From the NCBI GenBank assembly GCA_018065105.1, contig JAGHTX010000220.1, forward strand, positions 1-34,696: DNA of 34,696 bases. The letters are read 5' to 3'. The position numbers were made by a program, and so were the translations under genes. This document shows positions 1 through 34,696 of the stretch, piece by piece; within the stretch, counting starts at the first letter, position 1; the number at the start of each line of letters is the position of its first letter. The stretch comes from Bacillota bacterium. GTDB taxonomy: Bacteria > Bacillota_I > Bacilli_A > Erysipelotrichales > Erysipelotrichaceae. The notes under the pieces are model-generated. The model made no database searches, was not told where the DNA came from, and worked only from the letters and a program-made list of their open reading frames with translations.

Positions 1-93
1 GGCTTTAGGCATATCGCAAACTTGCGTATGTAAATCGTCAAAAATCATTATACGATATTCTTTAAATAAATTTTTATAAAAATTTTGATTCAT
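1..93 (-). CDS. Unidentified protein, N-terminal 31 residues only
   Basis: A minus-strand reading frame starts with ATG at 93-91 and runs off the left edge of the window (MNQNFYKNLFKEYRIMIF...). A good Shine-Dalgarno, GGAAAGGAAG on the minus strand (110-101), sits about seven bases before the ATG. I do not recognise the family from 31 residues. The gene lies directly downstream of the folded RNA at 111-337, whose terminal U-tract ends right before this ribosome binding site. That is the same arrangement as the TPP riboswitch and thiM later in this window. The gene may therefore be controlled by that leader. Function unknown; it is too short for the ORF track. Confidence 0.6.
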   Translation of the reverse strand, partial: MNQNFYKNLFKEYRIMIFDDLHTQVCDMPKA

Positions 94-110
94 ACAAACA
101 CTTCCTTTCC

Positions 111-337
111 AAGAAAAAAAGGAAACGGCGATTTGAAGACGGGTATTTTGATTGCGTTTTGTATATTCTTCGTGAAAATAGATCTGTAAAAGGATGTCTT
201 CTTATAAAACAATCAAAAATGCCATTTCCCTAACGCATATCGGCTATTGTGAAGCCTGTAGGCCAATTAGAAGTATAAAAAATAGTCTCATTTAAAAGTA
301 AGCTTCTTACTCTAATGGGTCATGCCGATATGCCTTA
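111..337 (-). ncRNA. Candidate structured RNA / orphan riboswitch-like leader
   Basis: Read on the minus strand, this stretch folds extensively. A perfect 10-bp helix joins 333-324 with 244-235 (GGCATATCGGC-type). Inside it, 316-311 pairs with 271-266 and encloses the hairpin 310-306/302-298. A second domain is closed by 229-221 with 129-121 and contains 218-210 pairing with 154-146 (9 bp) and 201-196 pairing with 140-135. Those last two helices cross, so they would form a pseudoknot. The closing helix is complete on the minus strand through a U-G wobble, but would hold a C-A mismatch on the plus strand, which fixes the orientation. A run of seven T follows immediately. I do not recognise the consensus of TPP, SAM, lysine, cobalamin, FMN, purine, glycine, T-box, 6S or SRP RNA. 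It could be a stand-alone RNA or a cis leader. Confidence 0.5.
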
Positions 338-340
338 CAC

Positions 341-372
341 CTTATATATGTGTACTTGTTTAGAAAGTTGAA
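341..372 (-). promoter_or_regulatory. Possible sigma-A-type promoter for the structured RNA
   Basis: On the minus strand TTCAAC (372-367) is followed after 18 bases by TATATA (348-343). A start near 336 would place the first helix of the folded RNA at the very 5' end of the transcript. The match to consensus is moderate and the region is AT-rich, so chance is possible. Confidence 0.35.
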
Positions 373-413
373 CTAAAAAATTAAAATTTTTATGATTTTT
401 TCCAAATAAAAAT

Positions 414-452
414 GGTTCCAATAATTTACTGATCAACTAAATTATTGGAACC
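414..452 (-). terminator. Rho-independent terminator, minus strand
   Basis: A perfect 15-bp inverted repeat (414-428 and 438-452) with a nine-base loop. On the minus strand it is followed by ATTTTTATTT. It begins one base after the stop codon of the six-codon ORF at 474-454. It terminates minus-strand transcription coming from the right, where I see no intact minus-strand gene. Confidence 0.7.
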
Positions 453-453
453 C

Positions 454-474
454 TTATAGAATAAATCTATTCAT
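454..474 (-). CDS. Six-codon mini-ORF (MNRFIL) with strong ribosome binding site
   Basis: On the minus strand AAAGGAGT precedes an ATG by about five bases, followed by AAT AGA TTT ATT CTA TAA. The stop abuts the terminator stem. The layout resembles a leader peptide, or it may be the residue of a decayed gene. Between 475 and 711 I see no other supportable gene on either strand, only short AT-rich fragments. Confidence 0.25.
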   Translation of the reverse strand: MNRFIL

Positions 475-711
475 GGTTACTCCTTTCTGTATTTTGGATG
501 GATTTTGTATCTGCTCTTTCAAGATACTTCTAAATTTTACATCGGTTTGTACTCTTGTTTAATTTTCCTTTCTAGATTTTATATACTTAGGTTTCTTTGT
601 GTTTTCATTATAATCTATTTTCACAAATATGAAATAGATGTGGAAAAGATGGTATGTATTCTGGAAAACTAGTCTTAATGTGCAAAATAATGGTCTTCAG
701 TGGTGTATTTA

Positions 712-725
712 TGAAAGCGATTTCT
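712..725 (+). promoter_or_regulatory. CcpA-type cre site
   Basis: TGAAAGCGATTTCT matches the catabolite-response consensus TGNAANCGNWWNCA except for the last base. It lies just upstream of the -10 box of the beta-glucoside operon, where CcpA binding would repress initiation. This fits carbon catabolite control of a 6-phospho-beta-glucosidase. Confidence 0.65.
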
Positions 726-737
726 TGAAAAATATTG

Positions 738-743
738 TATAAT
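738..743 (+). promoter_or_regulatory. -10 box of the beta-glucoside operon
   Basis: A perfect TATAAT lies about 40 bases before the AGGAGG of the first gene. No good -35 box is visible at the expected distance, which overlaps the cre site, so an activator may be needed. Confidence 0.55.
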
Positions 744-762
744 ATCCTTTAGAAGAAAATAA

Positions 763-2271
<1,509 letters not shown>

Positions 2272-2272
2272 T

Positions 2273-3055
2273 TTGAAGAAGTATATATTTTTTGATGTGG
2301 ATGGCACACTTTCAACCAAGTGGCCATTCACCATTCCAGATAGTACATTAAAAGCTTTAAAGGCTCTTCGCAAAAATGGACATTTTGTTTCTATCGCAAC
2401 CGGAAGACCGATTGATGTCATCAATCCTTACGCAAGAACCGTTGACATTGATACATATGTATGTAACGGGGGAGCGGTTGTCGTAGAAAACTATGAAAAA
2501 GTGATTAAAGAAGAGTTAGATCAGGAATTATCTTTTGCGCTTTTAGAATATCTAGAAACAAGAAAAATCCCATATGCGGTTTCGGTGGATGAAAAGTTTA
2601 GCTTTTATCACAAAAAAGGGGAGCCATATCCAGATTCTATGCCCAAAGAGTTCATTAATGAGGTTATGGAAGAAAAGGAATTTGATCATACCGATCTTCC
2701 ACCTATTCAAAGAATATGTATCATGGCTAGTCCAGAGGGATTAGAAGATTTTGGACATAAGGAATTTATCGAACAAGGATATGATATTGGATTTTATATG
2801 ATTGAACCCGATGATAAATATCATGGCATAGAAATGTTGATGGAAAAATATGGGTATCCGAAAGAAGATATTGTTGTATTTGGTGATGGAGAAAACGATA
2901 TTAAAATGTTTAAAGATGCTCCATTTACCGTAGCTATGGGAAATGCAGTACCACAATTAAAAGAAGTAGCAGATTATGTTACGACAAATGTAGATGAAGA
3001 TGGAATTTTGAATGCCTGTCTACATTTTGGATGGATAAAGAAAGAGGATATATAA
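2273..3055 (+). CDS. Cof-type HAD-superfamily sugar-phosphate phosphatase
   Basis: A 260-residue HAD hydrolase of the Cof/YidA type (class IIB). Motif I is FFDVDGT at residues 5-11 (nucleophile and acid aspartates). ATGRP marks motif II, and FGDGENDIKMF near residues 204-214 is motif IV, binding magnesium. The large C2 cap lies between motifs II and IV, as expected. Such enzymes dephosphorylate sugar phosphates or flavin/PLP-type phosphates; the substrate here is unknown. The start is a TTG one base after the bglA stop, with only a weak, distant GGAG, so translation is probably coupled to bglA. Because the his operon in this window lacks a histidinol-phosphatase, a HAD enzyme like this could in principle serve elsewhere, but nothing links it to histidine. 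Confidence 0.85.
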   Translation: MKKYIFFDVDGTLSTKWPFTIPDSTLKALKALRKNGHFVSIATGRPIDVINPYARTVDIDTYVCNGGAVVVENYEKVIKEELDQELSFALLEYLETRKIPYAVSVDEKFSFYHKKGEPYPDSMPKEFINEVMEEKEFDHTDLPPIQRICIMASPEGLEDFGHKEFIEQGYDIGFYMIEPDDKYHGIEMLMEKYGYPKEDIVVFGDGENDIKMFKDAPFTVAMGNAVPQLKEVADYVTTNVDEDGILNACLHFGWIKKEDI

Positions 3056-3056
3056 T

Positions 3057-3947
3057 ATGAAAGTTTTAGCTTTAGATATTGGTGGAACATTTATTAAATG
3101 CGCTATTATGAATGACCAAGCAGAATTATTAGAACAATGGAAAGTACCAAGTGATACTTCTAGCATGGATGCATTAATGGGATCTTTAGATTCTATCATT
3201 GCTCCAAAAATTGATGAAGTTGTTGGTGTAGCCATTTCTATGCCAGGAAAAATTGATGCGAAAAAAGGGATTGCGCACACAGGTGGAGCTTTCAGCTTTA
3301 TCAAAGACTGGCCAGTTGCTGCCGTATTAGAAGAAAAATATGGAAAACCAGTTGCGGTAGATAACGATGGTAAATGTGCTGCCAATGCCGAAGTATGGGT
3401 TGGCGCATTAAAAGATGTAGACAATGGTTTAGTATACGTAATCGGAACAGGAATTGGTGGTGGAGTTGTCATCAATAAAAAAGTGCACCGTGGTAACCAC
3501 TTCTGTGCTGGTGAATTAAGCTGTTGTGTTTCAAATGTTGAAAACAAAGAATTTACTCCAGGAAACTTTATGGCCGTAGGATATGCAACACCAGGTCTAG
3601 TAAAAGCGTATGAAGCACAAACTGGAGAAGCAGTAGATGGTGTTAAATTCTTCGAAAAAGTAAGTGCTGGAGATGAAATTGCCAAAGCTACATTAGAAAA
3701 ATTTGCGGAAGTTACAGCGAAATACTTCTACAATCTACAAATCGTATTAGACGTAGACCGTATCTGTATTGGTGGTGGAATTAGTGCAGCGCCTGCTTTA
3801 TTAGATGCGATTCGTGCGGCTTATCATGAAATTTACACTTTACCATACCCACTTCCTTGTGAAGAAGCAGAAATCGTACGTTGTGCATTCGGAAACGATG
3901 CGAACTTAATTGGTGCGGTTAAGCACTTCTTAGACAACAAAATCTAA
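3057..3947 (+). CDS. ROK-family sugar kinase (glucokinase or beta-glucoside kinase)
   Basis: A 296-residue ROK protein. The N-terminal phosphate loop is LDIGGTFIKCAI (residues 5-16). AVDNDGKCAANAE contains the catalytic aspartate near residue 103, and GTGIGGGVV is the second ATP loop. The usual ROK zinc signature (CxCGxxGCxE) is absent: the segment after GELS reads CCVSNVENKEF, so this is a zinc-motif-less subgroup member. The operon position beside a 6-phospho-beta-glucosidase suggests two possible roles. It could phosphorylate glucose released by that enzyme, or phosphorylate imported beta-glucosides itself (BglK-like), which would explain the missing PTS genes. Starts one base after the preceding stop, with AGAGGAT as ribosome binding site. 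Confidence 0.85.
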   Translation: MKVLALDIGGTFIKCAIMNDQAELLEQWKVPSDTSSMDALMGSLDSIIAPKIDEVVGVAISMPGKIDAKKGIAHTGGAFSFIKDWPVAAVLEEKYGKPVAVDNDGKCAANAEVWVGALKDVDNGLVYVIGTGIGGGVVINKKVHRGNHFCAGELSCCVSNVENKEFTPGNFMAVGYATPGLVKAYEAQTGEAVDGVKFFEKVSAGDEIAKATLEKFAEVTAKYFYNLQIVLDVDRICIGGGISAAPALLDAIRAAYHEIYTLPYPLPCEEAEIVRCAFGNDANLIGAVKHFLDNKI

Positions 3948-3949
3948 TT

Positions 3950-4690
3950 ATGGCAAAGATTCAATGTAACGTTATTAGTTACACACTACAAAGAACCGTA
4001 GATATTACAGTGGTCCTTCCAAGTGTAACCATTCCCGAAAGTATGTTTGAAAAAGATCCACATCACGATTACTCACACAAATATCCTGTCCTATATTTAT
4101 TACACGGATTTGGCAACAACAACCAAACCTGGACAGGTTATTCGAATGTTGAAATGTATGCGGAAGAAAGACAAATTGCGGTGGTTATGTTTGGAGCCGA
4201 AAACAAGTTCTACTGTAATCAGCCACAGGATAAATTCTATGATTTCTTAAATCAGGAATTACCAGAATATATCACACAAGTTTTCCCAATTTCGACTCGT
4301 CCAGAAGATACATATATCGCAGGACTTTCAATGGGTGGATTTGGAGCTTTATATCATGGATTATCCAATCCAGAAAAGTTTGCCGCTATTGGTGCATTTA
4401 GTGCTGGATTAAAACTGGATGGTAGACCGGATTGTAGAGTGTTGGCTCAAAAAATTATCGATGAAAAGAAAACATTCCCTAAAATGTTTATTTCCATCGG
4501 GGACAAAGATTTCTTATTGGAAAATAATAAAGATTTCCATGCATTCTTAGAAGAAAAAGGGGTAGAACACACTTGGCAAATTGTTCCTGGTTATGGTCAT
4601 GAATGGCGTTTCTGGGATCAAAAGGTTGAAGAATTCTTAGACTGGATTCAAAGAAGCGATTTCTACGCAAATAAAAAAAGAAGTGTATAA
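3950..4690 (+). CDS. Alpha/beta-hydrolase esterase (EstA / esterase D-like)
   Basis: A 246-residue serine hydrolase of the putative esterase (esterase D / tributyrin esterase) family. LLHGFGNNNQTW supplies the oxyanion region. The nucleophile serine is in GLSMGGFGA (near residue 125). An aspartate is likely in SIGDKDFLL, and the histidine is in GYGHEWRFW. No signal peptide, so it is cytoplasmic. It is the last gene of the beta-glucoside operon and starts three bases after the ROK stop. A deacylating role on acylated glycosides is plausible from context, but the substrate is unknown. A terminator follows immediately. Confidence 0.82.
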   Translation: MAKIQCNVISYTLQRTVDITVVLPSVTIPESMFEKDPHHDYSHKYPVLYLLHGFGNNNQTWTGYSNVEMYAEERQIAVVMFGAENKFYCNQPQDKFYDFLNQELPEYITQVFPISTRPEDTYIAGLSMGGFGALYHGLSNPEKFAAIGAFSAGLKLDGRPDCRVLAQKIIDEKKTFPKMFISIGDKDFLLENNKDFHAFLEEKGVEHTWQIVPGYGHEWRFWDQKVEEFLDWIQRSDFYANKKRSV

Positions 4691-4719
4691 ACTCGATTGA
4701 AAAGATCGAGTTTTTCTTT
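4690..4719 (+). terminator. Terminator of the beta-glucoside operon
   Basis: Stem AACTCGAT / ATCGAGTT (4690-4697 with 4705-4712) with a seven-base loop, then TTTTTCTTTT. It starts at the last base of the esterase stop codon. Confidence 0.85.
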
Positions 4720-4765
4720 TCGCGTATAAAAATAATCTGATATAGATATAAAGAAAGGAAATACG

Positions 4766-5080
4766 ATGATTCAGGTTAATTTTTCAATTCAGAACATTCA
4801 ATCCTATCAAAGTGGTGAGTTACCATAGGGAAGCTAAGAGAAGAATTCGCTTTTGTCGCTCTGGCCTCCTATCCACCTAGCCGAAAGCGATTTATCATCA
4901 TGTCTTTGTTGCCTTTTCTTCTTGGCATCCTTCCTCTATTTCTTTTTATTCTTTCTCCGGCAAAGTTTAAAGCGTTAAATGGATTTACTTTTGGCATGGC
5001 ATGTATGGGAATGGTTTCTCTTTTTCCCGATGTGTATAATGTATTTCTTGGTCTAAAAAAGGCAGACAAGAAAGATTGTA
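4766..5080 (+). pseudogene. Decayed DUF3267-like membrane protein
   Basis: An AAAGGAAAT site precedes ATG at 4766, giving MIQVNFSIQNIQSYQSGELP and then a TAG. In another frame the sequence continues as REEFAFVALASYPPSRKRF, then MSLLPFLLGILPLFLFIL, then FPDVYNVFLGLK. The latter parts look like the C-terminal half of DUF3267 (putative zincin peptidase) proteins: hydrophobic LLPFLLGILPL helix, then a D-x-YN motif. The expected N-terminal membrane helix and HExxH-like site are missing, and the two parts are out of frame. I read this as a deletion plus frameshift remnant. The ORF-track entry at 4900 is its surviving tail. The family call rests on remembered patterns only. Confidence 0.45.
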
Positions 5081-5124
5081 TTCTTTTCTACATGATATGT
5101 ATAAGATCAAATAAAGAATTGGAA

Positions 5125-5168
5125 ATTAAGTGGCTTGTGTTTTTCCACTTATTTTATTCGTGTATAAT
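5125..5168 (+). promoter_or_regulatory. Weak hairpin and -10 box before the AraC-type regulator
   Basis: TAAGTGG and CCACTTA form a short hairpin (about 5126-5152) followed by TTTTATT. It may end leftover transcription from the pseudogene. TATAAT at 5163-5168 is a good -10 box for the regulator, with only TTTTCC available 17 bases upstream as -35. Confidence 0.4.
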
Positions 5169-5200
5169 AATAGTAGTAGAAGTTAAAAGAGGTGATATAG

Positions 5201-6055
5201 ATGGGATTAAAATTAGTGGATGAAATTGAAAATACTCCTATATATGAGGTAATCACTTCGGAACTGGAAGAAATTAAAGTTGTTGAAATCGATGTGGATT
5301 TTGAAAAATCACCATCACGCATTCCGGCCCACTGGCATCGCAGTCTTGAAATTGTAGTACCTATTTCTAACGATGCGTATTTGTATATTGAAAATGAGAG
5401 ACATTTAGTGTATGCGAATACATACTATATAGTGAATTCTCGCAGTATTCATAGTTTTGGTCGACCGGATTATGTGCAATCTTACCATGGATACGCTTTA
5501 CAGATTGGATATAACTTTTTAAAAAAGATTTATCCAGAAATTGATGATATACAATTTGAATCGTATTTGTATCACAAAGAAGTATACAAAGTAATCATCG
5601 ATATCATTCAAGCATATCATTCCGATGACCCTTTTAAGAATATGCGTATGAAAGGCTTGTCCTATGTGTTAATGGGACATTTATTTGCCGAAGCAGCGAT
5701 CATTCGTGAACAAGATAATACCAACAGAAAGCACAACGAATTAATGATGAATATCACAAAATTCGTGGATGAAAATTATGCTTCAGATATTACCGTAGAT
5801 ACGATTGCGGATACATTTAACCTGTCTTATGGATACCTTTCAACCATTTTTAAACAATATATGGGATATGGTGTAAAAGAATACATTAACTATATTCGTG
5901 TTAAAAAGAGTGAAAAAGATCTATTAGATAAGAGTTTAACCATTACGACCGTATATACCAAAAACGGTTTTACCAATAGTAAGTCTTATTATCGAGAATT
6001 TAGAAAATATCATGGCATTTCTCCTAAAGAATATAGAGAAAAAGCATCATTGTAA
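5201..6055 (+). CDS. AraC-family transcriptional regulator
   Basis: A 284-residue regulator with an N-terminal cupin-like sensor (about residues 35-100, with AHWHRSLEIV as the typical His-containing entry) and a C-terminal AraC/XylS domain (about 185-282) carrying two helix-turn-helix motifs. The first is DTIADTFNLSYGYLSTIFKQ and the second ends GFTNSKSYYREFRKYHGISPKEYR. Proteins of this layout usually sense a sugar or glycoside and activate neighbouring genes. The likely targets are the lipoprotein esterase just downstream and/or the beta-glucoside operon upstream. Start at 5201 is supported by AGAGGTGAT eight bases before. No terminator is evident between it and the next gene, though that gene has its own promoter-like region. 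Confidence 0.9.
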   Translation: MGLKLVDEIENTPIYEVITSELEEIKVVEIDVDFEKSPSRIPAHWHRSLEIVVPISNDAYLYIENERHLVYANTYYIVNSRSIHSFGRPDYVQSYHGYALQIGYNFLKKIYPEIDDIQFESYLYHKEVYKVIIDIIQAYHSDDPFKNMRMKGLSYVLMGHLFAEAAIIREQDNTNRKHNELMMNITKFVDENYASDITVDTIADTFNLSYGYLSTIFKQYMGYGVKEYINYIRVKKSEKDLLDKSLTITTVYTKNGFTNSKSYYREFRKYHGISPKEYREKASL

Positions 6056-6129
6056 AATATACGTTAATAAGTGTTAGTTTCACAATAAAAATAGTAGAAA
6101 ATAACCCAAAATATCCGATAAATGGAATG

Positions 6130-6156
6130 GTAAAGCGCTTTCAAAGATGATAAAAT
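6130..6156 (+). promoter_or_regulatory. Possible cre-like palindrome and -10 box before the lipoprotein esterase
   Basis: GTAAAGCGCTTTCA (6130-6143) has a perfect AAAGCGCTTT core and matches the cre consensus except at its first two bases. TAAAAT (6151-6156) lies just after it as a candidate -10. This suggests catabolite control shared with the bgl operon, but it is weaker than the site at 712. Confidence 0.4.
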
Positions 6157-6184
6157 GACTTTAGAAATAGGAGGCATATTTATT

Positions 6185-7495
6185 ATGAACAAATTTGTAA
6201 AAGTATTATCTGCCACTGGTATGGCAGCAATCTTAGCTGCATGTTCATCTAGCACATCTGCTCCTGCTGCTCCTGCTGAAGAAGGATCAAGCAAAGTAAC
6301 AGGTACTTATGTCGCAAACATCGCAGCAGAAGATTATGGATGTGGTGTTGACAAAATGGTTGTTACTTTAGATAACCCAATCGACGCAATCAAAGCTGAA
6401 GATTTAAAAGTTACTGAAGTAAAAGAAGGATTCGACTGGGCTGCTGAAGGTGGACCTACTCACGTTATGGATCTTACTACTGAACGTAAAGTATTAGACG
6501 CAAAAGTAGATGGAACTGAATTAACTATCGACTTAGCTATCGACCCAGACAATGGTTCTCCAATCTGGTGGTCACTAGAAACTCAATTCAACTCATGGTC
6601 TGACCCTTATACATTAAACGTTGAATTAGCTGAAGGTGCAAAAATTACTTCAGGTGGAACAGAAGTAACTGAATTATCAATTGACCCAACTCCTGCTAAA
6701 ATGGTTTCTCCTGCTGATGACTGGACTCAAACAAAAATGTCAGCTGGTGGAATTGACTACAATGTAGCAGAATACAAAGTAGACGGATCTGACAAATTAT
6801 TCGTTTGGCTTCACGGTATGGGTGAAGGTGGATCAGGTGTTGAAGGATTAAAAACTGATGCAGCTGTTACTATCTTAGCTAACAAAGTTACTGCTTTAGC
6901 AGGTGAAGACTTCCAAACTACATTAGGTGGATGTAACGTAATCGCTCCACAATCACCAACTATGTGGATGCAAGGAGAAGACGAAAAAGACATTGCTGGT
7001 CCTCGTCACTCATTCTACGAACAATCATTAATCGAATTAATCGACAACTACGTAGCTGAAAATAATATCAAAACTGTATTCATCGGTGGATGCTCTAACG
7101 GTGGTTACATGACTATGAACTTAGCTATGGAATGTGGAGACAAATACCAAGGATATGTACCAATTTGTGAAGCTATGTTAGACGAATACATCACTGATGA
7201 AGACATCGCTACATTAGCTAAAACAAACTTATACTTCATCTGGGCTAAAAATGATGATACAGTAGATCCAACTAAATATGAAATCCCAACTACTGAACGT
7301 TTAGAAAAAGCTGGAGCTAAATTCTCTGTATTCAACCCAGACGATGTACACGATACAACTGGTAAATACAACGACGAAGATGGAAAACCTCACCAATACT
7401 CAGGACACTGGTCATGGTGCTACTTCGACAATGATGAAACAGCTGACCAAAACGGTGTATCTGCATTCGATTGGCTTGCATCATTATTAAAATAA
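6185..7495 (+). CDS. Secreted lipoprotein esterase (alpha/beta hydrolase)
   Basis: A 436-residue lipoprotein. The signal peptide MNKFVKVLSATGMAAILAAC ends in a lipobox with Cys20, followed by a Ser/Ala/Pro linker. Residues about 40-170 form an unrecognised beta-rich N-terminal domain. Residues about 190-436 are an alpha/beta hydrolase resembling PHB-depolymerase/feruloyl-esterase-like proteins: VWLHGMGEGG near the oxyanion hole, nucleophile in GCSNGGYM, aspartate in WAKNDDTVDP and histidine in YSGHWSW. It should act on the outer face of the membrane on esterified, perhaps plant-derived, substrates. The ATG at 6185, not 6155, is right: it has AGGAGG 10 bases upstream and gives an intact signal peptide. 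Its very uniform codon choice suggests high expression. Confidence 0.85.
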   Translation: MNKFVKVLSATGMAAILAACSSSTSAPAAPAEEGSSKVTGTYVANIAAEDYGCGVDKMVVTLDNPIDAIKAEDLKVTEVKEGFDWAAEGGPTHVMDLTTERKVLDAKVDGTELTIDLAIDPDNGSPIWWSLETQFNSWSDPYTLNVELAEGAKITSGGTEVTELSIDPTPAKMVSPADDWTQTKMSAGGIDYNVAEYKVDGSDKLFVWLHGMGEGGSGVEGLKTDAAVTILANKVTALAGEDFQTTLGGCNVIAPQSPTMWMQGEDEKDIAGPRHSFYEQSLIELIDNYVAENNIKTVFIGGCSNGGYMTMNLAMECGDKYQGYVPICEAMLDEYITDEDIATLAKTNLYFIWAKNDDTVDPTKYEIPTTERLEKAGAKFSVFNPDDVHDTTGKYNDEDGKPHQYSGHWSWCYFDNDETADQNGVSAFDWLASLLK

Positions 7496-7522
7496 TAAAG
7501 GTAATTTAGAGGCAATAACTTT

Positions 7523-7550
7523 AAGGATGTGATTAATTCACATCCTTTTT
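7523..7550 (+). terminator. Terminator after the lipoprotein esterase
   Basis: AAGGATGTG (7523-7531) pairs perfectly with CACATCCTT (7539-7547) across a seven-base loop, followed by a T-run. Confidence 0.88.
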
Positions 7551-7620
7551 CGTTGCATAATATGTTACAATAATCTTGCCTGGTATTTTCTAAGGAGGAA
7601 TATTTATCGCCCAAAAAACT

Positions 7621-8271
7621 GTGTATCTGGTAGATACCGAAAATGTGGGATCTTCTTGGAGAAACCTATTGCCTTCAAAAACCAACAACGAAAAGATTCT
7701 TCTATTCTATACAGAGAATTCTCCACATATCTCTTACGTTGATTTTGAATTCATTCTACAATATCCAGGATCCTTTGAAATGATACGTGCATATACTGGA
7801 AAAAATGCGCTTGATTTTCAATTGGTAAGTTATTTAGGCTACCTTTTGAAAACTGCACCAAAAACCCATTATGTCATCGTTTCCGCAGACAATGGATATG
7901 AACCCGTCATTCAATTCTGGAAAGATCGTGAAATTTCAATTTCTCGTATGAATATTTGGGATTTGGAAAATAGAACAAAGAAAATGGAATTGTTGGTGTT
8001 GAAGGAGGACGATCTCACAGAAGATGCATCCCCTGTTATTGAAACACTTCCAATTAAAGAACGCTTAAAAGAAGCACTGAATGAGGCCATCCCTAAGAAT
8101 AAGAAAGATCGCCAAAAGACCATCGATGAGATTCTCGCTGCGCTAGACGAGAACAATCTGGATGATCTTAGAAAAGTGCACAACGATTTGGTGAAAGGTT
8201 TTGGAATGGAAGGTGGTTCCAAAATCTATAAACAAATTAAGACAAAAATTAAAAATATCGACACATTATAG
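7621..8271 (+). CDS. PIN/NYN-like domain protein
   Basis: Begins VYLVDTENVG, the hallmark first strand of NYN/PIN-like ribonuclease folds, with the metal-binding aspartate. LDFQLVSYLGYLL and VIVSADNGYEPVI add further acidic positions (the S-x-D-x-G motif). Residues after about 130 are a charged helical tail (KERLKEALNEAIPKNKKDR...). It is probably an RNA-binding or RNA-cleaving cytoplasmic protein; the target is unknown. The start is uncertain. The ORF track uses GTG at 7621, but AAGGAGG (7592-7598) is 22 bases away, too far. An in-frame ATC at 7606, seven bases after the site, would give IAQKTVYLVDTENVG, which looks like a natural N-terminus. No ATG exists in between. Confidence 0.72.
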   Translation: MYLVDTENVGSSWRNLLPSKTNNEKILLFYTENSPHISYVDFEFILQYPGSFEMIRAYTGKNALDFQLVSYLGYLLKTAPKTHYVIVSADNGYEPVIQFWKDREISISRMNIWDLENRTKKMELLVLKEDDLTEDASPVIETLPIKERLKEALNEAIPKNKKDRQKTIDEILAALDENNLDDLRKVHNDLVKGFGMEGGSKIYKQIKTKIKNIDTL

Positions 8272-8280
8272 GACCAGGCA

Positions 8281-8308
8281 AAAAGAGAAGATGACTTCTC
8301 TTTTTTCT
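8281..8308 (+). terminator. Terminator after the PIN/NYN-like gene
   Basis: AAAAGAGAAG (8281-8290) pairs with CTTCTCTTTT (8295-8304) around an ATGA loop, and a T-rich tract continues. Confidence 0.82.
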
Positions 8309-8317
8309 TTTCTATGA

Positions 8318-8323
8318 TATAGT
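8318..8323 (+). promoter_or_regulatory. -10 box placing the start point at the ATG (leaderless mRNA)
   Basis: TATAGT ends seven bases before the A of the ATG at 8330, and no Shine-Dalgarno is present. A transcript from this box would begin at or next to the start codon. No convincing -35 box is visible within the T-rich terminator tail. Confidence 0.5.
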
Positions 8324-8329
8324 GTATCT

Positions 8330-9628
8330 ATGAACACATTATTTCAAACCCTACAATTATGTCATGCCCTAAAGGATAAAAGGTCTTTTGAAGAAGCCAT
8401 GAAAATCGTACCCGATTCCAGTCAAGAAAATGTACGTGCGCTTTTTGATTGGGAAATACTCGGCATTGATGAAGCGATACTGGAAGCGCAACAGTATTTA
8501 TTCAATGAAGAAGATGAGCCTGCTTTGGAAATATTAGGCGATTTAATCGATCAAGTGGAAGAATTAGATCCTATTCAGGAAGATGACAATTTTCTGTACT
8601 ATACACTTCAAAATGCACACGAGATACATCTATTTGAGATATTAGAGAAATCCGGAAAGAGTGTCATGAACCCAAAAGAAAACTTTGGATTCTTATATCA
8701 AACCTATGGAGCGGTTCTATTGGCGCAAGAACGAATGGAAGAAGCGAAAGAATGTTTTGAAAAATCATTAAAATGGAATCCATTCGATCTAGAAACACGC
8801 TTATTCGTGATTGAAGTTCTAAAAATGGAAAACCTCATGGAACAATTCTATTTTGAAAATAAAAAGTTGATGAAAATGGCTGTTTCATCCAAATGCATCT
8901 CCATCATCTATCAGAACTTCGCGTACTACTATCTTCAAAAAAATGACAGTAAAAGTGCCCTTTATTCCCTGTTGATGGCAGCGGATTATGGCTTTGATGT
9001 CGATCCTTATGTGACCAATTTGATCGAACAGATTGATTTGAAACAAGTGGGAAAAGAACTGCCAACCGAACAGGAAATCTATGCGTATTTCATTGAAAAA
9101 GGCATTCCGGTTCCACCCGATGAAGATTTATATGAATATTTCTTAGAACGTGCTTTAGAAAACGAAGTGGACAATATTGAAGAAGCCATGTTCTGTTTAA
9201 GCGTGCTCGATGAAATAAAAAATTCTTTAGAAAAAGAAAGCGATGATGAAATTCGTATTCGCAAAAAATACAACCGAAAACTTGGAAATGAAATTCACAA
9301 AATTCAAGAAATCTCTATGGATACCGGAACAGGGTATATTATTTCAAAATTATTGTTGACTAAAGTACACCTTCCTTTTATTCATGATATGTCCAGTGAG
9401 AAATTTCCTTGCGATTTAGTGGAAAATGATGAAGGGGAATTATTTATTCCTATGTATCTATTCCCAAGTAAAATTCCGCAATCCCAAAAGAAGAACTTTG
9501 AAATTCGACAAGTCCCATTCGAATTTAGCATACGACTATTAGAAGAATGGGATGAGGTAGCCGGTATCGTTCTTCATCCATTTAGTAAGGATGCTTTTGA
9601 AATGCGTAGAGAGGATTTTCAAGAGTGA
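8330..9628 (+). CDS. TPR protein with SseB-like C-terminal domain
   Basis: A 432-residue cytoplasmic protein. Residues about 1-300 are helical and acidic with tetratricopeptide character, clearest at YGAVLLAQERMEEAKECFEKSLKWNPFD (a canonical TPR, about 125-155). The C-terminal 75 residues (ELFIPMYLFPSKIP ... GIVLHPFSKDAFEMRREDF) resemble the SseB domain, in which a hydrophobic strand and a final NPF-like motif are typical. Function unknown; TPR proteins usually scaffold partners. There is no ribosome binding site, and the -10 box ends seven bases before the ATG, so it appears leaderless. It overlaps the next gene by four bases (GTGA), implying translational coupling. Confidence 0.68.
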   Translation: MNTLFQTLQLCHALKDKRSFEEAMKIVPDSSQENVRALFDWEILGIDEAILEAQQYLFNEEDEPALEILGDLIDQVEELDPIQEDDNFLYYTLQNAHEIHLFEILEKSGKSVMNPKENFGFLYQTYGAVLLAQERMEEAKECFEKSLKWNPFDLETRLFVIEVLKMENLMEQFYFENKKLMKMAVSSKCISIIYQNFAYYYLQKNDSKSALYSLLMAADYGFDVDPYVTNLIEQIDLKQVGKELPTEQEIYAYFIEKGIPVPPDEDLYEYFLERALENEVDNIEEAMFCLSVLDEIKNSLEKESDDEIRIRKKYNRKLGNEIHKIQEISMDTGTGYIISKLLLTKVHLPFIHDMSSEKFPCDLVENDEGELFIPMYLFPSKIPQSQKKNFEIRQVPFEFSIRLLEEWDEVAGIVLHPFSKDAFEMRREDFQE

Positions 9629-10383
9629 AAAAAGGTTATGTATTGATCACAGGAGCAAGTTCTGGTATTGGAAAGGAACTTGCTTCTCTTTATGCACAAG
9701 AAGGCTATCCATTAATACTGGTTTCCAGAAACAAAGAAGCACTTCAACAGGTAAAAATGGAACTAGGGAAAGACTCCATTGAAATTCGAACTTGTGACCT
9801 GTACAAAGAAGAACAGGTATTCTCTTTGTATCAAAGTATAAAAAACTACAACATTGAAATTCTGATTAACAATGCGGGTGCCGGAAAGAGTGGAACTCTA
9901 GTCGAACTTAAAGAGCAGACCGTTTTAAATCTCATCCATTTAAATGTATCTTCTATGAGCCTGTTAACGCAATTAGTCGCCAAAGGTATGGTAGAAAGAG
10001 GAAAAGGAAAAATTCTTATTGTGGCAAGTACGGCCGCTTTTGGACCCGATGTAGGACTAAATGTATATGGACCCACAAAAGCCTATGCCTATAATTTTGC
10101 CCAAACCTTGCGAGGAGAACTTGGAAAAACGGGTGTACAGGTCTCTTGTTTATGTCCCGGACCGACAAAGACCAACTGGTCAAAAAATGCAGGTCGAAAA
10201 GAGAGCAAAACAGCCATGGATGCCAAAACAGTGGCAAGAGTGGCGTATAAAGGATTAGAAAAGAACAAGGCATGCATCATTCCAGGATTTAAGAATAAAG
10301 TTCTATATATCTGTAGTAAAATAATACCCGATTCTTTGATTGGAAAAGTGACGGCTTCTTTCCAAAAACGATTAAAGAAGTAA
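9625..10383 (+). CDS. Short-chain dehydrogenase/reductase
   Basis: A 252-residue classical SDR. The cofactor loop is TGASSGIG (near residues 9-16), NNAGAG is the structural NAG motif, and the catalytic Ser (VASTAAFG) and YxxxK pair (YGPTK, near residues 150-156) are all present. An Arg just after the second strand (SRN) favours NADPH. It is of the cytoplasmic DltE/YqjQ-like type that acts on ketone/alcohol substrates; the true substrate is unknown. The GTG start overlaps the stop of the TPR gene, so the two form a bicistron. The his operon promoter starts directly after. Confidence 0.88.
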   Translation: MKKGYVLITGASSGIGKELASLYAQEGYPLILVSRNKEALQQVKMELGKDSIEIRTCDLYKEEQVFSLYQSIKNYNIEILINNAGAGKSGTLVELKEQTVLNLIHLNVSSMSLLTQLVAKGMVERGKGKILIVASTAAFGPDVGLNVYGPTKAYAYNFAQTLRGELGKTGVQVSCLCPGPTKTNWSKNAGRKESKTAMDAKTVARVAYKGLEKNKACIIPGFKNKVLYICSKIIPDSLIGKVTASFQKRLKK

Positions 10384-10393
10384 TGTCTTTCAA

Positions 10394-10423
10394 TTGACAA
10401 CAACTGTCTTTTTGTACTATACT
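10394..10423 (+). promoter_or_regulatory. Promoter of the his operon
   Basis: A perfect TTGACA at 10394-10399 is followed, 18 bases later, by TATACT (10418-10423). Transcription would begin near 10430, at the start of the T-box leader. Confidence 0.75.
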
Positions 10424-10427
10424 TCAC

Positions 10428-10677
10428 TTGTATAAAAGTGAGGAAAGGAAATAGTACATTCGCCTCAAAATTGTAGAGACTTCTTGGCTGGTGAAAAAGA
10501 AGATTTTAACGAATGGAACACGTCCTGGAGCTGTATATGCGAACACAGTAGTGTATACCGGTTGTCACCGTTAAAAGACTAGAGTTGATAGACTCGATGA
10601 GATCATTATTGTGAGATAATGGTGAAATAAGGTGGAACCACGTATATTACGTCCTTTGTATAGGACGTTTTTTTATT
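10428..10677 (+). promoter_or_regulatory. T-box leader, histidine-specific, upstream of hisZ
   Basis: Contains the T-box core AAGGTGGAACCACG (10629-10642), an AGAGA-type element, the GGTG (GNUG) motif and a CCTGGAGC distal segment in stem I. In the specifier loop GAA-CAC-A sits opposite an AGTA element, so the specifier is CAC (10544-10546), a histidine codon. A terminator (ACGTCCT / AGGACGT, 10649-10668, then seven T) ends the leader. Uncharged tRNA-His should stabilise the antiterminator and switch on the his genes. The bulge reads UGGA, which would pair best with a tRNA whose discriminator base is U. Confidence 0.95.
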
Positions 10678-10695
10678 TATAAGGAGGAATTACTC

Positions 10696-11796
10696 ATGAA
10701 CCAAATTCAATTGCCATTAGGAATGCGCGACTTAATCTTAGAAGAATGCGAAAGAAAGCGCATGCTGCAACATAAGCTGGAAAATGTCTTTGAATCCTAT
10801 GGATATAAAGAAATTATGACGCCATGTATTGAGTTTCATAATTTATATCAAACCGCATTTGGAACACTGGAAGACGAAGAAATCTTTAAATTCTTTGATC
10901 AGGAAGGAAAAATCCTATCGTTAAGAACCGACATGACCGTACCAATCGCTCGTGTCTGTGCTACAAAATTTAACACCAAAGAAGGACCATTCCGCTTCCG
11001 TTACTCATCCAATGTATACAAGGTAAGACAATCGTTTGGAGGAAAACGTAGTGAAGTTATGGACTGTGGAATCGAATGTATTGGTTTAGATTCCTCTTGT
11101 GATATTGAAGTATTAAACCTGGCCATTCTTGTCATGGAAGAGATTGGTGCGAAATATACATTGGAAATTGGAAACACAAACTTCTTTAAATCCGCTTGTA
11201 AAGCTCTACAAATGGATAAAGAATCGACAGCTCGACTTGCCGACCTAATTGATCGAAAGAGTATGGTGGAATTGAAACAATTTGTTCAAAAGTTAAAACT
11301 TTCGCCAAATGCCAAAGAATTCTTTATTCAACTTCCATGGATGACCGGAGGTCAAGAAGCCTTGGACATGGCAAGAGAATTAAGCTTTAGTACCAGCTTA
11401 TTAGAAGAAGTCAACAAGCTACAAAAGCTATACAACGACCTACAAGCTTTAGGCTATAAAGATGTGATTACTTTTGACTTAGGAAAAGTACCACACTTGG
11501 ATTACTATACTGGAATTATCTTCGGTGGATATGTGGAAGGAGTTGGTGTCAGCGTATTGAGCGGAGGACGCTACGATAAATTGTTGTCAAAATTTGGCCG
11601 TGACCTACCAGCCATCGGATTCTCGGTAAAAATTGATTACTGCATCGATGTAGTAAAATGTGAAGAAAAGAAAACTGTAAAAATTTACTATCCAAAAAAT
11701 CGAATGGTAGAAGCCTTACAAAAGGCCAATGAATTACGAAAAGAATGCACAGTTGAATTGATCGAAGCCATGTGCGCAGAAGTGGAGGTAGCCTAA
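10696..11796 (+). CDS. hisZ: ATP phosphoribosyltransferase regulatory subunit HisZ
   Basis: A 366-residue class II histidyl-tRNA-synthetase paralogue. It has PLGMRDL and LRTDMTVPIAR (motif 2 region), ends its catalytic core with SGGRYDKLLSKFG, and lacks an anticodon-binding domain. HisZ pairs with short-form HisG to make the first enzyme of histidine synthesis, giving allosteric control by histidine. Its position first in the operon, directly before a short hisG, supports HisZ rather than HisS. AAGGAGGAA lies eight bases before the ATG, directly after the T-box terminator. Its TAA overlaps the hisG ATG by one base. Confidence 0.92.
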   Translation: MNQIQLPLGMRDLILEECERKRMLQHKLENVFESYGYKEIMTPCIEFHNLYQTAFGTLEDEEIFKFFDQEGKILSLRTDMTVPIARVCATKFNTKEGPFRFRYSSNVYKVRQSFGGKRSEVMDCGIECIGLDSSCDIEVLNLAILVMEEIGAKYTLEIGNTNFFKSACKALQMDKESTARLADLIDRKSMVELKQFVQKLKLSPNAKEFFIQLPWMTGGQEALDMARELSFSTSLLEEVNKLQKLYNDLQALGYKDVITFDLGKVPHLDYYTGIIFGGYVEGVGVSVLSGGRYDKLLSKFGRDLPAIGFSVKIDYCIDVVKCEEKKTVKIYYPKNRMVEALQKANELRKECTVELIEAMCAEVEVA

Positions 11797-12440
11797 TGTC
11801 CTTATCAATTGCCCTAACAAAAGGTAGACTTCAGAAACAAACCATTGCCATGTTAGAAGAATGTGGATATGGTGTAGAAAGTGTAAAAAATCCAGGAAGA
11901 GCGTTGGTCTTCCAAGATTCAAATAAAGATATCAATTACTTTTTAGTCAAATCACACGACTGCATTACCTATGTAGAACATGGGGTAGCGGACATTGGTG
12001 TGGTAGGAAAAGATACCCTATTGGAAGGGGGAAAAGACTACTACGAAATGTTGGATCTAGAAATCGGAAAATGTAAATTCATCGTCGCAACCTATAAAGG
12101 AGAAGATATTTTCTCAAAAGTTGGACACATTAAGATTGGAACCAAATATCCTAGCGTTGCCCAAAACTATTTCTTATCCAAAGGGTTAGATGTAGAAATT
12201 ATCAAAATTGATGGTTCCGTAGAATTAGCCCCAATCTTAGGACTATGTGATGGAATTGTCGATATTATGGAAACCGGAACCACATTAAAAGAAAACGGAC
12301 TTGTGGTACTTGATACGGTATGTGATATCAGTGCAAGAGTCATCGTCAACAAAGCCGCCTTCAAATTAAAGAAACAAGAAGTGATGGCTGTATTAAACGA
12401 TTTAGAAAGGATTGTGAAACAAAATGCTTCAAGAAATTAG
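11796..12440 (+). CDS. hisG: ATP phosphoribosyltransferase, short catalytic form
   Basis: A 214-residue HisG_S protein that joins ATP and PRPP to give phosphoribosyl-ATP, the first step of histidine synthesis. It begins LSIALTKGRL and contains DIGVVGKDTLLE and the PRPP-binding segment DGIVDIMETGTTLKENGL. It lacks the C-terminal regulatory domain, so it needs HisZ, which is encoded just upstream. The ORF-track start at 11772 is too early. ATG at 11796 follows GTGGAGGTAG, overlaps the hisZ stop (TAATG) and gives the conserved N-terminus. Confidence 0.95.
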   Translation: MSLSIALTKGRLQKQTIAMLEECGYGVESVKNPGRALVFQDSNKDINYFLVKSHDCITYVEHGVADIGVVGKDTLLEGGKDYYEMLDLEIGKCKFIVATYKGEDIFSKVGHIKIGTKYPSVAQNYFLSKGLDVEIIKIDGSVELAPILGLCDGIVDIMETGTTLKENGLVVLDTVCDISARVIVNKAAFKLKKQEVMAVLNDLERIVKQNASRN

Positions 12441-13704
12441 AAAAAGTGAAAAAGAATCACTAAACGAATACTTATTAAGTCGTACTCAGGAAATCAGTGG
12501 AGAAGTTCTAGCGGCTGCGCAAAACATCCTTAACGATGTAAAAAAGAATAAAGATGCCGCTTGTAAGAAATATACAAAACAATTTGATGGCATTGAAATT
12601 GAAAATTTCCGTGTCAGTGAAGAAGAAATCGAAGCAGCTATCGAAAAATGCGATGAAGCTTTTAAAGATGCGATGCAAAGAGCGAAAGCGAACATTGAAT
12701 TCTTCCACAAAGCCCAAAAACAAAATTCCACTTTACTACAAAAAGAAATGGGAATTTATTTAGGACAACGTGTATTACCTTTGGATTCTGTAGGAATCTA
12801 TGTACCAGGTGGAAGAGCACAATATCCTAGCTCGGTATTGATGAATGCCATTCCCGCAAAAGTAGCTGGTGTGGAAAGAATTGTCATGGTAACCCCTCCA
12901 AGTAAAGAAGGAGGGATCCACCCAAATATTGCCTTTGCGGCAAAATTAGCCGGTGTTACCGAAATCTATAAAATCGGAGGCGCTCAAGCCATCGGTGCTC
13001 TAGCGTATGGAACAGAATCCATTCCAAGAGTTGATAAGATCGTTGGACCTGGGAACATCTTCGTAGCGGCTTCCAAGAAATTAGTTTATGGAATTGTTGA
13101 CATTGACATGATTGCAGGACCAAGTGAAATCTTAGTTATCGCCGACCAGGGAGCTAATCCTAAATACGTAGCGGCAGACCTTTTATCCCAAGCCGAACAC
13201 GATCCAATGGCCAGTGCCATCTTACTAACAACGTCTCGTGATATTTTAGATGCAACAAACAAAGAATTACGTAGACAAACCGATCTTCTTCCAAAGAAGG
13301 AAATTGTTGAAAAATCTTTGGCTGACTATGGAAAAGTCATTGTCTGTGACAGTATTGAAGAATGTATTGAATTCTCCAATGCGATTGCTCCAGAACACTT
13401 GGAATTAAACATTGCCAACCCAATGGAATACTTACACTTAGTAAAACACGCAGGAAGTGTATTCATGGGATACTATACATGCGAATGTATTGGAGATTAC
13501 TTTGGAGGAACAAACCACGTGCTTCCAACAAGTGGAACTGCTCGTTTCTCCAGTGCGTTAGGAGTAGACAGCTTTATTAAAAAATCAAGTTACTTACACT
13601 ATACAAAAGAAGCTATTGAAGCGTATGCGAAATACATTGTCACAATGGCAGAAGAAGAAGACTTGCGTGCTCACGCCAATGCCGCAAGAGTGAGGGTCGA
13701 ATAA
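12424..13704 (+). CDS. hisD: Histidinol dehydrogenase
   Basis: A 426-residue zinc enzyme doing the last two oxidations, histidinol to histidine, with two NAD. Visible signatures include VGIYVPGGRAQYPSSVLMNAIPA, KIVGPGNIFVAASKK, DMIAGPSEILVIAD, LSQAEHDP (zinc-ligand Gln/His region) and IAPEHLEL with the catalytic Glu-His pair. Length is normal. The ATG lies inside the 3' end of hisG (17-base overlap), preceded by AAAGGATTG, so the two are translationally coupled. Confidence 0.96.
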   Translation: MLQEIRKSEKESLNEYLLSRTQEISGEVLAAAQNILNDVKKNKDAACKKYTKQFDGIEIENFRVSEEEIEAAIEKCDEAFKDAMQRAKANIEFFHKAQKQNSTLLQKEMGIYLGQRVLPLDSVGIYVPGGRAQYPSSVLMNAIPAKVAGVERIVMVTPPSKEGGIHPNIAFAAKLAGVTEIYKIGGAQAIGALAYGTESIPRVDKIVGPGNIFVAASKKLVYGIVDIDMIAGPSEILVIADQGANPKYVAADLLSQAEHDPMASAILLTTSRDILDATNKELRRQTDLLPKKEIVEKSLADYGKVIVCDSIEECIEFSNAIAPEHLELNIANPMEYLHLVKHAGSVFMGYYTCECIGDYFGGTNHVLPTSGTARFSSALGVDSFIKKSSYLHYTKEAIEAYAKYIVTMAEEEDLRAHANAARVRVE

Positions 13705-14723
13705 TGAAACAGATTCAATCATACGAAGCACACAAACAAGAAGGAATCTTGTTAAATGCCAACGAATTAAGTGTGAACTTAAATCAGGATATCGTTAAGG
13801 AAATTCAAGAAAGAATTCCAGCTATTTTATTTAACCGTTATCCAGAAGAACCAGTCACAAAACTATACGAAGCCTATGCCGAAGTGATCGGATGCCAGGC
13901 AAGCCAGGTATTGGCCGGAAATGGTTCAGATCAAATGTTAGGGTATTTAATTGGTACTTTCTTAGGACAAGGAAAAAAAGCCTATACCATTGCACCGGAT
14001 TTTGGAATGTATGACTACTATTGTTCCAGCTATGATGCCGGTATTGAAAAATACGCAACCGAAGAAGATGGAAGTTTTGATATCGAAGATTTTATTAAAG
14101 TCGGAAAAGAAAAAGGAGTCAATTTAGTTTTGTTCTCCAATCCAAACAACCCAACAGGACACGCTCTTTCCAAAGCCGAAGTATTGAAAATCGTAACAGG
14201 ATTTGATTGTCCGGTTATTGTGGATGAAGCGTATATGGAATTCTATGGAGAAAGCGTATTTGATGAAGTAGAAAACTACGAAAACTTATATGTGACTCGT
14301 ACCTTATCCAAAGCGTATGGGCTAGCCGGAATTCGTTGTGGATTCTTAATTAGTTCCCAAGAAAGAATTGCCAAATTAAAAGCGAACTTCATTCCTTACG
14401 CTTTAAGTCGTTTAACGCAGGAAGTTGCCATTATTGCGCTAAGTCACGCAAAAGAATTTGATGAAAGTACTTCATTTACCTGTGCTCAAAGAGATGAAAT
14501 GTATGAAATCATCAAAGACTTCAAAAAGATGACATTCTATCCTTCCAAAGCGAACTTTATCTGTGGAAAATGTGCCAACAAAGAAGCTTTATTGGCCGCT
14601 TTTGAAAAAGAAAATATCGTAATTCGTAACTATGCCGGAAAAGATACATTCCGTATTACCATTGGATCGAAAGAAGAAAATAAAAAGGTATTAGAAATTC
14701 TAACTGCCTTTGAAGGAGAATAA
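13704..14723 (+). CDS. hisC: Histidinol-phosphate aminotransferase
   Basis: A 339-residue fold-type I PLP enzyme that aminates imidazole-acetol phosphate with glutamate. It carries [10 protein letters not shown] (substrate arm), [35 protein letters not shown] and the PLP-binding lysine in [14 protein letters not shown], then [12 protein letters not shown] at the end. Starts on the last base of the hisD stop (TAATG). Normal length and motif set, and the operon position makes the assignment firm over other class I/II aminotransferases. Confidence 0.95.
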
Positions 14724-14725
14724 CT

Positions 14726-15307
14726 ATGCGTTCTGCCTCATTAAGTCGTAACACAAAAGAAACGCAAATTACTTGCGTGTTAGAAATCGAAGGAACTGGA
14801 AAAAGCGATATTTCAACAGGCATTGGATTCTTCGATCATATGTTGGATCTATTTGCCTTCCATTCCAATATGAATTTAAAAATGATTGCCGATGGCGATC
14901 TGGATGTATGCGATCACCACACCATTGAAGATTGTGGGATTACCTTAGGGTCCGTTTTGAAACAGGCTTTAGGCGATCGTAAAGGAATCAACCGATATGG
15001 AAACTTCTTTATGCCTATGGATGAAACACTAGCACAGGTTACCTTGGATATTTCAGGAAGACCTTATCTAGTCTTTAATGCCGAATTTACTAGAGATACC
15101 GTAGGGATGATGGCTACGGAAATGGTGGAAGAATTCTTTAGAGCCGTTGCGGTTGCTTCAGGATTAACTCTACACATTAATGTGATGTATGGAAAGAATG
15201 ATCACCACAAGATTGAAGCCATTTTTAAAGCGTTTGGACGTGCTTTAAAAGAAGCTTGTTTAATCACCAGTGATAAGATTCCTTCTTCCAAAGGAGTATT
15301 AGAATAA
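14726..15307 (+). CDS. hisB: Imidazoleglycerol-phosphate dehydratase
   Basis: A 193-residue monofunctional IGPD that dehydrates imidazole-glycerol phosphate. Both manganese-binding histidine clusters are present: [10 protein letters not shown] and [35 protein letters not shown] is near the N-terminus. It lacks the N-terminal HAD phosphatase found in bifunctional enterobacterial HisB, so histidinol-phosphate phosphatase must come from another gene, and none is in this operon. Separated from hisC by two bases, and its stop overlaps the hisH ATG. Confidence 0.96.
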
Positions 15308-15921
15308 TGATTGGAATTATTGATTATGGTATGGGAAATCTTCACAGTGTATTTAACGCGGTAAAGAAATACGATGAAAACTGTATTATTTCCAGTGATG
15401 TACAAGAATCAGAAGCCTGCGATAAATTGGTACTTCCTGGGGTTGGTGCTTTTCCAGACTGTATGGAAAATTTACATAACACAAAGCTTTTTGAACCCAT
15501 TAAAAAATGGGTATTGGAAGATAAAAAGCCTATTTTAGGAATCTGCTTAGGAATGCAGGCCATGTTTGAGAGCAGTGAAGAAAAAGGTTTTACTCTAGGA
15601 TTTGGATTTTTAAAAGGAAAAGTCATCCGTATGAAAGAAGAAGGGCTTCGTATTCCTCACATTGGCTGGAACCAATTGGAAGTGAATACAGAACACCCAC
15701 GCGCATTCCTAATTGAACAAAAACCATATGTGTATTATGTACACTCTTACTATGCACACGATTACGATCCAGAAGACTGCATTGGATATTCTTACTATGG
15801 AAAGTCCATTATCGTACCTGGATTATTTAATAAAGACAACATTTATGCCAGTCAATTCCACCCAGAAAAAAGTGGAGAAGACGGGTTACGAATTTTAGAA
15901 TATTTTATTAAGGAGGCATAA
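15307..15921 (+). CDS. hisH: Imidazole glycerol phosphate synthase, glutaminase subunit
   Basis: A 204-residue class I glutamine amidotransferase that feeds ammonia to HisF. It has IDYGMGNLHSV at the start, the nucleophile Cys in GICLGMQAMFESSEE and the His-Glu of the triad in SQFHPEKSGEDGLRIL. Length is normal. Start overlaps the hisB stop by one base (TAATG). Confidence 0.96.
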   Translation: MIGIIDYGMGNLHSVFNAVKKYDENCIISSDVQESEACDKLVLPGVGAFPDCMENLHNTKLFEPIKKWVLEDKKPILGICLGMQAMFESSEEKGFTLGFGFLKGKVIRMKEEGLRIPHIGWNQLEVNTEHPRAFLIEQKPYVYYVHSYYAHDYDPEDCIGYSYYGKSIIVPGLFNKDNIYASQFHPEKSGEDGLRILEYFIKEA

Positions 15922-15923
15922 TT

Positions 15924-16640
15924 ATGATTATTATACCAGCCATTGATATCATTGATGGAAAACCAGTTCGCCTATATCAGGGTGATTATGGAAAAAAAGA
16001 AGTAGTTGGACAAAGTGTAATGGATATCGCCAAAACTTTTGAAGAATTAGGAGCTGACTATTTGCACACTGTGGATCTGGATGGAGCGAAAAGCGGTACA
16101 AAAGACAATGCGAAATTAATCATCGAAGTCGCAAAGGCTTTATCCATTCCGGTCGAAGTTGGCGGAGGAATCCGTTCGATGGAAGACATTGACTTCTATC
16201 TAGAAAATGGATTGTCTCGTGTTATTTTAGGAACCGTTGCTCTAGAAAATAAGGCATTATTAAAAGAAGCCATTACCAAATATAAAGAAAAAATTGCGGT
16301 CGGAATTGATTGTAAAAATGGATATGTATGCGGTTCTGGATGGTTAACCGATTCCAACGCCTACTATATTGATTTTGCCAAAGAAATGGAAAGCTTAGGG
16401 GTACAAACCATTATCTTTACCGATATTTCCAAAGATGGAACCCTAGCTGGACCCAATTTGGAAATGTTGGCAGAATTAAAAAAAGCAGTCAATATTGATA
16501 TTACTGCCAGTGGTGGAATTAAAGATATTTCGCACATTCAACAATTAAAAGATCTAGACGTATATGGAGCCATCACCGGAAAAGCGATGTATGCCAAGAC
16601 CCTTGATCTAGAAGAAGCCATTGCGCTATGTAAGGAGTAA
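15924..16640 (+). CDS. hisA: Phosphoribosylformimino-5-aminoimidazole carboxamide ribotide isomerase
   Basis: A 238-residue (beta-alpha)8 barrel catalysing the Amadori rearrangement of ProFAR to [25 protein letters not shown] carries the catalytic aspartate near residue 8, and [12 protein letters not shown] carries the second near residue 170. VEVGGGIRS and ASGGI bind the two phosphates, showing the half-barrel repeat. The AAGGAGGCATAATT ribosome binding site lies within the end of hisH, two bases of gap remaining before the ATG. Confidence 0.96.
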
Positions 16641-16642
16641 AT

Positions 16643-17407
16643 ATGCTTAGTAAACGTATTATTCCTTGTCTGGATGTAAAAAATGGGAAAGTAGTAAAAG
16701 GGGTTAACTTCATCGGTTTAAAAGAAGTCGGAGATCCTGTAGAACTTGCCAAAGAATACTATAAACAAGGAGCCGATGAACTTGTTTTCTTAGATATTAC
16801 CGCAACACATGAACACCGTGACACTATGGTTGAAGTGGTAAAACAGGTCGCAAGTCAAATCTATATTCCTTTTACCGTAGGTGGTGGAATTAAAACCATC
16901 GAAGACATTAAAAAGATTCTTCGTGCGGGTGCCGATAAGATCTCTTTAAATTCAGCTGCTGTAAAAAATCCGGAATTGATTCAGGAAGGGGCCAAAATGT
17001 TTGGAAATCAATGTATTGTTTTAGCCGTTGATGGAAGAAAAAGAGAAGACGGAAGTGGATGGAATGTAGTCATTCATGGTGGTCGAATTGATACAGGACT
17101 TGATGCTCTGGATTGGATCAAAAAAGGCGTGGAATTAGGAGCAGGAGAAATCTTACTTACTTCTATGGATGCCGATGGAACCAAACAGGGATTTGACATT
17201 GAATTCTGCAAAGCCGTACGCGATATTGTAGAAGTACCCGTGATTGCCAGTGGTGGATGCGGAAGTCTAGAACACTTTGCCGAAGTTTTTGAAAAAGAAG
17301 CAGCCGATGCAGCCTTAGCAGCCAGTCTTTTCCACTATGGAGAATTAACCGTTGGCGATGTACACAAATATCTAAAAGAAAGAGGAATTGAGGTGCGCTC
17401 ATGTTAA
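16643..17407 (+). CDS. hisF: Imidazole glycerol phosphate synthase, cyclase subunit
   Basis: A 254-residue barrel paralogous to HisA that uses ammonia from HisH to cyclise PRFAR, releasing [24 protein letters not shown] contains Asp11. [14 protein letters not shown] contains the second catalytic aspartate near residue 130, and VGGGIKT and ASGGCGS bind phosphate. Starts two bases after hisA with TAAGGAGTAAAT as ribosome binding site. Its 3' end overlaps hisI by seven bases. Confidence 0.96.
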
Positions 17408-17748
17408 GCTTGGATTTTAAAAAAGGCGATGGACTGATTCCTGTTATCGTTCAGGATGTTCAATCGAAAGAAGTATTGATGCTGGCATACATGAACGAAG
17501 AAGCGTATAAAAGAACTTGTGAAACGCGCTTGGCAACCTATTGGTCTCGTTCTCGCCAGTCTTACTGGGTAAAAGGGGAAACCAGTGGACACTTTCAAAA
17601 GGTAAAAGAAATTCGTATTGATTGCGATGAAGATACCATCTTACTTTTAGTGGAACAAGATGGAGCGGCTTGTCATACTAACCATTATTCTTGTTTCTAT
17701 CGAGACGAAGAAGGAAAAGAATTGTTTAAGAAAATTGAGATGAAATAA
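17401..17748 (+). CDS. hisI: Phosphoribosyl-AMP cyclohydrolase (single-domain HisI)
   Basis: A 115-residue protein opening the adenine ring of phosphoribosyl-AMP. [30 protein letters not shown] (magnesium-binding) and [13 protein letters not shown] (zinc cysteines) are all present. There is no fused HisE pyrophosphohydrolase domain and no separate hisE follows, so phosphoribosyl-ATP pyrophosphatase must be encoded elsewhere. The ATG overlaps hisF, with GAGGTGCGC as ribosome binding site. A terminator overlaps its last codons. Confidence 0.94.
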
Positions 17749-17764
17749 TTCATCTCTTTTCTTT
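17737..17764 (+). terminator. Terminator of the his operon, overlapping the hisI stop
   Basis: GAGATGA (17737-17743) pairs with TCATCTC (17750-17756) and TTTTCTTTT follows. The left arm is the last coding bases of hisI, and the stop codon lies in the loop. Confidence 0.82.
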
Positions 17765-17769
17765 TGTGA

Positions 17770-17775
17770 TAGAAT
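17770..17775 (+). promoter_or_regulatory. -10 box giving a leaderless start at 17782
   Basis: TAGAAT ends seven bases before the A of the ATG at 17782. No Shine-Dalgarno is present. This is the same geometry as at 8318-8330. Confidence 0.5.
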
Positions 17776-17781
17776 ACCGGT

Positions 17782-18510
17782 ATGAGATGTAAATATTGTG
17801 GAACAAAATATTCAATATTTTCGATGCGATGTCCGAACTGTCAAAGAAATAACTCGTTTATCAAAGATAGGAAAAGTCTGGATATAAACAGTTCTTCGTA
17901 TTCGCAAGATCTATTGAACTATATTTTAAATCGTGTATTGCTGGCTTGTGTGATCGGCTGTTTTGTTGCCTTTGGAATATTTGTAGGAATCATTCTATTC
18001 CAGGATGCAAGTAAAGCGTTGTATATACGTACTTCACACGATAAGATCGTGGCGAAACTGGAAAAATATTATGAGAAAGAACAGTTTCTTCAAATGTATA
18101 CGTATATGCAGGATAACGACCTTTATTATGAATCGGACTTTGATGAATATAGACAGGCGGCTACCTTAGGTTGTGATTATAACGCCTATATGACCAATAA
18201 ACTGCAATTCTTAGAAAAAGAAGAGTCAGAACAGGAAAGATATTCCTATTATCTAAATTCGGCTATCTATTATGCGACGAAGGTCTATACATCGTATGAT
18301 GAGCCCGAAACGCTAGATCGTCGAAACCTGGCCTTACTGAATACGTATCAAAAGGAAATTGAATCTTTCTTAAAAGGAACCTGTGCTTTTCAGAAAGAAG
18401 AGATAGACAAACTTTTAAGTAAGGAAGAAAGGGTATATTATAGCGATATTGAAGAGGTTTATCTTCCAATCGCCATGGAAAGAGAGGGATGGAAAGATGA
18501 AATGGATTAA
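17782..18510 (+). CDS. Zinc-ribbon membrane protein of unknown function
   Basis: A 242-residue protein. The N-terminus MRCKYCGTKYSIFSMRCPNC is a zinc ribbon with two CxxC knuckles (residues 3-6 and 17-20). One hydrophobic helix lies at about residues 53-75 (VLLACVIGCFVAFGIFVGIILF). The rest is a charged helical domain, including YYEKEQFLQMYTYMQDNDLYY and ESDFDEYRQAA, probably outside the membrane. I do not recognise the family beyond zinc-ribbon membrane proteins. Its helical segment resembles part of the next gene product. It appears leaderless and begins a three-gene unit with overlapping ends. Confidence 0.7.
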   Translation: MRCKYCGTKYSIFSMRCPNCQRNNSFIKDRKSLDINSSSYSQDLLNYILNRVLLACVIGCFVAFGIFVGIILFQDASKALYIRTSHDKIVAKLEKYYEKEQFLQMYTYMQDNDLYYESDFDEYRQAATLGCDYNAYMTNKLQFLEKEESEQERYSYYLNSAIYYATKVYTSYDEPETLDRRNLALLNTYQKEIESFLKGTCAFQKEEIDKLLSKEERVYYSDIEEVYLPIAMEREGWKDEMD

Positions 18511-18919
18511 GATCATCGGGAAAGCTCTTCTATCGCTCTTTTTAATATTTTGTATTGGCAGCTGTTCTATATCCTATTTGTACGAAGAAACAACTATTGG
18601 CAAATACTTCAGTCGAAAAGACGATCATAATAATGGTTTGAATTCGGCAAAAATTCATTATGAAAATCAGGAATTTGGAACCCTTCGAGAAATATTGGAT
18701 TTGTATGACAGCTACGATGCCGACTTTGATTTATATTGGGAAATAGCGGATGGATATGCCGATTATCAGGAAGCTTTACAATATCGTCGTTCAAAGGATG
18801 AAGAAGAAAAGAAAGCCTTTGTTCAAAAGGTAAAAGAGAATGCCCAAAACTGTCGTTTTAAAGAAAATCAGGATTTCTTAAACGCGTGGGCAAAAGAAGT
18901 AGAATTAGAGGGATTTTAG
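18497..18919 (+). CDS. Small membrane-anchored or lipoprotein, unknown function
   Basis: A 140-residue product if started at ATG 18497 (MKWIKIIGKALLSLFLIFC), which has GAGGGATGG just upstream and gives a proper hydrophobic leader. The ORF-track start at 18449 adds 16 unlikely residues. The leader ends in FCIGSCSISY, a lipobox-like cysteine, so a lipoprotein is possible. The exported part, HYENQEFGTLREILDLYD then ADFDLYWEIADGYADYQEA, matches the helical segment of the preceding gene in spacing and key residues. It overlaps the previous gene by 14 bases and the next by one. Confidence 0.68.
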   Translation: MKWIKIIGKALLSLFLIFCIGSCSISYLYEETTIGKYFSRKDDHNNGLNSAKIHYENQEFGTLREILDLYDSYDADFDLYWEIADGYADYQEALQYRRSKDEEEKKAFVQKVKENAQNCRFKENQDFLNAWAKEVELEGF

Positions 18920-19614
18920 TGAAGAATTTCTATGGAAAATTATTGATGTATTTTGGCATTGGTGTTGCCGCTTTATTTGGGTATTTGATCGCAAGAGTCT
19001 TGTTTGAAGCGGTTCAAACAGGGGAGATCGATCCACCACTGTTGATCAAACTCATCGCACTCTTTGGCGTAGGGATCTTTGATATCGTATTGGGATACTT
19101 TTATTTAACCCAGGAAGTCTTCCCGAAAGAAGAGCCTTATTTAACCCAGAAAGATGGACACACCTATGTAAAACTGGGAGGAAGTTATGTGGTTGGATAC
19201 ACCCGTACCTACTTTTTCACCTATTATCTGGCTTTGTTTCTATCGATTATCCTGATGGTGTTCTATTATGCGAATACCTTGCGTACAAAAAATGATATAC
19301 GCTTCTTATTATTAGGGTATGTCTTGATTCTGGCCTTCTTTATCAACGTTTTGTATTTTATGAATCGACCTAGAATTGTCGTTAAAGAAGAAACCTGCAT
19401 TTGTTATCCAAGATGGGGAAAAAAGAAAGTTATCTCGATAGGAGAAATCAGTGAAAGAGAAGTATCTAAACAAGGCCCATTTCAACGAATGTATGTGACA
19501 TATTATTCGTTTGGCAAGGAAATTATCATGTTCCCTTTGACCTTAGAAAATGCGGTACGTCTGGATGTCAATGTGTATCAAAGAATGTCTTATAAAAAAA
19601 CTGCTGAACAATAA
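18919..19614 (+). CDS. Four-helix membrane protein with PH-like cytoplasmic tail
   Basis: A 231-residue protein when started at the GTG that overlaps the previous TAG by one base (GAGGGA lies about eight bases upstream). The ORF-track start at 18886 lies inside the previous gene. Four hydrophobic helices are evident: LLMYFGIGVAALFGYLIARVLF, LIKLIALFGVGIFDIVLGYFYL, FFTYYLALFLSIILMVFYYA and FLLLGYVLILAFFINVLYFM. The C-terminal 70 residues (VVKEETCICYPRWGKKKVISIGEI) have the strand pattern of bacterial PH-like domains. Last gene of the three-gene unit; function unknown. Confidence 0.68.
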   Translation: MKNFYGKLLMYFGIGVAALFGYLIARVLFEAVQTGEIDPPLLIKLIALFGVGIFDIVLGYFYLTQEVFPKEEPYLTQKDGHTYVKLGGSYVVGYTRTYFFTYYLALFLSIILMVFYYANTLRTKNDIRFLLLGYVLILAFFINVLYFMNRPRIVVKEETCICYPRWGKKKVISIGEISEREVSKQGPFQRMYVTYYSFGKEIIMFPLTLENAVRLDVNVYQRMSYKKTAEQ

Positions 19615-19625
19615 TCAGCAGTTTT
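19597..19625. terminator. Bidirectional terminator between convergent genes
   Basis: AAAACTGCTGA (19597-19607) pairs perfectly with TCAGCAGTTTT (19615-19625), with T-tracts on both strands. The arms include the last codons of the membrane-protein gene and the TGA of the aminotransferase. Confidence 0.85.
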
Positions 19626-20703
19626 CTTTTACATATTTAGCTAAGATTTCTAATCCCTTTTTGAAGTTTTCTTCATCTCTTCCTAAACCCAAACGCATAT
19701 GCTGGTCCAGATCGAAACAATCACCTGGAACAAAGAAGATTCCTGTCTTTTCTAAAAGTTCCAACGCAAATTCTTTAGAATTTTTAGGGAAGTTATACTT
19801 TAAGAAACTAACCGAACCACATGGAGGCATCACAAGAGAAAATGCAGGATTTTTAGATAGCCATTGTTTCAGGAACGTTTTATTGGCTTCAATGGTTTGT
19901 CGGGAACGAGTAAGTATTTCCGACTTGTGTGCTAAGGCAATTTTAGCCAGTTCATCAATCAAAGGTCCGGTAGAAACCATGGAATAGTCTCTACGCACAT
20001 TGATCTGGTGAATGATATCCAAATTGGCTTTGACCCATCCAAAACGAAGACCAGCAAGGGCATACATCTTGGATAGAGAACCTGTACTAATACCTAATTC
20101 ATAGTGATCGCATACACAATAGGTTTGAATGGTAGGGTCTCGATATACTTCATCGCATAATAGATAGATGTTGTGTTGTCGACATAGATCAATTAAGGAT
20201 TGAAGAAAGGCATCATCTAAGCAGGTTCCGGTTGGATTGTTTGGATTGTTGATGATAATCATCTTTGTGTTCGATTGGATGCTTGAAGAAAAATCTTCCA
20301 AACTAGGCATCCAGTTTTTTTCTTCTTGCAGGGAAATGAGAGAAATCTCACATCCTAGGGATTTGGGAACATCCCAGAATTGCTGGTAGCCAGGTGTTAA
20401 GGCAATCACATGATCCCCTTGATTCAGCAGGGTATGTAACACCAATTCGTTGGCTTGCAGGCAACCATTGGCACATGTGATGTTGTCAATCGTTCCTGTA
20501 CTATATAGTGATAATATTTCTTTTCGTAATGTTTTATCTCCACTGATTTCTCCATAGTCTAGAGAAAGGGAAGCATCGACTTGTTGGAAGTTAAGAAGCT
20601 CTTGGAGCGATAAGGCTTTGACACATGTGTCCGTTAAATTATAGATGGCCGATTGTTCATAATCGGTCATCCATTGTTCCACTTTAAAATCTGGTAAATG
20701 CAT
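19615..20703 (-). CDS. Class I/II PLP-dependent aminotransferase
   Basis: A 362-residue fold-type I aminotransferase. It has NNPNNPTGTCLDDAF, LLCDEVYRD and the PLP lysine in STGSLSKMYALAGLRFGWVK. It is similar to HisC-like and amino-acid aminotransferases. Co-transcription with an amino-acid ABC transporter under a T-box implies it works on the imported amino acid, as the first catabolic or last biosynthetic step. The substrate cannot be told from sequence. The ATG overlaps the last base of the ATPase stop (TAATG), showing coupling. It ends inside the shared terminator. Confidence 0.85.
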   Translation of the reverse strand: MHLPDFKVEQWMTDYEQSAIYNLTDTCVKALSLQELLNFQQVDASLSLDYGEISGDKTLRKEILSLYSTGTIDNITCANGCLQANELVLHTLLNQGDHVIALTPGYQQFWDVPKSLGCEISLISLQEEKNWMPSLEDFSSSIQSNTKMIIINNPNNPTGTCLDDAFLQSLIDLCRQHNIYLLCDEVYRDPTIQTYCVCDHYELGISTGSLSKMYALAGLRFGWVKANLDIIHQINVRRDYSMVSTGPLIDELAKIALAHKSEILTRSRQTIEANKTFLKQWLSKNPAFSLVMPPCGSVSFLKYNFPKNSKEFALELLEKTGIFFVPGDCFDLDQHMRLGLGRDEENFKKGLEILAKYVKENC

Positions 20704-21449
20704 TAGTCGTAGAATACTTTGCTTAAGAAATCCTTAGCACGTTCTGTTTTTGGATTTGAGAAGAATTCTTCACTTGCGCAGTTTTCAAGAATGTGTCCAC
20801 CTTCTAAGAAGACAACACGATTTCCAACTTTGCGGGCAAATCCCATTTCGTGTGTTACGACAATCATTGTCATTCCTTGATTTCCTAAGTCTTTCATTAC
20901 TTCCAATACTTCTTTGATCATTTCTGGGTCTAAGGCAGAAGTTGGTTCGTCAAACAACATAACTTCTGGATTCATGCATAGAGCACGAGCGATAGCTACA
21001 CGTTGTTTTTGTCCACCGGATAAAGTAGATGGATAGGCATCTCTTTTATCTGGAAGTCCAACTTTTTCTAAGTATTCCATTGCTACTTTTTCTGCTTCTT
21101 CAGTACTTCTTCCTAGTACGTTCATTTGCGCAAGTTTACAGTTTTCGACAACTGTCATATTTGGGAAAAGGTTGAAGTGTTGGAATACGAATCCCATTTT
21201 GTTTCTTTGTTCACGATATTTTTTCTTATCGTTTGGATCCATCAATTCATCTTCCATGTAGATAGCGCCAGAATCAATTTTTTCCAAACCGTGGATACAG
21301 CGAAGAAGGGTACTCTTACCCGAACCAGAAGGTCCGATTAAGCTGACGATTTCTCCTTTTTTAATTTCTAAGCTTACACCTTTTAATACGTGTAATTGGC
21401 TTCCTGTAGTTGTGTTAAAACTCTTTGCGATATTTTCTACTTTAATCAC
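20703..21449 (-). CDS. Polar amino acid ABC transporter, ATP-binding protein
   Basis: A 248-residue GlnQ/HisP-type ATPase. Walker A is GPSGSGKST (residues 39-47). The Q-loop region is [13 protein letters not shown], the ABC signature is [15 protein letters not shown], Walker B is [13 protein letters not shown] and the H-loop is VVTHEMGFA. It energises uptake of one or more amino acids through the permease encoded just upstream, whose gene it overlaps by eight bases. Confidence 0.94.
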
Positions 21450-22125
21450 TTTCAGCCAACCTCTTTTCTACATAGTTTCCAATTAATGAAACGGTAAATG
21501 TCATAATTAAATAATAAACAGCTGCGATGCAGTATGGAGACATTACATCGTAGTATTGGGCTCCGATAACTTGTGCCCCTTTTAATAATTCAATCGCTCC
21601 GATGGTACTGATTAAGGAACTGTCTTTGATCAAAGTAATTAATTCCGAAATTAGTGGTGGGACGATTCGTTTGAAAGCTTGTGGTAAAACGACAAATTTC
21701 ATCATTTGCCAAGAGTTTAAACCTAATGTTTCACAAGCTTCCCATTGTCCTTTATCTACCCCGTTGATACCAGAACGAATCAATTCGGTTTGATACGCTC
21801 CAGAGTTGATACTCATCGCAATGATCCCGATTAAGATAGGGTTGATACGAAGAATATTTCCTGTGAAGGCAGTATAGATAGAAGGGATGACGGAGAAGAT
21901 AATTAAGATTTGTAGTAATAATGGAGTACCACGAATCACTGTGACATAGATATTGGCGATTGTTCTAGGGATGATGTGTTTGCTACGTCTTCCAGTAGCT
22001 CCTAAGATTCCTAATACCAATCCAATCAATAAGGAAATCGCTGCTATCGCAAGAGATAACAGCGCTCCTTTAGCTAAATATCCTATGTTTTGTGCAGTGA
22101 ATACTTTTTCAAATGCGACAAACAT
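21442..22125 (-). CDS. Polar amino acid ABC transporter, permease
   Basis: A 227-residue HisM/GlnP-family permease with several hydrophobic helices (for example [24 protein letters not shown]). It carries the cytoplasmic EAA loop that contacts the ATPase, [30 protein letters not shown]. As only one permease gene is present, it probably forms a homodimer. The ribosome binding site GGAAAT precedes ATG at 22125. Confidence 0.93.
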
Positions 22126-22143
22126 GAGTTATTTCCTTTCCTA

Positions 22144-22923
22144 TTAGATTTCTAATGGTGCTAATCCGTATTGTTCACACATTTTAGCGTAGTCTTCGCT
22201 AGCTAAGAATTTTTCGATACATTTGTTCATTAATGCGATCGCATCAGTGTTTCCTTTTTTCGCAATGATGTAGTTTTGTTCATCCATTAATGATCCGTCA
22301 AGCATAACGAATTTTCCGTTAGCTACATAGTTTTTCGCAACACCTAAGTCGATAACGGCTGCATCGTATTGGTTAGCGGCTAATGCGTTCATAATGTCTT
22401 GTACGTTCTTTAATCCAACTACTTCTGCATTTTCTACAGATTTAGCCGCTTCTTCACCAGTAGCTCCAGTTTGAGCAACTAATTTTTTACCTTTTAAATC
22501 GTCTAATGATTTGATTGATGATCCTTCTGGAACAACTGCTACTTGGCTAGTTCCTAAATATGGATTTGACCATTCTACTTCACGGTCTTCACTATAAGTG
22601 AATCCAGAAATACCTAAGTCAACTTGGTCACCTTGGATTTGAGTGATGATGTTGTCAAAGTCCATTTTAACGAATTCTAATGTGTAAGCTTCACCTTCAG
22701 ATTCTGTTAAATATCCTTCGAATAATTTAACCATGTCAGCATCGAATCCAACGATGTTTCCATCTAAATCTAATGATTCATATGGTTCATAGTCTGGAGA
22801 AATACCGATAGTTAGTGTTTTACCAGCTGCTTCAGCAGGCGCACTAGATGAATTTCCACAAGCAACCATTGTTAAGGCCATTGTTGTTGTGCTCGCAAGA
22901 GTTAATAATTTTTTTACATTCAT
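22144..22923 (-). CDS. Amino acid ABC transporter substrate-binding lipoprotein
   Basis: A 259-residue family 3 solute-binding protein. The signal peptide MNVKKLLTLASTTTMALTMVAC ends with lipobox Cys22. The mature protein has LTIGISPDYEPYESLDLDGN, VGFDADMVKLF, DLGISGFTYSEDREVEW and VAQTGATGEEAAK, all typical of polar amino-acid binders. It captures the ligand outside the cell and hands it to the permease. First gene after the T-box leader, with GAGGGAAAA as ribosome binding site. The ligand cannot be read from sequence; the T-box is the best clue. Confidence 0.93.
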   Translation of the reverse strand: MNVKKLLTLASTTTMALTMVACGNSSSAPAEAAGKTLTIGISPDYEPYESLDLDGNIVGFDADMVKLFEGYLTESEGEAYTLEFVKMDFDNIITQIQGDQVDLGISGFTYSEDREVEWSNPYLGTSQVAVVPEGSSIKSLDDLKGKKLVAQTGATGEEAAKSVENAEVVGLKNVQDIMNALAANQYDAAVIDLGVAKNYVANGKFVMLDGSLMDEQNYIIAKKGNTDAIALMNKCIEKFLASEDYAKMCEQYGLAPLEI

Positions 22924-22968
22924 GATTTTTTCCCTCTTTTCTTTTTGTTGAAAGTGTGTCTTGGATAC

Positions 22969-23203
22969 AAAAAAAGAGTCACCCTTCTTCTATGAAAAGG
23001 ACGACTGTAACCGCGGTACCACCTTAATTCCATTCACTTGATATGAATGACACCTTATTCTTAACGCGAATACACGATGTTGTCTCCAATCCTATCGACA
23101 ACATAACTCCCAGACACGTTCCAAAGCTTTCTTTTTGAACTTTCACCAACCGTTCGCTCTCTAGAAAAGAATGTACTTTGTACTTCTTCTGTTCAACATT
23201 ATG
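22969..23203 (-). promoter_or_regulatory. T-box leader of the amino acid transporter operon
   Basis: On the minus strand the core is AAGGTGGTACCGCGG (23025-23011), and a terminator (23006-22977) with a seven-T run ends the leader. Stem I shows AGTACATTC (same as in the his leader), AGAGAG, GGTTGGTG and a GGGAG distal loop. Aligned with the his leader, the specifier loop reads GAT-TGG-A, giving TGG (Trp, 23086-23088) if helix ATTCTTTT/GATAGGAT forms. An alternative register GAT-AGG-A gives Arg. The bulge UGGU predicts a tRNA with discriminator A, whereas bacterial tRNA-Trp usually has G. T-box identity is firm; the amino acid is not. Confidence 0.93.
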
Positions 23204-23208
23204 AAAAT

Positions 23209-23214
23209 ATTATA
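23209..23214 (-). promoter_or_regulatory. -10 box of the transporter operon
   Basis: TATAAT on the minus strand, about seven bases before the expected start of the T-box leader. The -35 box is unclear; TTCAAA lies 15 bases upstream. Confidence 0.6.
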
Positions 23215-23402
23215 CTCGTATTTTAAATATTTGAAAAGATATTTAAAACAATCTGTAATATTTTCAGAAAATTGGTCTGACAAAGTATGAAAAGGGGCCG
23301 AAGTTGATTTATAGAAAATATAATGATATTATCGAACTGTCTGTATTTAGATAAAAAGTATATTATATAAGGAAAAATCATTCATTTTTGTCAACGTTTC
23401 AC

Positions 23403-23425
23403 AAACGAATTTTAACGATTCGTTT
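23403..23425. promoter_or_regulatory. Palindrome upstream of the MurD-like gene
   Basis: AAACGAAT (23403-23410) and ATTCGTTT (23418-23425) form an 8-bp perfect inverted repeat with seven bases between. It lies about 65 bases before the ATG in an AT-rich promoter region with TAGAAT at 23450-23455. It could be an operator or a short hairpin. The rest of 23215-23480 shows no gene. Confidence 0.3.
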
Positions 23426-23489
23426 ATTATTTATGTATATAAAGATTGTAGAATTATAGAAATGAAGAAAAGATATGGGGAGAATACAT

Positions 23490-24683
23490 ATGAAAATAAC
23501 CGATAAACTAGCAGGGAAAAAAGTATTAATCTGGGGATATGGAAGAGAAGGAAAATCCACTGAAAACTTTATCAAAAAGTATTGTTCGGTAGAGAGCTTA
23601 ACTGTATTCGAAGGAAAAGAATCTGAGATTCAACCAGAACTATACGACATGATCATTAAAAGTCCAGGAATTCGCGTGGATACCTATTTAGATAAATTTA
23701 CTTCGCAAACCGAATTGTTCCTAGAAGAATTCGCTTCGCAAACCATTGGGATTACTGGAACAAAAGGAAAAAGTACGACTTCTTCGATGTTGTATAAAGT
23801 TCTATCGGCTTGCCTGGAACGTAAGGTTCTATTGGTAGGAAATATCGGACTACCTTGTTTGGATTATTATGGAGAAATTGATGAAAATACGGTCATTGTA
23901 TTTGAAATGTCCTGTCACCAATTATCACATATTAAGTATTCTCCACACATTGCCATCTTCCTAAATCTTTTTGAAGATCACTTGGATTACTATGGAACTC
24001 GTCAACGTTATTTTGAAGCCAAAGCCAATATCATTTCACATCAAAAAGAAGAGGACTTTAGCTATGTAGGAGACACAGTACCTGAGATTCCTTCTTCTTC
24101 AAAAAAGAAAATTATCTCTTATGAAGATGTTCTGTCTTTTGATATGAAACTACGAGGAGAACACAATCAATTCAATGCCACATTTGTCTACAATATTTGA
24201 ACGGAACAATTTGGTTGTGAAGACCAGGCGGTTCGTGAAGCCATTGCGGATTTTAAAGGATTGGCACACCGTTTGGAATATGTAGCCCAGGTAAATGGGG
24301 TTACCTATTACAACGATTCCATTTCAACCATTCCCGAAGCCACAATTGCTGCGATTAAGAGTGTAGATAACACAAAAACCGTTATGATTGGTGGTATGGA
24401 TCGTCACATCAATTACGATGTTATTATTGAATTTATTAAAAATCATCAAGATCTAAACTATATCCTTTCTTATGAATCCGGATTAAGAATTTATAAGGAA
24501 GTTGAAGAACTATCTTGTTGTACTTATAAAACCGATATGAAAGAAGCGCTTGCGTATGCCAAAGAGATCACCCCTGCCGGAAGTGCCTGTCTGTTCTCGC
24601 CAGCTGCTGCTTCATATGGATATTTTAAAAACTTTGAAGACCGTGGAGAAGTATTCAAACAAATGGTTCTTCAAATTGGATAG
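23490..24683 (+). pseudogene. MurD-like Mur ligase interrupted by an in-frame TGA
   Basis: The frame runs from ATG 23490 (GGGGAG seven bases upstream; the ORF-track start at 23475 is less likely) to 24683, with one TGA at 24198-24200. The N-terminal part has a Rossmann start KKVLIWGYGREGKS, the ATP loop GITGTKGKSTTSSML, EMSCHQLSHI and NLFEDHLDYYG. After the TGA the same frame continues TEQFGCEDQAVREAIADFKG, then LAHRLEYV and YYNDSISTIPEATIAAI, the normal third domain. MurD adds D-Glu to UDP-MurNAc-Ala. At about 397 codons this copy is shorter than usual MurD (about 450), so it may be a paralogue. The rest of the gene is undamaged, pointing to a very recent mutation, strain polymorphism or a base error. 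Confidence 0.8.
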
Positions 24684-24695
24684 GAAGGAATAAAC

Positions 24696-25859
24696 ATGAA
24701 GAATAAAATTTCTTTTGCCTTTACTGGAGATATCAGCTTTGACCGCTATATGGATGGAAAATGGGACGATCCAGAATTATTATCTGCTGAAATTTTGGAA
24801 TTCTTAAGAAGCGCGGATCATGTGGTTGCCAATGTGGAAGGACCTCTCGTGCAAGCCGAACGCAACAGTGCCACAGCCGGTGCTGCTCAATTGATGCATA
24901 CCATGGATACCAATGCGATCAAAGTACTTAATAATTTTCATGCCGATATCTGGAATATCGCAAACAACCATATTATGGATGCCGGTGCTCTAGGTATGGA
25001 AAGCACATTAAAAGAAGCCGAAAAGAATCATGTTCTAACCATTGGTGCAGGTATGGATGTAAACGAAGCGAAAAAAGCTTTATATTTTGAAGAAGCCGGT
25101 GGAATTGGTATGTTTGGGGTAGGATATCAGCGCGGTTGTAAACCTGCATCCGAAGAAAACCCAGGCTCTTTTCGCTGGAACGATATGGATGCCATTCGTG
25201 AAGTCATCCAGGAAATTAAGAGTAAATGTCGATGGTGTATCGTTGTTGCCCATGGTGGGGAAGAATTTACCGCTTTACCAACCCCATATACGCGAGATCG
25301 TTATTTAGCGTATTTGGATATGGGAGCCGATATTGTCGTTTCGCACCATCCACACGTGCCTATGAATTATGAAATTCTTGACAATAAAGCGATCTTCTAC
25401 TCTTTAGGAAACTTTATTTTTGATACCGATTACCAACGTGCGCAATTCAATACAGAACTGGGTGTACTTTTGAAACTACATTTTACCCCAGATACTTTTG
25501 AATTTGAACCGATGGGAATCAAGATTTGTAGAGATACAGAAAGAATTGTAAAAGGGGATCTACCAAGAATCTTTACCGATGTTCCACAGGAAGAATACGA
25601 ATTGTTAGAACCGCTTGCTGCCAAAATGTTTATCAGTGCCACAAAAAGACAACAGATTTATATGAATCCAAAAGAATATACAAACGCTACGGAAGAAAAA
25701 TGGCAGGAAAACTTTATGAATCCAAAACGCAGTGGCCGTGTTATTGGAGAAGGACTTGATTTTCATATCATTCTTCCTATCGCTGCCAAGGAAGAAGAAA
25801 AGGCATGGAAAAAGAGTCAATTAAACGAGGTTGTCGATTATATTCTTGAACAAATGTAA
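24696..25859 (+). CDS. CapA-like metallophosphatase-fold protein (PGA_cap family)
   Basis: A 387-residue protein of the poly-gamma-glutamate capsule CapA family, a calcineurin-like fold. It has FTGDISFDRYM (metal-site aspartate), VANVEGPLV, WNIANNHIMDAG (Asn-His pair), VVAHGGEEF, VSHHPHVPMN and FYSLGNFIFD. No signal peptide, so it is likely cytoplasmic, unlike CapA of Bacillus. Follows the MurD-like gene by 12 bases with AGGAAGGAA as ribosome binding site. MurD-like/CapA pairing recalls capsule ligase and CapA pairs, but the pathway here is unknown. Confidence 0.85.
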   Translation: MKNKISFAFTGDISFDRYMDGKWDDPELLSAEILEFLRSADHVVANVEGPLVQAERNSATAGAAQLMHTMDTNAIKVLNNFHADIWNIANNHIMDAGALGMESTLKEAEKNHVLTIGAGMDVNEAKKALYFEEAGGIGMFGVGYQRGCKPASEENPGSFRWNDMDAIREVIQEIKSKCRWCIVVAHGGEEFTALPTPYTRDRYLAYLDMGADIVVSHHPHVPMNYEILDNKAIFYSLGNFIFDTDYQRAQFNTELGVLLKLHFTPDTFEFEPMGIKICRDTERIVKGDLPRIFTDVPQEEYELLEPLAAKMFISATKRQQIYMNPKEYTNATEEKWQENFMNPKRSGRVIGEGLDFHIILPIAAKEEEKAWKKSQLNEVVDYILEQM

Positions 25860-25865
25860 AGAAAA

Positions 25866-26393
25866 ATGAATTTAAGAATTGAACCACTCACAAACAAACA
25901 TTTAGATCAGATTATGTTGCTACAAGATCAGGTATTTGAAGATTTGAAAGAAAATGCATCCATTTTACGAAGAAACACTCGTGAAATGTTTGATCTTTGC
26001 CTAAGAAATCCCAACCTGACTCTAGGCATGTATGATAAAGATGCATTAATTGGCATCGCAATCCTGGTAGATGTAAAAGGCAGTGAAGAAGATTTAAGCC
26101 TGCATCTACAAAAGGAATATTGTCTTCCAGTCAGACCCGTCAATTTTAAACTGGCTATGGTGAAAAAAGAATATTATGGAATCGGCTTTCAAAAAACGAT
26201 GTTGATACTTCTTGAAAAAGTCGCCAGGGAAAGAGGCTACAATCTAATGTGTGCCACGGTATCCCCGAAGAATATACATAGTAAGAAAAATCTATTGGAG
26301 TTTGGTTTTGTAGTAGATCATACGGAAGAAAAATATGGCGGTCTACTTCGAGATGTTTGTGTAAAACCACTGGAAGGTGGAATAGAAATATAG
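25866..26393 (+). CDS. GNAT-family N-acetyltransferase
   Basis: A 175-residue GNAT protein: RIEPLTNKHLDQIMLLQDQVFEDL at the start, VNFKLAMVKKEYYGIGFQKTMLILLEKVARERGYNLMCATVSPKN (acetyl-CoA-binding segment and beta5), then NLLEFGFVVDHTEEKYGG. The usual RxxGxG loop is reduced to YYGIGF. It would transfer an acyl group from acyl-CoA to an unknown amine. Starts six bases after capA with only a weak purine run as ribosome binding site. Confidence 0.8.
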   Translation: MNLRIEPLTNKHLDQIMLLQDQVFEDLKENASILRRNTREMFDLCLRNPNLTLGMYDKDALIGIAILVDVKGSEEDLSLHLQKEYCLPVRPVNFKLAMVKKEYYGIGFQKTMLILLEKVARERGYNLMCATVSPKNIHSKKNLLEFGFVVDHTEEKYGGLLRDVCVKPLEGGIEI

Positions 26394-26404
26394 GAGAGAA
26401 GAAA

Positions 26405-27781
26405 ATGAGTAACGCATGGTTAAAATACGATGAAAAAGAAACACAAGCCTGCATGGATTTCAATAAAGACTACATGGCTTTTATTTCCAAATGTAAAACA
26501 GAAAGAGTTTGTGTAAAAGAAAGTATCCGTATTGCCCAAGAAGCCGGATACAAAGATTTTAAAGAAATGATGGAAAAAGGCGAAAGCTTAAAACCGCAAG
26601 ATAAAATTTACTACAACATGATGAATAAGAGTTTAGTGCTTATGCATGTAGGTAGCGATCCATTAGAAAAAGGAATGAACTTATTAGGGGCACACGTGGA
26701 TAGTCCAAGAATGGATTTGAAACAACACCCATTATACGAAAAAGATGGACTTGCGTATTTAGATACACACTATTATGGAGGTATTAAAAAATACCAATGG
26801 GTAACCATTCCTCTAGCTTTATATGGTGTGGTTTGTAAGAAAGATGGAAGTGTTGTAGACATCTGTATTGGAGATGAAGAAGACGATCCTGTATTTGTGG
26901 TTAGCGATCTATTGATCCACTTAGCTTCTAAACAAATGCAACAAACGGCTTCGGAAGTGGTAACCGGAGAAAACTTAAATGTGACTTTCGGAAGTATCCC
27001 GGTAAAAGACGAAGAAAAAGAACCAGTGAAGAAAAATATCTTAGCGTTATTAAAGAAAAAATACGATATAGAAGAAGACGATTTCTTATCCGCAGAAATC
27101 GAAGTTGTACCAGCGGGTAAGGCAAGAAACTGTGGATTGGATGAAAGTATGATTCTAGGATATGGACACGATGACCGTATTTGTGCTTATCCTTCCTTGA
27201 TGGCCCAATTGGAAATGAAAGAAGTAGCTCGTACTTGTGTGACTTTATTAGTGGATAAAGAAGAAATTGGTTCAGTCGGGGCTACTGGTATGCATTCTCG
27301 TTTCTTCGAAAACTTTATTGCCGAAGTCTTTAATGCCTTAGGGGATTATTCCGAAATTAAAGTGCGTAGAGCCTTCCAAAATTCACACATGTTGTCCAGC
27401 GATGTATGTGCTGCGCACGATCCAAACTATCCAGAAGTAACCAGTGATCGCAATATGGGAGCTTTTGGAGAAGGATTGGCAATCTGTAAGTACACAGGTT
27501 CTAGAGGAAAGAGCGGATGCAACGATGCAAGTGCTGAATTCTTGGCAAAATTGCGTAAAATCTTTGATGGTAACGATGTTAGCTGGCAAACAAGCGAACT
27601 AGGAAAAGTAGATGCCGGTGGTGGAGGTACTATTGCCTACATCATGGGGAACTATGGTATGAATGTTGTGGATGCAGGGGTTCCTGTACACAATATGCAC
27701 GCACCAAATGAACTATGTTCCAAAGCCGATATTTACGAAGCGTATAAAGGATACATTGCCTTCTTAAAAGAGTGTAAATAA
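26405..27781 (+). CDS. M18-family aminopeptidase
   Basis: A 458-residue zinc aminopeptidase of the aspartyl aminopeptidase family (M18). Metal-site motifs appear in order: LGAHVDSPRMD, GYGHDDRICAY (bridging Asp), VDKEEIGSVGATG (catalytic and ligand Glu) and VHNMHAPNEL (final His). M18 enzymes trim N-terminal residues from cytoplasmic peptides. The ORF-track start at 26357 overlaps the GNAT gene; ATG 26405 follows AGGAGAGAAG and gives MSNAWLKYDEKE, typical of the family. Last gene of this cluster. Confidence 0.92.
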   Translation: MSNAWLKYDEKETQACMDFNKDYMAFISKCKTERVCVKESIRIAQEAGYKDFKEMMEKGESLKPQDKIYYNMMNKSLVLMHVGSDPLEKGMNLLGAHVDSPRMDLKQHPLYEKDGLAYLDTHYYGGIKKYQWVTIPLALYGVVCKKDGSVVDICIGDEEDDPVFVVSDLLIHLASKQMQQTASEVVTGENLNVTFGSIPVKDEEKEPVKKNILALLKKKYDIEEDDFLSAEIEVVPAGKARNCGLDESMILGYGHDDRICAYPSLMAQLEMKEVARTCVTLLVDKEEIGSVGATGMHSRFFENFIAEVFNALGDYSEIKVRRAFQNSHMLSSDVCAAHDPNYPEVTSDRNMGAFGEGLAICKYTGSRGKSGCNDASAEFLAKLRKIFDGNDVSWQTSELGKVDAGGGGTIAYIMGNYGMNVVDAGVPVHNMHAPNELCSKADIYEAYKGYIAFLKECK

Positions 27782-27792
27782 CCAAATAATAA

Positions 27793-27824
27793 AGCCTTCT
27801 AGACTGTTTCTGGAGGGCTTGTTA
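27793..27824 (+). terminator. Probable terminator after the aminopeptidase
   Basis: AAGCCTTC pairs with GAGGGCTT (one wobble) across a 13-base loop, followed by TGTTAATTTCT. The T-tract is imperfect. Confidence 0.5.
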
Positions 27825-27916
27825 ATTTCTACAAAAGACACGTAATTTCACATAATCTATCAATATTCATCAGACAATCTTGTATTATATTATTAACAAG
27901 GAAGAGGTACAAGACT

Positions 27917-28186
27917 ATGTTTATTGATGGGACAATCCAAAAGGTTTTAGAATGTCCTTATAAACAAGGAGAAGTATGGTGTGAACTCGAAGTCGAAACG
28001 TTAGACCAGCAATTGTATACAGTCATGATTCCTTCTAGTGTTTATAATACAACAAAAAAAGAATGCGTAAGGGTCGGAATGGTAGTACACATTGTTGGAA
28101 ATGTAATCGAAAGCTCGAGATTTGTGATCGCATGGCATGTTTCTCTAAAAAAGGGACATTTACAAAATTTAATATTAGAATGTTAA
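27917..28186 (+). CDS. Small OB-fold-like protein, unknown function
   Basis: An 89-residue monocistronic product. Its pattern is GTIQKVLECPYKQGEVWCELEV, an IPSSVYN segment, then VGMVVHIVGNVIESSRFVIA, which reads as five beta strands with the G-x-V spacing of OB folds such as single-strand-binding proteins. No family recognised. AAGGAAGAGG precedes the ATG by about nine bases, TATTAT/TATATT -10-like boxes lie at about 27884-27894, and a good terminator follows. Codon use and flanking signals argue that it is real. Confidence 0.6.
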   Translation: MFIDGTIQKVLECPYKQGEVWCELEVETLDQQLYTVMIPSSVYNTTKKECVRVGMVVHIVGNVIESSRFVIAWHVSLKKGHLQNLILEC

Positions 28187-28192
28187 TTCTAG

Positions 28193-28227
28193 AGGTCATT
28201 TCTTTTCGGAATGACCTTTCTTTATTT
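28193..28227 (+). terminator. Terminator after the small OB-fold-like gene
   Basis: AGGTCATT (28193-28200) pairs with AATGACCT (28210-28217), with TTCTTTATTT following. Confidence 0.85.
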
Positions 28228-28293
28228 ATACAAGATTACCAGATGTATAAAAAAAGCAAAAGTAAAAAAAAGAGAAAAAAAGGAGCATTCTTG

Positions 28294-28302
28294 TGTTATA
28301 AT
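28294..28302 (+). promoter_or_regulatory. Extended -10 promoter of the siroheme reductase
   Basis: TGTTATAAT is an extended -10 (TGn-TATAAT) in which no clear -35 is seen. It lies 29 bases before AGGAGGAG of the next gene and after a poly-purine stretch. Confidence 0.6.
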
Positions 28303-28339
28303 CTTTTTTGAATAATAAACTATCAGGAGGAGTGGAATT

Positions 28340-29863
28340 ATGGAAAAACTAATTCAAGAATATCGTAACGATATGGCAGAATTTATTGAAATGACAAACA
28401 AATTCTACAATAAAGAAATTCCAGCTAACCAATATAAAGGATTCTCTGGAGGATTTGGTTCCTACGCTCAAAAGGGTGGGGAAGCTAGCATGGTTCGTCT
28501 TCGTTTACCTGGAGGAGTTGTCACAAAAGAAAAATTAAAATTTATCGCAGATAAGATCGAGCAACATAAAATTTCAATGGCACACTTTACAACTTGCCAA
28601 ACCGTACAAGTGCACAACCTAAAACCAGAAGCTATTTTTGATATTATCGATTCTGGATTGGATGTGGGAATCATTTGTAGAGGTGGAGGAGGCGACAATC
28701 CTCGTAACACAATGGTTTCCCCATTAAGTGGGGTAGAACAAGGAGAATACTTTGATGTATTGCCTTATGCGAAGGCCGTTGGAGATTATTTAGTGGGACA
28801 AATTAAGAAAATTAAAATGCCTCGTAAATTAAAAGTATGTTTCACAAACTCACCAAAAAACGAAGTACACGCTACTTTCCGTGACTGTGGTTTCGTCGCA
28901 AAAGAAAATGGAAAATTTGATGTATATACAGCTGGTGGATTAGGAAACAATCACAAGATGGGTGTTCTAGTGGATACAGACGTAGAACCAAAAGACGTTC
29001 TATATTATGTACAAGCGATGATCGAAACATTCTGTGCTTATGGAGACTACAAGAACCGTGGACGTGCACGTACTCGTTACATGCAAGAAATCTTAGGTGA
29101 TGGATATAAAGCTGCTTACTTAGAAAAACTAGAAGCGGTAAAAGCGAGAGGTGGATTGGACATTGACGTAACCATTCCAGAAATCACAAAAGCTGGAGAT
29201 GGACAAATCAGTGGAGCTCGTATCATCCCTCAAAAACAGGATGGACTTTATGCCGTAAGCTATCACCCATGGGCAGGTACACCAAAACCCGAGTTCTTTG
29301 GAAACTTATACGAATGCATTAAAGACATGGACGCTGTAGAAATGCGTATTGGACCAGAAGAAACTGTATACATCATTAATTTAACCGCAAAAGAAGCGGA
29401 AAAAGTATTAGCGGTTACCGATGATGGAGCGAAAACATCTTTCGAAACTTCGGTGTCTTGTGTAGGTGCTACCGTTTGTCAAGTAGGGGTACGTGACAGT
29501 GCTGGTACATGCGTAAAAGTTTTAGAAGCATTACGTCCATATGATTTTGCGGAAGGTGTATTACCACGTTTCCACATTTCTGGATGTCCTTCTTCTTGTG
29601 GAACACACCAAATTGGAAAAATTGGATTCCGTGGTGGTGTGAAGAAAGTGGATGGAAAACCAGTTCCAGCCTTCATGTTCTACGTAGGAGGATGTGACCA
29701 ACAAGGACAAGAAGTATTTGCACAAGAATGGGGAGCTATGACACCAGATGAAATCGTTGCTTTCTTCATTGATTTAGGAAAAACAATCAGTGCTGAAAAT
29801 ACAACATACGATGCATGGTTCACACCAGAAAAATTAAAAGAAGTTGCACAAAAATATTTATAA
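28340..29863 (+). CDS. Siroheme sulfite/nitrite reductase, assimilatory type
   Basis: A 507-residue protein with the duplicated ferredoxin-like plus siroheme/4Fe-4S halves of this family. The cluster cysteines are in VSCVGATVCQVGVRDS and SGCPSSCGTHQIG (C-x5-C and C-x3-C pattern). NPRNTMVSPLSG and TNSPKNEVHATFRDCGFVA are family segments that line the siroheme and substrate pocket. It reduces sulfite to sulfide or nitrite to ammonia with six electrons, probably from ferredoxin because no flavoprotein partner is near. Sulfite versus nitrite cannot be decided. Monocistronic, with AGGAGGAG as ribosome binding site. Followed by the TPP riboswitch rather than by any siroheme-synthesis gene. Confidence 0.9.
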   Translation: MEKLIQEYRNDMAEFIEMTNKFYNKEIPANQYKGFSGGFGSYAQKGGEASMVRLRLPGGVVTKEKLKFIADKIEQHKISMAHFTTCQTVQVHNLKPEAIFDIIDSGLDVGIICRGGGGDNPRNTMVSPLSGVEQGEYFDVLPYAKAVGDYLVGQIKKIKMPRKLKVCFTNSPKNEVHATFRDCGFVAKENGKFDVYTAGGLGNNHKMGVLVDTDVEPKDVLYYVQAMIETFCAYGDYKNRGRARTRYMQEILGDGYKAAYLEKLEAVKARGGLDIDVTIPEITKAGDGQISGARIIPQKQDGLYAVSYHPWAGTPKPEFFGNLYECIKDMDAVEMRIGPEETVYIINLTAKEAEKVLAVTDDGAKTSFETSVSCVGATVCQVGVRDSAGTCVKVLEALRPYDFAEGVLPRFHISGCPSSCGTHQIGKIGFRGGVKKVDGKPVPAFMFYVGGCDQQGQEVFAQEWGAMTPDEIVAFFIDLGKTISAENTTYDAWFTPEKLKEVAQKYL

Positions 29864-29878
29864 ATCATTAAATATCAT

Positions 29879-29957
29879 CGTTTGGGGAGCATTTGCTGAG
29901 AGTAGGTTCGACCTTGACCCAATAACCTGATCTAGGTAATTCTAGCGTAGGAAAACG
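29879..29957 (+). promoter_or_regulatory. TPP (THI-box) riboswitch aptamer
   Basis: Shows the hallmark order: GGGGAGC, GCTGAGAG, GACC..TTGACCC, AATAACCTGATCT, GGTAATTCTAGCG, then GGAAAA. P1 closes with CGTTT (29879-29883) and AAACG (29953-29957). It senses thiamine pyrophosphate and should shut off the thiM-thiE-HAD-thiD operon. Confidence 0.96.
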
Positions 29958-29975
29958 ACATACACATACATTTGT

Positions 29976-30014
29976 ACTGGGTATAGAATTTTTCTATATC
30001 CAGTATTTTTTTTT
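29976..30014 (+). terminator. Riboswitch-controlled terminator before thiM
   Basis: ACTGGGTATA (29976-29985) pairs with TATATCCAGT (29995-30004), with one wobble, and nine T follow. It ends directly at the AGGAGG of thiM, so the riboswitch acts on transcription. Confidence 0.9.
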
Positions 30015-30027
30015 AGGAGGGAAAAAT

Positions 30028-30849
30028 ATGTTAAAAGAATGTTTAGAAAATGTTAGAAAGAATACACCACTAGTTCACAATATTACAAACTATGTAACTG
30101 TTAATGATGTAGCCAATGTGATACTTGCCTGTGGAGCCAGTCCAATTATGGCCGATGATGAAATGGAAGTGGAAGATATCACTTCTATCTGTGGCGGATT
30201 GAATATCAATATTGGGACTTTAAATTCTCGTACGATCAAAAGTATGATCAAAGCCGGAAAGAAAGCCAATTTATTAAATCATCCTGTCTTATTGGATCCT
30301 GTTGGGGTAGGGGCCAGCCAATTGCGTTCACAAACCGCAAAAACTTTAGTGCAGGAAATTCAATTTTCAGTTATTCGAGGGAATATCTCCGAAATCAAAG
30401 GGTTGGCATTAGGAAGTTCTACTACCCAGGGAGTGGATGCCAATATGGCCGATACGGTAACGGACGAAAACTTAATGGAAACCATTCAAGTATTGAAACA
30501 ATATGCCAAAGAAATGCATTGTGTCATTGCGGTAACTGGCGCTATTGATTTAGTAACGGATGCGCAAAAGTGCTACGTAATTCGAAATGGAAGAAAAGAA
30601 ATGTCTTCGATTACTGGAACTGGATGTCAATTAAGTGGGATGATCACAGCTTTCCTAGTTGCCAACCCAGGAAACTTTACCGAAGCCGCTGCGGCAGCCG
30701 TATGTACAATGGGATTAGCCGGAGAAATTGGCTATTCGCACTTACAGGCATACGAAGGTAACTCTACGTATAGAAATCGTATCATTGATGCCATTTATAA
30801 TATGGATGGAAAAACACTAGAAGAAGGAGCTAAATATGAAATCTATTAA
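30028..30849 (+). CDS. thiM: Hydroxyethylthiazole kinase
   Basis: A 273-residue ribokinase-like enzyme that phosphorylates the thiazole moiety (THZ) for salvage into thiamine. PLVHNITNYVTVNDVANVILACGASPIMADD is the family signature at the N-terminus. LDPVGVGAS follows, and the catalytic Cys/anion-hole segment is SITGTGCQLSGM. Strong AGGAGG site, first gene under the TPP riboswitch. Its end overlaps thiE by 14 bases. Confidence 0.96.
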   Translation: MLKECLENVRKNTPLVHNITNYVTVNDVANVILACGASPIMADDEMEVEDITSICGGLNINIGTLNSRTIKSMIKAGKKANLLNHPVLLDPVGVGASQLRSQTAKTLVQEIQFSVIRGNISEIKGLALGSSTTQGVDANMADTVTDENLMETIQVLKQYAKEMHCVIAVTGAIDLVTDAQKCYVIRNGRKEMSSITGTGCQLSGMITAFLVANPGNFTEAAAAAVCTMGLAGEIGYSHLQAYEGNSTYRNRIIDAIYNMDGKTLEEGAKYEIY

Positions 30850-31471
30850 AGAAAGCATGGTCTTATATGCGGTAACCGACCGCAGCTGGTTAGGCGAACA
30901 AAGCTTATATCAACAAGTAAAAGAATCGTTAGAAGGAGGGGTAACGTTTGTACAACTTCGAGAAAAGAATCTGGACGAAGAAACATTCCTTCAAGAAGCC
31001 ATTGAAATCCAAAAATTATGTAAAGAATACGATGTACCATTTGTGATCAATGACAATGTAGACATTGCCCTTAAAATGAATGCCGATGGTGTACACGTTG
31101 GACAAAAAGACATGGAAGCTGGCATGGTTCGTGAAAAACTGGGTCCTAATAAAATTATTGGAGTATCGGCCGCTACGGTAGAAGATGCTCTACTTGCCCA
31201 ACAAAGAGGAGCTGATTATCTAGGTGTAGGAGCTGTTTTTACAACTACATCCAAAGACGATGCCAGTGCCGTTAGTCATGAAACACTAAAAGAAATCTGC
31301 AAAGCCGTAGACATTCCTGTTGTTGCGATTGGGGGAATTTCCCAAACAAATGTTTCCCAGCTTGCCGGAACTGGAATTGATGGAATTGCGGTCATTTCGG
31401 CTATTTATGCACAAAAAGATATCAAGAAGGCGGCAAGTGAATTAAAAGAAGCGGTCGAAAAGATTCTATGA
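30836..31471 (+). CDS. thiE: Thiamine-phosphate synthase
   Basis: A 211-residue (beta-alpha)8 enzyme joining HMP-PP and HET-P to give thiamine phosphate. It has VTFVQLREKNLDEETFL, FVINDNVDIALKMNADGVHVGQ, the pyrophosphate-binding stretch VGAVFTTTSKDDA and VVAIGGIS. ATG at 30836 lies inside thiM with GAAGGAG upstream. It ends in ATGA, overlapping the HAD gene, so the three genes are coupled. Confidence 0.95.
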   Translation: MKSIKESMVLYAVTDRSWLGEQSLYQQVKESLEGGVTFVQLREKNLDEETFLQEAIEIQKLCKEYDVPFVINDNVDIALKMNADGVHVGQKDMEAGMVREKLGPNKIIGVSAATVEDALLAQQRGADYLGVGAVFTTTSKDDASAVSHETLKEICKAVDIPVVAIGGISQTNVSQLAGTGIDGIAVISAIYAQKDIKKAASELKEAVEKIL

Positions 31472-32094
31472 GAGGATTTATCTTTGATGTAGATGGGGTA
31501 TTACTCGATGCCCTTAAAGTATGGGATGATCTAGGCATCCGATATTTAAAAACCAAAGGGGTTGAAGCGGAAAAGAATCTCTCAGAAATCCTATATCCGA
31601 TGTCTTTGGAACAATCGTCCCATTATATGAAGGAGACCTATCATCTACCCGATCCGGAAGAAGAGATCATTTCAGGCTTTTTATCCTTAGTTGAACAGTT
31701 TTATGAAAAAGAAGTAGAACTAAAGCCTGATGTAAAAGAATATTTGGAATCCATACAAGAATATCCAATGGTTATTTGTACAACCAATGATCGAAAATTG
31801 ATCGAAGCGGGATTAAAAAGAAATGGGATTGAGAAATATTTCTCTAAAATATTTACCTGTTCGGAAGAAAAAGTCGATAAGAATACTCCAGAAATCTATA
31901 AAAGAGCCTTAGCGTATCTAAATCTTCCTGCTAAAGATGTTGTTTATTTTGAGGATAGTCTTCGCCCCTTGCTGGCCGCTAAAAGTATTGGACTTTATAC
32001 AATCGGGGTAGAAGATGCCTATAATCAAAAGGACCTGGAAAAGATTCAGGAAGCGTCCCATCGTTATATTCGATCTTTTAAGGAATTGTTGTAA
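31468..32094 (+). CDS. HAD-superfamily hydrolase in the thiamine operon
   Basis: A 208-residue HAD protein with a small alpha-helical cap (subfamily I). RGFIFDVDGVLLDA is motif I, ICTTNDRKLIEAGL motif II, the Lys is in CSEEKVDKNTPEIYKRAL, and DVVYFEDSLRPLLAAKS is motif III. It overlaps thiE by four bases. Its place between thiE and thiD under a TPP riboswitch makes thiamine phosphate or a pathway intermediate a likely substrate. Being a phosphatase for thiamine monophosphate is inference, not shown by sequence. Confidence 0.85.
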   Translation: MRGFIFDVDGVLLDALKVWDDLGIRYLKTKGVEAEKNLSEILYPMSLEQSSHYMKETYHLPDPEEEIISGFLSLVEQFYEKEVELKPDVKEYLESIQEYPMVICTTNDRKLIEAGLKRNGIEKYFSKIFTCSEEKVDKNTPEIYKRALAYLNLPAKDVVYFEDSLRPLLAAKSIGLYTIGVEDAYNQKDLEKIQEASHRYIRSFKELL

Positions 32095-32128
32095 AAGTGG
32101 TTTGTCGGGAGCACCACTTCAAGCCACT
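32095..32128 (+). other. Alternative intercistronic hairpins before thiD
   Basis: AAGTGGT (32095-32101) can pair with ACCACTT (32113-32119), or AGTGGTTTG (32096-32104) with CAAGCCACT (32120-32128) using one wobble. The two folds exclude each other. No T-tract follows, so it is not a terminator; an RNA-processing or translational switch is possible. Confidence 0.35.
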
Positions 32129-32159
32129 CTAAAAAATACATGTAAAGGAGGAAATGAAA

Positions 32160-32957
32160 ATGAAAATCGCATGTACAATCGCTGGAAGTGATTCTAGCGG
32201 AGGCGCTGGTATCCAGGCGGATATCAAAACAATGATTAGTAATGGCGTTTACGCAATGAGTGCCATTACCGCTTTAACAGCCCAAAACACCACAGGAGTT
32301 ACCGATATTTTAGAATCGACTCCAGAATTCTTAGCTGCACAGATGGATGCCAACTTTAGTGATATCTATCCAGATGCGGTAAAAATCGGTATGGTTTCAA
32401 ATTCAAAACTGATCCATGTCATTGCCGAAAAACTAAAAGAGTATCGTATTCAAAACATCGTGGTTGATCCCGTTATGGTTGCGACAAGTGGGGCACGTTT
32501 GATTCAGGAAGAGGCTTTACAAGCTTTAAAAAGTGAATTGTTTCCACTTGCCGATGTATTAACACCAAACATTCCGGAAGCTGAAATTTTAGCCGAAAGA
32601 TCGATTACTAATGAAAAAGAAATGGAAGAAGCGGCTAAATATATTGGCGATACATACCACTGTTCGGTTCTTTTAAAAGGGGGACATCAGGTACAGGACG
32701 CAAACGATCTATTATATAAAGATGGTGTATGCAGCTGGTATTATGGAAAGCGTATTGACAATCCCAATACCCATGGAACTGGATGTACTTTATCAAGTGC
32801 CATTGCTTCCAATCTGGCAAAAGGATATTCGATGGAAGAAAGTGTTGCACGTGCTAAAGATTATATTTCCAAAGCACTAGCGGCTATGTTGGATCTAGGA
32901 AAAGGCTCAGGTCCTATGAATCATGGATTTGATATCCAGGGAGAGTTTTCTAAATAA
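32160..32957 (+). CDS. thiD: Hydroxymethylpyrimidine/phosphomethylpyrimidine kinase
   Basis: A 265-residue ribokinase-like enzyme phosphorylating HMP and HMP-P for thiamine synthesis or salvage. ACTIAGSDSSGGAGIQADIKT is the family N-terminus. VVDPVMVATSGARL, TPNIPEAEIL and NTHGTGCTLSSAIASNLA (anion hole with catalytic Cys/Asp region) follow. ATG 32160 is preferred over 32154 because AAAGGAGG is eight bases before it, whereas the earlier ATG is only two bases away. No thiC, thiG or thiH is present, so this is a salvage set. Confidence 0.95.
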   Translation: MKIACTIAGSDSSGGAGIQADIKTMISNGVYAMSAITALTAQNTTGVTDILESTPEFLAAQMDANFSDIYPDAVKIGMVSNSKLIHVIAEKLKEYRIQNIVVDPVMVATSGARLIQEEALQALKSELFPLADVLTPNIPEAEILAERSITNEKEMEEAAKYIGDTYHCSVLLKGGHQVQDANDLLYKDGVCSWYYGKRIDNPNTHGTGCTLSSAIASNLAKGYSMEESVARAKDYISKALAAMLDLGKGSGPMNHGFDIQGEFSK

Positions 32958-32960
32958 TAA

Positions 32961-32993
32961 AAATGGTATATTCGCTCAATGAATATACCATTT
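32961..32993. terminator. Bidirectional terminator between thiD and the phosphatase gene
   Basis: AAATGGTATATTC (32961-32973) pairs perfectly with GAATATACCATTT (32981-32993). T-rich tracts follow on both strands, serving both convergent units. Confidence 0.88.
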
Positions 32994-32998
32994 CTTCT

Positions 32999-34384
32999 TT
33001 ATTTCATTCCATTGTATTTTAAAATCATCATTGTGATGTCGTCAAATTGAGGAGCATCTTGGACAAAGCCTTGAATGTTATTCATTACAGTCGCAAGTTT
33101 TTGTGAGATTTTTTCATCTGTCTTTTCATTTAATGCCTCGATCATACGATTGGTTCCAAACAATTCCTGGTCCTTATTAGTAGCTTCGGTAACCCCATCG
33201 GTATAAACGTATAAACAATCCCCTGGATGCAATTGAATATCGTAGTTTCGATATTTAATAGAAGGGAAACATCCCAATGCCAAAGAGTGTTTGTCGGTAA
33301 AGAGTTCAAACTTACCATTGCTTCGTTTTAAGGCAGGGTATTCATGTCCTGCATTGCTGGCAACTAGTTTTCCAGTAGATACTTCTAAAATTCCTAACCA
33401 TACTGTTACGAACATATCCATGTCGTTGTTTTCACAAAGTTGGGTATTTACCTTTGCTAGAATTTCCGCAGGGGAATATGTATTGGCTGCTTGATTTTTA
33501 ATGATTGCTTTGCTGACCATCATAAATAGAGCGGCAGGAATTCCTTTTCCGGAAACGTCGGCAATGACCATCGCAAAATGATCGTCATCTAAGAAATAGA
33601 AATCATAGAAATCACCACCAACTTCTTTGGCTGGATGCATGCTCGCATAGATATCAAACTCATTCTTGTTTGGATAGGCTGGGAAAGAGTTTGGTAATAC
33701 AGCTGTCTGAATGTGTGTAGCCAGATTCAATTCGGTAGAAATTTGTGTTAACTTTTCTTCTTTTCGTTTTCCTTCGTCAATATCGGCCGTTGTAAAAAGA
33801 ACCAAAGAAGGCGTTCCGTCTTCGTTAAACTGGGTAGGAATAAACTGGGCACGAATCCATCCCACGTTGTTTCCTAATAAATCCATAGACAGTTGTTTTT
33901 TTCCTGTTAAACGTTCTTTTAAAGTTGTAAGGTCGGTAAACTGTAGACCCAGTTCTAAATAATCGGGGTGGATTCTTTTGGAAATGGTCCAGATCATAAG
34001 TTTGGTTGCGTTAGGAATGATGTTGAATTCCAAGTTTGAATTGGTCGCATTACTTAGATCGACAACTGTATCATCGTCTAACTTAATGGCATGCATCGTT
34101 ACATAGGTGCTGGCAATAGAACGCATGATTTCAAATTGGACTTTGGCTAGAGACATAAGCTCTAATGATTCGATCGCATCTTCTTTTTGTACGATTAAAA
34201 TCACTTTTTGATTTTCTTGGGTGTATTCCGAAGAAGCGAAAATTCGCATGGTTACCCATTCATAGCTTTTTCCAATGATTCTTCGATAAGTCAAAGTAAA
34301 TCTACGATTTCCCTGATAAAAGAAATCACGAATGTATTCTAATGTTGTATATTTTTTGTAGCGTGCCTCATCGTCTTCGTGCAC
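32999..34384 (-). CDS. SpoIIE/RsbU-type PP2C serine phosphatase, sensor part truncated
   Basis: A 461-residue frame from a GTG at 34384. Residues about 1-215 are PAS-like sensory sequence (RRFTLTYRRIIGKSYEWVTMRIF then TADIDEGKRKEEKL). Residues about 250-455 are the PPM phosphatase: KEVGGDFYDFYFLDDD (metal-binding Asp), VIADVSGKGIPAALFM, SNAGHEYPAL, VYTDGVTEA and QFDDITMMIL. Such enzymes dephosphorylate anti-anti-sigma or similar signalling proteins. No ribosome binding site fits the GTG. The frame really extends upstream to ATG 34579 but is cut by TAA at 34439-34441, so expression of this part would need re-initiation or readthrough. Confidence 0.82.
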   Translation of the reverse strand: MHEDDEARYKKYTTLEYIRDFFYQGNRRFTLTYRRIIGKSYEWVTMRIFASSEYTQENQKVILIVQKEDAIESLELMSLAKVQFEIMRSIASTYVTMHAIKLDDDTVVDLSNATNSNLEFNIIPNATKLMIWTISKRIHPDYLELGLQFTDLTTLKERLTGKKQLSMDLLGNNVGWIRAQFIPTQFNEDGTPSLVLFTTADIDEGKRKEEKLTQISTELNLATHIQTAVLPNSFPAYPNKNEFDIYASMHPAKEVGGDFYDFYFLDDDHFAMVIADVSGKGIPAALFMMVSKAIIKNQAANTYSPAEILAKVNTQLCENNDMDMFVTVWLGILEVSTGKLVASNAGHEYPALKRSNGKFELFTDKHSLALGCFPSIKYRNYDIQLHPGDCLYVYTDGVTEATNKDQELFGTNRMIEALNEKTDEKISQKLATVMNNIQGFVQDAPQFDDITMMILKYNGMK

Positions 34385-34579
34385 TACACCTTCTTGGGCT
34401 AGATTTTGAAGCCACTTTGAAAACTGGGTATCGTATCCTTATTCTTCAACCATCTCATCGCGGTCTACTTTTACCAGCTCAAAACTATCTTCGCTTAAAT
34501 CAACGCTTAATACTTTATAAATATCCTCCGCAAAATATTTTGAAATATAGGCGAACTCTCTCGTTTTATCAAATACCAT
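34385..34579 (-). pseudogene. N-terminal part of the phosphatase, separated by an in-frame TAA
   Basis: ATG at 34579-34577 has AGGAGAATAAAGG upstream. It encodes MVFDKTREFAYISKYFAEDI, then YKVLSVDLSEDSFELVKVD and 46 residues in total before the TAA. After it the same frame continues GYDTQFSKWLQNLAQEGV straight into the phosphatase ORF. The text on both sides matches the start of sensor proteins of this kind (SxWLxxxAxxGxVHxDD). One base change explains the break. Confidence 0.78.
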
Positions 34580-34696
34580 AATCCTTTATTCTCCTAGTAT
34601 AAAAATATAGTATCAAATCCACAGTTTAATGTAAAAAATTACTTTACAAGAATGGGAGAAATTTTGTATACTAACTCTGTACTTTTCTTTTTAGCG

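Follow-up and report, generated by a model that had tools for sequence, protein, structure and literature searches.

What does an RNA do that is strongly folded, occurs once in its genome and lies directly upstream of the start of a gene that runs off the end of a contig? The window analysed here is one whole contig (G000:C121) of 34,696 bases, and its left edge is therefore the contig end. The RNA is about 230 bases long and runs from 337 to 111 on the minus strand as two adjoining closed domains followed by a U-tract, an assignment based on enumerated helices, shuffled sequences, a ranking across the window and the lack of an Rfam match. All evidence on it derives from one sequence in one genome. 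The RNA probably controls or partners the downstream gene, and it is tentatively proposed that it does so in cis, as a structured leader that governs how the gene beginning at 93 on the minus strand is translated.

Two closed domains and a crossing helix

Domain 1 (231-337, minus strand) is closed by helix P1, in which 333-324 pairs with 244-235 over 10 bp with zero mismatches and which is extended past a G.G mismatch by a further 3 bp (337-335/233-231). The pairing probability of P1 is 1.0, and the hairpins in the interior of the domain are ambiguous. Domain 2 (119-231, minus strand) is closed by P3 (231-221/129-119, 9-11 bp), whose pairing probability of about 0.69 comes from an ensemble in which pseudoknots cannot be represented. 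Nested within P3 is P4 (218-209/155-146), a helix of 10 bp with pairing probabilities of 0.66-0.97. A crossing helix of 6 bp spanning 135-201, formed by GAAGAC at 201-196 and GUCUUC at 140-135, joins the P4 loop to the linker between P4 and P3, and on the basis of this predicted pairing it is probable that domain 2 contains a pseudoknot.

The first-pass annotation had described an orphan, pseudoknot-like RNA on the minus strand, placed as a 5' leader and comprising two closed domains, a crossing pair of helices, a G-U pair that works on the minus strand alone and a U-tract ending just before a ribosome-binding site. This description is borne out by helix enumeration, since P1 and P3 are both present on the minus strand and the crossing helix lies inside domain 2. 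The G-U pair corresponds to U224.G126 in P3, which on the plus strand becomes an A.C mismatch, while the U-tract (123-111) abuts the ribosome-binding site GGAAAGGAAG (110-101).

An adjacent pair of closed long-range helices as strong as this one was found in 0 of 1,500 dinucleotide shuffles, and the crossing helix was equalled in 28 of 3,000. When such pairs on either strand of the window are ranked, the combination of P1 and P3 comes first, at -33.1 kcal/mol compared to -27.7 kcal/mol for the runner-up. These statistics were picked once the element had been seen. The plain minimum free energy z-score is moderate, at -2.26 for the minus strand and -0.94 for the plus strand. The two-domain structure formed by P1 and P3 is real in the sequence and the observation is confirmed.

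Known RNA classes and the search for homologues

The window was compared with the 4,227 families of Rfam, a match being a covariance-model score that reaches or approaches the gathering score. Three matches were obtained, two T-boxes and a TPP riboswitch (29873-29970) that is followed by thiM at 30028. The T-boxes are located at 10432-10659 (+) before a hisZ-like gene and at 22994-23205 (-) before the gene for an amino-acid ABC transporter binding protein; the names of these genes and of thiM were read from the sequences and not from a family-library run. On another contig of the same genome (G000:C79) a glycine riboswitch (L066, 14090-14180, minus strand) lies between genes for an endonuclease/exonuclease/phosphatase-like protein and a membrane protein.

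Over the RNA itself Rfam gave no minus-strand match at E <= 5 and two plus-strand matches, a group I intron (17.6 bits, E 0.056, gathering score 50) and Srn266 (19 bits against a gathering score of 63), both of which were rejected as far under threshold. The earlier impression that the core belongs to no familiar class thus holds, with no family near its gathering score. The alternative that had been raised alongside it, an RNA of the raiA type, is not supported because Rfam is silent on the minus strand even at this permissive cut-off. The raiA RNA is a pseudoknotted molecule of about 200 nt, and the RNA at 337-111 resembles it in size and pseudoknot but differs in lacking the Rfam match. The raiA RNA is reported to occur in more than 2,500 species (PMC11706538), whereas the present RNA was found in one genome. 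As far as their models reach, both raiA and the abiF motif (RF03085) are excluded.

Homologues were also sought by blastn and with a covariance model (R1) built from the single sequence of the RNA. The model was applied at several taxonomic levels, namely the family (245 genomes), the order (316), the phylum (392) and the class to which a Faecalicatena genome belongs (391); these sets overlap and amount to roughly 1,000 distinct genomes from the RNA's phylum and Clostridia. No homologue was detected among them, the best foreign score being 26.7 bits. The control was a model built from the single sequence of one T-box of the window and nearly equal to R1 in length and number of pairs. It scored the other, divergent T-box at 81.6 bits, and therefore an RNA equally distant from 337-111 should have stood out, although the genome search scored part of the first-look candidates per genome and the control covered the window alone. 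Nor was it detected in the four other genomes searched from the genus, and phage and plasmid collections gave no match at the DNA or protein level.

Several weak candidates were set aside as chance similarities, the best of the blastn and model candidates in relatives having been inspected. One (L072) overlaps protein-coding sequence, and another (L149) is intergenic but does not keep the crossing helix. Short blastn matches in relatives proved to have dissimilar flanks on extension. Riboswitch classes are normally common to related species. The failure to find the RNA in the four other genomes searched from the genus departs from this pattern and, together with the lack of a homologue in the larger set, weighs against a cis-acting leader.

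Competing pairing over the ribosome-binding site

The ribosome-binding site GGAAAGGAAG (101-110, minus strand), as read from the sequence, lies 7 nt 5' of an ATG at 93-91 that is co-oriented with the RNA. This ATG opens a frame of 31 codons (MNQNFYKNLFKEYRIMIFDDLHTQVCDMPKA; 1-93, minus strand), which represents the 5' end of a gene cut by the contig end. The codon usage of the frame is coding-like: its log-odds score of +1.7 falls between that of random sequence (-22 +/- 11) and that of typical coding sequence (+14 +/- 7) and is far from the former. The 31 residues have no family match in Pfam, PHROGs, NCBIfam or PADLOC, for which so short an N-terminus is a poor test, and scanning viral and genome collections for peptide patterns yielded unrelated proteins only. 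Ahead of the ATG, a further frame without stops (201-94) contains no ATG, GTG or TTG start and matches no family.

Folding predicts that the 3' strand of P3 has two mutually exclusive partners, the 5' strand of P3 and the ribosome-binding site. Pairing with the latter yields a terminator-like or sequestering hairpin (99-127, minus strand) of 12 bp and -8.8 kcal/mol, of which 0.3 are expected in shuffled sequences. The two folds are nearly isoenergetic, at -54.8 kcal/mol with P3 and -54.6 kcal/mol with the hairpin over the ribosome-binding site. It is this competition at near-equal energy that favours a cis-acting translational leader. The same reading is supported by the significance of the structure, by its position directly before a coding-like start that shares its orientation and has a strong ribosome-binding site, and by its single-copy nature, with no repeat elsewhere. 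On the other hand, the ribosome-binding site is mostly paired in both predicted states, so that the predicted switch is a partial one, and no consensus promoter was found ahead of the RNA.

In the mechanism proposed for such a leader, domain 2 would be stabilised by the binding of a protein or small ligand or by the timely folding of its pseudoknot. P3 would then stay closed and the hairpin over the ribosome-binding site would be weakened, permitting translation, whereas without stabilisation the hairpin would form and translation would be low. In such a scheme domain 2 may sense something, and a riboswitch is a possible reading of the RNA. The first-pass annotation had likened the arrangement to the TPP riboswitch and thiM in the same window. 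The likeness holds for the layout, but beyond the layout the comparison is not a fair one. Like translational riboswitches in general, TPP/thiM of this window included, the RNA is a structured element right before a ribosome-binding site that can be covered by an alternative pairing; it differs from them in having no known aptamer and no homologue found.

Pairing over the ribosome-binding site could in principle also be altered by a ribosome stalled on a leader peptide. Two candidate peptides are encoded within the RNA, MAFLIVL at 225 and MRLFFILLIGLQASQ at 291; both frames are located within the domains, and the former extends over the 5' strand of P3 as well as that of P4. Neither frame has a well-spaced ribosome-binding site, however, and a U-rich sequence is expected to contain short hydrophobic frames by chance, making ribosome-mediated attenuation very improbable.

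An accessory or rearranged locus and candidate partner systems

In the nearest genome (G004), whose bglA protein is 92% identical, the alignment with the window extends from 408 rightwards only. Synteny stops at a conserved hairpin (GGTTCCAATAATTT/AAATTATTGGAACC; 408-452), and positions 1-407 are therefore accessory or rearranged, the downstream gene being accessory in this species. To the left of the breakpoint G004 carries an acetyltransferase-like gene, which was sought but not found in the genome of the RNA. The next genes of G004 have their places elsewhere in the genome of the RNA and in another context, so the other side of the breakpoint was not recovered by this route.

The shared flank has features of its own. 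The stretch 408-600 is non-coding, lies upstream of bglA and is highly similar in G004; it holds a block conserved at about 500-590 and, on the minus strand, a hairpin with a T-run, and is possibly a regulatory region of bglA. Translated searches with the bglA protein gave 39 matches in the genome of the RNA (G000) and 53 in G004, compared to 3-4 in G001 and G002. Some of these matches represent fragments of a single gene. The set of family-1 glycosidases in G000 and G004 is apparently large for genome sizes of 2.4-2.8 Mb.

A locus beside a synteny breakpoint and without homologues may also harbour no functional RNA, its inverted repeats being the product of rearrangement or of a decayed element. 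The ends of domain 1 do form 14-bp imperfect terminal inverted repeats (TAASGCATATCGGC), like those of small transposable elements. The inverted repeat is absent elsewhere in the genome at <=1 mismatch, however, and the whole element is single-copy, on which grounds a MITE or other small transposable element was rejected. Debris is, moreover, unlikely to combine two independent domains with a crossing helix and a ribosome-binding site, and this explanation is considered improbable.

Accessory DNA with no homologue in the genus or in the roughly 1,000 genomes also speaks for a non-coding RNA that is bound by the product of the downstream gene and acts together with it, beyond any control of the gene, as in systems of the defence or mobile kind such as defence reverse transcriptases, retrons and RNA antitoxins. 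A pseudoknotted RNA directly upstream of, and co-oriented with, a gene recalls DRT2 (PMC12039810) and abiF (PMC12373285). In DRT2 a pseudoknotted non-coding RNA adjoins its reverse transcriptase (PMC12039810), and the likeness lies in a pseudoknotted RNA that neighbours a gene within accessory DNA. Beside the RNA at 337-111 a reverse transcriptase cannot be seen because the gene is cut, and no 120-nt template region was recognised in it at this level of scrutiny. The abiF RNA (RF03085) is found upstream of its gene, is riboswitch-like by description and comprises two short motifs and a terminator in 88-132 nt (PMC12373285). The two share a structured RNA directly 5' of a gene, but the present RNA does not match the abiF motif although this is represented in Rfam. 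The lack of a family match for the 31 residues, for what so short a query is worth, and the pairing with the ribosome-binding site, which suggests a role in cis, also speak against an RNA-protein pair, which is regarded as somewhat unlikely.

The cis-acting leader is accordingly retained as the tentative assignment. The more specific combination of a two-domain pseudoknotted RNA of an undescribed kind that either forms a functional pair with an undescribed accessory gene or senses a ligand on its behalf is considered unlikely on the whole. If real, the element would represent a leader or partner RNA that stands outside all curated families and is tied to an accessory gene, and RNAs of such a kind would be missed by screens that require many homologues.
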